A stretch of DNA of 58,930 bases from Planctomycetota bacterium (GTDB lineage: Bacteria; Planctomycetota; Phycisphaerae; Phycisphaerales; SM1A02). The notes beneath the pieces are model-generated. The model saw only the letters and a program-made list of their open reading frames with translations, searched no databases and was not told where the DNA came from. This document shows, piece after piece, positions 1 through 58,930 of this stretch (position 1 is the stretch's first letter; every line of letters begins with the position of its first letter). The stretch spans positions 1-58,930 of the forward strand of contig JAQCEQ010000015.1 of NCBI GenBank assembly GCA_027618565.1, in the 5' to 3' direction. The position numbers and the translations under genes are program-made.

Positions 1-69
1 AACGGTGATGGCCTCGTGGACGGCGCCGACCTCGCTGCGGTGCTGGGCGCGTGGGGAATGGTGCCGTAG
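1..69 (+). CDS. C-terminal end of a dockerin-bearing secreted protein (partial)
   Basis: The first 22 codons read NGDGLVDGADLAAVLGAWG then MVP and a TAG stop. This is a calcium-binding dockerin/EF-hand repeat: Asn-Gly-Asp-Gly loop, aspartates at positions 3, 7 and 10, and a hydrophobic F-helix ending in WG. Such repeats typically close very large extracellular proteins in Phycisphaerae-type planctomycetes. The gene starts outside the window, so the body of the protein cannot be named. The frame is open from base 1. Confidence 0.75.
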   Translation, partial: NGDGLVDGADLAAVLGAWGMVP

Positions 70-128
70 TCCTATGCGGCGGAACGAGTCGGTCGCCCCC
101 GCCTGATTCCAAGTAACTTGCGCGACCC

Positions 129-2000
129 ATGGTCGCCCCTGAGCAGCACGCTGGACACCTTGAAAACGCCTCCGCCGCTGACTCGGCTCACGCCCCTGGG
201 CCCGCCGCCGGGGCGATCAAGATCGTGGTCGCCACCGACTGCGGCTCCACCACCACCAAGGCCATCCTGATCCAAGAGGTGGACGGGGTGTTTCGGCAGA
301 CGCACCGCGGCGAGGCGCCAACCACCGTCGAAGAGCCCTTCGCCGATGTGACCGTGGGAGTCACCAACTCCGTGACGGAACTGGAAGAGTTGTCCGGCCG
401 TCGACTGATCAATCCCGACGGCACCATCCTTCGCCGCACGTCACCCACCGACCCCAACGGCTGCGACATCTACATCTCCACTTCCAGCGCGGGCGGCGGC
501 CTGCAGATGATGGTGGCGGGTGTCGTTCGCCAGATGACCGCCGAGAGCGCCAAGCGCGCGGCGCTGGGTGCGGGTGCCATCGTGATGGACACGATCGCCA
601 GCAATGACAAGCGCCGGCCGCACGAGCAGATCCAGCGCATTCGCGAACTGCGTCCCGACATGGTGCTCCTCTCCGGCGGCACCGACGGCGGCGACACCAA
701 GAAGGTGACGGAGTTGGCGGAACTCATCGCGCCGGCCAAGCCTCGGCCGCGCTTTGGCGGCGAGTACTCCATGCCGATCATCTTTGCCGGCAACAAGGAT
801 GCCGCGCCTGGCGTTCGCAAGGTCTTCCAGCACGGTGGATTTGACCTCTCCGTCGTGGACAACCTGCGGCCGTCGCTGGAGAACGAGAACTTGGGCCCCG
901 CGCGCGACCGCATCCACGATGTGTTCCTGGAGCATGTCATGGCGCATGCGCCCGGCTACGACAAGCTGATGCGCTGGTCCAACGCGCCCATCATGCCCAC
1001 GCCCGGCGCGGTGGGCGACATTCTGCAGGCGATCGCGCGCGGCCGCAACATCAATGCCATCGGCGTGGACATTGGCGGCGCCACCACCGACGTGTTCAGC
1101 GTCTTTGGCCCGCACTTCAACCGCACCGTGAGCGCCAACCTGGGGATGTCGTACTCCATCTCCAATGTGTGCGCCGAGGCCGGCATGGCCAACATCCTGC
1201 GGTGGGTGCACCTGACCCAGATGGACGAGCGCGAGCTTCGCAATCGCGTCAAGAACAAGATGATCCGGCCGACCACGATCCCACAGTCGCTGGAGGCGCT
1301 CATCTTTGAGCAGGCGGTGGCTCGCGAGGCGCTGCGGCTGGCGTACATCCAGCACCGCGAGTTTGCCACCAATCTCAAGGGGGTGCAGCAGCAGCGCACC
1401 GTCGGCGACACCTTCGCGCAGAAGCAGGGCGGATCGTCCATCGTCGACAGCCTGGCGCTGGACCTCCTGGTCGCGTCCGGCGGCGTCCTCAGCCACGCGC
1501 CGCGCATGGAACAGACGGCGATGATGCTGGTGGATGCCTTTGAGCCCGAGGGGTTCACCGAGCTGGCCAAGGATTCCATCTTCATGATGCCGCACCTGGG
1601 CGTGCTGGCCAGTGTGCACGAGCGCGCCGCCATGGAAGTCTTCGAGCGCGACTGCCTCATTTACATGGGCACCTGCATCGCGCCCGCGGGGACCGCGGTG
1701 TGGGGCAAGCCTGTGGCGAAATACTCGATCGATGGCGTCGGTCAAGGCACCCTCCTCGGCGGCGAGATGAAGCGATTCGCGCTCGCTGGCGACGCCCGCG
1801 CGCGTGCGGAAATCGCCCCTGAGAAGGGCCTTGATGTCGGCGCGGGGCCTGGCAAGCCGGTCACTCGCGAGATCCGCGGCGGCACCGTGGGGCTCATCTT
1901 GGATGGCCGCGGTCGACCGCTCGTCCTGCCATCCACTCGCGAGGAGTGCCGCACGGCGATGGACTCTTGGGTTAAGGCACTGGACCTTTATCCCAGCTAG
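129..2000 (+). CDS. MutL/GlmL-like ASKHA-fold ATPase (glutamate mutase reactivase family)
   Basis: 623 aa. An ASKHA nucleotide-binding fold is visible: phosphate-1 loop ATDCGSTTTKAI near residue 36, LLSGGTDGGDT near 183, phosphate-2 loop GVDIGGATTDV near 312, and an adenosine-type ASGGVLSHAP motif near 448. This arrangement is that of GlmL/MutL, the protein that reactivates B12-dependent glutamate mutase. No glmS or glmE mutase gene is nearby. Instead it heads a run of five genes for a barrel protein and membrane proteins, spaced 3 to 16 bp apart. I infer that the ATPase energises or assembles that complex rather than repairing a mutase. The first 30 residues are low-complexity, so the true start could be internal. 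Family call good, role unknown. Confidence 0.8.
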   Translation: MVAPEQHAGHLENASAADSAHAPGPAAGAIKIVVATDCGSTTTKAILIQEVDGVFRQTHRGEAPTTVEEPFADVTVGVTNSVTELEELSGRRLINPDGTILRRTSPTDPNGCDIYISTSSAGGGLQMMVAGVVRQMTAESAKRAALGAGAIVMDTIASNDKRRPHEQIQRIRELRPDMVLLSGGTDGGDTKKVTELAELIAPAKPRPRFGGEYSMPIIFAGNKDAAPGVRKVFQHGGFDLSVVDNLRPSLENENLGPARDRIHDVFLEHVMAHAPGYDKLMRWSNAPIMPTPGAVGDILQAIARGRNINAIGVDIGGATTDVFSVFGPHFNRTVSANLGMSYSISNVCAEAGMANILRWVHLTQMDERELRNRVKNKMIRPTTIPQSLEALIFEQAVAREALRLAYIQHREFATNLKGVQQQRTVGDTFAQKQGGSSIVDSLALDLLVASGGVLSHAPRMEQTAMMLVDAFEPEGFTELAKDSIFMMPHLGVLASVHERAAMEVFERDCLIYMGTCIAPAGTAVWGKPVAKYSIDGVGQGTLLGGEMKRFALAGDARARAEIAPEKGLDVGAGPGKPVTREIRGGTVGLILDGRGRPLVLPSTREECRTAMDSWVKALDLYPS

Positions 2001-2012
2001 GCTCACCCGCTC

Positions 2013-3167
2013 GTGGCGAAGGCATACACACCAGGACTCAAGGTCGCTGCCCACAGCACCTATCGCTCCCGGCGCCTCCTGCCGATCAAGGGTGAAGTGC
2101 TGGTTCGGGTGGGGGACCTGGTGAATCCATCCACCCCGGTCGCGCGCACCTACCTGGAGGGCGAGGCCACGCCGATGAAGCTGGCCAACTTGCTTGGCGC
2201 GCAGCCGCGCGAGCTGCCATCGCTCATGCTCAAGCCGGTGGGATCGCGCGTCGCCAATGGCGAGCCGATTGCCCGCAGCAAGGGCATCTTCGGGATGATG
2301 AAGACCGAGGTGAAGTCCACCGCCGAAGGCACCATCGAGAGCATCTCCGAGACGACCGGCATGGCCATCATTCGGGGCGAGCCGATCCCCGTGCAAGTGG
2401 ACGGCTATGTCGCGGGCTCCGTCGTGGAAGTGATCGAGGGCGAGGGCGTGGTGGTGGAAGCCCAGGCCGCCGTGGTGCAAGGCATCTTCGGCGTGTCGGG
2501 CGAAGCCTCGGGACCGATCAAGGTGGTGTGCGCGGCACCCACCGAAGTCTGCGACACCGACCACATCGATGCGTCCTGCAAGGGATGCGTGGTGGTGGGC
2601 GGCGCGCGGATGACCGCCGCGGCCATCAAGAAGGCCAAGGCCGTTGGCGCCGCCGCGCTGGTCTCCGGCGGCCTGGACGATTCCGACCTGCGCGACTTCC
2701 TCGGCTACGACCTGGGTGTAGCGATCACTGGCACCGAGAAGACGGGACTCACCGTCATCGTCACCGAGGGCTTTGGCGACATTGCCATGGCCGACCGGAC
2801 GTTTCATCTCTTGAAGGGGTTGGAGGGTCGACTGGCCAGCGTCAACGGTGCCACGCAGATTCGCGCGGGCGTCATGCGTCCAGAGATCGTGGTGCCGCTG
2901 GATGACGCGGGCGTTGCTGCGGCGAAGGCCGCCATGGCCGCGCGACTCGCTGCGTCGGTCGCGCACGAAGAGGGCTCACTGGAGATCGGCGTCTTTGTGC
3001 GCATCATCCGAGACCCGCACTTTGGCGTGATCGGCACGGTCGCTGCGCTGCCTGAGGCGCCCGCGGTGCTTGGCTCCGGCTCCAAGGCCCGCGTCTTGGA
3101 TGTCAAACTCTCCGACGGCACGATCGTCACGATTCCGCGCGCCAATGTGGAGCTCATCGAAGGCTGA
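2013..3167 (+). CDS. RnfC/biotinyl-like barrel protein of the MutL-membrane locus
   Basis: 384 aa with a GTG start 12 bp after the ATPase gene. The N-terminal third (GEVLVRVGDLVNPSTPVART, then GTIESISETTGMAIIRGEPI) resembles barrel-sandwich hybrid domains of RnfC/NqrA or lipoyl-type proteins. The middle third has a cysteine pair (CDTDHIDASCKGC) followed by an alpha/beta segment rich in VVVGGARMT and VSGGLDDSD turns. The C-terminal 40 residues look like a small SH3/KOW-type barrel (VLDVKLSDGTIVTIPRANVELI). No signal peptide or membrane segment is seen, so it is probably cytoplasmic and peripheral. It is inferred to link the ATPase to the membrane proteins encoded next. Specific function unknown. 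Confidence 0.7.
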   Translation: MAKAYTPGLKVAAHSTYRSRRLLPIKGEVLVRVGDLVNPSTPVARTYLEGEATPMKLANLLGAQPRELPSLMLKPVGSRVANGEPIARSKGIFGMMKTEVKSTAEGTIESISETTGMAIIRGEPIPVQVDGYVAGSVVEVIEGEGVVVEAQAAVVQGIFGVSGEASGPIKVVCAAPTEVCDTDHIDASCKGCVVVGGARMTAAAIKKAKAVGAAALVSGGLDDSDLRDFLGYDLGVAITGTEKTGLTVIVTEGFGDIAMADRTFHLLKGLEGRLASVNGATQIRAGVMRPEIVVPLDDAGVAAAKAAMAARLAASVAHEEGSLEIGVFVRIIRDPHFGVIGTVAALPEAPAVLGSGSKARVLDVKLSDGTIVTIPRANVELIEG

Positions 3168-3170
3168 TCC

Positions 3171-4082
3171 ATGGTGAGCATGATCGATTCAGTCCTTGTG
3201 AGCCTCACCCTCGCCGCGCAAGATGCTGCTGGCGCAGGGGCCGATGGCGCCACCGCTCCCGCCGCGGCAGCAGAGAGTTTCTTCGTTTCCGGCCGCGGCG
3301 CGCTGTTTGGCTGGCTGGTGGTGATCAGCGTGTTCGTGCTTGTCTCGATCATGAAGGCCCGCGCGGGCAAGGTCTTCAAGGTCCGGCCGATCGCGGGGCT
3401 TTCCGCGGTGGACGAGGCCGTGGGCCGCGCCACCGAGATGGGTCGACCCGTCCTCTTCATTCCCGGCATCCAGGACATGGACAATGTCCAGACGATTGCC
3501 GGCCTCACGATCCTGTCGCGTGTGGGCAAGACGACCGCCGACTACGACGCGCACATTGAAGTACCCGTGAGCCGCTCGCTGGTGATGACCGCAGGCCGCG
3601 AAGCGCTGAGTGCGTCGTACCTGGCCGCGGGCCGGCCTGACTCGTTCAACGAAGACCAGGTCTACTACGTGACCGACGAACAGTTTGGCTACACCGCGTA
3701 TGTCTCCGGGCTGATGGTTCGCAAGAAGCCCGCCGCGTGCTTCTATATGGGCCAGTTCTTCGCCGAGAGCCTGATCCTCGCCGAGACTGGCAATTCCATT
3801 GGTGCCATCCAGATCGCCGGCACCGCAGAGACCAGCCAGTTGCCATTTTTCGTGGCGGCCTGTGACTACACGCTGATCGGCGAGGAGTTCTTCGCCGCGA
3901 GCGCGTATCTCTCCGGCGAGCCCGACCAGATGGGCAGCCTGCGTGGCCAGGATCTGAGCAAGGCGCTGGTGGGGGCGGTGCTGGTGCTGGGGGTCGTCGT
4001 GATGACCGTCGGCGCGCTCGCCGGCGGTCTGGTCGACCTGGGCAGCGTTTCGAGATTCTTCCAATCGTTGGTGGGAGGCTGA
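3171..4082 (+). CDS. Membrane protein with conserved soluble domain (resembles DUF6754)
   Basis: 303 aa. A hydrophobic N-terminus is followed by a membrane segment (LFGWLVVISVFVLVSIM, about residues 45-62). A soluble alpha/beta domain of about 180 residues comes next, including GRPVLFIPGIQDMDNVQT, YYVTDEQFGYTAYV and GNSIGAIQIAGTAETSQLPFF. A second membrane segment lies near the C-terminus (ALVGAVLVLGVVVMTVGALA). From memory the soluble domain resembles proteins annotated DUF6754; I could not verify this. It starts 3 bp after the barrel gene and ends 3 bp before the next membrane gene, so it is almost certainly translated from the same operon. Catalytic motifs are not apparent; it may be a structural or ligand-sensing subunit. 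Confidence 0.7.
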   Translation: MVSMIDSVLVSLTLAAQDAAGAGADGATAPAAAAESFFVSGRGALFGWLVVISVFVLVSIMKARAGKVFKVRPIAGLSAVDEAVGRATEMGRPVLFIPGIQDMDNVQTIAGLTILSRVGKTTADYDAHIEVPVSRSLVMTAGREALSASYLAAGRPDSFNEDQVYYVTDEQFGYTAYVSGLMVRKKPAACFYMGQFFAESLILAETGNSIGAIQIAGTAETSQLPFFVAACDYTLIGEEFFAASAYLSGEPDQMGSLRGQDLSKALVGAVLVLGVVVMTVGALAGGLVDLGSVSRFFQSLVGG

Positions 4083-4085
4083 CGA

Positions 4086-4787
4086 ATGAGCAGGCAACTG
4101 GCCATCATCGTCACGCTCGTCGCCGGTGTCCTCATGGTCGTGTCGGGCTTCATCAAGCCGACGCAGGGGTGGGGCGAGGATGCCGCAGAGTGGTTCAACA
4201 TCCTGGCTGCGATGGCCTTTGTGCTGGGTGCGGCCAATCTCGCCAAGGTCCACCTCTCCAAGATTTCCTCGCGGGACGCGGGGTGGGGTTTCTCCGCGGT
4301 CACGCTCTTGGCGTTCGCGGTCACGCTTGCGGTCGGGCTCTTCAAGGTCGGCGTCAACCCGATGCCGGCATTTCCAGATGTGCCGATGAGCGGAGGGAAG
4401 GACGCCGAAGGCAGCGCCTTCTGGTGGGTCTACACCTATGTGTTGTCGTCCATCACCGCGACGATGTTCTCGCTGCTGGCGTTCTATGTCGCCAGCGCCG
4501 CGTTCCGTGCCTTCCGGGCCAAGAACACGGAGGCCACCCTCTTGCTGGTCGCGGCGTTCATCGTGCTGCTTGGGCGCACCTTCGCCGGTGTCGTGCTGAC
4601 GGGCTGGATTCCCGCTGACAGCGACTGGGCGTTCCTGCGCTTTGAGAACCTCTCCACGACGATCTTCGAGGTCTTTGCCAGCGCCGGCAATCGAGCCATC
4701 ATCATCGGCATCGCGCTGGGCGTGGCGGCCACCAGCCTCAAGATCATCCTGGGCATCGATCGCTCCTACATGGGGTCCGGAGACTGA
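4086..4787 (+). CDS. Six-helix integral membrane protein of the MutL-membrane locus
   Basis: 233 aa, almost entirely hydrophobic. About six membrane helices can be read, beginning near residues 4, 36, 64, 115, 146 and 200, with short loops. A Trp/Asp-rich patch (GWIPADSDWAFLRF) lies between helices 5 and 6. No known transporter signature is recognised. It lies 3 bp after the upstream gene and 2 bp before the downstream one, so it is an operon member. It is probably one of two polytopic subunits of the complex, the other being the product of 5730-6806. Confidence 0.7.
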   Translation: MSRQLAIIVTLVAGVLMVVSGFIKPTQGWGEDAAEWFNILAAMAFVLGAANLAKVHLSKISSRDAGWGFSAVTLLAFAVTLAVGLFKVGVNPMPAFPDVPMSGGKDAEGSAFWWVYTYVLSSITATMFSLLAFYVASAAFRAFRAKNTEATLLLVAAFIVLLGRTFAGVVLTGWIPADSDWAFLRFENLSTTIFEVFASAGNRAIIIGIALGVAATSLKIILGIDRSYMGSGD

Positions 4788-4789
4788 CC

Positions 4790-5713
4790 ATGTCATTCAT
4801 TGACCGACTGGACGCGATCGACCGCCGCTGGATCTTCTTGATGATGGCCTGCGCGGTGGCGATCCCGATCATCGTGATCGGCCTGACGGGGGCTCGATTC
4901 CCTGAAGTGCCTGGCCCAACTTCCACGGCTACCTTCGAGACGATCGAAGCGCTGCCCGAGGGTGCCAAGGTGCTCTTCTCCTTTGACTTTGACCCCGCCA
5001 GCGCCGGCGAACTCCAGCCGATGGCCAACGCGTTCATGCGCCACCTGGGGCAGAAGAAAGCGAAGGTCTATTGCCAGACGCTGTGGGCTTCCGCTACGCC
5101 GCTCATCGAGGAAACACTCAAGAAGTGCTTGCTCACGCAGAGTCCCGACTTGGTCTACGGGGTGGACTATGTCAATCTCGGCTACCAAGCCGGCAACGAA
5201 GGCGTCATGAAGGTCATCTCGACCGACTACAAGCAGTCGTTTCCCACGGACGCGAAGGGGACGCGCACCACGGCCATTCCGATGATGGAGGGGATCGAGA
5301 ACACCAGTTCCTTCGACCTCATCATGGTGGTGAGTGCGGGCTACCCGGGCTCCAAGGAGTGGGTGCAGTATGTGGTGTCGCCAACGCTGGGCAAGGGAAA
5401 GCCCATCCAGCTGGTGGCCGGCGTCACCGGCGTGTCCGCGCCGCAGTTGGTGCCCTACTTTCCCACGCAGATGCAGGGGATGCTGGCCGCGATCAAGGGC
5501 GCCGCCGAGTACGAGTACATGGTGAACGAGGTCATCAAGGCAGCCAACCCAGGCAAGCCATTGCCGCCTGCGTACATGGAGGCGCAGCGACGCATGGCGC
5601 CGCAGCTCTTTGGCCACTTGCTCATGGTGGGGCTCATCATCGTGGGCAACACGATCTTCTTTGTCAAGCGACGGCAGTCGCGCAGCGGCAGTGCCATGAA
5701 GGCGGCCGCCTAG
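4790..5713 (+). CDS. Bitopic membrane protein with large extracytoplasmic domain
   Basis: 307 aa. An N-terminal membrane helix (WIFLMMACAVAIPIIVIGL, residues 15-33) is followed by about 230 soluble residues, then a C-terminal helix (LLMVGLIIVGNTIFFV) and a basic tail (KRRQSRSG). The middle domain has alpha/beta character (VLFSFDFDPASAGELQPM, FDLIMVVSAGYPGSKEWVQY, IQLVAGVTGVSAPQLVPYF). That is reminiscent of a Rossmann-like binding domain, possibly facing the outside given the tail charge. It sits 2 bp after the six-helix gene. Function unknown; it is probably a binding subunit of the same complex. Confidence 0.7.
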   Translation: MSFIDRLDAIDRRWIFLMMACAVAIPIIVIGLTGARFPEVPGPTSTATFETIEALPEGAKVLFSFDFDPASAGELQPMANAFMRHLGQKKAKVYCQTLWASATPLIEETLKKCLLTQSPDLVYGVDYVNLGYQAGNEGVMKVISTDYKQSFPTDAKGTRTTAIPMMEGIENTSSFDLIMVVSAGYPGSKEWVQYVVSPTLGKGKPIQLVAGVTGVSAPQLVPYFPTQMQGMLAAIKGAAEYEYMVNEVIKAANPGKPLPPAYMEAQRRMAPQLFGHLLMVGLIIVGNTIFFVKRRQSRSGSAMKAAA

Positions 5714-5729
5714 CCGGCAGGATCAGACG

Positions 5730-6806
5730 ATGAACCAGAAGAAAACCTGGACCATCATTCTTGTGCTCGCAGCCGTGCTGCTCGCGATCCGTTCGTTCAC
5801 GGGACCCGGGATGGCCAAGGTCTTTGTGGAGGACCAACGGTTCGCCTTCAAGCAAGCGGGCGAGAAGGAAGTGGACGGGGCCATGAAGCCGGCGTTTGAG
5901 GCGGTGGCGCCCGGGACCGAGGGCGCGATCGAGTGGACCACCGAGTCGGAAGTCCCTCCGCGCGCCTACTACGCGGCTGAAGCGGCCAGCCCAGGTCAGT
6001 CGGCCATTCACCTCAGCACCAGCCGCACGATTGGCGTGTGGGTGGCGGCGCTCCTCACGCTCTTTATCTTCAGTTTCCTCTACCGGGACAACCCCCTCTA
6101 CAAGTTCGCAGAGGCGACCATCGTGGGCGTGTCCGCGGCGTACTGGGGCATCGTTGGATTCTGGGACACGCTGATGCCGAAGCTCTTCGGCGCCATTGTG
6201 CCCGCGATCGTCACCGCCAACTTCATGCCGGGGCTCAAGGAGGAATACAACTTCTGGATCCTGGTGCCGGCCGCGCTGGGCATCATGCTGTTGTGCCGGC
6301 TCAACCGCAGCGTTGCCGCCGTCAGCGTCATCCCGCTGGCGTTCATCGTGGGGACCACCTCGGGACTCAAGTTCGTCAGCTATGTGGAGTCTGACCTCTT
6401 GGCGCAGACGGCCAGCACGATGAAGCCGCTCTTGGTGGCGGCGCCGGCGCTGGCCACCGGCGCAGCGGACGGCACCGCGAATGGTCTGTCGCTTGGCCTC
6501 TCCATCAAGCAGGCGCTGATCTTCGTGGGCGTGGTCAGCGGCCTCGTGTACTTCTTCTTCAGTGTCGAGCACAAGGGCATCGTTGGCAAGACCGCCCGGG
6601 TCGGCATCTGGTACCTGATGATCACCTTCGGCGCGGCGTTCGGCTTCACGGTGATGGGTCGCATCGCGCTCTTTGCAGCACGTTGCGAATTCATCTTTGA
6701 CGACTGGCTCTGGCTGATCGACCCCACCGAGAAGCGAGTGGTGGTCGAGGCGGCGGTCGCCAGCGTGAATGCGCTGCTCCCGGTGCTGCCAGGCGTTGGA
6801 CTCTGA
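5730..6806 (+). CDS. Polytopic membrane protein closing the MutL-membrane locus
   Basis: 358 aa. One helix at residues 6-21 is followed by a soluble stretch of about 80 residues. Then comes a cluster of helices: IGVWVAALLTLFIFSFLY, FAEATIVGVSAAYWGIVGFW, FWILVPAALGIMLL, a later QALIFVGVVSGLVYFFFSV, and a final segment rich in Phe and Gly. The long lumenal-side first loop and the regularly spaced helices suggest a channel-like or scaffold subunit, but no family is recognised. It starts 16 bp after the previous stop and ends 59 bp before zwf, so it is the last member of the six-gene run. Confidence 0.7.
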   Translation: MNQKKTWTIILVLAAVLLAIRSFTGPGMAKVFVEDQRFAFKQAGEKEVDGAMKPAFEAVAPGTEGAIEWTTESEVPPRAYYAAEAASPGQSAIHLSTSRTIGVWVAALLTLFIFSFLYRDNPLYKFAEATIVGVSAAYWGIVGFWDTLMPKLFGAIVPAIVTANFMPGLKEEYNFWILVPAALGIMLLCRLNRSVAAVSVIPLAFIVGTTSGLKFVSYVESDLLAQTASTMKPLLVAAPALATGAADGTANGLSLGLSIKQALIFVGVVSGLVYFFFSVEHKGIVGKTARVGIWYLMITFGAAFGFTVMGRIALFAARCEFIFDDWLWLIDPTEKRVVVEAAVASVNALLPVLPGVGL

Positions 6807-6865
6807 GCGCCGGACGATGGGCGTCGCATCCATCTCCGGGGGTCTTTCGGTAGCCTTCCCGCGCC

Positions 6866-8395
6866 ATGCCTCCAGCCAAGCCGGTCGTCGCCGCGGATCC
6901 ATCAGTCGTCGTTATCTTCGGGGCGTCCGGGGACCTGACCTCCCGCAAGCTCCTGCCGGCGCTTTACGAGATGGACCACCTGGGGCTCCTGCCCAAGGCG
7001 ACCAGGATCATCGGCGTGGCGCGTCGGGACAAGACGGACGACGAGTGGCGCGAGGAAATGCGCGCGAGCGCCGCCGAACACGCGACCAACTTTGACGCGG
7101 CGGCGTGGCAGTCGTTTGCCAAGCGAGTCTTCTATCACGCGGCCGACGCGACAGTAGCGGACGACTACGCCGGTATCGCCCAGCGCATCAAGGCGATCGA
7201 CCCCACGAGTGAGACGAAGGGCAACATCCTCTTCTTCCTGTCGGTGGCGCCGTCCCTCTACGCGCCGATCACGCGCGCGGTGGGGACCAGCGAGTTGGTC
7301 GTAGAAGGTCGTCGATGGTGCACCCTAGACCCTGCGAACCGTTCGTGGCAGCGCGTGGTGATCGAGAAGCCCTTTGGCCACGACGCCACCAGCGCCGCGG
7401 AGCTCAACCGCGAGCTGGCACAGGTCTTTGACGAGACCGCCATCTTCCGCATCGACCACTACCTGGCGAAGGATGTGGTGCAGTCCACGCAGGTCCTCCG
7501 ATTTGCCAACACGATCTTTGAGCCGGTGTGGAACCACCGCTATGTGGACCATGTCCAGATCAGTGCGTGCGAGACCCTGGGCGTGGAGGATCGCGTCGCG
7601 TTCTACGACCAGACCGGTGCCCTTCGCGACATGATCCAGTCGCACTTGATGCAGGTGTTTGCCTTCATCGCGATGGAGCCACCCGCGCGCATGTCGGCGC
7701 AGGACATCCAGGCGGAGAAGCTCAAGGTGGTCCGGTCGATCCGCCCCGTGGCCGCCGGCGATGTCACGGAATCGTGCGCGTTCGGGCAGTACGGGGGCGG
7801 GCCGGAGTGCACGCCGTATGTGGATCTTCCTGGCGTGGCCAAGGGGTCCACGACAGAGACTTTTGCGGCGATCCGGCTTGAAGTGGACAACTGGCGATGG
7901 GCGGGTACGCCCTTTTACTTCCGCAGCGGCAAGCGGCTGGCAGAGAAGCGAACGGAGGTCGTTGTGCAGTTCAAGGAGCCAGCAGCGGACCTGTTCACGG
8001 GCGTGCCGCACCCGCACGGACGGGTCTCCGGGAATCGACTCGTCCTGCGCATCGCGCCACAAGAGGGTGCCAGGCTCACCTTTTCCAGCAAGGTGCCGGG
8101 GCAGGGGATCCAGATTCGCCCGACGCACATGGATGTCGACTTCCAGAAGGAGTTCGGCTCCGAAACCGTGGAGGCCTACGGGCCGCTCTTCATCGACGCC
8201 ATGCGCGGCGACCAAACGCTCTTCAAGCACCGGCTTGAGGTGGAAGGCGCATGGGATGCCGTGATGCCCTACATCGATGAGCGAAGTGCCGACGCTCGCA
8301 AGGCGATCGCCTCCAACTACGCGCCCGCATCGTGGGGGCCAGCCGCTGCTGAGGCGCTCATGGCGCGCGATGGCCGCGCGTGGAACACCGACTGA
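6866..8395 (+). CDS. zwf: Glucose-6-phosphate 1-dehydrogenase
   Basis: 509 aa, the usual family length. The enzyme oxidises glucose-6-phosphate with NAD(P)+ to 6-phosphogluconolactone, the entry step of the oxidative pentose phosphate pathway. The nucleotide-binding motif FGASGDLTSRKLLPALY lies near residue 18. The substrate site RIDHYLAKD lies near residue 194 (usual form RIDHYLGKE), and the catalytic histidine is in MIQSHLMQVFAFIAMEPP. No pgl or gnd lies beside it. It follows the membrane locus by 59 bp and its convergent neighbour is the tRNA-binding gene. The ATG start is chosen because the Rossmann strand begins only 14 residues later. Confidence 0.96.
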   Translation: MPPAKPVVAADPSVVVIFGASGDLTSRKLLPALYEMDHLGLLPKATRIIGVARRDKTDDEWREEMRASAAEHATNFDAAAWQSFAKRVFYHAADATVADDYAGIAQRIKAIDPTSETKGNILFFLSVAPSLYAPITRAVGTSELVVEGRRWCTLDPANRSWQRVVIEKPFGHDATSAAELNRELAQVFDETAIFRIDHYLAKDVVQSTQVLRFANTIFEPVWNHRYVDHVQISACETLGVEDRVAFYDQTGALRDMIQSHLMQVFAFIAMEPPARMSAQDIQAEKLKVVRSIRPVAAGDVTESCAFGQYGGGPECTPYVDLPGVAKGSTTETFAAIRLEVDNWRWAGTPFYFRSGKRLAEKRTEVVVQFKEPAADLFTGVPHPHGRVSGNRLVLRIAPQEGARLTFSSKVPGQGIQIRPTHMDVDFQKEFGSETVEAYGPLFIDAMRGDQTLFKHRLEVEGAWDAVMPYIDERSADARKAIASNYAPASWGPAAAEALMARDGRAWNTD

Positions 8396-8449
8396 GGACT
8401 CTCACCAACTTTCGGGGTGTGCGTGAGTGCGTGCAGCACTCGACCGGAT

Positions 8450-8845
8450 TCAAGAAACCTTCGAGCCGGCGGGCACCGCGGCGTCGGGGCGCAGGACGAA
8501 CACGTCGCGCTCGCCGCCGTCACCCTTCACCGCGCTCGCGGCCAGGATCATGCCCTGGCTCACCTCCCCGCGAAGCGTGCGCGGCTCGAGGTTGGCCACG
8601 ATGATCACCTGCGAGCCCACCAGCTTCTCGGGCGCGTACCACGCCTTGATCCCGGCGCAGACCTGGCGGCCGTCAGGGGTGCCATCGTCCAGCTTGATCT
8701 TGAGCAACTTGTCCGCGTTGGGGTGTGGCTCAGCGCTCACGATGGTGGCGACGCGGAGGTCCAGCTTGGCGAAGACATCGAAGGGGATGTTCTCAATCAG
8801 GGGCGATCCCTGGACACCGGGATTGACTGCAACGGCCTCGCTCAC
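8450..8845 (-). CDS. Free-standing MetG C-terminal/EMAPII-type tRNA-binding protein
   Basis: 131 aa. The whole protein is an OB-fold tRNA-binding domain: IPFDVFAKLDLRVATIVSAEPHPNADKLLKIKLD, then VCAGIKAWYAPEKLVGSQVIIVANL and RGEVSQGMILAA. It corresponds to the dimerisation and tRNA-binding extension of methionyl-tRNA synthetase, often annotated as the MetG beta subunit. The catalytic MetG part is not in the window. Its ATG overlaps the stop of the upstream chaperone gene by 4 bp (ATGA), so the two are translationally coupled. It could also be a general tRNA-binding or CsaA-like protein. Confidence 0.85.
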   Translation of the reverse strand: MSEAVAVNPGVQGSPLIENIPFDVFAKLDLRVATIVSAEPHPNADKLLKIKLDDGTPDGRQVCAGIKAWYAPEKLVGSQVIIVANLEPRTLRGEVSQGMILAASAVKGDGGERDVFVLRPDAAVPAGSKVS

Positions 8846-10854
8846 TTGGCACCCTCCGTGCTTGTCGCGCCCGCAGTCGCTGCGCCTTCGGTGCCGTCAG
8901 CGGTCGTCGGAGCGCCGGCGGTCGCCTCTCCGGGCTTCTCGGCCAGCGGCACGAACTGGTGTCGCACGCGCATGGCGGGGAAGGTGAATGGCTCGAAGGG
9001 ATTGTCGGCACCTTGGCGGCCAACAATGCCCCGCAGGCCGTTGCCCTTCATGGCCTCGGCGAGTTGCACCTCATCCATGGCGGTGACGGCATCGATCCGG
9101 ACCACGGCGACCGCGAGTTGCTTGGGAAGCACAAACGTAAAGGTGCGTTCGGCGGCTGGAATTGCCGCTGAGCTCCCCGAGGCGCCCACGCCCAGGGGGT
9201 CTCCCGTTCCGCGCCATGAGTCAGCGGGCAACTTCATCGCAGCCGCTACGAGATCATCTTGCAATTCCATGGCGGTGCCCACCAGCGGAAGCGGCGTGCC
9301 GAACTCGATTCCGTACTGGAGGAACTGTGGATTGGAAATGCGCAGGTCGGTGAAGGGGGCGGTCTGTGCGCCGTAGGTGACAGCCGCTGCGGCGAAGTCC
9401 GTGGCTGCCGCCGACTTGATCGAGTCCAGCTGCCCTTCGAGGACGGCAAAGTTCTCGAGTCGCTTCACATCTCTCGTGAGTTCCGCGCGGACCTCATCAA
9501 TGCTCTGGGGCGCGTGAGCCGCCTGTGCGTCCGTGATGCGCGCGATGAAGATGTCGCCGCTGGGAGCTGAGAAGACGGGCATGGCCACGCCCGATTGGGC
9601 GATGAGCGTCGGGTTGCCGCCAAACTCCTTGAGCGCCGCCGCGAGGTCAGAGGGACGAACTCCGCGCCCGCCAAAGGCGTCGGTGGTCGCGGCCCCCAGG
9701 CCCGGCACCGATGCCAAGTCGGCGGGAGCGATCCAAGCGTCGGACGCAGCCACGACGATCGGCGTCGCGATCGAGAATCGCTGCGCGATGTCATCGGCAA
9801 GTGCCTCGAGGGAAAGTTGCTGCGACGACCAATCTGCGGGAAGCGTGACATGGCCGCCCGTTCGCACGGCGCCGCGCAACTGCATGCCCAGTCGGTCGGT
9901 GGCGAACTTGGCGATGTCCGCCGAGCGATCCTTGGTCAGCGTGGTGAGCAGCGCACGGCGCACGGCCTCGCGGTATTGCTCGAACTCCGGCTTGGCCGCC
10001 GCGATGGCGGTGTTCGGGCCGACGAATTGCGCCTCGTTCTCGAGGAAATACTTGCGCAGCGCAATGTTGGAAAGGTCGGGACCCCTTTCGATGGATGCCG
10101 AGACGGTCGTCACGGGAATGGACAGCCACTCGTAACGAACTCGATCGGCAATCTGGTAGCCAAAGCCCGAGTCCCCGGTTCCGGCGGGCTGCGCTCCATG
10201 CTTGGAAAGTTGCTCCGCAAGTTGCTCATCGGTGGGATCGGCGAAAGGTGCCGAGCCCGCTGAGGCGGTTCCGGCATCGATCAACATCACTTCACCTTGG
10301 AGTGCCAGCAGTCGTCGAGCCGCTTCCTGACGCAGTCGTACGGGCGCCACTCGCCCGGAGCCAGCCCCTCCGACCATCGATACCAGTCGCATCACCGCGG
10401 CCTCTTCGGCGAGCGTCTCCAGGACTTCATCGCGCGAGAGTCCCGAGGCCCCCATCAACTGCCGAACGACCAGATTCGGGTCGGCGTCGGGCTGCCCCTG
10501 CAGGCGGGCTACCAAGGCACTCTCTCCCTCTGATGGCGGTCCCACGAGTCCGGCCTGCGTGGCCTCCCGCACCAGGAGGAACCAGTGTCCCGGCTCCTTG
10601 TCGATGCTGAGGCTGCCTAGCAGCGGCGAGCCGAGAGCCTCAAGCATGGCGAGCTGCTGCTGCGATCGCCGCAAGTCCGCGGCGCTGACTTCCTCCTTGC
10701 CCACGACCGCCCAAGTGCGCCGGCCATCTAGCCAGTCGCTCAAGATGGAGTTGGAGCTGTAGTCAAACGCAAGCCACGAGATCAGGAGCAGCACGAGGCC
10801 GCAGACCATGATCCACTTGCCGATTCGTTCGTTCTCGCGGAAAAACTTGAGCAT
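8842..10854 (-). CDS. Membrane-anchored SurA/PpiD-type periplasmic chaperone
   Basis: 670 aa. The N-terminus has a basic stretch and one membrane helix (WIMVCGLVLLLISWLAFDY, about residues 14-32), then the typical SurA_N-like opening (WAVVGKEEVSAADLRRSQQQL). The long soluble region contains paired helical and parvulin-like segments (VPGLGAATTDAFGGRGVRPSDL, FSAPSGDIFIARITDAQAAHAPQSIDEVRAEL). The order matches PpiD, an inner-membrane folding factor for exported proteins. The PPIase core is weak by eye and may be catalytically inactive. A good ribosome site (AGGAATTCC) precedes the ATG. It ends in a 4-bp overlap with the tRNA-binding gene. Confidence 0.75.
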   Translation of the reverse strand: MLKFFRENERIGKWIMVCGLVLLLISWLAFDYSSNSILSDWLDGRRTWAVVGKEEVSAADLRRSQQQLAMLEALGSPLLGSLSIDKEPGHWFLLVREATQAGLVGPPSEGESALVARLQGQPDADPNLVVRQLMGASGLSRDEVLETLAEEAAVMRLVSMVGGAGSGRVAPVRLRQEAARRLLALQGEVMLIDAGTASAGSAPFADPTDEQLAEQLSKHGAQPAGTGDSGFGYQIADRVRYEWLSIPVTTVSASIERGPDLSNIALRKYFLENEAQFVGPNTAIAAAKPEFEQYREAVRRALLTTLTKDRSADIAKFATDRLGMQLRGAVRTGGHVTLPADWSSQQLSLEALADDIAQRFSIATPIVVAASDAWIAPADLASVPGLGAATTDAFGGRGVRPSDLAAALKEFGGNPTLIAQSGVAMPVFSAPSGDIFIARITDAQAAHAPQSIDEVRAELTRDVKRLENFAVLEGQLDSIKSAAATDFAAAAVTYGAQTAPFTDLRISNPQFLQYGIEFGTPLPLVGTAMELQDDLVAAAMKLPADSWRGTGDPLGVGASGSSAAIPAAERTFTFVLPKQLAVAVVRIDAVTAMDEVQLAEAMKGNGLRGIVGRQGADNPFEPFTFPAMRVRHQFVPLAEKPGEATAGAPTTADGTEGAATAGATSTEGAK

Positions 10855-10961
10855 GGAATTCCTGGTGCGCGCAGGGCGCGGGGTGGTCTATGAAATGGGG
10901 CGCGCGGACGGTGAATCCGGGCGCCCCAATGGGGAAAACCTTGGCGGGGGGGGCGTCCGGA

Positions 10962-11561
10962 TCAGCGATAGAACTCGATGATCAGGTTGGTGTTCACGTC
11001 GAACGGAATCTGGTCGGGAGTGGGCGTGGAGGTCACCTTCACCGAGAGCTCGGCTGGGTTGACTTCGATCCAGCCCGGCACGATGTGCCCGGCCATCGAC
11101 TCCATATTTTCGCGAACCAGCGTCTGCAGGCCGGCCTTGAAGCTGACCGTGTCGCCGACCTGGACGGCGAGGCTGGGCCGATCGCACTTGCGGCCATTCA
11201 CGAGGACATGCCCGTGCGCGACCATCTGGCGAGAGGCCCAGATCGTGCGGGCAAAGCCGGCACGACGGAGGACATTGTCCAGCCGCTGCTCGAGGATCTG
11301 GAGGAGTGCATCACCCGTGTTGCCCGACGCGCGTCCGGCTTCGCGAAGGTAGCGGCGGAACTGGCGCTCAAGCACGCCGTAGTGGTAGCGAAGCTTCTGC
11401 TTCTCGTCCTTGCGGATGCCGTAGGGCTTCGGTCGCTTGCCTCGGAAACCATGCGGTCCCGGCGCGTTCAGCTGTCGCTTGGCGGTGTGCTTCGGGGTGT
11501 CCGCGATCGGCACGCCAACGCGGCGGGAGAGCTTGACCTTGGGTCCGGTGTAACGAGCCAT
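10962..11561 (-). CDS. rpsD: 30S ribosomal protein S4
   Basis: 199 aa. The N-terminus MARYTGPKVKLSRRVG and the S4 RNA-binding domain (RLDNVLRRAGFARTIWASRQMVAHGHVLVNGRK) are diagnostic. The C-terminus EFYR is also usual for S4. S4 is a primary binder of 16S rRNA. The N-terminal third lacks the zinc-binding cysteines found in some orthologues, so this is a C-minus form. The gene is alone rather than in an rpsM-rpsK-rpoA cluster. A sigma70-like promoter lies about 60 bp upstream. Confidence 0.97.
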   Translation of the reverse strand: MARYTGPKVKLSRRVGVPIADTPKHTAKRQLNAPGPHGFRGKRPKPYGIRKDEKQKLRYHYGVLERQFRRYLREAGRASGNTGDALLQILEQRLDNVLRRAGFARTIWASRQMVAHGHVLVNGRKCDRPSLAVQVGDTVSFKAGLQTLVRENMESMAGHIVPGWIEVNPAELSVKVTSTPTPDQIPFDVNTNLIIEFYR

Positions 11562-11621
11562 GAATGCCTTGGATGAATGCCTTTTTGGGTCGACGAACAG
11601 GATCCTGCTGGGGAATCGGGC

Positions 11622-11650
11622 ATTACAGCACAGAACGCGATTTCCGTCAA
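11622..11650 (-). promoter_or_regulatory. Probable sigma70-type promoter of rpsD
   Basis: Read on the minus strand, TTGACG (11650-11645) and TGTAAT (11627-11622) are separated by 17 bp. Both hexamers match the consensus at 4-5 of 6 positions. A transcript would start near 11615, leaving a leader of about 55 nt before rpsD. This is a pattern call; no experiment supports it. Confidence 0.55.
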
Positions 11651-11750
11651 TTCACGCCGCGCGTGGCGGTGGCGGAGGAAGCGTGAACATCGTCCTATAA
11701 CACATGACTCTTGTGTTCCTCCGCACACGCTCGCACCAGACCTCCGTGGT

Positions 11751-13670
11751 TCATTCGTACGAGCGCCGATCGATCTTCCTGCACCAGTCCAGGTACGCGC
11801 GGTTGAGCGTCTGGAAGCCGCCGGGCGTTGGATATTCACCCGTGAAGTACCAGTCACCGGTGTGCGATGGCATCGCGGCGCGAAGCCCTTCGACGGTCTG
11901 GTAGATGACATGCAGCTCACCCTTCCACGACACGCCGCTGGGGCGCGAGAGGCGAGCGACCTCGTCGCACAGGTCCTGAAAGCTGACCGCGTCGTAGAGT
12001 TTCCTGACCGCGTTGCGCAGGCGTTCCACGGGGAGCGACTCCTGGGATTCGCAGTCCGTCTCAATCGTGCGGAGGATCGATTCCTGGCCGCGCTGGCGAA
12101 TGAGGCTGACGGCGGCCTCGAAGGCAATGAATCGACCCAGCTGGCTCATGTCAATCCCGTAGCAATCGGGATACATGATGGGCGGTGCGCTGCTGGCGAC
12201 GATGATGCGCCTGGGATTGAGCCTGGCGAGCATCGTGATGACCGACTCGCGCAGGGTCGTGCCGCGAACGATGGAGTCATCCACCACGACCAGCGTGTCC
12301 GATTCGGTCGCGGTGCCACGCGTGATGTCGTAGACATGGGCGACCAGGTCTCGCCGCGCGGCGTCGTGCGTGATGAAGGTGCGAAGGCGCTGGTCCTTGT
12401 GCGCGACCTTTTCGACGCGGGCCCGGATCCCCACCAGGGACGCGATGTCGGCTTCGGTGGCCTTCCCTTGCTGAATGTGCGCCCAGACGTCGCGTCCGCG
12501 AGCTTCCCGGGCGAGCCGCTCCACCTCCTCGACAAGGCCGAGAAAGGCCGTCTCGCTGGTGTTGGGGATAAAGGAGAAGACCGCGCCGGAGAGGTCGCCG
12601 CCGAGCAATTCCAGCACCCGTGGGGCGAGGTTGCGCCCCAGCCGCTTGCGCTCCTCGTAGATGTCGGGGTCGTTGCCGCGCGAGAAGTAGATCCGCTCGA
12701 AGGTGCACTCTCGCGGCGCCTGGGCGGGGGCGAACCGGGAGAGAATTGTCTCGCCGCTCCGGCGGATCGCCAGCACATGTCCCGGCTCGACGGGTCGGAC
12801 ATCCGAGGCCGGCACGTTGAGCACGCTCATGAGTGCGGCCCGCTCGCTGGCGACCGCGATGCACTCCTCGGTCTCCACCATGAACGCGGGACGGATGCCG
12901 CAGGGGTCGCGCACGACGAAGCAGTCGCCGGAGCCGACCAGCCCGGCCAGGACATAGCCGCCGTCAAATCGCTCCGCCGCACCGCGAATGATCCGGCCAT
13001 AGTCCAGCTCGGAGGCGATCTCCTCGGCCAGTTCTCGTCCCTCGAGATTCCGGAACGACCCCGGCCCCATCGAGGAGGCCAGTCGCTCGTGTTCCTTGTC
13101 CAGGTTGTAGGCGACCTTCTCCAGCACGACGCCGGTGTCGCTCACGCCCGCCGGATTCAGCCCGTAGCCCACCAGGATCTCGAACAGCTCCCGAGAGTTG
13201 GTCATGTTGAAGTTGCCGGCCAGCGCAATCGTCTTGCTTGGCAGGCTGCTCCGCCGGACATGCGGGTGGCATGCCGCCGCGGTGCGACCGCCGTGCGTGC
13301 CGTACCGCAAGTGCCCCATCATGATTTCGCCCACCAGGGGCATCAGGCGCTTGAGTTCGGTCGGGTCGATTGCCGCCAGTTCTTTGGCCGACATCTTTCG
13401 CGCGGGACCGAGCACTTCGTCAAAGAGCCGCTCGATCGGATTGCGCTTGGCGCACCGCTCGCGCTCCAGGAAGGAGTCGCCGGGCGGCATGTCGAACCGG
13501 ACGCAGCCAACACCGGCCCCGTCCTGTCCACGGTTGTGCTGCTTCTCCATCAGGAGGTACAGGCGTCGAGCCCCCCAGAGCGGGTCACCGTGTCGTTCTT
13601 GGTACCACCAGAGCGGATGTTTGAGACGGATGAGGGCCAGCCCGCACTCGTGCGTCAGTGGTTCGCTCAT
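11751..13670 (-). CDS. purF: Amidophosphoribosyltransferase, long form
   Basis: 639 aa, longer than the usual 460-510. The N-terminal glutamine amidotransferase domain has a candidate nucleophile Cys9 after a short propeptide (MSEPLTHEC), followed by LMEKQHNRGQDGAGVG. The phosphoribosyltransferase domain carries the PRPP loop TLVVVDDSIVRGTTL near residue 457. The enzyme makes phosphoribosylamine from PRPP and glutamine, the first step of purine synthesis. Extra length lies in both domains, as in the long PurF paralogues I recall from Bacteroidota and planctomycetes. The gene is monocistronic, with purC far away at 51465-52418. Confidence 0.9.
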   Translation of the reverse strand: MSEPLTHECGLALIRLKHPLWWYQERHGDPLWGARRLYLLMEKQHNRGQDGAGVGCVRFDMPPGDSFLERERCAKRNPIERLFDEVLGPARKMSAKELAAIDPTELKRLMPLVGEIMMGHLRYGTHGGRTAAACHPHVRRSSLPSKTIALAGNFNMTNSRELFEILVGYGLNPAGVSDTGVVLEKVAYNLDKEHERLASSMGPGSFRNLEGRELAEEIASELDYGRIIRGAAERFDGGYVLAGLVGSGDCFVVRDPCGIRPAFMVETEECIAVASERAALMSVLNVPASDVRPVEPGHVLAIRRSGETILSRFAPAQAPRECTFERIYFSRGNDPDIYEERKRLGRNLAPRVLELLGGDLSGAVFSFIPNTSETAFLGLVEEVERLAREARGRDVWAHIQQGKATEADIASLVGIRARVEKVAHKDQRLRTFITHDAARRDLVAHVYDITRGTATESDTLVVVDDSIVRGTTLRESVITMLARLNPRRIIVASSAPPIMYPDCYGIDMSQLGRFIAFEAAVSLIRQRGQESILRTIETDCESQESLPVERLRNAVRKLYDAVSFQDLCDEVARLSRPSGVSWKGELHVIYQTVEGLRAAMPSHTGDWYFTGEYPTPGGFQTLNRAYLDWCRKIDRRSYE

Positions 13671-13721
13671 GGAGCGCCGAAGGTTAGCAGGGGGAAGGTC
13701 CGACCTCGGTGATCGGTGGAT

Positions 13722-14543
13722 TCATGCCAGCTCGACCGGGCACGCACCCCGCGAAAACGAGACCGGTCTGGTCGGCTCGCCCCGTAACGCGACCACCGTG
13801 CACCGGGCCAGCGCCGACGAACGGAGCTCGATCGCCCTCCGCGCCAGCGCGGGGTGGTTGCAGTCGCGCGACAAGTGAAGCAGCAATAGGTGTTGGAGCG
13901 CGGATCGTTCCGCGATCGCCATCACAGCGTCGGCGCATTGGTCGTTGCTCAGGTGCCCGTGCGGTCCCATGATCCGCTCCTTCAGGAATGCCGGGCGGGG
14001 CGACGAGCGCTGCATGTCGGGGTCGTAGTTGGACTCGATCCCCAGCACGTCCAGGTCAACAAAAGCGTCCAGCATGGCGCGAGGGCATTCCCCCAGGTCG
14101 GTGGTGTACCCAATCCGCCCCGCGGCACTCTCCACGACAAACGCGGTGCTGCCAAGATCATCGTGCGGAACCGCGACCGCCGTCACGCTGGCGAGCGAGC
14201 CCAGCTGGAAGGTGTCGGCGACGACGCGCAGGCACGACGACGGCACGCCGGCATCCAGAGCCGCGCCCCTGAGCCCGGATCGAACCACGACCGGGACGGG
14301 GTTGCGCTCCAGCTGCCGCGCCCACCCGCGCTGCCAGTGGTCGCTGTCCAGGTGCGTGAGCAGGATCGCGCCCACCACCAGCCCCGGGACGCACGCCTGC
14401 GCCATCTTGCGTCGGACCGCGGACGGAGAGAGACCGGCATCAAGCAACAGGCACTTTCGACTGAGCGACCCAAAGGACAGCACGGTCGAGTTCCCGCTGG
14501 AGCCGCTTCCGAGGACAGTGAGGGTCGCGAAGGTGCCGTCCAT
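13722..14543 (-). CDS. YycJ/VicX-like metallo-beta-lactamase-fold hydrolase
   Basis: 273 aa with ATG at 14543; upstream codons in the same frame are low-complexity and are rejected. The opening LTVLGSGSSGNSTVL, the HLDSDH metal motif, YTTDLGECP, GPHGHLSNDQCADAV and HLSRDCNHP follow the order of the YycJ/WalJ family, proposed single-strand exonucleases. The usual HxHxDH motif here reads HLDSDH, so the second metal-binding histidine is an aspartate. The rest of the metal site appears intact. It lies between purF and an LpxA-like remnant. Confidence 0.8.
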   Translation of the reverse strand: MDGTFATLTVLGSGSSGNSTVLSFGSLSRKCLLLDAGLSPSAVRRKMAQACVPGLVVGAILLTHLDSDHWQRGWARQLERNPVPVVVRSGLRGAALDAGVPSSCLRVVADTFQLGSLASVTAVAVPHDDLGSTAFVVESAAGRIGYTTDLGECPRAMLDAFVDLDVLGIESNYDPDMQRSSPRPAFLKERIMGPHGHLSNDQCADAVMAIAERSALQHLLLLHLSRDCNHPALARRAIELRSSALARCTVVALRGEPTRPVSFSRGACPVELA

Positions 14544-14556
14544 GGCGCTCCCAATC

Positions 14557-14790
14557 CTATCGGGCAGCATCGGCGCGGAGGAAGAGAACAAGCAATCGCC
14601 GCAATTTGCTGGCGCGAAGCGTGCACCAGCCGCGCTTGCTGGCGGCGGCAAAGTCGCGGATCTCGGCAATGATGGGGTCGTCGGCCGTGTGCTGCGGCGC
14701 GAAGCCGAGGCAGGCGCCGGGGTAGACGACATTCTTGGCGCCCAGCGTGACGGCGCCTTCGATAATCGCGGTGGAGTGCACGGATGCCAC
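14557..14790 (-). pseudogene. Truncated LpxA-like hexapeptide acyltransferase remnant
   Basis: The 77-codon frame begins MASVHSTAIIEGAVTLGAKN and continues NVVYPGACLGFAPQHTADD. This matches the start of a left-handed beta-helix and the NxxFPFAxIGxxPQD region of UDP-GlcNAc acyltransferase (LpxA), with the intervening coils missing. The remaining 40 residues (FAAASKRGWCTLRASKLRRLL) no longer look like the family, which normally has about 260 residues. It reads as a decayed or internally deleted copy. It could instead be a small unrelated protein; translation is unproven. Confidence 0.4.
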
Positions 14791-14826
14791 GTGGCGGGAG
14801 CGTGCTGGCGATACGATTTTCAGCCG

Positions 14827-15555
14827 ATGCAGCCGCCCGACATGGATGTGCGCGACCTAGGGCGGATCGACTACGACTCCGCGCTGGCGTTGCAGCGGGA
14901 GTTGCAGGCTTCGGTGATCGACGAGCGCGTCCGGACGGGAGAGCCGGCACGGCGTGGGTACCTCCTTCTTCTGGAGCACGACCCGCCGGTGGTGACGGTC
15001 ACCAAACGCAGGGGGGCGGCGTCGAATGTCTTGGTGTCGGAACAGCAGCTGGCCGCGCGAGGCATCCAGTTGCGCGAGACCGACCGGGGCGGCGATGTCA
15101 CCTATCACGGCCCCGGGCAGCTGGTCGCCTATGTCATCGTGGACATCAATCGGCTAGGCGTTGGCGTGCATGGCTTCATGCGGCTCCTTGAACAAGCGGT
15201 GATCGACACGCTTGCAAGAGCCGGGCTGGGCGGCGAGCGCGATTCATCAGCCACCGGAGTGTGGGTTGGCATGGACGGTCCCGGCACTGGTCGGAAGATT
15301 TGCGCACTTGGCGTTCGATTCTCGCGCTATGTGTCAATGCACGGACTGGCGCTGAATGTGAATCCAGACTTGGGGCACTTTGACGCCATCGTTCCGTGCG
15401 GGCTCAAGGGCAGGCCCGTCACCAGCATTGCGAAGGAGTGCGGTGGTCCGGGTGCTGCCAATGACATCGCTGCCGAAGTCCCCACGGTGAAAGTGTGGAT
15501 TTCGGAAGCCCTGACCACCAGGCTTCGAGCGAGCAGAGATTTCCAAGCGGAATAG
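14827..15555 (+). CDS. lipB: Octanoyl-[acyl-carrier-protein]:protein N-octanoyltransferase
   Basis: 242 aa. LipB moves octanoate from ACP to the lipoyl domains of 2-oxoacid dehydrogenases and GcvH. The family signature GGDVTYHGPGQLVAYVI is present, with the catalytic lysine in GRKICALGVRFSRY and the catalytic cysteine in IVPCGLKGRPVTSIAKE. The start is taken at ATG 14827 (MQPPDMDVRDLG); a second ATG at 14842 is also possible. Further upstream codons are unlike LipB. lipA is not in the window. The gene is flanked by minus-strand genes and so is probably expressed alone. Confidence 0.93.
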   Translation: MQPPDMDVRDLGRIDYDSALALQRELQASVIDERVRTGEPARRGYLLLLEHDPPVVTVTKRRGAASNVLVSEQQLAARGIQLRETDRGGDVTYHGPGQLVAYVIVDINRLGVGVHGFMRLLEQAVIDTLARAGLGGERDSSATGVWVGMDGPGTGRKICALGVRFSRYVSMHGLALNVNPDLGHFDAIVPCGLKGRPVTSIAKECGGPGAANDIAAEVPTVKVWISEALTTRLRASRDFQAE

Positions 15556-15621
15556 CGGCTCTACCCTTGACCGACGCACGGTTCCGATACACACCTGTGC
15601 TTGGAGTATTAACTGGTTTCA

Positions 15622-15798
15622 ATGGTCCCGATGTTTCGACCTGTCATTCTGATCGCGCTGGCTTGTGTTTCACTGGCGCTGCCGGTGTCTCGGGGGTATT
15701 CCCAGGCTGATGCCATCGTGGGGTGCTGTTGCATGCCACCGTCCGCCGCCGCGCTCGCCGTGGGCGAGGTCACTCCGCGCTCAGGTTCATTTCCTTGA
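15622..15798 (+). CDS. Possible small exported protein (58 aa)
   Basis: A short frame begins MVPMFRPVILIALACVSLAL and shows a basic start, a hydrophobic core and a possible signal-peptidase site (RGYSQA-DA). About 30 residues follow, including a CCC run. Its last 29 bases overlap the 3' end of the convergent OmpH-like gene. TTGACC and TACACA boxes lie upstream at 15567 and 15588, but the 15-bp spacing is short. The frame may be a genuine small secreted protein or chance. No family is recognised. Confidence 0.3.
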   Translation: MVPMFRPVILIALACVSLALPVSRGYSQADAIVGCCCMPPSAAALAVGEVTPRSGSFP

Positions 15799-16507
15799 GC
15801 ACATCGACGGTGATGTCCAGCCCTTCGGGGAGCTTGATGAAGGTTCGCGCCTGGATCTGGAGGGTGAGCGTGTCCATGTCCGATGGCGCGATCTTCTCGT
15901 CGGGCGGGATGAAGCGGTAGACAAGGTCGATCTTGCGGCGATCGCAAATCACCTCCACGGCGGTCCGCATGTCGCCGTACGCCTCGGTGTACTGCTCTGC
16001 GGCGAGCGTGCCCTCGGCCTGCTGCGTTCGCGCCATGAACTCCTGGTACTCCTGCTGGAACGCCTGCATCGCGGCGCGCGCTTCGCCGGCCTCCGGGCTG
16101 TCGGGCTTGGTGCCCTGGTACTTGTTCTGGAGTTCCGCAAATCGAGCCTCCAGTTCACGACCGGCCTTCTCGACTTCCTCCTTGAACTGCGCCCGGCGTT
16201 CCTCAAACCGCTCACTCTGCAGGATCGCGCCCAAGACCTTGCCGGTATTCACCGCGGCGATCGTGAGACCGCGCGCGCCAGCCTCCGTGCCCCAGGACAT
16301 GCGCCCGTCCTTCGCGGAGACGCGGACCTCAGGTTCCCCCGCAAGCACGAGCGTGGTGGCGGGACCCAGGTCCTCGGCGGCGGGTGACCCGGTGGCGTTG
16401 GCGATTGACGCGCTTGTCCACGGGGCGGAGGCAAACACTGATACGAGCGCAGTGGCGATGGCGCCGCCAGCGAGGCCGGCAACGATGGATGAGGTGAGAC
16501 GATTCAT
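15770..16507 (-). CDS. OmpH/Skp-like periplasmic chaperone
   Basis: 245 aa. A signal-like N-terminus (SSIVAGLAGGAIATALVSVF) is followed by an OmpH-type core: LTIAAVNTGKVLGAILQSERF, then a charged, mostly helical coiled coil (EERRAQFKEEVEKAGRELEA through MQAFQQEYQEFMARTQQ), then a return strand (AVEVICDRRKIDLVYRFIPP). Skp-type proteins trap unfolded outer-membrane proteins in the periplasm. It is longer than E. coli Skp (161 aa) because of a linker after the signal peptide and a C-terminal extension. The gene lies 66 bp upstream of lepA in the opposite reading order (lepA ends at 16574). Confidence 0.75.
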   Translation of the reverse strand: MNRLTSSIVAGLAGGAIATALVSVFASAPWTSASIANATGSPAAEDLGPATTLVLAGEPEVRVSAKDGRMSWGTEAGARGLTIAAVNTGKVLGAILQSERFEERRAQFKEEVEKAGRELEARFAELQNKYQGTKPDSPEAGEARAAMQAFQQEYQEFMARTQQAEGTLAAEQYTEAYGDMRTAVEVICDRRKIDLVYRFIPPDEKIAPSDMDTLTLQIQARTFIKLPEGLDITVDVLKEMNLSAE

Positions 16508-16573
16508 GGTGGTCCTTGTGTGGGGTAACCGCCGTGCGGGCGGCGTACACAGTACGTGGGGGTAGTCGCGGGC

Positions 16574-18388
16574 TCAGTCGCCTTGGTCCAGGATGGCCAG
16601 GAAGGCGCTCTGCGGGATCGACACCGAGCCGACCTGCTTCATTCGCTTCTTGCCTTCCTTCTGTTTTTCGAGGAGTTTTCGCTTGCGGGAAATGTCGCCA
16701 CCGTAGCACTTGGCGATCACGTTCTTGCGCAGCGACTTGATCGTCTCGCGGGCGATGACCTTGCCACCGACCGATGCCTGCAGCGGGATCTCGAACTGGT
16801 GGCGGTCGATCTGCTCCTTGAGCTTCTGGAGGATCACACGGCTGCGCTGCTCCGCCATGTCGCGGTGGCAGATGGTGCTGAGCGCCTCGACGGGATCGCC
16901 GTTGACGAGGATGTTGACCTTGGCCAGCCGATTGGCGCGGAACTCCACCAGTTCGTAGTCCATCGTGCCGTAGCCGCGGGTGATCGACTTCAGTTTGTCA
17001 TAGAAGTCGTAGATGATCTCCGCCAGCGGGAGTTCGTAGTCCAGGATCTGCCGGCCCTTGGAGAGGAACCGCTGCCCCTTGAAGATGCCTCGACGCGCGT
17101 CGCAGAGCTTCATGAGGTCGCCGATGCACTCGTCGGGGCAGATGACCTCCACCTTGACGATGGGCTCGCGAATCTCCGAAATGATGCCGGGATCCGGGAG
17201 GTCGGCGGGGTTGTGGATCTCTACCTCCTCGCCGTCGGTCTTGAGGATGCGGTACGAGACCGTGGGCGCGGTCTGCACCACTTCCACGCTGCCCTCGCGC
17301 TCGAGGCGTTCCTGGATGATGTCCATGTGGAGGAGACCCAGGAAGCCGCAGCGGAAACCGAAGCCGAGCGCCTCGCTGTGCTGGACTTCGTAGGTGAACG
17401 ACGCGTCGTTGATGCGCAACTTCTCGATCGCCTCGCGCATCGCCTCAAAGTCGCCCTTCTTGCCGCTTCCGCCGGTGGCGTCGGCGCTGGAGGGATAGAA
17501 GTCGCAGAAGACCATCTGCTTCGGTTCCTCGTAGCCCGGGAGCGGCTCGTCGGCAGGGTCGTTGTCCAGCGTGATTGTGTCGCCGACGCGCACATCGGCC
17601 AGAGTCTTGATCGATGCACAGATGGATCCAACCTGCGCGGTTCCCAGCGCCTTGATCCGCTGGATGAATGGCGTGTAGCGGTTGACCTCCGTGACCGGGA
17701 AGGTGCGCCCGGTGCCCATCATCCGGATCTTGTCACCCAGCCTGAGAGAGCCATCAAAGATGCGGATGTAGATGACGACCCCGCGGTAATCGTCGTACTT
17801 GGCATCAAAGATGAGGGCGCGCAACTTGGTGGTGGTCGGCGGTGGAGGGCCGGGGAGTTTCTCGCAGACGGCATTGAGCAGCTCGCGAATGCCTTGCCCT
17901 GTCTTGGCGCTCACGTAGACGCATTCTTCAGCCGGCATGCCAAGGACCTGCTCCACCTCCATGGCGACGCCGTCGGCATCGGCAGAGGGGAGGTCGATCT
18001 TGTTGATCACCGGGATGATCGTGAGGCCATTGCCGATGGCGAGGTAGGCGTTGGCCACAGTCTGGGCCTGGATGCCTTGCGTGGAATCCACGACCAGGAT
18101 CGCCCCCTCGCATGCGCTCAGCGCACGGGAGACTTCGTAGGCAAAATCCACATGCCCAGGCGTATCGATGAAGTTGAGCTCGTAGTCCTCGCCCTTGTAT
18201 GGCCACGTGACGGTGACCGCGCTTGCCTTGATCGTGATGCCGCGCTCGCGCTCCAGGTCCATGGAGTCCAGGAACTGGGCCTTCGCCTCCCGGAGACTGA
18301 CCGCATTGGTCTCCTGCAGGAGCCGGTCCGCCAGCGTGCTCTTCCCGTGGTCGATGTGGGCGATGATGGAAAAGTTGCGGATGGGCAC
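16574..18388 (-). CDS. lepA: Elongation factor 4 (back-translocating GTPase)
   Basis: 604 aa, the family length. G1 is AHIDHGKSTLADRL near residue 9, G3 is DTPGHVDFAYEV, and G4 is NKIDLPSAD. The LepA-specific C-terminal region with GYGTMDYEL and RNVIAKCYGGDISRKRKLLEKQKEGKKRMK is present, so this is not EF-G. It acts on stalled or mistranslocated ribosomes at the inner face of the membrane. It is preceded by rimO on the same strand with a 36-bp gap, so the two translation-quality genes may be cotranscribed. Confidence 0.97.
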   Translation of the reverse strand: MPIRNFSIIAHIDHGKSTLADRLLQETNAVSLREAKAQFLDSMDLERERGITIKASAVTVTWPYKGEDYELNFIDTPGHVDFAYEVSRALSACEGAILVVDSTQGIQAQTVANAYLAIGNGLTIIPVINKIDLPSADADGVAMEVEQVLGMPAEECVYVSAKTGQGIRELLNAVCEKLPGPPPPTTTKLRALIFDAKYDDYRGVVIYIRIFDGSLRLGDKIRMMGTGRTFPVTEVNRYTPFIQRIKALGTAQVGSICASIKTLADVRVGDTITLDNDPADEPLPGYEEPKQMVFCDFYPSSADATGGSGKKGDFEAMREAIEKLRINDASFTYEVQHSEALGFGFRCGFLGLLHMDIIQERLEREGSVEVVQTAPTVSYRILKTDGEEVEIHNPADLPDPGIISEIREPIVKVEVICPDECIGDLMKLCDARRGIFKGQRFLSKGRQILDYELPLAEIIYDFYDKLKSITRGYGTMDYELVEFRANRLAKVNILVNGDPVEALSTICHRDMAEQRSRVILQKLKEQIDRHQFEIPLQASVGGKVIARETIKSLRKNVIAKCYGGDISRKRKLLEKQKEGKKRMKQVGSVSIPQSAFLAILDQGD

Positions 18389-18424
18389 GGCGGGGGCGGG
18401 GGATGATACGAGCGGTTGGCGGCG

Positions 18425-20035
18425 CTACCGCAGCACACGCAGCGAGTGCGTGGTCGACAGGTCCTCGGTCGGGCGTGCCACCAGGTCGTAGCCATCGCTC
18501 TCCAGGACGGTGCACCGGACCATCTCGCCGGGGCTGAGCGCGCGGCGGCTGGCAACCCAGGTGCACGAATCGATGGACGGTGCCTGGTGGTAGGCGCGAC
18601 CCTTGTGAAGGATGAGCCCCTCGGAGACGCCGGTGGTGGCGCGTGCGGCGGAGCCACCAGAGGCCGCACCGTCGACCAGCACATCAAACTCGCCCTTCTG
18701 TTGGGCGACATACGACGCGTTCTCGAAGGCGATCTGCTGCTGGAGTTCCATGATGTCCCGCTCGCGGCGCACCTTGACGGCGTCGGGGACATGCAGCGAG
18801 GGGTCCGCGTCCATCGTCCCGGCGGGAGTGCCCTCCTCGCGGGAGTACTTAAACACCCCAAGGGCATCAAACTGGTGCTCCTCGATGAACGCCAGTAGTT
18901 CCTCATGGTCCTCCTCGGTCTCGCCAGGGAACCCCGTGATGAAGGTGGTGCGGATCGCCATTCCTGGGACCTGGTCGCGGAGCTTGGAGACGAGGTCTCC
19001 CTGCACCTCCGACGTGACATTGCGACGCATGAGGTCCAACATGCGGTCGCTGGCGTGCTGCAGCGGAATGTCCAGGTACTTCACGAGGTTGGGGAGTCGC
19101 GCAAACGCGTTCACCATCTCGTCCGTGAAGTAGGTCGGGTACGCGTACATCAGTCGCAGCCACGCGCCGCCGTGGGACTGTGCCTCGCGATCCAGCGATT
19201 CCAGCAGGCCGACCAATCCCGCGTCGTAGCCGATGTCCATCCCGTAGGAAGTGGTGTCTTGGCCGATGAGGTTGAGCTCGAAGGCGCCGTCGGAGAGGAG
19301 GGCGCGCGCTTCGGCAAGGACTTTCTCCAGGGGCTTCGATCGCATCTTGCCGCGGATCGATGGAATCGTGCAGAAGGCGCAGCGCTGGTTGCATCCCTCG
19401 CTCATCCGCAGGTAGGCCCAGTGGCGCGGCGTCAGGCGGAATCGCCCGCCATCGTCTTCAAAGTAGCCCACTCCCTTGCCGTCCTTCCCGTGCACGGTGA
19501 GTCCGGTGGTTGGCAGCCCTTGATCCTTCGCCGCCTGCAGTGCGTTGGCGTGGATCCAGTACGACGGGCCGGACGCCGGGGAATTCTCAGTCCGGGCGGC
19601 ATGCGCGCCGCGGACGGCCTCCAGCACGCGATCGCGATCAAAGACGCCGACCAGTGCGTCGATTCCCGGCGCCCACTCCAGCATCTTGGCGCGATGTCGC
19701 TGGACAAGGCAACCCGCCACGATCACTCGCTTGAGTTCGCCGCGCGCTTTCTTCAGGAGCGCGTCCTTGATGACGCCCAGCGACTCTTCCTTGCTGGCCT
19801 CCAGGAAGCCGCAGGTGTTGATGACGATGGCGTCGGGCGAGTCGGACTCGTTGACCGGGCGGACGCCGCCGTCGCGAAGGACGCCCAGCATCCGCTCGGA
19901 ATCGACCAGATTCTTGGGGCAGCCCAGCGACACGAACGCGACGCTGCGGATGTCGTCGGCGTCCGCGCTGCCAGTTGCGTCCACACGGGTGACGACCGTT
20001 GGTTCGCTGCTCAAATTGGGTTGTGAAGACGCCAT
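18425..20035 (-). CDS. rimO: Ribosomal protein S12 methylthiotransferase
   Basis: 536 aa using ATG at 20035. The signature GCPKNLVDSERMLG is specific for RimO over MiaB. The radical-SAM cluster motif SEGCNQRCAFCTIPSIRG lies near residue 210 and a TRAM-like domain ends the protein. It methylthiolates an aspartate of S12. It is about 95 residues longer than E. coli RimO. A 50-residue insert before the radical-SAM core (around SGPSYWIHANALQAAKDQGL) explains much of this. It is followed by lepA 36 bp downstream and preceded by nadD. Confidence 0.93.
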   Translation of the reverse strand: MASSQPNLSSEPTVVTRVDATGSADADDIRSVAFVSLGCPKNLVDSERMLGVLRDGGVRPVNESDSPDAIVINTCGFLEASKEESLGVIKDALLKKARGELKRVIVAGCLVQRHRAKMLEWAPGIDALVGVFDRDRVLEAVRGAHAARTENSPASGPSYWIHANALQAAKDQGLPTTGLTVHGKDGKGVGYFEDDGGRFRLTPRHWAYLRMSEGCNQRCAFCTIPSIRGKMRSKPLEKVLAEARALLSDGAFELNLIGQDTTSYGMDIGYDAGLVGLLESLDREAQSHGGAWLRLMYAYPTYFTDEMVNAFARLPNLVKYLDIPLQHASDRMLDLMRRNVTSEVQGDLVSKLRDQVPGMAIRTTFITGFPGETEEDHEELLAFIEEHQFDALGVFKYSREEGTPAGTMDADPSLHVPDAVKVRRERDIMELQQQIAFENASYVAQQKGEFDVLVDGAASGGSAARATTGVSEGLILHKGRAYHQAPSIDSCTWVASRRALSPGEMVRCTVLESDGYDLVARPTEDLSTTHSLRVLR

Positions 20036-20108
20036 GGACGAAGCCGCGCATTGTACTTGCGGAGCCGATTTCCCCGCCACCGCACAGTTCGCGGTGAAGT
20101 GGCCATGC

Positions 20109-20151
20109 TGGCGGTGGCTTGATGCAGGAATCCTTCAGGATTCCACCGCCA
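20109..20151 (-). other. Strong two-part hairpin between nadD and rimO
   Basis: The arms TGGCGGT (20109-20115) and ACCGCCA (20145-20151) enclose an inner stem GGAATCC (20127-20133) and GGATTCC (20138-20144) with a TTCA loop. It sits in the 154-bp gap between the nadD stop and the rimO start. There is no T-tract on the minus strand, so it is not a classical terminator. It could be an attenuator, processing site or rho-related element. Only the symmetry is observed. Confidence 0.4.
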
Positions 20152-20189
20152 GAACGCGTTGGGCCGATCCAACCCGGCGCCGGCACGGT

Positions 20190-20861
20190 TCAAGAGGCCT
20201 TCGCGGCACCGCGGATGATCGCGGCCACTTCTGGGGTGACGAGGTCGGCTATCGATTCGCCTCGGTCCAGCCGACTCCGAATCTCGCCGGACGACAGGTC
20301 CACCGGTTCCAGCGGCAGCACGACGATGGAGGCACCCGGCGCGCCGGGAATCGCTTCCGCGAGAATCCGTTCCAGCGCACCGACGTCGTGCGGTGGCCTG
20401 GCCACCACCGCCAGCCGGGCGAGTTCGCGCAGGATCGACCCCCACTCCCGCCACTTGGGAAACTGGAGCGCCTGATCGGAGCCAACCAAGAGGAAAGTCG
20501 TGCCGCGCGACAATCCAAACTCTGCAGTGAGCGTGCGCAGTGTGTCCACCGTGAACGAAGTGCCGCCGCGCCTCAGCTCCAGGTCGAGCACCCGCACCTC
20601 CAATCCAAGATCGCGCACGGGGTGCACCTCGAATGCCGCGCGCGCCATCGCTAAGCGCGTGGCATCGTCAAAGCGCGGCGAGCCCTCGCGAAGGGGCGAC
20701 CTCGCAGCGGGCACCACCAGCAAGCGATGGCAACCAAGCTCGCGCGCCGCCTCGAATGCCACCTCGAAATGCCGTCGGTGGGGCGGATCAAACGAGCCAC
20801 CAAAGATGAGCGTGGGGATGATCGTGGGGATGATCGTGGGGATGAGCGTGGGAACCGCCAC
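20190..20861 (-). CDS. nadD: Nicotinate-nucleotide adenylyltransferase
   Basis: 223 aa with a GTG start at 20861. The nucleotidyltransferase motif FGGSFDPPHRRHFEVAFEA and the C-terminal SSGEIRSRLDRG are typical. NadD adenylates nicotinate mononucleotide for NAD synthesis. The frame stays open to an ATG at 20930, but that start would overlap the divergent tRNA and its promoter, so GTG is preferred. The N-terminus before GGSFDP is an odd PTLI-PTII-PTII-PTLI stretch encoded by a tandem 12-bp repeat. The final start may therefore lie a few codons either way. Confidence 0.9.
   Translation of the reverse strand: MAVPTLIPTIIPTIIPTLIFGGSFDPPHRRHFEVAFEAARELGCHRLLVVPAARSPLREGSPRFDDATRLAMARAAFEVHPVRDLGLEVRVLDLELRRGGTSFTVDTLRTLTAEFGLSRGTTFLLVGSDQALQFPKWREWGSILRELARLAVVARPPHDVGALERILAEAIPGAPGASIVVLPLEPVDLSSGEIRSRLDRGESIADLVTPEVAAIIRGAAKAS
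20805..20852. repeat. Four tandem 12-bp units inside the nadD N-terminus
   Basis: Units at 20805, 20817, 20829 and 20841 read GATGA[G/T]CGTGGG. The outer two have G and the inner two have T at the sixth base. The length is a multiple of three, so copy changes keep nadD in frame and add or remove a Pro-Thr-Xaa-Ile block. Four exact-length copies are directly visible; variability between strains is inference. Confidence 0.85.
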
Positions 20862-20879
20862 AGGGGAACAGTACCCATG

Positions 20880-20908
20880 TTGCGAAGGGGTCCGCGCCCA
20901 CCTATACT
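20880..20908 (+). promoter_or_regulatory. Sigma70-type promoter of the tRNA-Glu pair
   Basis: TTGCGA (20880-20885) and TATACT (20903-20908) are separated by exactly 17 bp. The -10 box lies 14 bp before the tRNA-Glu(CTC) gene, the usual distance for tRNA promoters. The divergent nadD start lies 19 bp on the other side of the -35 box. Confidence 0.7.
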
Positions 20909-20922
20909 TGCCGATCTGACCT

Positions 20923-20997
20923 GGCCCCATCGTCTAGCCTGGTCTAGGACACATCCCTCTCACGGATGGGACAGGGGTTCAAATCCCCTTGGGGTCA
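20923..20997 (+). tRNA. tRNA-Glu (anticodon CTC)
   Basis: 75 nt. The acceptor stem GGCCCCA pairs with TGGGGTC (one G-U pair), with discriminator A. The anticodon arm CATCC-CTCTCAC-GGATG places CTC in the loop, decoding GAG. The T arm AGGGG-TTCAAAT-CCCCT is regular. CCA is not encoded: CTG follows the discriminator. It closely resembles the second tRNA 100 bp downstream. Confidence 0.95.
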
Positions 20998-21097
20998 CTG
21001 GTCGGAGCCGTTGGATCGAGGACTGGCGCGTGAGAGGCGCCGACCACCAGCCCGAGCCACTGCCACGCGCCACGGCGCGTTCAGCGGCTCGATTCCT

Positions 21098-21172
21098 GGC
21101 CCCGTCGTCTAGCCTGGTCTAGGACACCTCCCTTTCACGGAGGCGACACGGGTTCAAATCCCGTCGGGGTCA
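21098..21172 (+). tRNA. tRNA-Glu (anticodon TTC)
   Basis: 75 nt. The acceptor stem GGCCCCG pairs with CGGGGTC, and the anticodon arm CCTCC-CTTTCAC-GGAGG gives anticodon TTC, decoding GAA and GAG. The T arm ACGGG-TTCAAAT-CCCGT is regular. CCA is not encoded. No separate promoter is visible in the 100-bp spacer, so it is probably processed from a transcript shared with the upstream tRNA. Confidence 0.95.
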
Positions 21173-21224
21173 CTGGTTCCCAGTGGCATTCTTCGCTCGT
21201 TTTCCTCCGGTCGGGTGATGCACT

Positions 21225-22343
21225 ATGGTGCTCCCCATGATCGAAACCACCGTCTCCCGGTTTGAGTTCGAGCAGCTCGGAAAGACATGTTCGCTGGTGG
21301 TGGGCGCGGGAGCCGTCGACGGCCTCTCGTGGCTCCTCGCGGATCCCGAGCCGCCCACGCAAATCCTGGTCGTGCACGATTCGCATGTGCCAGCCGAGTT
21401 CATCGCTCGGATCCAGAACCACTGCCGGCCGCATGCGTCACACATGGCGGTGGAGTCCAGCGAGCAGGCAAAGACGCTGCAGACCGTGGATGCGATATGG
21501 CACTGGATGGCGGGCGCGCGCTTTGATCGACACAGCGCGATCATCGCGGTCGGGGGGGGCATCGTGAGCGATGTCGCCGGATTCGCCGCGGCGACCTACA
21601 ACCGCGGCGTACGACTGGCCATCATTCCCACGACGCTCCTCTCCATGGTGGATGCGGCGATCGGCGGGAAGACGGGCATCAACCTGCGCCTGCCGGATGG
21701 CTCGCTGGCCAAGAACCTGGTGGGATCCGTATGGGTGCCCGAGGCCATCGTGGCCGACGTCACAGCGCTGCACACGCTTCCCGAGCGGCACCTGCGATCC
21801 GGCCTGGCGGAGTGCATCAAGCACGCGCTCATCACCGACCACGGGTTTGCAGAGTGGATCGTCACCAACCGGGCGGCGATCCTCGCCCGCAACGCCGAGG
21901 TCTTGACCGAGTTGGTCCAGCGCAGCGCGCATATCAAGCTCAATGTGGTCGTGGAGGATCCCATGGAGCACGGCCCGCGCATGGCCCTCAACATGGGGCA
22001 CACCTTTGCGCACGCAATTGAGTCGAGGCACTCGGACCGATTTACCCACGGAGAGGCGGTCGGCATCGGCCTGGTCGCCGCCACCGCGGCCGCCGTGGAA
22101 TTCGGCCTGGCGCAGCCGAGCATGCTGGCGCGAGTGCGGAGCTGGCTCCAGGATGTGGGGCTCCCCGGATCGCTCAGTGGCGCCCATCCCGATGTGGCCG
22201 CCCTGACCGCAGCGATGAGCACCGACAAGAAGCGAAAGGGGGGCGCGCTGTGCCTCATCCTGCCGCGCGACTCGGGCGGCGCCGAGATCGTCCACGGTCC
22301 CAGCCTCAAGGTGGTCGAGGCCGGCTGGCGAGCGGTTGCCTGA
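21225..22343 (+). CDS. aroB: 3-dehydroquinate synthase
   Basis: 372 aa. AroB converts DAHP to 3-dehydroquinate, the second step of the shikimate pathway. The NAD-binding GGGIVSDVAGFAAATYNRG, the segment TTLLSMVDAAIGGKTGIN, and the zinc-binding NMGHTFAHAIE are all present. Two starts, 21225 and 21237 (MIETTV), are both plausible. The gene follows the tRNA pair and is followed by 105 bp containing GC-rich hairpins before parA. No other aro gene is near. Confidence 0.95.
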   Translation: MVLPMIETTVSRFEFEQLGKTCSLVVGAGAVDGLSWLLADPEPPTQILVVHDSHVPAEFIARIQNHCRPHASHMAVESSEQAKTLQTVDAIWHWMAGARFDRHSAIIAVGGGIVSDVAGFAAATYNRGVRLAIIPTTLLSMVDAAIGGKTGINLRLPDGSLAKNLVGSVWVPEAIVADVTALHTLPERHLRSGLAECIKHALITDHGFAEWIVTNRAAILARNAEVLTELVQRSAHIKLNVVVEDPMEHGPRMALNMGHTFAHAIESRHSDRFTHGEAVGIGLVAATAAAVEFGLAQPSMLARVRSWLQDVGLPGSLSGAHPDVAALTAAMSTDKKRKGGALCLILPRDSGGAEIVHGPSLKVVEAGWRAVA

Positions 22344-22448
22344 GTGTCCAGCTGATCCTCAAAGCGCGCCTGCTGGAAAGACCGATATCCTTGGTGAGCC
22401 CCGTGGTGGGGCGATGCCCCATGGACGGGGCGGGAGACCAGACGCAGG

Positions 22449-23465
22449 ATGCGAACCATCGCCATCGTCAACCAAAAGGGCGGGTGTGGGAAGACCACCA
22501 CCACCGTCAACCTCGGTTCGGTGCTGGCGGCCTCTGGTAGCCGCGTCCTGATCGTGGACATGGATCCGCAGTCGCACTGCGCGGCGTGCCTTGGAGTGCC
22601 GGACACCAAACTCGAATGGGGCATCGGCGAGGTCCTGCGAGAGGGTCCTGCGAGTCGCAAGATTGGAGAAGGGCTGCTGTGGGAGGTCATGAGGAACCTC
22701 TGGCTGGCCCCCAGCACGGTTCGATTGGCACAACTGGAGAGCCCAACGGACCCGATGGCCACCGCTCCGGACCGCGATCGACGATTGAGCGGCGTCCTGG
22801 ATGTCCTGAGCACACAGTTCGACTGGTGCCTGGTGGATTGCCCGCCGCACATCGGGCTCCTGACATTCAACGCCGTCCGCGCCGCGGATGAAGTGCTGAT
22901 CCCCGTCGAGACGGGCTACCTGGCGATGAGGGGGTCGGAGAAACAGGAGATCACCATCGAGAGCGCGTCGCGCTACATGGGTCGAGAACTGCCGATCCGG
23001 GTCCTTCCCACGATGTACCGCCCCAACAGCCGCGTGGCCGGCGACGTGATGGGTGTCCTGGAGCGCCGGTTTGGCAAGCGGCTCCTCCCCGTCCCCATTC
23101 GCGAGCACGAAATACTCCGTGAAGCCTCGGTCCTTGGCCAGTCCATCGCGGAATACGCCCCCGGAAGCCAGGCGGCGGCGGACTTCCGCGCGCTGGCACA
23201 GTGGCTGGAGGCGCACCCCGTGCGCGTGATGCGCAATGCCACGCTCTCGACGGAGCCGGGATGGTCGATTCCAGACGAGGGAACACCGACGGAAGCCGAT
23301 GTCGAGACGACGGTCGGCAGTCCATGGGGCATTGGCGGCCAGGGGCTCTCGCTGGACGCGCTTGGCGATCGCGAGAGCCGACGAAGTGACCGCATGGCTG
23401 AGCTCATGCGCCGCATGGAGACCATGCGCAACAACCTCTCCGCCGGAGGGGATCGCAGCGCATGA
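22449..23465 (+). CDS. ParA/MinD-family P-loop ATPase
   Basis: 338 aa. The deviant Walker A motif is QKGGCGKTTTT (residues 9-19), followed by VDMDPQSHCAACLG and the Walker B/switch region VDCPPHIGLLTFNAVRAADEVLIPVE. These ATPases position plasmids, chromosomes or protein machines on the nucleoid or membrane. The C-terminal 70 residues are a low-conservation tail with no membrane-targeting helix recognised. No parB follows. The next gene overlaps by 4 bp and encodes a degenerate relative. Role is therefore protein or chromosome positioning, partner unknown. Confidence 0.88.
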   Translation: MRTIAIVNQKGGCGKTTTTVNLGSVLAASGSRVLIVDMDPQSHCAACLGVPDTKLEWGIGEVLREGPASRKIGEGLLWEVMRNLWLAPSTVRLAQLESPTDPMATAPDRDRRLSGVLDVLSTQFDWCLVDCPPHIGLLTFNAVRAADEVLIPVETGYLAMRGSEKQEITIESASRYMGRELPIRVLPTMYRPNSRVAGDVMGVLERRFGKRLLPVPIREHEILREASVLGQSIAEYAPGSQAAADFRALAQWLEAHPVRVMRNATLSTEPGWSIPDEGTPTEADVETTVGSPWGIGGQGLSLDALGDRESRRSDRMAELMRRMETMRNNLSAGGDRSA

Positions 23466-24862
23466 GCCTGGGCTCGTCCCCATTCGACGACATCGCCAGG
23501 AGCTTCCTCGGCTCGCCGCGCGAGGCGACGCCGCGTGCTGCGGAGCCGCCGCTCCTCCCGCCGGAACACGCCGAGCTTGACCCTCGCGGCGTCCGCATCA
23601 TGGCGATCGCGATCAGCGGAAACCTGCCGGGGATCGCCGGGATCTGGCTGGTCCAGTATGCCGACCGCCTGGCGCGTCAGTGCGGCCCGGTCGCCTTGCT
23701 CACGCACGACGGGCTGCACTACTCCGGACAGATCCTCCACGCCGAGGGTCGCGCGATGCCCAGCGAGGAGGCAGGGTGGATGGGGCATGCCACTCGCTTC
23801 GTTCGGCGATGGATCGTCGCGGCGCCCGAGGGAAGTCGTGCCGACGACATCGTCGCCGTGCACGATGCCGACATCGTGCTGCTCACCGGCGCGGACGAGG
23901 CGGCGGCTGCCGCGGCCCGGCTGAAGCTGGTGGACCTTGCCGACGCGGCGCGCGCGAAGGGGATCCAGCCGCGGGCGGTCTCTGTCGTGGTGCTCGGGGC
24001 GAAGGAGCCCGCCGCCAAGGAACTGGTCCGCCGCCTGGGCGACTACGCCTACCGCGAGCTGGACATGATCGTGGCGGCGGGCGGGTCGATGCAGCGGATC
24101 GACCGGATCGACACCACCGGTCCCGTGGCGCTGCCAGGGCTTGGGTCGGCGCGACCATCACTCCTGTCCGCGCTCATCCACGAGACGGCGGACCCCGAGG
24201 GCGAGGGCGAATTCGGCGGAATCCAGCACTTTGGCGCAACCCATGCTTCTTCTGCGCCGAAGTCCACTTCCGGAACCGCGCCCGTCATGGGACAATCCGC
24301 GGCTCCGGATCCCTTGGAGGGATTCCTCGCTGACCCCAAGATGCCTTCCCCGATGTCCACCCATCCCGAGCCAGTCCAGACGCGCGCTATCGACGACCCC
24401 GGCGTCCCGGCGGTTGTGCCCCGCGCTCCTCGCCCTGCGGGCGCCACACCCCCCGCATCCGCGCCGGCTCCATCGGCACCGAGCACCGCCACCGCGGGTG
24501 CCGCGCTGGCATCTCTGTTCGACGACCTTGTTCTCCTGGCGCCACGCGCGGCCGGGGCCCAAGGGGTGGAGTTTGCCGCCGACCTTGGCGGTCGATTGCA
24601 CCTGCTCTCCACCGACGGGAGCACCCGGGACCTGCGCATCGCGTCGGCCTGGGCTCGCAACAACTGGCTGCTGCTGGCGACCGCCTGCCGCGAGCTGCGT
24701 GGCGGCGCGCGCGCCGTCATCGTGGAGCACCTCTTTGTCGACAATGCACCTGATGCGGTCCCGCTGCACGGGTGCGGCCTTCGCCTCCACCTGCGTGTGC
24801 GCTCGGCGTCGGGCACGACTCGCATCGACCTCAACGACGAAGGCAGCGCACGCCCGGAATGA
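23462..24862 (+). CDS. Degenerate ParA-like protein paired with the ParA ATPase
   Basis: 466 aa, starting in an ATGA overlap with parA. After about 45 disordered residues, the stretch VRIMAIAISGNLPGIAGIWLVQYADRLA aligns with the ParA P-loop strand and helix, but the KGGxGKS loop is replaced by NLPGIAG and lacks both lysines. A DADIVLLTGADEAA segment could be the Walker B counterpart. Residues about 240-345 are Pro/Ala/Ser-rich. A final folded domain (FDDLVLLAPRAAGAQGVEF to RIDLNDEG) is of unknown family. I infer a non-hydrolysing partner or adaptor of the ParA protein. No family is recognised outright. Confidence 0.65.
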   Translation: MSLGSSPFDDIARSFLGSPREATPRAAEPPLLPPEHAELDPRGVRIMAIAISGNLPGIAGIWLVQYADRLARQCGPVALLTHDGLHYSGQILHAEGRAMPSEEAGWMGHATRFVRRWIVAAPEGSRADDIVAVHDADIVLLTGADEAAAAAARLKLVDLADAARAKGIQPRAVSVVVLGAKEPAAKELVRRLGDYAYRELDMIVAAGGSMQRIDRIDTTGPVALPGLGSARPSLLSALIHETADPEGEGEFGGIQHFGATHASSAPKSTSGTAPVMGQSAAPDPLEGFLADPKMPSPMSTHPEPVQTRAIDDPGVPAVVPRAPRPAGATPPASAPAPSAPSTATAGAALASLFDDLVLLAPRAAGAQGVEFAADLGGRLHLLSTDGSTRDLRIASAWARNNWLLLATACRELRGGARAVIVEHLFVDNAPDAVPLHGCGLRLHLRVRSASGTTRIDLNDEGSARPE

Positions 24863-24882
24863 CGGCGATCGCGGGAACTTGG

Positions 24883-25860
24883 TCAGCCCGGCAGCGCGTC
24901 TCGAAGCACCCTGAGCCAGTTGTCGCGTTGCACCGCGGCGACCTCCTCCGGTGACCAGCCCGCCGTCGACAGCGCGGCAGCGAGTGCGCCGTACTCCTCG
25001 GGTCCGCGAAGCCCTTCGGGGACATCGCGCGGCAGAAACCCACCATCCAAGTCGCTGCCCAGGGTCACCGCGCCGACGCCAGCGATGGATCGCACGGCAC
25101 CGGCATGGCGCACGACATCGGCAATCGTTGCCTCGGGTGCGGCGGTGAGGAAGCCACGGTAGAGCACCAGTCCCGCCACGCCGCCTCGCGCAGCGATGGA
25201 GAGAAGATGATCGTTTCGCAGATGCCGCTGGTTCGTTGGTGATCCTGACTGGGATCGCAGGTTCATGTGGGTGGCCACGACGGCACGCGGCGTGTGCGCA
25301 AGGAGGTCGTCGAGCGATCGATCGCAGAGGTGGCTGGCATCGTGAAGGATGCCAAAGGCATCGAGCGCATCCACCATGTCGCGACCGACCGGGGTCAGCC
25401 CGCCGTGTCGCGCGTTTCCTCCGGAGTATCGGGAGCCGCGCGCCCAACTCAGCCCGACCACGCGCACACCGCGATCGTGCCACCACGCCACTTCATCGGG
25501 TGTGCGAATGGGGTCCGCGCACTCCATGAGGAGGACAACGCGCGGGAACGCTCCTCGATTCAGGTCTTCTTGACATCGGACGATGGACAGTTCCCCGCGC
25601 TGTTCCATGGACTCGTACCAGGCCAGTTGCCTCAACCCTGCGGCGTGCGCGCTCTCGCGGTCTCCAGCGCTGTACTGCACGGCATCGCCGGGCGCGCCCG
25701 GCACCATTTCCGTGAAGATGGTGCCCAGCACGATGTCCACGCTGCTGCGCCGCAATGCGGGGAGGGAAACGCACCGGCGGACTCCGTCGGCCTCGTTGGC
25801 GGGGTCGTCCCCAAGCACGGCCAGCATCGCCAAATCAAGGTGTCCGTCGATCCAGTCCAT
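24883..25860 (-). CDS. Membrane dipeptidase family M19 (renal dipeptidase type)
   Basis: 325 aa using ATG 25860 (MDWIDGHLDLAML). The HxD zinc ligands are in GHLDLAML, the bridging glutamate in LLMECADPI, and later ligands in LHDASHLCD and ATHMNLRS. Family members hydrolyse L-Xaa-D/L dipeptides. A long in-frame upstream extension overlaps the divergent gene and is rejected. No signal peptide is seen with this start, so it is probably cytoplasmic. It is convergent with the ParA-like gene and divergent from the DUF2752 gene. Confidence 0.85.
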   Translation of the reverse strand: MDWIDGHLDLAMLAVLGDDPANEADGVRRCVSLPALRRSSVDIVLGTIFTEMVPGAPGDAVQYSAGDRESAHAAGLRQLAWYESMEQRGELSIVRCQEDLNRGAFPRVVLLMECADPIRTPDEVAWWHDRGVRVVGLSWARGSRYSGGNARHGGLTPVGRDMVDALDAFGILHDASHLCDRSLDDLLAHTPRAVVATHMNLRSQSGSPTNQRHLRNDHLLSIAARGGVAGLVLYRGFLTAAPEATIADVVRHAGAVRSIAGVGAVTLGSDLDGGFLPRDVPEGLRGPEEYGALAAALSTAGWSPEEVAAVQRDNWLRVLRDALPG

Positions 25861-25879
25861 GGGCGAGGGAGGGTAACCT

Positions 25880-26359
25880 ATGGGGTCCATGTCGCACGCC
25901 AATGCGAGCCAAGCCACCACGGACGAAGTGCCATGCCTTTCGGCCGGTGACCGGGTGGTCGCCTTGGGTGTTGGCGTGTCGCTCTTGGCGCCCTTCGCCG
26001 TCTTGGCGTTCATGACGCCGGCCGAGGCCGGCTTGGGGACGCACACCACGCTGGGCCTCCCGGGCTGCTCGTGGCCGACCGCACTGGGCCTCCCGTGCCC
26101 CAGCTGCGGATACACGACCGCCTTCACGCACGCGGCGCATGGTGACCTGGTGCAGTCCTTCGTGACGCAGCCGGCGGGATTCGCGCTGGCGATGGCCTCG
26201 GTGACCGCAGCCGTCGTCGCACTGGGCTGCGCAGCCTCTGCTCAGCCGTGGCACAGGCTCTTTGCCCCGCTCGCCACCAAGCCGGTGGTCTGGATCGGCG
26301 CCGGGATGTTCGTGGCTGGATGGGGCTACAAGATCGGCTCATTCAAGGGGTGGTGGTGA
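25880..26359 (+). CDS. DUF2752 membrane protein
   Basis: 159 aa. The family motif PGCSWPTALGLPCPSCGYTT is complete, with three to four membrane helices (VVALGVGVSLLAPFAVLAFM, PAGFALAMASVTAAVVALGC, VVWIGAGMFVAGWGY). DUF2752 proteins are small membrane proteins of unknown function whose CPxCGxT motif suggests metal or redox chemistry. The stop shares one base with the following lipoprotein start (TGATG), so the two are translationally coupled. Confidence 0.85.
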   Translation: MGSMSHANASQATTDEVPCLSAGDRVVALGVGVSLLAPFAVLAFMTPAEAGLGTHTTLGLPGCSWPTALGLPCPSCGYTTAFTHAAHGDLVQSFVTQPAGFALAMASVTAAVVALGCAASAQPWHRLFAPLATKPVVWIGAGMFVAGWGYKIGSFKGWW

Positions 26360-27057
26360 TGGGAACGATGGCCGGAGCATGGCAGCGGCGGGGGCGTGCA
26401 TGCGTGGCGCTTTGTGCGGCGGGTGCGGTGGCTGCGGCGCTGGCGGGCTGCTTCATCCCGGGCTTGACTGCGGCTATCGGCGACAACATTGAGCGGAGCA
26501 AGGACATCGAGATCTTGGCCCAGTACCGGGGGCTCGAGAACAAGACCGTCGCGATCCTCTTCCACGCCGACATGGCCGTGCAATACGAGCACCCGACGGC
26601 GGTGGCCAACATGGCGATCAACATGGCCGTGAAGCTGCAGGCACAGGTCTCGGGCATTCGCGTGCTCAACCAGCGCACCGCGCTGCAGTGGATGCACCTC
26701 AATCCGTCATGGCCGATGATGCCCTACTCGGTCATCGCGGAGGAACTGGACGTGGAGAGGATCGTCGTCGTGGACCTGTTCGAGTTCAGGCTGACCCCGC
26801 CGGGAAACCGGTGGATCTGGGATGGAGTGGCGGCGGCCAATGTCGGTGTGGTCGAGTCTGACGGACTGGACTCCGACGCGTTCTCCGACGAATTCATGGT
26901 GAAGGCCGAGTTTCCCACGGTGAAGGGGCTTTCGATCGAGCAGGCGACCCGCCCGAATGTCGAGACCGGATTGCAGAAACTGTTCTTGGACGATGTCGCC
27001 TATCTCTTCTACGACCATGTGGTGCCGAAGTACCCCAAGGATCGATCCACCGGCTAA
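26359..27057 (+). CDS. Lipoprotein of unknown function (first of pair)
   Basis: 232 aa using ATG 26359. A lipoprotein signal ends in the lipobox LAGC (about residues 28-31). The mature part has an alpha/beta pattern (NKTVAILFHADMAVQYEHPT, LDVERIVVVDLFEFRL) similar in layout to the next lipoprotein. The body resembles outer-membrane-associated assembly lipoproteins in which a signal is followed by one compact domain. A longer frame from 26248 is rejected because it runs through the DUF2752 gene. No family is recognised. Confidence 0.7.
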   Translation: MGTMAGAWQRRGRACVALCAAGAVAAALAGCFIPGLTAAIGDNIERSKDIEILAQYRGLENKTVAILFHADMAVQYEHPTAVANMAINMAVKLQAQVSGIRVLNQRTALQWMHLNPSWPMMPYSVIAEELDVERIVVVDLFEFRLTPPGNRWIWDGVAAANVGVVESDGLDSDAFSDEFMVKAEFPTVKGLSIEQATRPNVETGLQKLFLDDVAYLFYDHVVPKYPKDRSTG

Positions 27058-27081
27058 CGGAATCGCACAGGCACCAGCGTT

Positions 27082-27783
27082 ATGCATTCTCCTCAAACCA
27101 CCGCAGCCCGACTGGTCGCCCTCGCTGCCGCCCTCGCTGCCGCCCTCGCGGCCGGGGTGACCGGTGCGTTGCTCACGTCGTGCAACATCCTCGGTCCCGG
27201 CATGTACTTCCTGCAGGGGCCGCCCAAGGCGGACGCCCGGTACGTGATTCCGCCGGGAAAGATCGTGGTTCTGGTCGATGACCAGGACAGCCGGGTCAGC
27301 CGCGTGGCGCTTCGCACGATGATCGGCGATCTCATTGCCGAGACGCTCATCCAGGAGGGTGTCGCCACCGGTGCCATCAGCACCAAGGACGCGGTGGCCT
27401 GGGTCCGGAAGCACGACCTGCCTGGATCGCAGGCCAGCCTGGAAGAGGTGGGCAAGGCGGTGGGCGCCGACATCGTGATCGGGGTGCGGATGCTGGAGTT
27501 CCGCCAGTCGGCGGACGGCGTGCAGCCGAAGCCGCTGGCCATGGCGGAGGTCCGAGGCATCGATGTCCGGACGAAGCAAGTGCTCTTCCCCGTTGGCGCT
27601 GGCTGGGAGCCGGTCGAGACCACCATGAAGGAAGTGCAGCCCGATCTCTACCGGACCAGCATTGGCCGGCGGGAAATCGAGGACTCACTGGCGAAAGCGA
27701 CGGCGCAGAAGATCGCTTGGCTGTTCTATGAGCACGACCTCGTCCCATTGGGCGAGGGCGTTCGGGGCCAGGCGCGCCGATGA
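27082..27783 (+). CDS. Lipoprotein of unknown function (second of pair)
   Basis: 233 aa. A very Ala/Leu-rich signal is followed by the lipobox LTSC near residue 34. The mature domain (KIVVLVDDQDSRVSRVALR, VGADIVIGVRMLEFRQSADG, ending KIAWLFYEHDLVPLGE) parallels the upstream lipoprotein, whose end reads VAYLFYDHVVPKYP. The two probably arose by duplication and share a fold. The stop overlaps the start of the next small gene by 4 bp. Confidence 0.7.
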   Translation: MHSPQTTAARLVALAAALAAALAAGVTGALLTSCNILGPGMYFLQGPPKADARYVIPPGKIVVLVDDQDSRVSRVALRTMIGDLIAETLIQEGVATGAISTKDAVAWVRKHDLPGSQASLEEVGKAVGADIVIGVRMLEFRQSADGVQPKPLAMAEVRGIDVRTKQVLFPVGAGWEPVETTMKEVQPDLYRTSIGRREIEDSLAKATAQKIAWLFYEHDLVPLGEGVRGQARR

Positions 27784-28208
27784 GGATCGGGGTGGTGGCT
27801 CCGTTGTGGGGGATACAGTCCCTGCTTGGCGTGTTCCTCACGCACCGGATGGCGGGCGACGATGTCGTGGTCGTCGTCGAGGATGCGTCCGTGCCGCCGA
27901 TCGTGCGCGAGCAATGGGCCTCGCTCGGGCAAGGCGAGGGACTGGTGCGCGTCACCGAATTCGGGGCTCCCGGCACCGGCAGGCTGCACTCGTTGCTGGT
28001 GCTTCATTCACCCAGGTCTTCCGTTGCCGACTTGGCGCGCCGTGAGCGCGTCCTTGCGTGGGCGCGGGAGCATGCAGCGGAAGTGCTGGAAGGCACACTC
28101 TCGAGCACCGCGTTTGCCCCCGGCTGGGACATGGCCGACCTTCCGTGGCGCAAGACCCTCTTTGGTCAGTCGTCGTTCCAGACGAGCGCCGCAGCAGAGT
28201 CGGCGTAG
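27780..28208 (+). CDS. Hypothetical protein, 142 aa
   Basis: It starts in an ATGA overlap with the lipoprotein gene. The sequence is soluble, with a Rossmann-like opening (MRIGVVAPLWGIQSLLGVFL) and a charged helical C-terminal half (VADLARRERVLAWAREHAAE). Its last 43 bases overlap the 3' end of the convergent amidohydrolase gene, so the C-terminus (FGQSSFQTSAAAESA) may be non-essential. No family is recognised. Coding is supported mainly by operon position and codon use. Confidence 0.6.
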   Translation: MRIGVVAPLWGIQSLLGVFLTHRMAGDDVVVVVEDASVPPIVREQWASLGQGEGLVRVTEFGAPGTGRLHSLLVLHSPRSSVADLARRERVLAWAREHAAEVLEGTLSSTAFAPGWDMADLPWRKTLFGQSSFQTSAAAESA

Positions 28209-29263
28209 AAGCCCTCGAGGATGTCGCACGGGAGGGATCGACCCACGAGCGGGGGAGCGTCGTCGTTGGCGTGCCTGTGGGGATCCACCATAGCGAGGTC
28301 CAGGTCTGCGATGGGGCTCTCACCGGACCAGCTCGATTCCCACATGGTCCGGAGCGTCCAGTACCGGCTCGCATACAGCTCGCGGGCGTCGGCTTCGCTG
28401 GCGGCCTTGATCGCCATCTCGCCCACCTTGTCGCCCGCGTGGAGGTGGTCGTCGGTCGTGACGGTGTCGGAGCCAAAGAACAGGCGGCCCCGCCAGCGGG
28501 CGAAAAACTCGTGGATTCGTGGCGTGGTGTATCGACCCAGCTCGCGGACCATCCACTTGGTGGCGCTCGTGTCCAGGTGCAGGTGGTCGTGGCGCGAGAG
28601 CAGCCCATCGAGCGCCGAGAGGTCCTCGGGCCAGCCGCCCATGTGCGCCACGATCCACGGGACACGGTAGCGATCCAGGGCTCGCTCCAAGGCGTCGTGG
28701 TGCGACTGCTTCGTGCCGTAGCGGGTCGAATCGGCGTACCGAGTGGCGAACCAGGTGTCGGGATCCGCCACATGCGCCATGAAGACCATCCCCAAGGAAG
28801 CGGCTTCATCCATGGCTGGTCGGCGGCTCTCGGCATCCAAGTCGAAGAGCGCTGGATCGCCCAGTTCGGCGCCAAGGTCGCGCGCGCGCGGCGCGCACCA
28901 GAACTTGGCCACGCGAGCCCCGCGCGCGTGGAAGTGCCTCAGTCGCGCCGCGAAACCGTGGCCAAGCCCGTGGAGGACATCGCCGGACCTGTATTCCGCG
29001 GTGGCGATGAGGCGCAGCGAGTCGCCGAACACCGACTGGACGGCATCGATCTCCTCCAGCTTGGTCATGGAGAGGAAGCGCGTGACGCCGAAGGCGTTCG
29101 CGATGTCGCGGAAGATGCGCGAGGCGTTGGCGCCGTTGACATGCAGGTGCGCGTCAAGGATGGGCACAGAAGGGGCACCGAGTGACGCGATTTCCCCGAG
29201 GTAGTCCAGCCCAAGCCTGTTGTGGGGGCCGCGTGGACGCGAGCCGATGGTCGATCCGATCAC
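28166..29263 (-). CDS. Amidohydrolase family 2 (TIM-barrel metal hydrolase)
   Basis: 365 aa with a GTG start at 29263. The HxH pair is in ILDAHLHVNG; later histidines lie in FMAHVADPD and IVAHMGGWPEDL, and the aspartate in LFFGSDTVTTDD. Members hydrolyse or decarboxylate cyclic or aromatic acids. The GTG overlaps the stop of the upstream flavin-reductase gene by 4 bp (GTGA), which fixes the start despite a longer open frame. The pairing suggests a common oxidative or degradative pathway; the substrate is unknown. Confidence 0.8.
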   Translation of the reverse strand: MIGSTIGSRPRGPHNRLGLDYLGEIASLGAPSVPILDAHLHVNGANASRIFRDIANAFGVTRFLSMTKLEEIDAVQSVFGDSLRLIATAEYRSGDVLHGLGHGFAARLRHFHARGARVAKFWCAPRARDLGAELGDPALFDLDAESRRPAMDEAASLGMVFMAHVADPDTWFATRYADSTRYGTKQSHHDALERALDRYRVPWIVAHMGGWPEDLSALDGLLSRHDHLHLDTSATKWMVRELGRYTTPRIHEFFARWRGRLFFGSDTVTTDDHLHAGDKVGEMAIKAASEADARELYASRYWTLRTMWESSWSGESPIADLDLAMVDPHRHANDDAPPLVGRSLPCDILEGFYADSAAALVWNDD

Positions 29264-29826
29264 GCGCGCGATCGTAGGCGCGCGGCCGTGCGGGCCGGCG
29301 CCTGTGCTGTCCGCGCCGCGCTCACCCTCATCGAGTTGGCGCGCAAGGTCGAGATCGGGGCAGGCGATGGCATCGGCGCAATGATCGTCGCCGCGTGCAC
29401 TTGGCCGATGTAGACCTCTCGATCGCCGCCGATGTCCAGGTGGCGGACCATCTCGCAATCGAACCAGCCATGCACGCGCGAGGGCATGAGGAGCCCGCTG
29501 GGGAGCCGGTGCACCGGGAGCCCCAGGAATCGATCCTCATGAAGCGCCGGCGACCGACCGAACAGCCTGGAGAGCGCGCACGGGTGACTGGGCAGCAGGC
29601 CAATGGCGAAACGGCGGGAATCGCGGATCATGGGGCTCAGGGCCAGCCCTTTCTCCATCGCGACGAAGAGGAAGGGGGGAGTGCCGGACACTCGCGTCAC
29701 CGTTTCGATGATCGAGGCTTCGGAGTGTTCCCCCAGCCGCGAGGCCAGCAAAAACCGCCCATTGGGGAGCAGAGCGGCGACGGGGTCCACAATCTCAAGG
29801 GATGCAGGCTGAAAATCGGTAGCCAC
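29260..29826 (-). CDS. Flavin-reductase-like split-barrel protein
   Basis: 188 aa with a GTG start at 29826, chosen because AAAGGAA lies 8 bp upstream. A longer open frame runs back through the mraZ promoter and is rejected. The domain shows the FMN-binding split-barrel pattern (SGTPPFLFVAMEKGLALSPM, then RRFAIGLLPSHPCALSRLFG and HGWFDCEMVRHLDIGGDREV). Relatives reduce flavin or use it for small-molecule redox. It is coupled to the amidohydrolase gene, and its start faces mraZ across about 200 bp. Confidence 0.75.
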   Translation of the reverse strand: MATDFQPASLEIVDPVAALLPNGRFLLASRLGEHSEASIIETVTRVSGTPPFLFVAMEKGLALSPMIRDSRRFAIGLLPSHPCALSRLFGRSPALHEDRFLGLPVHRLPSGLLMPSRVHGWFDCEMVRHLDIGGDREVYIGQVHAATIIAPMPSPAPISTLRANSMRVSAARTAQAPARTAARLRSRA

Positions 29827-29968
29827 GTCAAGTTCCTTTGGTCCGAGAACTGAGGCGGGGAAGTTGTCCACATTGTCGCACAACTCTTTGAAAAAACAAT
29901 GGTTAGGAGCGAATGCCAACGGAATCGTGAGGTTTAGATCCAGAATCAGACCGGAAATTGTTGAGTTG

Positions 29969-30008
29969 TGTTGCATTGTGGGGCATTGTGGGGTACTGTG
30001 TTGTTGTG
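29969..30008 (+). promoter_or_regulatory. MraZ-type operator: four 10-bp direct repeats
   Basis: Units of exactly 10 bp begin at 29969, 29979, 29989 and 29999. The two central units start TGGGG, and the outer two start TGTTG. The second halves are CATTG, CATTG, TACTG and TTGTG. In E. coli MraZ binds TGGGN direct repeats separated by 5 nt, which is the same 10-bp spacing. The array ends 16 bp before the mraZ start and overlaps the promoter at 29971-29999, so autorepression is expected. Confidence 0.75.
29971..29999 (+). promoter_or_regulatory. Probable mraZ promoter embedded in the operator
   Basis: TTGCAT (29971-29976) and TACTGT (29994-29999) are separated by 17 bp. Transcription would start near 30006, giving a leader of less than 20 nt and no clear Shine-Dalgarno sequence, so mraZ may be translated from a near-leaderless RNA. 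The hexamers coincide with the direct repeats. Confidence 0.5.
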
Positions 30009-30024
30009 CCGCTCGGCCACACCC

Positions 30025-30432
30025 ATGTTTCTCGGCGAATTCCAACACACCTTGGACGCGAAGCAGCGTCTCGCCATTCCGAACGAGCTTCGGAAGTGTT
30101 GGCGAGAAGCAGAGCACGGCGAATCGATGGTCGCGGCGCCTGGGCAGAACGGTGCGCTCTGGCTGTGGCCGGAGAAGACCTTCGACAAGCTGGCGGGCGA
30201 CTTGGGTACCTCACTTCGAGAAGAGGCGCCGATGGCGGATTTTCAGCGTCGACTCTTCAGCCAATCTGCGGTGCTCACGATCGACGGCTCGGGACGAATC
30301 AGGATCCCCGAGCGGATGCTGGCCAAGTACGGCCTCTCCGGCGAGATCGTCGTGATCGGGGCCGGCCAGCACATGGAACTCTTCAGCACCCATGGATGGG
30401 CGCTGGAACTGGAGAGGATCTCGCAGGCGTGA
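30025..30432 (+). CDS. mraZ: Transcriptional regulator MraZ
   Basis: 135 aa with ATG 30025 (MFLGEFQHTLDAKQRLAIP). It carries two SpoVT/AbrB-type half-domains with the DxxxR motifs, TLDAKQRLAIP and TIDGSGRIRIP. MraZ is a ring-forming DNA-binding protein that usually leads the dcw division and cell-wall cluster and represses it. Here no rsmH, ftsL, ftsI or mur gene follows. Instead comes a structured RNA region and csrA. It is therefore an orphan mraZ, as expected in planctomycetes that lost FtsZ-based division. Confidence 0.93.
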   Translation: MFLGEFQHTLDAKQRLAIPNELRKCWREAEHGESMVAAPGQNGALWLWPEKTFDKLAGDLGTSLREEAPMADFQRRLFSQSAVLTIDGSGRIRIPERMLAKYGLSGEIVVIGAGQHMELFSTHGWALELERISQA

Positions 30433-30475
30433 ATGGACTCGCGCCCACGGGCCTCTCCCGATTGAATCAGTCGGC

Positions 30476-30761
30476 ATCGAGCGCAGGGAGTGCGCGCGGT
30501 GGCCGAGAGGCGGCAGGAGGCCGCTTCCAGGACTTCGCCCCGTGCCGCAGGAAGCGGCTGGCGCGGATGTTGGTAGGGGCACCACTCGTCGGCAGGCTTT
30601 TGTCCACGGGTTGAGCCCTCGTTCGTGAGTGCTGGGTCAGGGACGACCCGCAAGAGGTGTCGTGCCAGGATGGCGCGACACCGAGTATGTGAGGATCGAA
30701 GGGACTCGATCCGACCCCGTCGTAGCCTCCGCATCACCTCGTGTGGTGCGGAGGCTTTTTT
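30476..30761 (+). ncRNA. Putative CsrB/RsmZ-like CsrA-sequestering RNA
   Basis: Six hairpins present GGA in their loops: GGGAG at 30486-30490 (5-bp stem 30481-30495), AGGAG at 30515-30519 (stem 30510-30524), AGGAA at 30549-30553 (stem 30544-30558), AGGGAC at 30639-30644 (stem 30634-30649), AGGAT at 30667-30671 (11-bp stem 30656-30682) and AGGGAC at 30700-30705 (7-bp stem 30693-30712). A terminator ends the region at 30761. This is the layout of CsrB, RsmY and RsmZ RNAs, which titrate CsrA. csrA lies 218 bp downstream. The 5' end is not defined. No strong own promoter is visible, so the RNA may be cut from the mraZ 3' UTR. RNase P RNA, tmRNA and SRP RNA signatures are absent. Confidence 0.7.
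30725..30761 (+). terminator. Intrinsic terminator after the mraZ/sRNA unit
   Basis: A 13-bp stem (30725-30737 with 30743-30755, one G-U pair, core GCCTCCGCA/TGCGGAGGC) with a 5-nt loop is followed at once by six T residues (30756-30761). It is the clearest intrinsic terminator in the window and separates the mraZ/sRNA unit from csrA. Confidence 0.92.
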
Positions 30762-30872
30762 CAACCGATTCCCGGCTGTTCCGGTTCGGATGATGTTGAG
30801 ATGCGGTGCAGAACCCGGTGCGGTGTGGGCCATAACCACGGATCCTGGCGGCTTTTGTCGAGGACCTGAGGG

Positions 30873-30979
30873 CCTGCTTCCGAAAGAGGACTACGCTTCA
30901 GGAAGCAGGCGGATCGACACGCCTCGAAGCTCACGATGGAGCGGCACTCCGCCGGCTCCATGGACAGGAGGTCCCCAGA
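30873..30979 (+). promoter_or_regulatory. csrA leader with SD-occluding CsrA-type hairpin
   Basis: A 9-bp stem CCTGCTTCC (30873-30881) with GGAAGCAGG (30901-30909) carries GAGGA in its 19-nt loop. Just before the start, GGAC (30962-30965) pairs with GTCC (30971-30974) around the loop AGGAG, which is also the Shine-Dalgarno sequence, 9 bp from ATG 30980. The leader holds eight GGA triplets from 30840 on. CsrA-bound mRNAs show this geometry, so autorepression of csrA is inferred. Confidence 0.6.
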
Positions 30980-31216
30980 ATGCTGGTCATCACACGAACA
31001 GAAGGCGAAGAGGTTGTGATTGGCAACCCCAAAGCGCCGTTGGGAATCATCCGGGTGTCGGCCGTGAAGGGCGATCGGGTGCGCCTCGCGTTTGATTTCC
31101 CGAAGGAGATCGAGGTGAATCGGAAGGAAGTCGCTGAGCAGAAGGCCAAGCATGGAGTCGGCGACCCAGCTCAGGATGTCCTTCGAAAGATCGGCCCGGG
31201 TCCGGGAGGAGACTGA
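30980..31216 (+). CDS. csrA: Translational regulator CsrA/RsmA
   Basis: 78 aa. The sequence MLVITRTEGEEVVIG, then IRVSAVKGDRVRLAFDFPKEIEVNRKEV, is the complete CsrA fold, including the arginine of VNRKEV that contacts GGA RNA (Arg44 in E. coli). The last 20 residues are a flexible tail. CsrA binds GGA in hairpin loops and blocks ribosomes or changes mRNA stability. fliW, the protein antagonist found in many flagellated bacteria, is not in the window. A candidate antagonist RNA lies directly upstream. The Shine-Dalgarno AGGAGG is strong. Confidence 0.95.
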   Translation: MLVITRTEGEEVVIGNPKAPLGIIRVSAVKGDRVRLAFDFPKEIEVNRKEVAEQKAKHGVGDPAQDVLRKIGPGPGGD

Positions 31217-31264
31217 AGCCCTCACCCTGCCGGGTGCCCCTGGAGCCCTCACGACCCTTGAGCG

Positions 31265-31519
31265 CTACGCCGCTTCAAGTACATCAACGATGCCCGGGAC
31301 GCGCTCTTGGATCGCCTTGAGGAGCCCGTGGCGCATCGTGTTTCCCTTGCTGGGGCACGCGATGCACGCGCCGCTGAACCGGACGCGGACGATGCCGTCC
31401 TCGACGGAGACCACCTCCACATCGCCACCATCGGCCTGAATGCTTGGACGAAGGAGCGTCATAACGGCCTCCACCTTGTGCTTGGCGTCATCCGGCGAAA
31501 CATCCGTGCGGGAGGGCAT
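31265..31519 (-). CDS. NifU C-terminal-domain iron-sulfur scaffold protein
   Basis: 84 aa with ATG 31519. The NFU domain is complete: VMTLLRPSIQADGGDVEVVSVEDG followed by SGACIACPSKGNTMRHGL, with the CxxC cluster ligands in CIAC. Such proteins carry and deliver Fe-S clusters. A longer open frame upstream is low-complexity and is rejected. It is convergent with csrA and divergent from the lipoprotein gene at 31566. Confidence 0.9.
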   Translation of the reverse strand: MPSRTDVSPDDAKHKVEAVMTLLRPSIQADGGDVEVVSVEDGIVRVRFSGACIACPSKGNTMRHGLLKAIQERVPGIVDVLEAA

Positions 31520-31565
31520 GCGGCCACTATATCCCGGGAGGGGATGGAGCCGTAGACTCGATCCG

Positions 31566-32999
31566 ATGCGATGCGCAACCGTGACAGCCCCGAGTCGGTT
31601 GGCCGCACTTTTGGTGGCGCTGGCGGCAACGGCTTGCTCAACGACACCCTCGGATCCGCTGGCAACGCTGAAGGACAACTCGGCTTCGACCGAGAACCGC
31701 CTTCGCGCGATGGAGATGCTGGACGCGGAACGGGGAAACACGATGTACACCGAAGCGATGAAGCGCCTCGTCTTCCAGTCGGGGGTGGTGCAGCCAGTCC
31801 GCGCGGCCTGCTTTGACCGCCTCTATGCGGAGGATCCAGACGCGCTGCTGGCGCAAGTGAATCTCGACCTCCCCAACTTGGACGCGCTGGAGTGGCGGCG
31901 CGGCATCTGCGAGAAGATCGCGGCGCTGGACTGGAAAGCCGCGACTCCTGCCTTGGTGCGCGCGCTGGGTCGACCAATGAAAGGGTGGATCCGCGAAGTG
32001 AACCAGCGCCCCGAGTACCAGGCGATCGTCACGATGTACGGAGCGGGGAGCGTGGGTAGTGTCGTCTTTGGCGTGTTGGTGGATTCCGATCCCCTCAGGC
32101 AGGCCAATCTTCGTGCGCGGTGCTGGGAACTCATGTTTGAACTGGGCGAGGAGTCACGCCTCCTTCAGTTGCTGGAGGACCTCCCACCGGAGTCCCGCGA
32201 TGGGATGCTCATCGATCTCAAGCGCGGGTGGACTGACTTGGGCGTTCTCCCGCGGACCCGCGAAGAGGTCCTCTGGTTGAGGACCCTCCGGGAGCCGGGG
32301 AGGGAGTCACTTTGGGTGGCAGCGAGAGAGGCCATGTCGCGGGTGAGCGCCTCCGAGAGGCGGACGATGCTCATGAAAGATGTGGGGGTGGTGGTGGCAG
32401 CCAACGCGCTGGATCCGGATGCCTTGGGGCAATCGCGTGAGCAACTGCTTGAGCGGCTGGCGTCGTGGCGGGCAGCGCAGGGAGAGTCGATCCACAGCCC
32501 AGATTTCCGCGGGTATGGCAAAGGCCACTCGGAGCGTCTGCACGAGCATCGGGAGACGCTCACCTGGGGAGATGCGATGGCCATGCTCATCATGACCCGC
32601 GCCTTGGAAGACCCTGGCGTCATCCGGCACCTCTTTGACATCGCTCAGCGGGACCATGCGGATCGATCGACGGAGTACGGTGGGACCATCCGGCTCGATG
32701 CGGCTGGGCGTCCAGAGCTTGTGGAGTTTCCAGCGGCATCGCGCGGCAGCGACACGCAGTTTCGCGCCAGCCAAGAGATGTTTGATGCTTCCTACACCGC
32801 GATCGGCCAGTTTCACCTTCACGCCTCGGACTTCGAGAATGATCGCCATGCGGGGCCGCACGTGGGTGACTTTGGCTACGCCGACAGCACCGGCGTGAAT
32901 GGTTTCGTGTTCACCTTCCTCGACAGCAGCGAACTGAATGTCGACTGGTACCGGCGTGGACAGGTGGTGGTCGACCTCGGTGTCGTCAAGCGACCATGA
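31566..32999 (+). CDS. Large lipoprotein with possible C-terminal JAMM-like domain
   Basis: 477 aa with ATG 31566 (MRCATVTAPSRLAALLVALA, lipobox ATAC). The middle 300 residues are helical and HEAT-like (repeated acidic/leucine helices such as RLLQLLEDLPPESRDGMLID), suggesting a protein-binding solenoid. Near residue 413 the stretch FHLHASDFENDRHAGPHVGD recalls the HxH...D motif of JAMM/MPN metalloproteases; this is a by-eye resemblance only. The C-terminus ends in a beta-rich segment. Its stop overlaps dapF by 4 bp. Function unknown. Confidence 0.7.
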   Translation: MRCATVTAPSRLAALLVALAATACSTTPSDPLATLKDNSASTENRLRAMEMLDAERGNTMYTEAMKRLVFQSGVVQPVRAACFDRLYAEDPDALLAQVNLDLPNLDALEWRRGICEKIAALDWKAATPALVRALGRPMKGWIREVNQRPEYQAIVTMYGAGSVGSVVFGVLVDSDPLRQANLRARCWELMFELGEESRLLQLLEDLPPESRDGMLIDLKRGWTDLGVLPRTREEVLWLRTLREPGRESLWVAAREAMSRVSASERRTMLMKDVGVVVAANALDPDALGQSREQLLERLASWRAAQGESIHSPDFRGYGKGHSERLHEHRETLTWGDAMAMLIMTRALEDPGVIRHLFDIAQRDHADRSTEYGGTIRLDAAGRPELVEFPAASRGSDTQFRASQEMFDASYTAIGQFHLHASDFENDRHAGPHVGDFGYADSTGVNGFVFTFLDSSELNVDWYRRGQVVVDLGVVKRP

Positions 33000-34009
33000 G
33001 CATGAGCATGGGCATGGGCGACGGCGCGACGATGAGGCACCTCCCCTTCGCGAAGTTGCACGGTCTGGGCAACGACTATGTATATGCCGATGCAGCCGGA
33101 GTGGAGGTATGCGGCATCGCAGTCCACGACCTGGCACGGTTCGTGAGCGACCGGCACTTTGGCGTGGGGAGCGATGGACTGATCGTGGTTGGTCCCGGCG
33201 CCGGTGGCGACCGCGGAGACCTCACGATGCGGATGTTCAATGCCGATGGCAGCGAAAGTGCCATGTGTGGAAACGGCGTCCGGTGCGCGACTCGATTTGG
33301 CGTGGAGCGGCGAATGTCGACCGCGAATCCGCTCACGATGGCGACGGGGAAGTGCCTGGTCATGGTGGAGTGGTTCCGGGATGAACGTGGCTCGATCGAC
33401 CGAGCGAGCGTGGACATGGGGAGGCCGGTGCTGGCGTGCTCTGGCATCCCCGCGGTCGTGGCGGGTGTGGCACCCGATGCGCGCGTGGTGGCGCACCCGA
33501 TTGTGGCTGAGGAGTGGGATCGACTTGGATTGGCAGGCGAGTGGCAGGATGCGTGCGGGCTGGAAAGCGCGATGACGCTGGTGTCGATGGGGAACCCGCA
33601 CGCGGTGTTCTTCTGCGATGACGCGAAGGCCGTTCCTTTGGAACGCGTCGGTGCCGTCCTGGAGCGATCGCCGTGGTTCCCCGAGCGGGCCAATGTCCAC
33701 TTCGTGCAGGTGCTGAAGACCGGGCTGGACGGGAACGGGCGCGCCCATGTCCGGATGCGCACCTGGGAGCGGGGGTCCGGAATCACGATGGCGTGCGGGA
33801 GCGGTGCGTGTGCCGTGGCCGTTGCGGGCGCACTGGAGGCGAGGACGGCGCGATTGGTGAGCGCGGACTTGCCGGGAGGAACTCTCAGCATCGAGTGGCG
33901 AGATGACGATCATGTGATCATGGAAGGCCCATGCACTGCGGTCTATGAGGGCGCGCTGGATCTCTCAGCCATCCAGGATTGGCGGCGCGTCCGGGGGCCT
34001 GGCGCGTGA
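32996..34009 (+). CDS. dapF: Diaminopimelate epimerase
   Basis: 337 aa from ATG 32996 in an ATGA overlap with the lipoprotein gene; an alternative start at 33032 (MRHLPFAKLHGLGNDYV) gives 325 aa, closer to the family. The catalytic cysteines are in SAMCGNGVRCATRF and ACGSGACAVAVAGAL. It converts LL- to meso-diaminopimelate for lysine and cell-wall synthesis. The first 12 residues come from a hexanucleotide repeat (ATGAGC twice, ATGGGC twice), so the longer start may be an artefact. Its stop overlaps the M20 peptidase start by 4 bp. Confidence 0.93.
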   Translation: MSMSMGMGDGATMRHLPFAKLHGLGNDYVYADAAGVEVCGIAVHDLARFVSDRHFGVGSDGLIVVGPGAGGDRGDLTMRMFNADGSESAMCGNGVRCATRFGVERRMSTANPLTMATGKCLVMVEWFRDERGSIDRASVDMGRPVLACSGIPAVVAGVAPDARVVAHPIVAEEWDRLGLAGEWQDACGLESAMTLVSMGNPHAVFFCDDAKAVPLERVGAVLERSPWFPERANVHFVQVLKTGLDGNGRAHVRMRTWERGSGITMACGSGACAVAVAGALEARTARLVSADLPGGTLSIEWRDDDHVIMEGPCTAVYEGALDLSAIQDWRRVRGPGA

Positions 34010-35259
34010 GCGGGGCGCGAATCGACTCGGCGACACAGCGGCGCGGAGCCGTAGGTGATTGGATCGCCGCTCGATCCGAACGGTGGGAGTCTCTCTTGCG
34101 CGAGATGGTTGCCGTCAGGAGTGGCCGATGCGATCCGAGTGGACTGGCGGCGATGCGCGCAATCGTGCGGCGAGAGCTTGGTGCCGTCGGTGGCACGGCG
34201 GAGTTGGTCGCCGGTGAACCAAGGCCCGACTGGATCTGGCCGCGGCTGAAGACAGATGTGGAGCCGCTGCTGGTGATCCGCGGGGCGCACCGCGGCGGCG
34301 TGCGCGTGCTCTTCTGCGGACACTTGGACACGGTGTTTGACCCTGCAGGTCCGTTTCTGGAGATGACCGGCGGGAGTCCCTGCGACGCGGCGAGCGGTGA
34401 CCGCGTGGCCACGGGACCTGGCGTGATCGACATGAAGGGTGGCTTGGTCTCGATCGTCGCGATCCTCAGTGCGATGCACGCACTTGGCATCGCACTGGAT
34501 TGGACCGCCGCGTTCGTGCCCGACGAAGAAATCGGGTCGCTCATGAGCGCGCGTGCGCTGGCGTCGCTGGCGCCGGGGCACGATGTAGGGCTGGTCTTCG
34601 AACCCTGCCGCGACAACGGCGACCTGATCCTGAGCCGTGGAGGTGCTGGACAGTGCCTCGTGGAGGTGGCAGGTCGCGCGGCGCACGCGGGTCGAGAGCC
34701 TGAGAAAGGGATCAACGCGGTGGAGGCGTTGGCGCGGGCGATCGTCTCGCTTTCGGAGGCGCAGGATTTTGCGCGAGGCATCGCGCTCACGGCGGGGCCG
34801 TTGCAGGGCGGAGAGACCACCAACGTGGTTCCGGATGGTGCGCGTGCCTGGGTGGGATTGAGGTGGCGCGATGCCCAGGGCGAGGCAACGGTGAGACGTG
34901 CGGTTACGGCCGTGGAGCGTGGATCGGCGAGTGACCTGCCTTGGGTCACCACGCGGCTTGCGCTGTCTCGTCCGGCGAAAGCGCTGACGCCTGTCGTGGA
35001 GTCGCTGGGTCGCGAATTGTGCGGACTCCTCGCGGCACGAGGGGAGTTGGCGGGCATCGGGCACTCGGGCGGAGTGTCGGATGCCAATGTGCTGGAGGGT
35101 GCAGGACTTCCCACGCTGGACGGCATCGGTCCGCGCGGAGGCAACATGCATCGACACGATGAGTTCATCCGACTGGAGAGCCTCTCAGTGCGTGCGGCAG
35201 CGGTTGGAGACCTCGTGGCGATGATCGCGGCGCGGGGAGAAGTCGTTTCGCGCGGGTAG
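34006..35259 (+). CDS. M20 family metallopeptidase/deacylase
   Basis: 417 aa with a GTG start at 34006 in a GTGA overlap with dapF. Zinc ligands are visible: FCGHLDTVFD, GPGVIDMKGGLVS, the catalytic DEEIGS, FEPCRDNG, and MHRHDEFIR near the C-terminus. The set matches carboxypeptidase G2/ArgE/DapE-like enzymes that remove acyl groups or cut glutamyl bonds. It sits 9 bp before the aminotransferase of an AstA-AstD-type locus, so a role as succinylglutamate or succinyl-amino-acid desuccinylase is possible. Substrate unproven. Confidence 0.85.
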   Translation: MSGARIDSATQRRGAVGDWIAARSERWESLLREMVAVRSGRCDPSGLAAMRAIVRRELGAVGGTAELVAGEPRPDWIWPRLKTDVEPLLVIRGAHRGGVRVLFCGHLDTVFDPAGPFLEMTGGSPCDAASGDRVATGPGVIDMKGGLVSIVAILSAMHALGIALDWTAAFVPDEEIGSLMSARALASLAPGHDVGLVFEPCRDNGDLILSRGGAGQCLVEVAGRAAHAGREPEKGINAVEALARAIVSLSEAQDFARGIALTAGPLQGGETTNVVPDGARAWVGLRWRDAQGEATVRRAVTAVERGSASDLPWVTTRLALSRPAKALTPVVESLGRELCGLLAARGELAGIGHSGGVSDANVLEGAGLPTLDGIGPRGGNMHRHDEFIRLESLSVRAAAVGDLVAMIAARGEVVSRG

Positions 35260-35268
35260 GATCGACCC

Positions 35269-36732
35269 ATGCACGGAACCGCACGCGGCACTGCAGCATC
35301 CACGGACTGGACACGGGTGGCTTCGCAGCTCGCCGGCGACCCTGCGGTGGTCGATGCCATCGACACGATTGTCGCGCGCGTGGAGGCAGACTCGCAGTCG
35401 ATCACCGATGTCCGGCTGGCTGATCCCGCACGAATCAAGGAACGGGACGAGCTCCTCGCGCGGGTGGCGGCGGTGCGGGGACGCCCCGCATTCTTCCCCT
35501 ACCTGGGCACTGGTCGGGGCCGCGGCGCACTCGTGGAGTTAGTCGACGGCAGCGTGAAGTGGGACATGATTTCCGGGATCGGCGTGTACATGCTGGGGCA
35601 CGCGCACCCCGTGGCGATTCGAGCCGCCCTGGAGGCGGGGCTCTCCGACCTGTGCATGCAGGGGAACCTGCAGACCAACGCGGACGCGCTCCCGATTGCG
35701 GAACTGCTGGTGCGCGAGGCGGCTCGGACCAGTGCCATCAAGCATTGCTTCATCACCAACTCAGGGTGCATGGCCAACGAGAACGCGCTCAAGATCTGCC
35801 AGCAGAAGACGGGCGCCGCACCGCGCGTCATCGCGTTCCGCGACTGCTTCATGGGTCGATCCACCACGATGGCGCAGCTGGGGGACGGCCCCGCCTACCG
35901 TCAGGGACTGGTGCTCAACCAGCAGGTCGATTACCTGCCGTTCTACGACCACTCGATGGGGTCGCGGAGCACGGAGCGAACGGCGGCGCAGCTGGCGGAA
36001 CTCCTTCACCGCTACCCCAAGCAGCACTCGTGCATTGTCGTGGAGCCCGTGCAGGGCGAAGGCGGCTTCAAGACGGCGCCGCGCGAATTCTTCGCGACTC
36101 TCTTCGATGCGTGCCGTGCCGCCGGAGTACCGGTGTGGCTGGACGAGATCCAGACCTTCGGCCGCACCGAGGCGCTCTATGCCTTCGAGTGGCTGGGCCT
36201 TGGATCGCTGGTCGATGTCTGCACCGTGGGCAAGATGAGCCAGGTGTGCGCCTGCCTCTACACCGAGGCGATGGCGCCCAAGCCCGGGCTCATGAGCGGG
36301 ACCTTCACCGCCAGCACGACGGCATTCCATGTGGGGCGCGCCACCGTGGAGTACCTCATCGCGAGCGGCGCCTTCGGAGCGGACGGAGGGAACGCCAAGA
36401 TTCACGCCTCGTTCCGCGCCGCGGTGGATCGACTCGTGGCGAAGCATCCAGAGGCGTTCCCTGCCGTGCGCGACGGGCAGGGTGTTGAGCAGCCGGGATT
36501 CGCCGGCGGCGTGGGCGGCATGTGCCGACTTACCCCCTTTGGCGGCGAGAAGGCTAGGGTCGACTCGCTGGTCAAGGCGCTCTTCGAGGAAGGCGTGATG
36601 ACCTTTGCCTGCGGGCATGGGCCATACCACATTCGGTTCATGCCGCCGGTCGGTGCCTTTGACCCGGCGGATTGGACGAGCGTGTTTGCGTGCGTGGAGC
36701 GAGCGATCGCACGAGTCGCTTCGGCGGCGTGA
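35269..36732 (+). CDS. Class III PLP aminotransferase (succinylornithine- or lysine-type)
   Basis: 487 aa. The PLP-site order SGCMANENALKICQQKT, VWLDEIQTFGRT and the Schiff-base lysine in TVGKMSQVCACLY is clear. The GKMSQV context resembles L-lysine 6-transaminase (Lat, GKKTQV) more than acetylornithine aminotransferase. Because astA and astD follow within 36 bp or by overlap, I infer an N-succinylornithine or related omega-transaminase (AstC role). It could instead act on lysine or ornithine directly. Confidence 0.82.
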   Translation: MHGTARGTAASTDWTRVASQLAGDPAVVDAIDTIVARVEADSQSITDVRLADPARIKERDELLARVAAVRGRPAFFPYLGTGRGRGALVELVDGSVKWDMISGIGVYMLGHAHPVAIRAALEAGLSDLCMQGNLQTNADALPIAELLVREAARTSAIKHCFITNSGCMANENALKICQQKTGAAPRVIAFRDCFMGRSTTMAQLGDGPAYRQGLVLNQQVDYLPFYDHSMGSRSTERTAAQLAELLHRYPKQHSCIVVEPVQGEGGFKTAPREFFATLFDACRAAGVPVWLDEIQTFGRTEALYAFEWLGLGSLVDVCTVGKMSQVCACLYTEAMAPKPGLMSGTFTASTTAFHVGRATVEYLIASGAFGADGGNAKIHASFRAAVDRLVAKHPEAFPAVRDGQGVEQPGFAGGVGGMCRLTPFGGEKARVDSLVKALFEEGVMTFACGHGPYHIRFMPPVGAFDPADWTSVFACVERAIARVASAA

Positions 36733-36767
36733 GCCGGCAGTCAGGATCCAGAGTCGCAGGAACCCCC

Positions 36768-37940
36768 ATGGGACGAACGAACCGATCGCAGGAGCAAGCC
36801 TTTCTGATTCGCCAGGCATCGATCGATGACCTGCCGGTCTTGCTCAAGCTGGCGCGCATGGTCCACTTCATCAACCTGCCGGCGGACCGTGACTTGCTGT
36901 CGGAGAAGATCGCCACAAGCCGCCGCAGCTTCTTCGGCCTGGAGAAGGACCCGAAGGAGATGGACTTCATGTTCGTCATGGAGGAGGTCCACTCCGGCTC
37001 CGTGGTTGGCACCAGTGCGGTCATTCCACGAGTGTCGTGGAAGGGGCATCCCAATCTCTACTTCCAGGTCCGACGCCGGCAGCATGTGAGCGAGGACCTG
37101 GGGACGGGCCAGGTTCATGAGACGATCCAGCTGTGCGCGGATGAGTCGGGGCCCAGCGAAGTGGGCGGACTGATCTTGTCTCCCGGATTCCGCCGTCACC
37201 CGCAGCGGCTGGGCAACTTCCTCAGCCAGATCCGGTTCCACTACATGGGACTCCACCCGAAGGTCTTTGCACCGCGGGTCTTGGCTGAGATGATGGGGGC
37301 GCTTGGGACCGATGGCAGCAGCCCGCTCTGGGAGTCGTTGGGCCGCCGTTTCATCAACCTCTCTTTCACCGAGGCGGACCTCTTCAGCGCCAAGAGCAAG
37401 GAGTTCATCCAGTCCCTCTTCCCCAGCGTAGAGATCTACACCTCGCTCCTTCCCGCGGACGCGAGGCGACTCCTCGCTGAAGTGGGCGACGAGACACGGG
37501 CAGCCGTCCATATGTTGGAGCGTCAAGGCTTTGTCTATCGAGACCAGTGCGATCCCTTTGACGGCGGTCCGTATCTGGAGGTCGCGACGGACCAGATCCC
37601 GCTGGTGAAGGCCACCAAGCGCATGAAGCTCTTGGGCGCGGACACCAAGGGATCCGCCGAGGTCATGGTGAGCCACCACGCCGCCACGGGCTTCCGGGCC
37701 ATGCGTTGCCGAGCCAGCGTCGATGCCAAGGGGATCTGGCTGCCGCGGGCTGTGGCGGGACACTTGCATGCCGAGGATGGCGACCGCATCGGCGTCACAC
37801 TCCTGAAGGGCGCGGCTACGCAGCCACCGCGAGGAGCCAGCATCTTGGCAGACAAGCGCGCGGATGCCGCGCCAATCGAGCCTGGGCATCGCGCGGCAGC
37901 TTCGCGAAGGGCTGCTTCCCGAGGGACAACGCGGCGATGA
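36768..37940 (+). CDS. astA: Arginine/ornithine N-succinyltransferase-like protein
   Basis: 390 aa with ATG 36768 and a ribosome site GCAGGAA 7 bp before. The opening FLIRQASIDDLPVLLKLA and the domain with FYRR-like GLILSPGFRRHPQRLG, FAPRVLAEMMG and RRFINLSFTEADLFS match AstA/AruF. The family moves succinyl from succinyl-CoA to the alpha-amino group of arginine or ornithine. About 45 extra C-terminal residues are Ala/Arg-rich. It overlaps astD by 4 bp. No astB or astE is seen in the window. Confidence 0.88.
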   Translation: MGRTNRSQEQAFLIRQASIDDLPVLLKLARMVHFINLPADRDLLSEKIATSRRSFFGLEKDPKEMDFMFVMEEVHSGSVVGTSAVIPRVSWKGHPNLYFQVRRRQHVSEDLGTGQVHETIQLCADESGPSEVGGLILSPGFRRHPQRLGNFLSQIRFHYMGLHPKVFAPRVLAEMMGALGTDGSSPLWESLGRRFINLSFTEADLFSAKSKEFIQSLFPSVEIYTSLLPADARRLLAEVGDETRAAVHMLERQGFVYRDQCDPFDGGPYLEVATDQIPLVKATKRMKLLGADTKGSAEVMVSHHAATGFRAMRCRASVDAKGIWLPRAVAGHLHAEDGDRIGVTLLKGAATQPPRGASILADKRADAAPIEPGHRAAASRRAASRGTTRR

Positions 37941-39391
37941 GTGTGTTGGAGAGCCGGAATCCGACGCGTCCTGGCGAGGTGGTGTGGAAGGGTGCATCGG
38001 CGGGGGAGCCTGACATCGTCGCAGCACTGGCGCTGGCGCGGGTTGCCCTGCCGGCGTGGGCTGCGCTGGGAGTGGAGGGGCGTCGACCCTTCCTGGAGCG
38101 ATGGCGAGAAGCGGTGCTGGCCCGCGCGGACGAGCTGGCGCGGCTGATCACCGCTGAATCCGGGAAGACGCTTGCGGAGAGCCGTTTGGAAGTCAAGTCA
38201 GTGGCAGACAAGGTCTCGATCACCCTGGATGCAGCACTCCTCGCGCGCACCGCTGACTTCACGGTGGATGCCGGCGCGGGTCGATCGGGGCGCTGCACAT
38301 TCCGTCCGCACGGCGTCATGGCGGTCATTGGCCCGTTCAATTTCCCGGCGCACCTGCCCAACGGGCACATCGTCCCCGCGCTCGTGATGGGAAACACCGT
38401 GGTGTTCAAGCCCAGCGAGAAGTGTCCCGGCGTGGGTGCGCAGTTTGCGACGCTGGCCGCCGCAGCGGGGCTTCCTCACGGCGTGTTCACGGTGCTCCAG
38501 GGCGGCGCGGCGGTGGCCTCGCGTCTGGTGTCCGGAGATGAGGTGGACGGTGTCCTTTTCACCGGCTCGTGGCCCGTGGGTCGAAGCATTATGCAGGCCA
38601 ACCTGGATCGACCTGGTCGCATGCTCGCCTTGGAAATGGGCGGGAGCAACGCGGCGATCGTGTGCGGCGACGCGCACCTTCGCCAGGCCGTGCTGGAGTG
38701 CGTGCGCGCCTCCTTTGCGACGACGGGGCAGCGATGCACCTGCACCAGGCGCATCATCGTGGCGGAATCAGTCGCCAGCGCGTTCATCCCGGCGTTTTGC
38801 AAGGCGGCGTCCACGCTCCTGGTGGGTCCGGGGGACGACGAGACCGCGGGACCAGTCTTCATGGGACCGCTCATCTCGGAACGCGCGCGAGACGCAGCCT
38901 TGCGATTCCAGTCAGAACGCGTGCGCGCGGGTGCGGCTCTCCTCGTGCGCGGCAGTGCCTTGGACCGCGAGGGCTGGTTCATGACGCCAAGCGTGATCCA
39001 GGTGCCGAGGTTCGCTTTGGAAACCGACGAGGAAGTCTTTGGCCCTGTCGTGCAGCTGGCCATCGCGAAGGATGACGACGATGCGGTCGAGCAAGCGAAC
39101 GCCACGAAGTTCGGCCTCGCCGCGAGCATCTTCACGGCCGACGAAGCGCGGTTTCGCAGGCTTGCCGTGCGAGTGCGTGCGGGCTGCGTGAACTGGAACA
39201 CGGGGACGGCCGGGGCCAGCAGCAAGCTCCCCTTCGGTGGGCTGGGGCGAAGCGGGAATCATCGACCCGCAGCAGCGTTCGCCGCGGACTCCTGCGCGTT
39301 TCCGGTGGCACATATGGAAGTGGCGGGGGACGAGGCGGCGGTGCCGGCGGGGGTCCTCTGGGACGACGGGTGGCTCAAAATCAAGAGTTGA
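37937..39391 (+). CDS. astD: N-succinylglutamate 5-semialdehyde dehydrogenase
   Basis: 484 aa with ATG 37937 overlapping astA by 4 bp. The aldehyde-dehydrogenase motifs are present: GVMAVIGPFNFPAHLPNGHI, the glutamate in ALEMGGSNAAIV, and the catalytic cysteine in TTGQRCTCTRRIIV. The GQRCTC context is the AstD form. It oxidises succinylglutamate semialdehyde to succinylglutamate, the fourth step of the AST pathway. It follows the aminotransferase and AstA in one direction, so the three form a clear operon. Confidence 0.92.
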   Translation: MSVLESRNPTRPGEVVWKGASAGEPDIVAALALARVALPAWAALGVEGRRPFLERWREAVLARADELARLITAESGKTLAESRLEVKSVADKVSITLDAALLARTADFTVDAGAGRSGRCTFRPHGVMAVIGPFNFPAHLPNGHIVPALVMGNTVVFKPSEKCPGVGAQFATLAAAAGLPHGVFTVLQGGAAVASRLVSGDEVDGVLFTGSWPVGRSIMQANLDRPGRMLALEMGGSNAAIVCGDAHLRQAVLECVRASFATTGQRCTCTRRIIVAESVASAFIPAFCKAASTLLVGPGDDETAGPVFMGPLISERARDAALRFQSERVRAGAALLVRGSALDREGWFMTPSVIQVPRFALETDEEVFGPVVQLAIAKDDDDAVEQANATKFGLAASIFTADEARFRRLAVRVRAGCVNWNTGTAGASSKLPFGGLGRSGNHRPAAAFAADSCAFPVAHMEVAGDEAAVPAGVLWDDGWLKIKS

Positions 39392-39486
39392 GGACTCGAG
39401 GGCTCGGCGCCACCGGGAAAGGGGGAAGTTGGTGGGATTCGGCGTACGGCCCAGACTCGTGCAGCATCCGGCCGTGCGCCGCTACA

Positions 39487-40239
39487 GTGCGTGTTGTGGA
39501 TGCATCAACGGTGACTTCGCAGGCGACCGCCCCATGCGTGGCGTTTGTGGTGCCAGCGTGGAATGAGGCACTTGTGATCGGCGAGTGCGTGCGATCGATC
39601 CGAGTCGCCGCTGATGCCGCCAAGCGGCCCTACGAGGTAGTCGTTGTCGACGACTCTTCCGATGACGGAACGGACGTTGCTGCGACAGCCGCAGGTGCCC
39701 GAGTCGTCCGCGTCGAGAAGAGGCAGATTGCGGCGGTGCGCAACGCCGGGGCGGCGGCGACAGCGGCGCCGTGGCTGGTGTTCGTGGATGCCGACACGAC
39801 GGTGTCGCCGGAGTTGGTCGCGGCTGCGTACGCCGCACTCGACGACGGCGCTGTCGGCGGCGGCGCGCGCGTGACCCTGGATCGCATGCCCACTTCGTGG
39901 ATCGTGAGGGTGACGACAGCGCTCTTCATGTTTGTCTGGGCGCGACTGGACATGGCGGCAGGTTGCTTCGTCTTCTGCCGGCGCGATGCCTTTGACCGTG
40001 TCGGCGGCTTTGACGAGCGTTACTTCGCGACCGAGGAGACGTGGTTCAGCGAGGCGATGAAGGCGCAGGGGCGATTCGTGGTGCTCACGCAGTCCGCCAC
40101 CACCAGCGCGCGAAAGCTCCGGCAAGACTCGGCCCTCAGCCTGATCTGGACGAATCTGCGAATCCTCGCCAGCGGCCCCCGGCAGTGGCAGCGCCGTGAA
40201 GGACTGGAGTTCTGGTACGACGGCCGGCGGGGCGGGTGA
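39487..40239 (+). CDS. Glycosyltransferase family 2
   Basis: About 250 aa. The GT-A core reads VAFVVPAWNEALVIGECVRSI, VVVDDSSDDGTDV and the DxD-type FVDADTTVSPEL. An EETWFSEAMK acidic motif follows the acceptor region. A possible membrane helix (VRVTTALFMFVWARLDMAA) lies in the middle. The start is uncertain: GTG at 39487, 39496 or 39505 are all possible, and the open frame runs back into astD. It transfers a sugar from a nucleotide donor; acceptor unknown. Confidence 0.8.
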   Translation: MRVVDASTVTSQATAPCVAFVVPAWNEALVIGECVRSIRVAADAAKRPYEVVVVDDSSDDGTDVAATAAGARVVRVEKRQIAAVRNAGAAATAAPWLVFVDADTTVSPELVAAAYAALDDGAVGGGARVTLDRMPTSWIVRVTTALFMFVWARLDMAAGCFVFCRRDAFDRVGGFDERYFATEETWFSEAMKAQGRFVVLTQSATTSARKLRQDSALSLIWTNLRILASGPRQWQRREGLEFWYDGRRGG

Positions 40240-40300
40240 GACCGAATCGGATCATCGTGCGCCTCCGCGCGCGAGTCGCCCACCCAAGTACGCTCCCGCC

Positions 40301-41272
40301 ATGCCCACCGACCTCCCGTCGGGTCGCGTCCAGCCGCGCTTTGCCGGCATCGCGACATTCATGCGTGCACCGCTCCTGTCGCAGGTGCGCCCCGAGCACC
40401 AGCCAGTCGACTGGGCGGTGTATGGCATTCCGTTTGACGGCGGAACCACCTACCACCCGGGTGCGCGATTTGGTCCACGGGCCATCCGTGACGCATCCCA
40501 GTACATCAAGCCGATCAACTTCCACGCCGAGCTGGATCTCGCGCGCGAGCTGTCGATCGCCGATGCCGGGGACGCGATCGTCGCGCCGTATTCCTGCGAA
40601 GGAACGCTGGAGGCCGCCGTCGAGTTCGCGTCCAAGCTGGGTGACCCCGCACGCACCCGACTCCTTGCGCTTGGCGGCGACCACTCCATCGCACTGGCCA
40701 ACATTCGTGTGGCGTGGGAACGCGCCGGCCGGCCCGCGTCGGGGCTGCCACTGCTCCACTTCGACGCGCACCTGGACACCGCCGACTCGATCTGGGACGA
40801 GAAGTACGGCCATGCATCGTTCTTGAGGCGCGGCATCGAAGACGGTTGCATCGATCCTGAGCGCACGCTCTCGATCGGCTTCCGCGGGCCACTCAACACG
40901 ATGGACGACCTGGAGTACGCCACCGGCAAGGGCATCGAGGTCGTCCCGATGGCCCGGTGGGTGGAAGATCGCACCAGCGTGGATCGCGCCATCCATGAGT
41001 GGCGTTCGTCCATCAACCAAGACCCGGTCTACGTGACCTTTGACATCGACGCCATCGACCCGGCCTTCGCGCCCGGCACGGGGACGCCGTGCTGCGGCGG
41101 CTTTTCCACGGCCGAGGCCTTCTCGATCCTTCGCAAGTTCGAGGGCATGCGCCTGGCCGGCGCCGATGTGGTGGAAGTATGCCCCTCGCGCGATGTATCC
41201 GACATCACCGCCCTCGCCGCGGCCCATGTCGCGTTTGAGATTCTTTCGATTGACGCGGGAGCAGGCGGGTAA
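40301..41272 (+). CDS. Ureohydrolase family protein (agmatinase/arginase/guanidinobutyrase type)
   Basis: 323 aa with ATG 40301. All manganese ligands are visible: GGDHSIALAN, LHFDAHLDTADSI and TFDIDAIDPAFAPGTGTP. The front YGIPFDGGTTYHPGARFGPR is typical of agmatinases and guanidinobutyrases. The enzyme releases urea from a guanidino compound. Close to the aminotransferase-astA-astD operon it could feed ornithine, putrescine or GABA-type products into it. It is convergent with glyQS. Confidence 0.88.
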   Translation: MPTDLPSGRVQPRFAGIATFMRAPLLSQVRPEHQPVDWAVYGIPFDGGTTYHPGARFGPRAIRDASQYIKPINFHAELDLARELSIADAGDAIVAPYSCEGTLEAAVEFASKLGDPARTRLLALGGDHSIALANIRVAWERAGRPASGLPLLHFDAHLDTADSIWDEKYGHASFLRRGIEDGCIDPERTLSIGFRGPLNTMDDLEYATGKGIEVVPMARWVEDRTSVDRAIHEWRSSINQDPVYVTFDIDAIDPAFAPGTGTPCCGGFSTAEAFSILRKFEGMRLAGADVVEVCPSRDVSDITALAAAHVAFEILSIDAGAGG

Positions 41273-41314
41273 CGGAGGGCGAGCCGGGGATCACTCCTCG
41301 ACTCACGCGGCCGC

Positions 41315-42856
41315 TCACCCCAGCCGCGCCCGCAACCACTCCTTCACCTGCCCGATGCCGATGCGCTCCTGCTGGAGCGAGTCGCGGTGGCGCACAGTGA
41401 CGGTCTGGTCGTTCGCGGATTCACCATCGACGGTGAAGCAGAACGGCGTGCCAGCCTCGTCCATGCGCGCGTAGCGCTTGCCGATCGACTGCTTCTCGTC
41501 AAACTCGACGCTCCACTCGCGGCGCAGTTCGCGGTACAGCGACTCAGCAATCTCCGGCATGCCTTCCTTGTTGACCAGCGGGTAGACCGCGGCCTTGATG
41601 GGTGCCATGCGCGGGTGGAACTTCATGTAGACGCCGCTGGGCCGCGCGGGGTCTGGCGTGTAGGCCTCGCACAGGAGCGCCAGCGTGCCGCGATCGGCGC
41701 CCGCGGACGGCTCGATGACATGCGGGAAGTACCGCTCGTTGCGCTCCTGGTCGAAGTACCTCATCTTGTCGCCCTTGCCACAGTGCGTGGCGTGGGCCTT
41801 CAAGTCAAAGTCGGCGCGGTGGGCGACGCCCTCCAACTCACCAAAGCCGGGGGCAGTGAAGGGGAATCGGTACTCGATGTCGCTGGTGCCCGCGCCGGTC
41901 TTGGCGTAGTGGGCGAGTTCGTCCTTGTCATGCTCGCGAAGGAGCAGGTTCTCGCCCGCGAGCCCGATCGACTGCCACCAGGCGAATCGCTGGTTGCGCC
42001 ACCAGGCGTACCACTCGTTGGCGGAGTCCGGTCGAATGAAGAACTCGATCTCCATCTGCTCAAACTCGCGGCTGCGGAAAGTGAAGTTGCGCGGCGTCAC
42101 CTCGTTGCGGAACGCCTTGCCCACTTGCGCGATGCCGAAGGGCACCTTCACCCGCGAGGTGTCCACGATGTTCCAGAAGTTGGCAAAGATGCCCTGCGCC
42201 GTTTCCGGGCGCAGGTACGCCAGCGAGTCCGCATCTCGAATCGCGCCGCAGTGGGTCTCGAACATCAGGTTGAACATGCGCGGCTCGGTGAGCGAGCCGG
42301 GAGCCTTGGCATCAGGCCCGACCGTGATCGCACGCTCTGCGGCTGAGAGTGCGGAGAAGGGACAGGTGCCAACCTCTGCGTCCTCCAGCGTTCTCTTGAT
42401 GTACTTGTCCAGCGCCTTGCGCGCGCGCGCGAGGCTGTCGTCGTCGCCAGTGACATAGGCGTAGATCTGGCCGCCCTCCGTCTGTCCATTGAGGCAGATG
42501 CATGCGAGATGGTCGGCCCGATACCTGGCCTTGCTCTCCTTGCAGTCGACCATCGGGTCGTTGAACCCGCCCACATGACCCGAGGCCACCCAGGTCTTGG
42601 GATTCATGATGATCGTGCAATCTACGCCCACGATGTCGACGGGCTGGCCATCCGGGCCGAGGAGCTCGCGATCGACGATGTCGTTCCACCAGGCGTTCTT
42701 GAGGTTTCGCTTGAGGGCGGTGCCGAGCGGCCCGTAGTCCCAGAAGCCGTTGATGCCTCCGTAGATTTCGCTGGACTGGAAGATGAATCCGCGTCGCCGG
42801 CACAGCGAGACGATCGCGTCCATCGAGCGGGTGGCGGGGGCATTGGTGTCGGACAT
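41315..42856 (-). CDS. glyQS: Glycyl-tRNA synthetase, alpha2 type
   Basis: 513 aa using ATG 42856 (MSDTNAPATRSMDAIVS). The class II motifs are present: FIFQSSEIYGGINGFWDYGP, motif 2 GIAQVGKAFRNEVTPRNFTFRSREFEQ, and an anticodon domain ending in VTVRHRDSLQQERIGIGQ. This is the homodimeric eukaryotic/archaeal-like form found in many bacteria, not the GlyQ/GlyS heterotetramer. The gene stands alone, head-to-head with the SDR gene 29 bp away. Confidence 0.96.
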   Translation of the reverse strand: MSDTNAPATRSMDAIVSLCRRRGFIFQSSEIYGGINGFWDYGPLGTALKRNLKNAWWNDIVDRELLGPDGQPVDIVGVDCTIIMNPKTWVASGHVGGFNDPMVDCKESKARYRADHLACICLNGQTEGGQIYAYVTGDDDSLARARKALDKYIKRTLEDAEVGTCPFSALSAAERAITVGPDAKAPGSLTEPRMFNLMFETHCGAIRDADSLAYLRPETAQGIFANFWNIVDTSRVKVPFGIAQVGKAFRNEVTPRNFTFRSREFEQMEIEFFIRPDSANEWYAWWRNQRFAWWQSIGLAGENLLLREHDKDELAHYAKTGAGTSDIEYRFPFTAPGFGELEGVAHRADFDLKAHATHCGKGDKMRYFDQERNERYFPHVIEPSAGADRGTLALLCEAYTPDPARPSGVYMKFHPRMAPIKAAVYPLVNKEGMPEIAESLYRELRREWSVEFDEKQSIGKRYARMDEAGTPFCFTVDGESANDQTVTVRHRDSLQQERIGIGQVKEWLRARLG

Positions 42857-42885
42857 GGGGAGTGGAATCGTACTAGCCTGCCGCC

Positions 42886-43626
42886 ATGTCATCGAAGGAT
42901 GCGTTGCCGTTCAATGGGCTCGAGGTCATGGTGACGGGTGGTACCGGCGTGGTTGGGCGAGCCGTCTGCGAGGCGCTGCTGGTGCAGGGGGCGCAGGTGC
43001 ACGCGACAGGGGTGCTTGACACCGAGTCGGACGCGTTCGCCAAGGCATTCCCCGCCGTGCGACTCCACCGGGTCGACCTCACCGACGCGCGACATTGCCA
43101 CGAGGCGTTCTCGTCGCTTCCCTCGTTGTGGGCGTCGATCCACTGCGCGGGGGGTTTTGTCTACGGGGCGATCGGTGATGCCACTGACGAGAGCGTGACA
43201 GACATGTTTGACATGAATGCGCTGACGGCTTTCAACGCCAGTCGCCAGGCCGTTCGGGTGATGCGGGAGCGTGCGAGTGCGCGACCCGAGAAGGGGGACC
43301 CGCGCACCGCGGGCGGGCGGATCGTGAACATCGCCGGGCGACCAGCCGTGGAACCAGCAGCGGGCTTCAGCGCGTATGCGATGGCCAAGTCGGCGGTGAT
43401 TGCGCTCACGCGCACCCTCGCCGTGGAGTTGGCGCCAGAGGGAATCCTGGTGAACGCCGTCGTGCCCAGCGTGATCGACACGCCGATCAATCGCGCCGCC
43501 ATGCCGGGCGCCGACTTCACCAAGTGGGTGCAGCCGTCGGAGCTGGCGTCACAGATCCTGCTCCTGGCCAGTCCCGCAAGCCACGCCACGGGGCAGGTGG
43601 TGCCGGTGTACGGCGGGTTGGCGTAG
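42886..43626 (+). CDS. Short-chain dehydrogenase/reductase with altered catalytic triad
   Basis: 246 aa. The NAD(P) motif is VTGGTGVVGRAVCEALL (residue 11 on), followed by IHCAGGF and the YxxxK pair in SAYAMAKSAV near residue 164. The serine normally 13 residues before the tyrosine is a glycine here (NIAGRPAVEP instead of NISS). The C-terminal PSELASQILLLASPASHATGQ is typical. Substrate unknown. The missing serine suggests a slow or non-classical SDR. Confidence 0.85.
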   Translation: MSSKDALPFNGLEVMVTGGTGVVGRAVCEALLVQGAQVHATGVLDTESDAFAKAFPAVRLHRVDLTDARHCHEAFSSLPSLWASIHCAGGFVYGAIGDATDESVTDMFDMNALTAFNASRQAVRVMRERASARPEKGDPRTAGGRIVNIAGRPAVEPAAGFSAYAMAKSAVIALTRTLAVELAPEGILVNAVVPSVIDTPINRAAMPGADFTKWVQPSELASQILLLASPASHATGQVVPVYGGLA

Positions 43627-43645
43627 GGGGCGCGCCCTCGCCCCG

Positions 43646-44257
43646 TCAATAGGTCTTGTTCATCGCGATGAGCTTGTAGAACTCGTCGCGCGTGGCAGGA
43701 TTGTCCAGGAATTCGCCGGTCAGCTTGCTGGTGGTGGTCCACGCCATCGGCTGCTGCACGCCCCGGTAGCACATGCAGTAGTGGCGCGCCTGCACCACGA
43801 CCGCCACGCCGCGGGGCTTGAGGTTTCGCTGGATGGCATCCGCGATCTGCGCCGTCAGTTTCTCCTGCACCTGCAGTCGCTTGGAGAAGATCTCCACCAC
43901 CTTGGCCAGCTTGCTCAGCCCGACCACCTTGCCGTCGGGGATGTAGGCAATGTGCGCCTTCCCCACGAACGGGACCATGTGGTGCTCACAGTGGCTGTGG
44001 AACTCCATGTCGGAGAGGAGCACCATCTCGTCGTAGCCGGCGATCTCTGAGAACGTCCGCTGCATCGGTTCTTCGGGATCCGCGGCATAACCGGAGAAGT
44101 GCTCCGCGAAGGCCCGCACGACTCGGCGCGGCGTGTCCAGCAACCCCTCGCGATTGGGGTCCTCGCCGATGTAGGAGAGGATCGTGCGGATGGCCTTGAT
44201 CGCCTCAGCGACCTTCGGGTCCTTGGGGTCCGGATCGATGGGAAGGGGACTCGACAT
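43646..44257 (-). CDS. folE: GTP cyclohydrolase I
   Basis: 203 aa with ATG 44257; a longer open frame upstream is rejected as non-FolE. Zinc ligands lie in SHCEHHMVPF and HYCMCYRGV, and the substrate region AYIPDGKVVGLSKLAKVVE is intact. The enzyme opens GTP to dihydroneopterin triphosphate for folate and pterins. It is convergent with the SDR gene 20 bp away and divergent from the membrane-anchored gene at 44277. Confidence 0.95.
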   Translation of the reverse strand: MSSPLPIDPDPKDPKVAEAIKAIRTILSYIGEDPNREGLLDTPRRVVRAFAEHFSGYAADPEEPMQRTFSEIAGYDEMVLLSDMEFHSHCEHHMVPFVGKAHIAYIPDGKVVGLSKLAKVVEIFSKRLQVQEKLTAQIADAIQRNLKPRGVAVVVQARHYCMCYRGVQQPMAWTTTSKLTGEFLDNPATRDEFYKLIAMNKTY

Positions 44258-44276
44258 GGGGCGAAGATTGTAGGTG

Positions 44277-45122
44277 ATGACGGTAGGCTCCGCGCCCATG
44301 CCCACGCCGCAAGCAAGGCTCACTCCGAGGGGAAAGGGGGGTCGATTCGCGCGATGGCTTCTCTGGGCCGTGGTCGGGATCGCGGTCTCCGCCATCGTGG
44401 TCGCGGTCTCGCTTGACGCCATCGCGGCGTCGATCATCAGGTCGTCTGGTTCGTCGGCGCTTGGTGTCCCGGTGGACCTGGAGGGCGTGCGCGTTGGGAT
44501 CACCACGCCACCCACCAGCGTGACCGGGTTCTCGATCGGAAACCCCGCGGGTTGCGAGCGTCCGCAGTTCCTGGTGGCGAAATCCATCGAAGTGACCGCC
44601 ACCGTGCCTGAACTGATGGGATCCGATGTCAAGATCCCGCTGGTGCGGATCGTGGGCTTGACCATCGACCTGGAGAAACTGCCCGGCGGGAAGCTCAACA
44701 CCGATGCGATCTTTGGCGCGGGCGACTCGACCACGCCAGACGCAGCCGCTTCGGCTGGCAGCGGCTCGCGAAGAATCCGCATCGCCGAGGTGGAGATCAA
44801 GGATGTCACGCTGCGTGCAGGCCCGGGCGTGGCGGTCATCCCCATCGGCGCCGAGTTTCACCTGGCCTCGCTGACGCTGAAAAACCTTGACTCGAAGAAG
44901 TCAGACCTTGGCGTCACGGCACAGTTGACCCGAATCATCGTGACGGAAGTCGTGGAGGCGCTGATCAAGCGGTTCGGGTCGGACCTGGCGCCGTCCGCCC
45001 GGGACACGCTCCAGTCGACGGTGAAATCGGCGACCCAGAAGCTGGGCGACGCAGCCGGCGGCCTGGTGGATTCCATCTTCGCCCCCAAAGGGACGGATGG
45101 CGATCAGGGCACGCAGCTATGA
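44277..45122 (+). CDS. Membrane-anchored AsmA/chorein-like protein
   Basis: About 281 aa; ATG 44298 is an alternative start. One N-terminal helix (WLLWAVVGIAVSAIVVAVS) is followed by a beta-rich domain with AsmA-type phrases: GVPVDLEGVRVGI, LVRIVGLTIDLEKLPGGKLNTDAI and VEIKDVTLRAG. AsmA-like proteins bridge envelope membranes and move lipids. The C-terminal 60 residues are helical. Its stop overlaps the HutG-type gene by 4 bp. Family call is by eye. Confidence 0.65.
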   Translation: MTVGSAPMPTPQARLTPRGKGGRFARWLLWAVVGIAVSAIVVAVSLDAIAASIIRSSGSSALGVPVDLEGVRVGITTPPTSVTGFSIGNPAGCERPQFLVAKSIEVTATVPELMGSDVKIPLVRIVGLTIDLEKLPGGKLNTDAIFGAGDSTTPDAAASAGSGSRRIRIAEVEIKDVTLRAGPGVAVIPIGAEFHLASLTLKNLDSKKSDLGVTAQLTRIIVTEVVEALIKRFGSDLAPSARDTLQSTVKSATQKLGDAAGGLVDSIFAPKGTDGDQGTQL

Positions 45123-46096
45123 CGGGCACGCGCGACTGGTGGAGCCGAGTCTGGACGGGGCGCGATGATGGCGCCGACCCCTTGTGTGCGCGGTTGCACC
45201 AGCGGATCCAGCCACTTGACCTCTCGGACCTTGCGTCGGCCGCGCGCGGATCGGTTGCCTTCGTTGGATACCCGACGGATCTGGGCGTGCGAGCCAACCG
45301 CGGCCGCAGCGGGGCGATGGCGGGTCCGAAGGCGTTGCGGAGGGCGCTGGCCAATCTCCCAGTGCACTGGGACCTCGGCTGTTTCGACTGTGGCGATGTG
45401 GTGTCCCACGAAGAAGCCGTTGATCGGGCGCAGCGGACCCTGGGCGACGCGGTCCGTTCGCTCATCGCCGCAGGACTCCGCCCGCTGGTGCTTGGCGGCG
45501 GCCATGACATCGCCTACGGGACTTGGCTGGGAGTGGTCGAGGGCCTGGGTGAACGAGCGCGTGGCGGCGTGCTCTCCGTGAATGTCGATGCCCACCTAGA
45601 CAATCGACCGCTTGAGGATGATGCCCAGGGACGAACCGCACCCCACAGCGGTACCAGTTACACGCAGATGCAGGCGTGGTGCACGGGGCAGTCGATCCCC
45701 TTCCGCGCGATCGCCTTGGGCGTCCAGCGCATGAGTAACACACGCTTCCTGCTGGATCGTGCCCAAAGGGCGGGATACGGGATCGTGTGGTCCGACGAAG
45801 TCACCCGCGGATCAGTCCAGGCCGCGATGGCATCCGCCGATGCAGCGTCGACGCCGATTCACCTCACCATCGATCTGGATGTGCTGGCGATGTCGGTGGC
45901 TCCCGGGGTCTCGGCTCCCAATGGCGCGGGTCTGCTGGTTGATGATGTCGTCCGCATTCTGGATGCCGTCCCATGGAACCGCGTCGCCGCGGTGGATATC
46001 GCGGAATTGGCGCCGGGGCTGGACGCCGAGGAGCGGACCGCCAGAGCCGCCGCGGCGATCACCTTCGCAGTCCTGGAACGATGGACCCACCCATGA
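45119..46096 (+). CDS. hutG: Formimidoylglutamase-like ureohydrolase
   Basis: 325 aa in an ATGA overlap with the upstream gene. The ligands are LGGGHDIAYGTWLG, VNVDAHLDNRP and TIDLDVLAMSVAPGVSAPNG. The GGGHDIAYG and VLAMSVAPGVSAP forms are those of HutG rather than arginase. HutG splits N-formimidoyl-glutamate in histidine degradation. No hutH, hutU or hutI is near, so the assignment rests on motifs alone. Its stop overlaps the ROK kinase start by 4 bp. Confidence 0.82.
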   Translation: MTGTRDWWSRVWTGRDDGADPLCARLHQRIQPLDLSDLASAARGSVAFVGYPTDLGVRANRGRSGAMAGPKALRRALANLPVHWDLGCFDCGDVVSHEEAVDRAQRTLGDAVRSLIAAGLRPLVLGGGHDIAYGTWLGVVEGLGERARGGVLSVNVDAHLDNRPLEDDAQGRTAPHSGTSYTQMQAWCTGQSIPFRAIALGVQRMSNTRFLLDRAQRAGYGIVWSDEVTRGSVQAAMASADAASTPIHLTIDLDVLAMSVAPGVSAPNGAGLLVDDVVRILDAVPWNRVAAVDIAELAPGLDAEERTARAAAAITFAVLERWTHP

Positions 46097-47019
46097 ATGT
46101 TCGCATCGGTGTCGATGTGGGAGGCACCAAGATCGAAGCGCTGGCGCTGCGTGACGACGGATCCGAGTCCGAGCGCATCCGGGTGGCCACCCCAGCAGGC
46201 GACTACGACGCCACGATCCGCGCCATCGCCGCATTGGTCACTCGCGTGGAGTTGGGCGAGGGCGGTCGCTCCGTCGTCGGCCTTGGTCATCCCGGCAGCC
46301 GGTGCCCGCTGACGGGGCTCCATCGCAATGCCAACTCCACTTGCCTCAACGGGCGCGCGCTGGTGGACGATCTCGCGCGTGCGATCGGCCGGCCCCTGCG
46401 CGCCGCCAATGATGCCAATTGCTTTGCGCTGAGCGAGGCGTGCGATGGCGCGGGAGCGGGACATCGCGTGGTGTTTGGCGTGATCCTCGGGACCGGGGTT
46501 GGCGGCGGCGTGGTGGTGGACCGCCGCGTGCTGGATGGTGCCAATGGGATCGCGGGTGAGTGGGGGCACATGCCGCTCCCGGGGGAATCCGACGAGGAAC
46601 GAGCGTCGCGACCCTGCTACTGCGGCTCGCGAGGCTGCCTGGAGATGTTCTGCGCCGGTCCGGCCGTCGAACGAGAGTGTGCGCAGCGGACGGGCCGCGC
46701 GCTGTCGCTTGCGGAGATCGCGCGGCTCGCGGAGTCACAACCCGGTCCCGAGCGACGAGCCATCGATCGACTCATCGCCCGGCTGGCATCGGCACTGGCA
46801 ACCGTCGCGCAGGTGCTGGACCCCGATGTCATCGTGCTTGGCGGTGGCGTCTCACGCATCGATCGCCTGGCACACGCCCTCCCGGCGGCGATTGAGCCAC
46901 TCGTCTTCGGCCGTTCCTTCAAGACGCCGATCCGCCACGCCGTGCACGGAGATTCCGGGGGAGTCCGAGGCGCCGCATGGCTGTGGACCCTGGATGAGGC
47001 GCGAGCCGCGGGCGAGTGA
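46093..47019 (+). CDS. ROK-family sugar kinase
   Basis: 308 aa with ATG 46093 in an ATGA overlap. The ATP-binding start IGVDVGGTKIEALAL, the catalytic AANDANCFALSEA and the zinc motif GEWGHMP...CYCGSRGCLE are all present. The order matches bacterial fructokinases (Mak) and glucokinases of the ROK family. It lies in an unlikely four-gene run with an AsmA-like and a HutG-like gene. Substrate not assigned. Confidence 0.9.
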   Translation: MNVRIGVDVGGTKIEALALRDDGSESERIRVATPAGDYDATIRAIAALVTRVELGEGGRSVVGLGHPGSRCPLTGLHRNANSTCLNGRALVDDLARAIGRPLRAANDANCFALSEACDGAGAGHRVVFGVILGTGVGGGVVVDRRVLDGANGIAGEWGHMPLPGESDEERASRPCYCGSRGCLEMFCAGPAVERECAQRTGRALSLAEIARLAESQPGPERRAIDRLIARLASALATVAQVLDPDVIVLGGGVSRIDRLAHALPAAIEPLVFGRSFKTPIRHAVHGDSGGVRGAAWLWTLDEARAAGE

Positions 47020-47046
47020 CGAGTGGCGGGCGCGACGCGGGAGACA

Positions 47047-48309
47047 TCAGCCGACGCGCCCAAATCGATCCGGTCGCATGAGCGAGAGGTCGATGGTTGA
47101 CGACTCCCCGACGATGAGCCTGGCCATCGACTCCCCGGCAATCGGTCCCAGCGTCATGCCAAGCATCGCGTGCCCTGTTCCAACCAACAGCCCCGGGACA
47201 GAGTCAACGGTCCCCACGGCTGGCATGCCATCGGGGAGGCACGGCCGGTAGCCAGCCCACTCTTCGACGGTCGCCGCGTCGCGAAGACCACCGTCGATGT
47301 ACGCGTCCGCGCCCTTGCGAAGTTGCTCCAGGCGCGATCGAATCCACGGCTTCCCGAGCGGGCCGATCTCCAGTGTGCCAGCCAGCCGCAGATCACTTCC
47401 TGTCGGCGTGGCAGCGATTGAAGTCTCACAGAGCACAGCCGACGCCACCGGGAGCGCATGCATGCCCTGGAGCCGGATGTTGTAACCGCGCGCACCGACG
47501 AGCGGGCATCGAACACCCACATCCTCCAGAAGCGGCTTGCTCCACACGCCCGCGGCCAGCACGACATGCGTTGCCTTCACCCTTGATCCGTCGGCGCACT
47601 CCACTCCCTCCACGCGCCCTTCCTTGGAGCGAAGGATCCGCGTAACCCGAACGCGCGGCCCGATCATGACGCCCCGTGCGCGACAGGACCGCTCCAGCCC
47701 CTTCATGTAGGCACGAGGGTCGCAGATCGCGCTGTCGCGCCAATGCACGGCGCCCACCACGGCGCTTCGATAGCACGGCGCCAAAGCGCGAAGCTCCGCG
47801 CCGGAGATCATGGCACAGTCGTATCCGTGCCGCTGCGCCAGCGCCGCCTCTTCCGCTTGCTCATGCAGCATGGCGCTCGTCCGGCACACCGCCATCCAGC
47901 CCACCTTCTTGAAGAGGCAGTCGCACGCCGTCTCCTCCATGAACCGATCGATGCACGCCATCGACGCCCAGCCCTGCTGGGCCAGGCTGGTCATCGTGCG
48001 TTCGAACCAGGGCTCATTGCAGTGCTGGTGGAAGTGCCAGAGCCACGACCAGATCTCGCGATCGATCGTGGGCCTGATGTAGAGCGGGCTGGTCCGGGAC
48101 AGCATCCACCGCAGGCCGCGCCAGCTGACACCCGGTCGGGTGAGCGGCACATGGCCGATGGAAAGCATCCCCGCGTTGCCGCACGAGGCCTGGTCGTGCA
48201 CTGGTTCGGGATCGATGACCTGCACTTCCACGCCACGGTGCGAAAGTTCCCACGCCGTGGAGAGCCCGACGATTCCCGATCCGATGACGACCACGCGTGG
48301 CGAGGGCAT
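47047..48309 (-). CDS. dadA: FAD-dependent D-amino acid dehydrogenase
   Basis: 420 aa. The FAD motif VVVIGSGIVGLSTAWELSHRG opens the protein, and the DAO-family end GYRPCLPDGMPAVGTVDSVPGLLVGTGHAMLG is typical of DadA. It oxidises D-amino acids to 2-oxo acids and passes electrons to the respiratory chain. The region with ureohydrolases, AstA, AstD and DadA suggests amino-acid use as carbon and nitrogen source. It is divergent from the Gfo/Idh gene. Confidence 0.88.
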   Translation of the reverse strand: MPSPRVVVIGSGIVGLSTAWELSHRGVEVQVIDPEPVHDQASCGNAGMLSIGHVPLTRPGVSWRGLRWMLSRTSPLYIRPTIDREIWSWLWHFHQHCNEPWFERTMTSLAQQGWASMACIDRFMEETACDCLFKKVGWMAVCRTSAMLHEQAEEAALAQRHGYDCAMISGAELRALAPCYRSAVVGAVHWRDSAICDPRAYMKGLERSCRARGVMIGPRVRVTRILRSKEGRVEGVECADGSRVKATHVVLAAGVWSKPLLEDVGVRCPLVGARGYNIRLQGMHALPVASAVLCETSIAATPTGSDLRLAGTLEIGPLGKPWIRSRLEQLRKGADAYIDGGLRDAATVEEWAGYRPCLPDGMPAVGTVDSVPGLLVGTGHAMLGMTLGPIAGESMARLIVGESSTIDLSLMRPDRFGRVG

Positions 48310-48353
48310 GCGGCGGGAATGGTAATGACCGCGCCGCCGTATGCTCGCGCGCC

Positions 48354-49433
48354 ATGAGCATGCGACTGGGCATCGTCGGCTGCGGGGCGATCGGCACCAT
48401 CCACGCGGCAGCGGCCGGGCGGCAGGGGGTGAAGGTGGTCAGGGCCTGGGACATTCATGCCAGCCGCGCCAAGGCGCTCTGCGAATCGCACGGCGGGAAG
48501 GCGTGCGCCAGCCTGGACGACCTCTTGTCGATGAAGGAGATCGATGCCGTCGTGGTGGCGGTCCCCAACAACCTGCACGCCCCCTTGGCCATCCAGGCAC
48601 TCCGCGCGGGAAAGCATGTGCTCCTGGAGAAGCCGATGGCGATGTCGATGGCGGAGTGCCGGGAGATCGCATCGGAGGCGGCGAAGGCCAAGCGAGTCCT
48701 CGAGATCGGGTTCGTCTGCCGGGGTGCACCGGCCGCGCGCGCAGTGAAGCACTTCATCGATGCGGGGCGGTTTGGCACGATCTCGCACATCAAGTGCGCC
48801 AGCTACCGTCGACGCGGCGTGCCTGGCCTGGGCGGCTGGTTCACGACCAAGGCGGTCTCGGGTGGCGGCGCCCTCATCGACCTTGGGGTCCACATCCTGG
48901 ACCTGTCGCTCTACCTCGCTGGGAGCCCGCGCCCCACGCACGCCAGCGGACACGTCTTCTCGGGGATCGGCTCGCGGATGCGCGATTATGTCTACACCTC
49001 GATGTGGGCGGGACCGCCCACGCTAGACGGCGTATGCGACGTGGAGGACGGCGCGACGGCTCTGGTCCGATGCGAGGGAGGCCTCACGATCGAGATGAAT
49101 GTCTTCTGGGCAGCCAATCTTCCCGAGGGCCAGCTCAACGATGGCATCACGGTGCTGGGCGACCGGGCCGGAGGGTCCTTCCAGGTCTTCGGGAAGTCAG
49201 CGAAGATCGCCACGGAAGAGGAAGGTCGACTGGTCGACCTCACGCCGCACTTTGCGTGCGAGGACCCAGACCGCGAGATGTGGGATGCGCAGTACAAGCA
49301 ATTCCGAGCCGCGGTCGAACAAGGGGTTCCGCCCCACGCCGACGCAGCGGCGGGCATCCGCGTGCAATCCGTGGTCGAGGCGATCTACGCCAGCGCCGCC
49401 GCCGGGCACGAGGTTGCGGTCCGCCCCGCGTGA
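48354..49433 (+). CDS. Gfo/Idh/MocA family oxidoreductase
   Basis: 359 aa with ATG 48354. The Rossmann start LGIVGCGAIGTIHAAAAG and the conserved KP pair in VLLEKPMAMSMAEC are clear; the later segment GGGALIDLGVHILDLSLYLAG holds the substrate-side HxxD. Members oxidise sugars, inositols or related polyols with NAD(P). Substrate unknown. It is convergent with folD. Confidence 0.9.
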   Translation: MSMRLGIVGCGAIGTIHAAAAGRQGVKVVRAWDIHASRAKALCESHGGKACASLDDLLSMKEIDAVVVAVPNNLHAPLAIQALRAGKHVLLEKPMAMSMAECREIASEAAKAKRVLEIGFVCRGAPAARAVKHFIDAGRFGTISHIKCASYRRRGVPGLGGWFTTKAVSGGGALIDLGVHILDLSLYLAGSPRPTHASGHVFSGIGSRMRDYVYTSMWAGPPTLDGVCDVEDGATALVRCEGGLTIEMNVFWAANLPEGQLNDGITVLGDRAGGSFQVFGKSAKIATEEEGRLVDLTPHFACEDPDREMWDAQYKQFRAAVEQGVPPHADAAAGIRVQSVVEAIYASAAAGHEVAVRPA

Positions 49434-49458
49434 GCGGCGCGCGCACGTGGCCGCTGAA

Positions 49459-50316
49459 CTACGGACGCCCCAGGCAGGCATCGACGGTGTTGCGCAGCAA
49501 CATCGCCACCGTCATCGGGCCAACACCGCCCGGCACTGGGGAGAGCCACCCGGCGACTTCGGCAACACCGGGAGCCACATCGCCAACCGTGCGAGGCTTC
49601 CCGTCGTCGGCGGTGACTCGGTTGATCCCGACATCGATGACCACGGCGCCGGGCTTGATCCACTCTCGCGTCACCAGTCCTGCGACGCCTGCGGCAGCCA
49701 CCACGACATCGGCGCGAGCGCAGAGCGCGGGGAGCTCCCTGGTGAACTTGTTGGTGGAGTGGACCGTCGCCTCCTCGCGCATGAGCAGGACGGCGAGGGG
49801 CTTGCCCACGATGTTGGAGGCTCCCACGACGACGCAGCTGGCGCCGCGAAGTGGGATGCCGGTTGACTCGATCATTTCCAGGGAGGCGAGGGCCGTGCAC
49901 GGCACCAGGCTCCTCCGACCGTAGACCACCCGGCCGATGTTGGCGGGGTTGACGCCCTCGACATCCTTATCGGGATCGATGAGGCCCTGCACCCGCTCCG
50001 CGTCCACGCCGGCCGGCATCGGCAAGTGCACCATGATCGCGCAGACGGCCTCGTCCTGGTTGAGGAGGAGCACGCGACCGGCCACATCATCGAAGGCGGC
50101 ATCCGCGGGGAGCCGGTGGAGGTGGTACTCAATCCCGACATCGACACACTGCCTGGCTTGGCTCTCCGAGTAGAGGTGGGCGGCCCGGTCGGCGCTGGCG
50201 ATGACGGCATCAAGCCGGATGGGCCGTCCGAGGCCTGCCGACGCTGCGATGCGGGCGCGGAGCCCCTCCCGCACTCTGTGGGCCATCGCCTTGCCGTCAA
50301 GCACCTTCGCTGCCAT
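49459..50316 (-). CDS. folD: FolD-type methylenetetrahydrofolate dehydrogenase with altered cyclohydrolase site
   Basis: 285 aa with ATG 50316. The NAD(P) part is classical: GASNIVGKPLAVLL, VIDVGINRV and PVPGGVGPMTVAML. The active-site set Tyr-Lys-Gln-Asp (E. coli 50, 54, 98, 121) reads Tyr49, Gln53 (YSESQ), His97 (MVHLPMPAG) and Glu120 (KDVEG). Three of four residues needed for cyclohydrolase action are therefore changed. The dehydrogenase half (methylene-THF to methenyl-THF) may remain, and the hydrolysis may be done elsewhere. It is divergent from the thioredoxin gene. Confidence 0.88.
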   Translation of the reverse strand: MAAKVLDGKAMAHRVREGLRARIAASAGLGRPIRLDAVIASADRAAHLYSESQARQCVDVGIEYHLHRLPADAAFDDVAGRVLLLNQDEAVCAIMVHLPMPAGVDAERVQGLIDPDKDVEGVNPANIGRVVYGRRSLVPCTALASLEMIESTGIPLRGASCVVVGASNIVGKPLAVLLMREEATVHSTNKFTRELPALCARADVVVAAAGVAGLVTREWIKPGAVVIDVGINRVTADDGKPRTVGDVAPGVAEVAGWLSPVPGGVGPMTVAMLLRNTVDACLGRP

Positions 50317-50391
50317 GGCGGAAAGGTACTCGCGGAATCGGTGTCCGGTTCTGCGCCTAGCATGCCAACTCTTTCCCAGAGGAACCACCCC

Positions 50392-51495
50392 ATGACCATG
50401 TCTCGCGCATCCACCCTCCTGTCCGCCACGATCATCTCCGTCCTGTCCGCCACCGTGATGGCGCAAGACGCGCCCACGCTCAAGCCCGGATCGTCTGCCC
50501 CCAAGCCCGACATCGAGCACTGGGTGAAGGGTGGCGCCCCTGAGTTCTTTGAGTCTGGGACGGTCTATGTGGTGGAGTTCTGGGCGACCTGGTGTGGGCC
50601 ATGCAAGGCGAGCATGCCCCACCTCACGGAACTCCAAAAAAATCACCCTGAAGTGGTGATCGTCGGCATCAGCGACGAAAAGTTGGAGACGGTCGAGCCA
50701 TTCATCAACAGCGAGGCTTGGGCTGCGAAGACGGGTTACCGAATCGCCACGGATCCGGACCGCTCCGTATATGACGCTTACATGAAGGCTTCGGGCCAGC
50801 GCGGCATTCCAACCGCCTTCATCGTCGGTACGGATGGCGTTGTTGAGTGGATCGGGCATCCGATGAGAATGGACGAACCGCTCGAGCAGATCATCGCCGG
50901 CACCTTTGATCGCGAGGCTTCCGCCAAGGCCGCCGAGGAGGAGGCGAAGCGTCGAGCTGAAGAGCGCCAGGCGCTCACGGCGTTGCGTGTCGAGCAGACC
51001 AAGCTGGCCGCAGCCATGGAAAAGGGGATGAGTGACGGCGACTGGACCGAGTACTGCGAGGTCGCGGATGCCATCATCGCGAAAGCTCCACCGCGCCTCG
51101 GTCTGAGTCTTGGCGTGCAGAAATTCAAGATGCTCGTTGGGCCAGCGGCCATGCCCACAGAGGGTTACGCCTTCGGTGAGGCACTTCTCCCAAAATTGGC
51201 CGGGAACGCACAGTCCCTCAACGAGATCGCCTGGTATGTGGTCGATGACGGTGATGTCGCCACCCGCAACCTCGACTTTGCCATGAAGGCGGCCGTCGCC
51301 GCCGATGACGCCGCAGAGCACAAGGACGGCTCGATCGTGGACACGCTGGCCCGCGTCTATTGGGAGAAGGGTGACCGCGCGAAGGCGATCGAACTCCAGA
51401 CCAAGGCCGTTGAGTTGGCCAAGGGTTCCCCGATGGAAGATGACATCAAGGAGATGCTGGTGCGCTACAAGGCTTCAGTCGAGAAGAGCCGCTGA
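50392..51495 (+). CDS. Exported TlpA-like thioredoxin with helical C-terminal domain
   Basis: 367 aa with ATG 50392 behind AGAGGAA. A signal peptide (STLLSATIISVLSATVMA-QD) precedes a thioredoxin fold with FWATWCGPCKASMPHL and the cis-proline GIPTAF. After residue 180 a Glu/Ala/Lys helix and two TPR-like helices (GSIVDTLARVYWEKGDRAKA) follow. Relatives reduce disulfides in the periplasm; the extra half probably binds a partner. The 3' end overlaps purC on the other strand by 31 bp. Confidence 0.85.
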   Translation: MTMSRASTLLSATIISVLSATVMAQDAPTLKPGSSAPKPDIEHWVKGGAPEFFESGTVYVVEFWATWCGPCKASMPHLTELQKNHPEVVIVGISDEKLETVEPFINSEAWAAKTGYRIATDPDRSVYDAYMKASGQRGIPTAFIVGTDGVVEWIGHPMRMDEPLEQIIAGTFDREASAKAAEEEAKRRAEERQALTALRVEQTKLAAAMEKGMSDGDWTEYCEVADAIIAKAPPRLGLSLGVQKFKMLVGPAAMPTEGYAFGEALLPKLAGNAQSLNEIAWYVVDDGDVATRNLDFAMKAAVAADDAAEHKDGSIVDTLARVYWEKGDRAKAIELQTKAVELAKGSPMEDDIKEMLVRYKASVEKSR

Positions 51496-52418
51496 GCGGC
51501 CTCGCGGTATCGAGCCAGCGTTCCTTCCACGACCTCAGCCGGCAACTCCGGCCCGGGCGGCGTGCGATCCCACTGTCCTGACTTTTCCAGCTGGAGCAGG
51601 TATTCGCGCAGGAACTGCTTGTCGTAGCTCACTTGCTCCTGCCCTGGATTCCAGGTGTCGGCGGGCCAGTAGCGCGACGAGTCGGGCGTGAGCACCTCGT
51701 CTGCCAGCAGGAGTCGATCGGTCGGGTTGCCGTCCGCATCGAGCGCGAAGCCAAACTCAAACTTGGTGTCGGCCAGGATGACGCCCTTCTTCGCCGCATG
51801 CGCGTTGGCCGAGGCGTAGAGGCGAAGCGTCACGTCGCGCAGCCGGGACGCGAGTGGCTCGCCGATGGCCTGGCACGCCTGCTTGAACGAGATGTTTTCG
51901 TCGTGGCCGCTCTCCGCCTTAGTGGCCGGGGTGAAGATCGGCTTCGGCAACCTGTCGCCCTGCCGCAATCCCGCGGGGAGCGGAATGCCGCAGACCGTCT
52001 GGTCCCGCTTGTATTCCGACCAGCCACTGCCGGCCAGGTAGCCGCGCGCGACGCATTCGATGGGGATGATCTTGACCGCTCGGCAGCACATGATGCGGCC
52101 CTCAAGCGCCGCCAGGTCGGAAACGGGGGTGCCCGGGATCGAAGGCACGTTCAGCGAGAGGACGTGATCCTCGATGATGCGCTGCGTCCGGAGCCAGTCG
52201 AACCACCCAGCGGAGATCGCCGTCAAGAGGCAGCCCTTGCCGGGGATCGGCGTGGGCATGACCACATCAAATGCGGAGACCCGGTCTGTGGCCACCATGA
52301 GGACTCGTGGCCCATCGGCATCAGGCGGCAGCGAGTACATGTCGCGGACCTTGCCGCGCCGTGGATTCGAGAGTGGAAGGTCCGTCGAAAAAACGGTGTG
52401 CAGGATCTCAGTCGCCAT
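51465..52418 (-). CDS. purC: Phosphoribosylaminoimidazole-succinocarboxamide synthase
   Basis: 317 aa with ATG 52418 (MATEILHTVFSTDLPL). The SAICAR-synthetase motifs RGKVRDMYSLP, ATDRVSAFDVVMPTPIPGKG, CVARGYLAGSGW and LADTKFEFGF are intact. It joins aspartate to CAIR in purine synthesis. The length is in the larger eukaryote/bacterial single-domain class. Its 3' end overlaps the convergent thioredoxin gene by 31 bp. Confidence 0.95.
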   Translation of the reverse strand: MATEILHTVFSTDLPLSNPRRGKVRDMYSLPPDADGPRVLMVATDRVSAFDVVMPTPIPGKGCLLTAISAGWFDWLRTQRIIEDHVLSLNVPSIPGTPVSDLAALEGRIMCCRAVKIIPIECVARGYLAGSGWSEYKRDQTVCGIPLPAGLRQGDRLPKPIFTPATKAESGHDENISFKQACQAIGEPLASRLRDVTLRLYASANAHAAKKGVILADTKFEFGFALDADGNPTDRLLLADEVLTPDSSRYWPADTWNPGQEQVSYDKQFLREYLLQLEKSGQWDRTPPGPELPAEVVEGTLARYREAAQRLFSTEAL

Positions 52419-52554
52419 GAGGAGGGCATGGATGCTACCGAAAGGCTTCATTGGCGCCGCCTGAGTAGACCATCGCTACACTTGGAAGCGCGCCCCGGAT
52501 CTCCTGTCGATCCGGTCGTCGATCCACCGTCTCCCCAGCATCAGCCTCCTCGAG

Positions 52555-54015
52555 ATGATTCGCGTTCGCGCCGACACGCTGTCCGCAGAGCAGGCAGCCG
52601 CCTTCGTCGCCTCGGCCGATGCCGTGGATGCTGATGGCGTCCCGACGCAAGCGAAAATCACCTATGTGCGTCCTGCTCCCGGGCAAGGGGGAGCATCCAG
52701 CGGATGGATTGACGTGGATGTGGCATCACCGGGCGTGGGTGCCCCCGCTCCGGCCGTGGTCCTGCGGGGACTGGCGCCCGCCGGAGCCGTGGGGTGCCTG
52801 AGCCTCAGCACCTGCCTGCTGGAGCCGAACGGCACTGATGCGTCCCTGGCGTTGGAGTCCGCCCGCGGCCGGCTCAAGGACTTCCTGAGGATCGGCGAGG
52901 ACTGGCAATTCTTTGACGACCCAGCAGCCCAGGAGTCCATCACGCAGTTTGATCGGGCCCGTGCCAGCTTCACCAGCGCCATGCTCTCGCGTGCGCTCGA
53001 AGAGCGGCTCACGGCGGCAGTCCGCGCGACCGAGCTGGCCGTCGATGCGGGTGAACGGTTGGCATTCGCCTATGCGTCCGCGACGCTGGACAAGCGGCAG
53101 CCCAAGTCGATGCCGGCAATTGGGCGAGTGGCGGACCTGTCCTCCACCGACCCGGTGCGGCTCCGGGAGGACCTGGCGACCATGAAGTCCGCGGGGGAGT
53201 CCCTGCGAATCGTGTTGCCGCCGCCGGCCGCCGGATCCGGGACGGACCCGCTGGCTGCAGTTGATGCCTGGGTGTCCGCGGCCTTTCGCGCGCGCGTCCC
53301 GCTCTTGCTCGGTCCCCTGTGGGACACCGGCTGGTCACCGATGGGATCGGCATCCGACAGGCCAGCCCAGTCGCGCGCGCACATTGATGCCATCGTCCGC
53401 CGGTACGGTTCGGGCGTCACGCAGTGGATCGTGGCCAAGGATGTCGAGCGCGGCGGGCGTTCTGGGCTCGGTCTTGACGAGCGCATCGATGCGGTGCGCC
53501 GGATGGCCAACCAGGTGCGGGCGCTGCTCCCCAGGGGCATCCTGGCGCTGGAGTCATCGGCACCCTGGGGCGATCAACTGGACGCACATGACAGCGCATC
53601 TCTGTCGCGGACGGTCATGCGACTGCTGGATGAGAGCGCGCCGATCCATCGACTCATCGTCTCGATATCACCGACGCCCGAGTCCCCGGTCCGCGACTTG
53701 CTCCAGCTGGCCGGGCTCCTGGATCAGCTCCGGAAAGTGAAGATTCCGCTGGCGTGCATGCTCGGGATTCCGGCCTCGGGGACGACTTCGTCCCCGGCGG
53801 GCTGGTGGCGTAGGCCCTGGAGCAACGAATTGGCGGAGGTCTATGCCTCCCGAGCGGCGTCGATCGCCCTGTGCAGGCCGTGGATCCAGGGGATGTACTG
53901 GGACGCGCGGGGAGGCAACGCCGGGGCAGGTCCCGTGATGCTGGCGTGGAGGAAGGTGTGCCAACGCCTGGCCGCCCCGGTCAGGCCACTGGGAGCGAAA
54001 GGGGCTGACGCTTGA
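52555..54015 (+). CDS. Hypothetical protein with TIM-barrel (GH10-like) appearance
   Basis: 486 aa. No signal peptide. The second half has strands and helices arranged like a glycoside-hydrolase TIM barrel: LLLGPLWDTGWSPMG, AHIDAIVRRYGSGVTQWIVA, ALLPRGILALESSAPWGD and HRLIVSISPTPE. The N-terminal 150 residues look beta-rich, like a carbohydrate-binding module. Candidate acid residues (KDVERGG, LALESSAPW) sit where GH10 catalytic glutamates fall, but the match is weak. Its stop overlaps the HhH gene by 4 bp. Confidence 0.6.
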   Translation: MIRVRADTLSAEQAAAFVASADAVDADGVPTQAKITYVRPAPGQGGASSGWIDVDVASPGVGAPAPAVVLRGLAPAGAVGCLSLSTCLLEPNGTDASLALESARGRLKDFLRIGEDWQFFDDPAAQESITQFDRARASFTSAMLSRALEERLTAAVRATELAVDAGERLAFAYASATLDKRQPKSMPAIGRVADLSSTDPVRLREDLATMKSAGESLRIVLPPPAAGSGTDPLAAVDAWVSAAFRARVPLLLGPLWDTGWSPMGSASDRPAQSRAHIDAIVRRYGSGVTQWIVAKDVERGGRSGLGLDERIDAVRRMANQVRALLPRGILALESSAPWGDQLDAHDSASLSRTVMRLLDESAPIHRLIVSISPTPESPVRDLLQLAGLLDQLRKVKIPLACMLGIPASGTTSSPAGWWRRPWSNELAEVYASRAASIALCRPWIQGMYWDARGGNAGAGPVMLAWRKVCQRLAAPVRPLGAKGADA

Positions 54016-54350
54016 CGGGACCGGAGCCATCGGGGGAGTGGGTTGCCGCCGCGCTGTGGGCGGGAGTCTTGGTCGGCATCGGCACGGTTGATGTGGTCGC
54101 CAGTCTCGGTCACGCGACCTGGAGCGAACCCGCGCGGCCAGCCGCCGCACGATTCCAGGTAACCATCGATCCACCCACGGCCACCGTCTCGACCTGGGCT
54201 CTCCTGCCCGGTGTCGGCCCTGGCCTCGGCCAGCGGCTGTTTGACGCCGCGGCATCTGGCTCGGACCTTGGCGATGCCACGCAACTGGACCGCGTGAAGG
54301 GCGTGGGTCCGGCGACGCTGGTCCGATTGAGGTCCTGGATCGCGCCGTGA
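54012..54350 (+). CDS. Membrane-anchored helix-hairpin-helix (ComEA-like) protein
   Basis: 112 aa with an ATGA overlap at the start and a GTGA overlap with mfd at the end. An N-terminal helix (VAAALWAGVLVGIGTVDVVA) is followed by a double HhH motif (LLPGVGPGLGQRLFDAAAS and DRVKGVGPATLVRLRSW). ComEA-type proteins bind incoming DNA at the outer face of the membrane. It is therefore a candidate competence or DNA-binding protein; its coupling to mfd is notable. Confidence 0.75.
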   Translation: MTGPEPSGEWVAAALWAGVLVGIGTVDVVASLGHATWSEPARPAAARFQVTIDPPTATVSTWALLPGVGPGLGQRLFDAAASGSDLGDATQLDRVKGVGPATLVRLRSWIAP

Positions 54351-57300
54351 CCGATTCCTGGTTCACGCGGATGGCTACCAGCGCGGCGATCGAATCGCTT
54401 GCCGCACTGGTGCAGTCGGGCGGTCGATCCAGTGCCACCGGGTCAGTCGGCTCCAGCACGACGGTGGTCGTGGCTGCGCTCGTGCGGCGCACCGGCCGGC
54501 GCGCCCTCGTGGTGTGCCCTCATCTGGACGAGGTGGACCAAGTCATGACCGAGCTGGGGGGAGCGGGCGGCGTGGGCGGGCTTGGCCTTCGGGCGATCGG
54601 CCTCCCGGCGATCGAGGGGACGGGACCCACCGGAAGTGGCTCCGAGGAGGTCAGCGCGGAGAGGTTGCAGGCTGTTGACCTCATTGTTCGCCAGCCCCCT
54701 GAGGTGGTGGTCGCGTCGATGGCCGCGCTCATGCAGCCGATCGCGACGCCCGAGGCCATTGCCCATGTCTTGCGGGTGGTTCGCCGCGGCACACGACTCA
54801 GCCTCTCGGAGTTCCTGGGATGGATGCAGCGAGGCGGCTACGCCCGAGTGTCTGCAGTCGAGACTCCCGGCGAATTTGCGGTGCGGGGAGGGATCGTGGA
54901 CATCTTCCCGTCGGGCGCGATCGTGGCCGTCCGGCTCGACCTGTTCGGAGACGAGGTGGAATCGCTGCACGAGATCGACGCCGCCTCGCAGGCCAATGAC
55001 CGGTCGATCGAGGAGGTGGCGATCGTGTCGCTCCAGCAGCCTCCGCCGGAGGGGTCGGGATCCATCGATCCCGGGGACTTGCTCGGATCCGATGCCTTCG
55101 CCGTCATCGCCGAGCTCTCGGAAGTGGATGAACAGGCGCGGGCGTACTGGGAGCGCGTGGAGCATGGCTCCGGCATTCGTTCCGGGAAGGAGGTCCTCGC
55201 CTCGCTGGTGAGGCGACTCCACGCCGTGGTTGACATCGGCGCCTACTCGCCTGCCGCGCAGGGCGATCGATGCGTGTCGCTGCCGGTGCAGACCGTCCCC
55301 ATCCTGGCGCACGCGCCCGACGAGGCCATCCGGCAGCTGATCGACGCATCGGCGCGTTGTGATTGCTTCGTGTGGGCCGACTCCGGCGGCGAGGCCGACC
55401 GCCTGAACGACCTCCTTGGGGGGTCGTGCGCTGCCACGGCGACACCGGGCGCTTCCCCGGCCCCGCGTGCGATCCATGTGGAGACACGCCTCATGCGGGG
55501 TGGGTTCGTGTGGGCCGCGGGGGACGAGCCGTTCCTGGGAGTCACCGGCCACGAACTGCTGAATCGATTCGGACGCATCGAGAGGCGCCGCGCCGCGATG
55601 CCGGGTGCGGGGGAGTCCCGGTCGGCGCGAGAGGCGTTCCTCCACTTCGAGACCGGTGACTATGTGGTGCACCGCGATCGTGGCATTGGTCGATTCCTGG
55701 GACTGAGGGAACTTGGCGTCCGAGAGGCCGGCGTGGCAGGTGGCTTCACCGATGAGCGTGAGTTCATGGAGGTGGAATACGCCAAGGGGGAGAAACTCTT
55801 CGTCCCGCTGAGCAAGGCCGTGCTTGTGCAGCGCTACATCGGCGCCGGCGCGGGACGGCCGCGCCTCTCGGAGATGGGCGGCAAGCGGTGGGAGGGCCAG
55901 AAGGGGCAGGTCGCCGAGGCCGTCAAGGACCTTGCCGCGGCGCTCTTGCGTGTGCAGGCCGTGCGCGAGAGCACCGCGGGCGTGGCGTTCCCGGCGGACA
56001 CCCAGTGGCAGGCGCGGTTTGAGGCTGAGTTTCCCTTTGAGGAGACGCCGGACCAGGTGCAGACCATCCGCGCGACCAAGCAGGACATGGAACGCGCGCG
56101 ACCCATGGACCGGCTCGTCTGCGGCGATGTTGGCTTCGGCAAGACCGAGGTGGCGATTCGAGCCGCATTCAAGTGCTGCCAATCTGGTCGGCAGGTGGCG
56201 CTCCTCGTGCCCACCACGGTCCTCGCCGAGCAGCACACCCGGACCTTCACCGCGCGGTTCGGCGCGTACCCGTTCCGCGTGGAGTGCATCAGCCGGTTCC
56301 GCAGCGACCCCGAGATCCGGAACATCCTGGACGACGTGGCACAGGGGAGGGTGGACGTGCTCGTGGGCACCCACCGCCTGCTCTCGAAGGATGTCCGATT
56401 CCAGGATCTGGGCCTGGTGGTGGTGGACGAAGAGCAGCGCTTCGGCGTGGAGCACAAGCAGAGGCTCCTGGAGTTGCGGCTCACCGCGGATGTGCTGACG
56501 CTGAGCGCGACGCCGATCCCGCGAACCCTCCACATGGCGATGCTCGGGCTGCGCGACATCTCCAGCCTGACGACCCCGCCGCTGGACCGGCGCCCGATCG
56601 CGACCGAAGTGTTGCCTTGGCAGCGCGAGCGCCTCCAGCAGGCGATCGCGCGAGAGCTGGCACGGGAAGGCCAGGTGTACTTCGTCCACAACCGGATCCA
56701 CGACATCGAGGAAGTCGCCGCGGAGGTGCAGGCCATGGCGCCCGATGCGCGGGTCGTCGTTGGTCACGGCCAGATGGGCGACGGCGAGCTGGAGCGCGTG
56801 ATGGTGGAGTTCCTCGCGCGTCGAGCCGACATCCTGGTCTCCACCACGATCATCGAGAACGGCCTGGACATCCCGACGGCCAACACGATCATCATCGACC
56901 AGGCGCACCTCTTCGGGCTCTCCGAACTGCACCAGCTGCGAGGCCGCGTGGGCCGGTCCCGGCACCGCGCCTACTGCCTGCTCCTGTTCGATCCCACCAA
57001 GCCCGTCACGGCCGATGCGCTCCGGCGACTGCGTGCCATCGAGGAATTCTCCATGCTGGGCGCGGGCTTCCGGATCTCCGTGCGCGACCTGGAGATCCGC
57101 GGCGCCGGCAACATCCTCGGCGCGGAGCAAAGTGGCCACATCGGTGCGGTCGGCTACGAGATGTACTGCCAACTCTTGGGAGAAGCCGTCCGCCGGCTCC
57201 GGCACGAGCCGACCTTCTCGGCGGTGGACACCCATGTGGAACTTGGCGCCAGCGGAGGCATCCCCGCCAGCTCCATCCCCAGCGAGCGACGGCGGATCGA

Positions 57301-57679
57301 GGCGTGGAGGCGCATCGGGTCGGCGCAGACCATGGAAGCACTGGACCAGGTCTTCAAGGACCTGGAAGGCGCCTACGGCCAGCCCGCGGCAGCGGTCCGC
57401 GTCCTGCACCAGTTTGCGGCGATTCGACTCCAGGCCACGCTCACCGGGACGAGGATGCTGGTCAGGCGCGAGGGGGACCTCGTGTTCCGGACCCAGCGAC
57501 CGGACCTTGTCGAGAAGATGCTCAAGCGAGAGAAGGGCACACGCAGGCGCGTGGAGGTCACCAATGACGCAGGACTCACTGACCTGTACTGGCGACCACC
57601 CGAGGGTTCGCTCTCGCAGGATTCACTGGTCGAGACGCTCGACCGGCTCTACCGCTCGGTCCAGTGCCACTCGAGGTAG
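54347..57679 (+). CDS. mfd: Transcription-repair coupling factor
   Basis: 1110 aa with a GTG start in a GTGA overlap. Domain order: UvrB-like region with YARVSAVETPGEFAVRGGIV near residue 164, CarD-like RNA-polymerase-interacting domain HFETGDYVVHRDRGIGRFLG near 434, helicase Walker A CGDVGFGKTEVAIRA near 592, DEEQ box VVVDEEQRFGVEHK near 693, RGRVGRSRHRAYC near 864, and a C-terminal TRCF domain. Mfd pushes stalled RNA polymerase off DNA and recruits UvrA. Its 3' end overlaps the TSCPD gene by 31 bp. Confidence 0.97.
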   Translation: MTDSWFTRMATSAAIESLAALVQSGGRSSATGSVGSSTTVVVAALVRRTGRRALVVCPHLDEVDQVMTELGGAGGVGGLGLRAIGLPAIEGTGPTGSGSEEVSAERLQAVDLIVRQPPEVVVASMAALMQPIATPEAIAHVLRVVRRGTRLSLSEFLGWMQRGGYARVSAVETPGEFAVRGGIVDIFPSGAIVAVRLDLFGDEVESLHEIDAASQANDRSIEEVAIVSLQQPPPEGSGSIDPGDLLGSDAFAVIAELSEVDEQARAYWERVEHGSGIRSGKEVLASLVRRLHAVVDIGAYSPAAQGDRCVSLPVQTVPILAHAPDEAIRQLIDASARCDCFVWADSGGEADRLNDLLGGSCAATATPGASPAPRAIHVETRLMRGGFVWAAGDEPFLGVTGHELLNRFGRIERRRAAMPGAGESRSAREAFLHFETGDYVVHRDRGIGRFLGLRELGVREAGVAGGFTDEREFMEVEYAKGEKLFVPLSKAVLVQRYIGAGAGRPRLSEMGGKRWEGQKGQVAEAVKDLAAALLRVQAVRESTAGVAFPADTQWQARFEAEFPFEETPDQVQTIRATKQDMERARPMDRLVCGDVGFGKTEVAIRAAFKCCQSGRQVALLVPTTVLAEQHTRTFTARFGAYPFRVECISRFRSDPEIRNILDDVAQGRVDVLVGTHRLLSKDVRFQDLGLVVVDEEQRFGVEHKQRLLELRLTADVLTLSATPIPRTLHMAMLGLRDISSLTTPPLDRRPIATEVLPWQRERLQQAIARELAREGQVYFVHNRIHDIEEVAAEVQAMAPDARVVVGHGQMGDGELERVMVEFLARRADILVSTTIIENGLDIPTANTIIIDQAHLFGLSELHQLRGRVGRSRHRAYCLLLFDPTKPVTADALRRLRAIEEFSMLGAGFRISVRDLEIRGAGNILGAEQSGHIGAVGYEMYCQLLGEAVRRLRHEPTFSAVDTHVELGASGGIPASSIPSERRRIEAWRRIGSAQTMEALDQVFKDLEGAYGQPAAAVRVLHQFAAIRLQATLTGTRMLVRREGDLVFRTQRPDLVEKMLKREKGTRRRVEVTNDAGLTDLYWRPPEGSLSQDSLVETLDRLYRSVQCHSR

Positions 57680-58008
57680 CGAGCGACATAGTCAATCAGG
57701 CTGCTGGCCTCTGGAATGTCAGGGTTGGAGGTCGCGCCCATCGGCTCAAACTGCATGCCCCGGAACCGCAGGCACGCATCCTCTAGGGGGAGTCCGTGCT
57801 GCAGCGTCAGGCTGAAGGCGCGCGCGAATCCCTGGACCAGCCCAGAGAGAGTGGACCCCTCCTTGGAGATCTTGATGAAGATCTCGCCCGGTCGGCCATC
57901 CTCGAAGAGCCCGACGATGAGGTAGCCCTCGTACCCGCCGACCGTGAACTTGTGGGTCTGGCTCCGGCGGGTGGCGGGCAGAACATCTCGTCGCTGGGCG
58001 GTCGTCAT
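57649..58008 (-). CDS. Free-standing TSCPD domain (NrdJ C-terminal type)
   Basis: 119 aa using ATG 58008, preceded by GGAGG 7 bp away; an upstream ATG at 58050 is less favoured. The domain reads KFTVGGYEGYLIVGLFEDGR, then PGEIFIKISKEGSTLSGLVQG, and ends FEPMGATSNPDIPEASSLID with YVARYLEWHW. This is the C-terminal TSCPD region of class II (B12) ribonucleotide reductase, here without the reductase. The cysteine pair usual in that tail is not seen. It may be a split subunit or a regulator; nrdJ is not in the window. Confidence 0.78.
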   Translation of the reverse strand: MTTAQRRDVLPATRRSQTHKFTVGGYEGYLIVGLFEDGRPGEIFIKISKEGSTLSGLVQGFARAFSLTLQHGLPLEDACLRFRGMQFEPMGATSNPDIPEASSLIDYVARYLEWHWTER

Positions 58009-58163
58009 CCTGCGATCCTCCAAGGTGTGCGCGGGCTTCGGCGCATCCATGCGCCACGGACAGCAGATAGAGATCGGCCGCCGGGGGCGGCTGACTTGGA
58101 CTTTTGGGGTGCAGGCGAATCGGCGCCAGGGCCGAACCGTGGAGGCGCGGCCTTCGGGGCGGT

Positions 58164-58718
58164 TCAGGCCCGCGCCGGCTCGGCCAGCTCTGGCGCTGCG
58201 GCGTCGTCGCCGGGCTCCGTGGCTCGTTCCGCGTCCTGGCGTTCCATCTCCAGGTCCAGGGCACGATCTGGCTTGACATGCACGGTGATCTCGGCAGCCA
58301 GGTCGCGGTCGAACTGGATGGTGCAGTGCACGGTGCCGACACGGCGGACCGGGTTGACCAACCGGACGGCCCGCATGTCCACGCCGTATCCCTCCGACTG
58401 GAGGTGATCGGCGATGTCGCGCTGGGTGACGGCGCCGTAAAGCTGGCCCTGGTCGTTGCAGGCACGCACGAGCGTGATCTCATGGGCCTCCAGCTTCTCG
58501 ATGATGCCCGACCGTTCTGACCGGATGCGGGACACCTCCGCCAGTGCAGCGGTGCGAGCGCCCTTCAGGGCCTCGATCTTCTCGGGCGTGGGGGACTCCG
58601 CCATGCACAATGGAAGCAGGTAGTTCCGCGCGTAGCCCGAGCGCACTCGGACGACATCGCCGACGATGCCGAGGTACTCGACATTTCGCAGGAGGAGGAG
58701 TTCAACGTGAGAGGCCAT
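58164..58718 (-). CDS. rplI: 50S ribosomal protein L9
   Basis: 184 aa. The N-domain VELLLLRNVEYLGIVGDVVRVRSGYARNYLLP is diagnostic, and the C-domain (GAVTQRDIADHLQSEGYGVD) is complete. It is about 35 residues longer than usual because of an acidic tail (ERATEPGDDAAAPELAEPARA). L9 contacts the 23S rRNA near the L1 stalk. The usual partner rpsR does not lie between ssb and rplI here. Confidence 0.96.
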   Translation of the reverse strand: MASHVELLLLRNVEYLGIVGDVVRVRSGYARNYLLPLCMAESPTPEKIEALKGARTAALAEVSRIRSERSGIIEKLEAHEITLVRACNDQGQLYGAVTQRDIADHLQSEGYGVDMRAVRLVNPVRRVGTVHCTIQFDRDLAAEITVHVKPDRALDLEMERQDAERATEPGDDAAAPELAEPARA

Positions 58719-58891
58719 GGTCGCTGTCCTTCGAGAGAGTTAGGGGCCCGCCAACCCCAACGGGGGCGGGAACGCCTCAGCGGCGTCCCGCAGCGGAGCA
58801 ACGGATTGTCCCACAAATCGCGTGCAGCGGCAACCGGCTCCCAGCCGGGTGCGGAGCCTCCCCGCGGCGCGATCCGACCCACCCCTTCCGT

Positions 58892-58930
58892 TCAGAAGGG
58901 GATGTCTTCGCCTTGGACTGGCTCGTGCAC
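58892..58930 (-). CDS. ssb: C-terminal tail of single-stranded DNA-binding protein (partial)
   Basis: The last 12 codons read VHEPVQGEDIPF followed by a stop. An acidic tail ending in DIPF is the conserved protein-interaction tip of bacterial SSB. The gene runs out of the window at the right edge. The 173 bp between this stop and rplI contain two GC hairpins but no T-tract or gene. Confidence 0.8.
   Translation of the reverse strand: MHEPVQGEDIPF

Follow-up and report, generated by a model that had tools for sequence, protein, structure and literature searches.

The described systems closest to the locus reported here are CsrB and CsrC, and RsmX, RsmY and RsmZ, of the Gammaproteobacteria. 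These RNAs carry several GGA loops of the ANGGAN type in short hairpins and end in a terminator. The available part of PMC7652899 describes Csr sRNAs as widespread in Gammaproteobacteria and the protein FliW as anti-correlated with them and found elsewhere. In the accessible text of PMC7366521, antagonism by sRNA and by FliW is termed mutually exclusive. Planctomycetes are named among the lineages possibly using FliW (PMC4682653, partial text).

Titration of CsrA by part of an mRNA is described outside the Gammaproteobacteria in Campylobacter jejuni, where the flaA mRNA leader titrates CsrA (PMC4894983, partial text). An ncRNA possibly regulating CsrA is mentioned for Leptospira biflexa in the available portion of PMC8668096, so there is some precedent for candidates outside the Gammaproteobacteria. 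A literature search that left most subscription papers outside its reach found no report of a CsrA-binding RNA from planctomycetes.

The locus described here is an array of GGA-loop hairpins 3' of mraZ in a planctomycete. It differs from CsrB and RsmZ in its phylum and in its position 3' of mraZ, often beside csrA, and from C. jejuni flaA in that the latter is the leader of a flagellin mRNA. FliW serves the same end that the array would serve, lower CsrA activity, but is a protein. The array is probably a CsrA-titrating RNA from the mraZ transcript, CsrB/RsmZ-like in action and unlike any described family; its binding, its expression and a discrete transcript are inferred. A conserved planctomycete array of this kind would mean that RNA sponges for CsrA had evolved, or been retained, at a great distance from the Gammaproteobacteria. 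It would supply CsrA with an RNA antagonist in genomes where FliW is not found, and it would link CsrA to the cell-division regulator MraZ.

Anatomy of the hairpin array

The window is the whole stretch of 58,930 nucleotides that was analysed, contig C6 of a 2.26 Mb genome (G000) in 62 contigs. A hairpin scan finds six GGA-loop hairpins at 30481-30712, between mraZ and csrA. The features of the region are the following.

29967 to 29999, plus strand: MraZ-box-like direct repeats 5' of mraZ, GTGTTG / TGTGGGG / TGTGGGG in 10-nt steps, recognised from sequence
30025 to 30432, plus strand: mraZ, presumed host gene of the transcript (PF02381, 68 bits; ATG start inferred)
30481 to 30495, plus strand: GGA hairpin 1, loop GGGAG, pair probability 0.96-1.0
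30507 to 30527, plus strand: GGA hairpin 2, loop AGGAG, pair probability about 0.5
30544 to 30558, plus strand: GGA hairpin 3, loop AGGAA, pair probability 0.99
30634 to 30649, plus strand: GGA hairpin 4, loop AGGGAC, pair probability 0.47; hairpin also in congener G001
30656 to 30682, plus strand: GGA hairpin 5, loop AGGAT, pair probability 1.0; within a chance-level TwoAYGGAY match at 30630-30683
30693 to 30712, plus strand: GGA hairpin 6, loop AGGGAC, pair probability 0.7-0.8; identical hairpin in G001
30724 to 30762, plus strand: intrinsic terminator at the array end, 14-pair stem, 5-nt loop and T run
30962 to 30974, plus strand: hairpin GGAC-AGGAG-GTCC covering the csrA Shine-Dalgarno, seen in the sequence and recurring in the family; may be a site of CsrA autoregulation
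30980 to 31216, plus strand: csrA, presumed target of the array (PF02599, 47.9 bits)

The initial annotation had placed six GGA stem-loops and a closing intrinsic terminator between mraZ and csrA. The scan recovers all six at the same places, with the same loops and with stems of 5-11 bp, together with the terminator, and the Pfam matches bear out the two flanking genes. The mraZ product contains two MraZ repeats (30025-30204 and 30256-30429). Two tRNA genes lie on the same strand at 20923-21172.

High GC makes hairpins common, and on this ground the array might be chance or general GC-rich structure. The counts speak against this. The spacer (30433-30979) contains six GGA hairpins, whereas 5000 dinucleotide shuffles have a mean of 0.66 and a maximum of 5, with six in none of the 5000. 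When the window is read in 300-nt stretches, the plus strand has seven GGA hairpins at the array and at most three elsewhere (two places, near 7751-8250 and 14101-14450), and the minus strand never has more than two. With the strand asymmetry, and with the covariation and the phylum comparison given below, almost nothing is left for a chance origin, which the shuffles and the phylum comparison refute.

The folding energy of 30440-30780 is -173.7 kcal/mol; the value for 100 shuffles is -150.8 (z -4.96). Of the six hairpins, three are near certain in the predicted ensemble (0.96-1.0), and alternative pairings compete with the rest (about 0.5, 0.5 and 0.7-0.8). In the loops, GGA has a probability of 0.56-1.0 of being unpaired.

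On these predicted structures, the array resembles CsrB and RsmZ anatomically and is not a member of a family described in Rfam. With the same scanner, E. coli CsrB has 5 hairpins at a stem of at least five pairs, compared with 6 in the window, and 11 at a stem of at least three, where the window again has 6. No Rfam 15 family reaches its threshold over the window array, nor in ten related loci searched. The top weak match in the window is TwoAYGGAY (RF01731, clan CL00106) with 21.6 bits against a cut-off of 43 and an E-value of 0.98, which is chance level; the available text of PMC2864571 gives human gut, gamma-Proteobacteria and Clostridiales for this family. RsmW (RF02809, clan CL00106) reaches 32.6 bits in L106 against a cut-off of 52 (E 0.049), and a weak NsiR1 match in L004 (E 0.025) is also under its cut-off. 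The original description of the RNA as CsrB/RsmZ-like thus stands for the architecture of the functional class (GGA loops, covariation, terminator) and fails for membership of an Rfam CsrA-binding family.

Conservation in relatives

The window's family (f1) comprises 73 genomes, of which 67 gave a spacer 3' of mraZ and six (G011, G015, G030, G039, G052 and G066) did not. In addition, csrA was used to fetch 80 loci, of which 52 have mraZ no more than about 2 kb away and 28 have no mraZ in reach. The 52 spacers read include 20 already in the set and 32 new ones, which together with L212 make up the 33 distinct others. Among the named loci retrieved through the CsrA alignment, most are titled Phycisphaerales, Phycisphaerae or Planctomycetota; the remaining titles are Planctomycetia, Planctomycetaceae, Singulisphaera, Phycisphaera mikurensis and uncultured bacterium. 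From these titles the order is inferred to be Phycisphaerales.

Strict GGA hairpins number 2.99 on average in the resulting 100 distinct spacers, which represent the window's family and close relatives, compared with 0.50 in shuffled sequence. At least two strict hairpins occur in 90 spacers and at least three in 57, and most spacers contain two to seven consensus sites. The opposite strand has a mean of 0.14 in the 44 spacers with tandem csrA and 0.50 in the 52 with convergent csrA. Four of the 44 tandem counts contain a hairpin no more than 30 nt from csrA, which is probably a csrA site rather than part of the array. Two spacers have no strict hairpin, and one of them (L014) has ANGGAC sites in weaker stems. 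The 32 new spacers, which come from named MAG records and include several near copies of one another, have a mean of 2.84 (0.48 shuffled; 0.06 on the opposite strand), and none is without a hairpin. Taken singly, 21 of them are matched by at most 5 of 100 shuffles and 11 by more, so single spacers are often non-significant.

Beyond the family, strict hairpins average 1.75 in 20 regions of 600 nt 3' of mraZ that belong to other families of the same order, compared with 0.54 shuffled, and five regions have none. These regions are a subset of families f2-f6, and their means were computed by hand from the individual rows. GGA-loop arrays lie 3' of mraZ in L148 (f6, seven hairpins), L147 (f6, four) and L144 (f2, four). 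A phylum-wide sample was drawn from the best 30 of the mraZ matches, 29 of which were scored and one of which was too short. In these 29 mraZ 3' regions (450 nt) there is no excess (0.69 compared with 0.57 shuffled). Three regions (L232, L235 and L241) have three hairpins each, with 12, 3 and 2 of 50 shuffles as high, and ANGGAY loops are missing from most of these hairpins. The same-order member of this sample, L254 (G076), has two hairpins. The array, as predicted from these counts, seems to be centred on the window's order and to be uneven within it.

GGA is retained in the loops, and the stems show covariation. When 23 same-genus pairs are compared in both directions, 132 of 155 loop GGA are identical, whereas GGA outside hairpins is identical in 207 of 407. 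The background in the same pairs is 7293 of 18050 for any triplet outside hairpins and 1591 of 2028 for single stem bases. GGA is lost in 5 of 70 aligned hairpins, and six further hairpins could not be aligned. Counted in one direction, the stem pairs comprise 346 that are the same, 38 that are changed on both sides and still paired, 35 with a one-sided change and 40 that are broken.

Covariation is also seen in alignment A2, which contains 17 sequences of one clade. It has 66 cells with double changes, compared with 22.3 in shuffled alignments and at most 18 in slid controls. Double changes occur in 16 of 37 pairs, 94.3% of cells are paired, and 0 of 500 shuffles do as well on any of the five measures. 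The GGA is invariant in all three modelled array hairpins. The A2 structure was derived from the same alignment, and the test therefore favours the structure. The number of hairpins varies among genera. The alignment of orthologous spacers had been proposed from the start as one check on this RNA, and it bears out both points, conserved GGA loops and covarying stems. At the level of sequence, there is a solid case for a conserved RNA element that is selected for CsrA-type loops.

The loop consensus is CANGGAYG. In 299 loops the C is present in 80%, the A in 79%, the Y in 83% and the final G in 79%; at matching positions of other GGA in the same spacers the values are 39%, 32%, 57% and 39%. The closing C-G pair belongs to the stem, and its excess is partly by construction. 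The consensus fits the published CsrA site; there are no binding data. That site, RUACARGGAUGU, was obtained by selection and occurs mostly in hairpins with six-base loops, RsmE binds ANGGAN loops, and most selected CsrA-ligand hairpins have no more than four contiguous pairs (PMC7652899, in the portion available). The stems of the planctomycete arrays are often longer than these four-pair stems.

AGGA is also a Shine-Dalgarno core, and the window loops include AGGAG and GGGAG. On that account the loops could imitate Shine-Dalgarno sites or be recognised by some protein that is not CsrA. The base that follows GGA rejects the mimic. G directly after GGA occurs in only 6% of the 299 loops, compared with 24% of other spacer GGA, and the A two positions before GGA (79% compared with 32%) points the same way. 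We regard this reading as very improbable.

The proposed transcription unit and its action

The array stays with mraZ rather than with csrA. In the 100 spacers csrA is tandem to mraZ in 44, convergent in 52, 5' of mraZ in two and unlinked in two. In both the tandem and the convergent arrangement the array follows mraZ and shares its strand, which excludes it as a csrA leader. A csrA leader or attenuator is suggested only by the tandem csrA downstream of the array, as in the window and the other tandem spacers. In the 52 convergent spacers the array is on the other strand from csrA, and in the window it is set apart from csrA by a strong terminator and about 215 nt. As a general explanation the leader is refuted by the convergent loci, and we give it hardly any weight. 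A placement of the array behind csrA was also rejected, as the array follows mraZ after orientation by tblastn and HMM. The position beside csrA that was first noted holds in the window; the underlying linkage is to mraZ and is kept when csrA is inverted. In L027 and L126 (genus g41), mraZ is preceded by a csrA of the same orientation and still has two GGA hairpins on its 3' side.

The initial annotation had suggested that the RNA may be a 3' UTR product of mraZ. The location of the array on the mraZ strand where csrA is inverted favours this, as does the distance from the mraZ stop to the first strict hairpin (median 68 nt, quartiles 27 and 101, range 3 to 268; 100 spacers). A terminator-like site and strict GGA hairpins occur together in 72 of the 100 spacers, and in 60 of those 72 every hairpin ends before the last terminator-like site. 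In 26 spacers there are strict hairpins and no terminator call. A GGA immediately 3' of the mraZ stop, outside the modelled hairpins, is invariant in all 17 sequences of alignment A2 (columns 2-4).

The preferred reading rests on an inferred transcript that would start 5' of mraZ, pass through the array of CsrA-binding hairpins and stop at the terminator. The array would either remain attached as the 3' tail of this mRNA or be released as an sRNA. A CsrA sponge of the same kind could alternatively come from a separate sRNA gene, with a promoter of its own within the final part of mraZ or behind it; this is unlikely, although it keeps some support. CsrB-type RNAs have their own promoters, and the array has its own terminator. 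In five spacers of one clade (L180, L189, L191, L192 and L230), a small hairpin followed by a poor T run lies ahead of the array, at 20-39 after the mraZ stop; this weak terminator-like site, if real, argues against read-through from mraZ. The short distance to the first hairpin, 3 nt at the minimum, leaves little room for a separate promoter. The first description saw no strong promoter for the array, and a sigma-70-type scan of 29800-31000 sees none either; the scan also missed the mraZ promoter and says little. The GacA/UvrY box has the upstream pattern TGTAAG-N6-CTTACA. Two matches with three mismatches are present in the window, compared with a chance mean of 3.0, and neither is near the array; the array is thus unlike the GacA/UvrY-controlled Csr sRNAs in having no box beyond chance.

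Returning to the mraZ transcript, the array would bind several CsrA dimers, and free CsrA would fall, as it does with CsrB/CsrC and RsmX/Y/Z. Both the binding and the titration are inferred. Alternatively, the hairpins could bind CsrA without titrating it to any meaningful extent and act purely in cis, on how the mraZ mRNA is processed or how stable it is. The array is close behind the mraZ stop codon, and CsrA shields CsrB from RNase E (PMC7652899, partial text), both of which would suit an action in cis. A cis site would seem to need fewer than the two to seven sites found in most spacers. The closeness of mraZ to csrA, about 2 kb or less in 52 of the 80 csrA-fetched loci, also counts against this reading. 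We consider a purely cis action improbable, with a standing clearly below that of an independent sRNA gene.

The output of a CsrA-titrating mraZ transcript would be set by MraZ through autoregulation at its boxes, a control that is inferred. The repeats themselves are recurrent: TGGGN6TGGG is found 5' of mraZ at 44 of 63 loci, compared with 18 of 1260 shuffles, with at least one place (L007 and L168) entered twice among the 63. MraZ sites in Mollicutes are direct repeats of AAAGTG[T/G], and E. coli MraZ is an autorepressor, according to the accessible part of PMC8475190.

The CsrA linked to mraZ would be the target. It may also be a repressor of its own synthesis, acting on translation at the AGGAG hairpin that covers the csrA Shine-Dalgarno. 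The survey of csrA leaders covers the last 30 nt before csrA and six bases of csrA itself. Across 67 members of the family, the best GGA hairpin found there has a stem of at least three pairs in 66 and at least four in 48, compared with 51% and 25% in flank-shuffled sequence. In a few rows (such as L011, L014, L028 and L064) the best GGA hairpin does not have an AGGAG loop. These rows, and the fact that the Shine-Dalgarno is conserved on its own account, leave autoregulation no more than suggested, and there are no binding data.

FliW and the CsrA paralogues

FliW is present in 105 of the 121 genomes searched. It was not found in the other 16, which include the window genome and both congeners, and some of these 16 are incomplete assemblies. 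CsrA matches at E of at most 0.001, weak ones included, occur in 116 of the 121 genomes. At least 43 csrA matches are weak, and among those listed 39 of 43 lie no more than 1 kb from fliW (compared by eye). In a few genomes the weak match is the sole csrA match. Many relatives contain two csrA genes, one adjoining mraZ and a divergent one adjoining fliW.

The array as a replacement for FliW was considered and dropped. Genomes with FliW also carry the array, and the array does not simply replace the protein. Flagellin was searched in 13 of the 16 FliW-less genomes and in 15 of the 105 FliW-bearing genomes, and was found in none of the former and in nine of the latter. It appears that the flagellar FliW-CsrA pair goes with flagella and that mraZ, the array and csrA persist.

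A fuller reading is put forward tentatively, and we hold it at somewhat less than even confidence. The CsrA sponge would be the 3' tail of the mraZ mRNA, and the division-cluster repressor MraZ would set CsrA activity. In many of the same cells FliW would serve the second, fliW-linked CsrA. RNA and protein antagonism would then coexist on separate paralogues, with the RNA arm alone left in lineages without flagella.

The residue aligned with R44 of E. coli CsrA is invariant in a 15-sequence alignment. R44 is a critical RNA-binding residue of CsrA in the available text of PMC7652899. In alignment A1, four residues are inserted near residues 20-23 of the mraZ-linked CsrA, and its C-terminus extends beyond that of E. 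coli CsrA.
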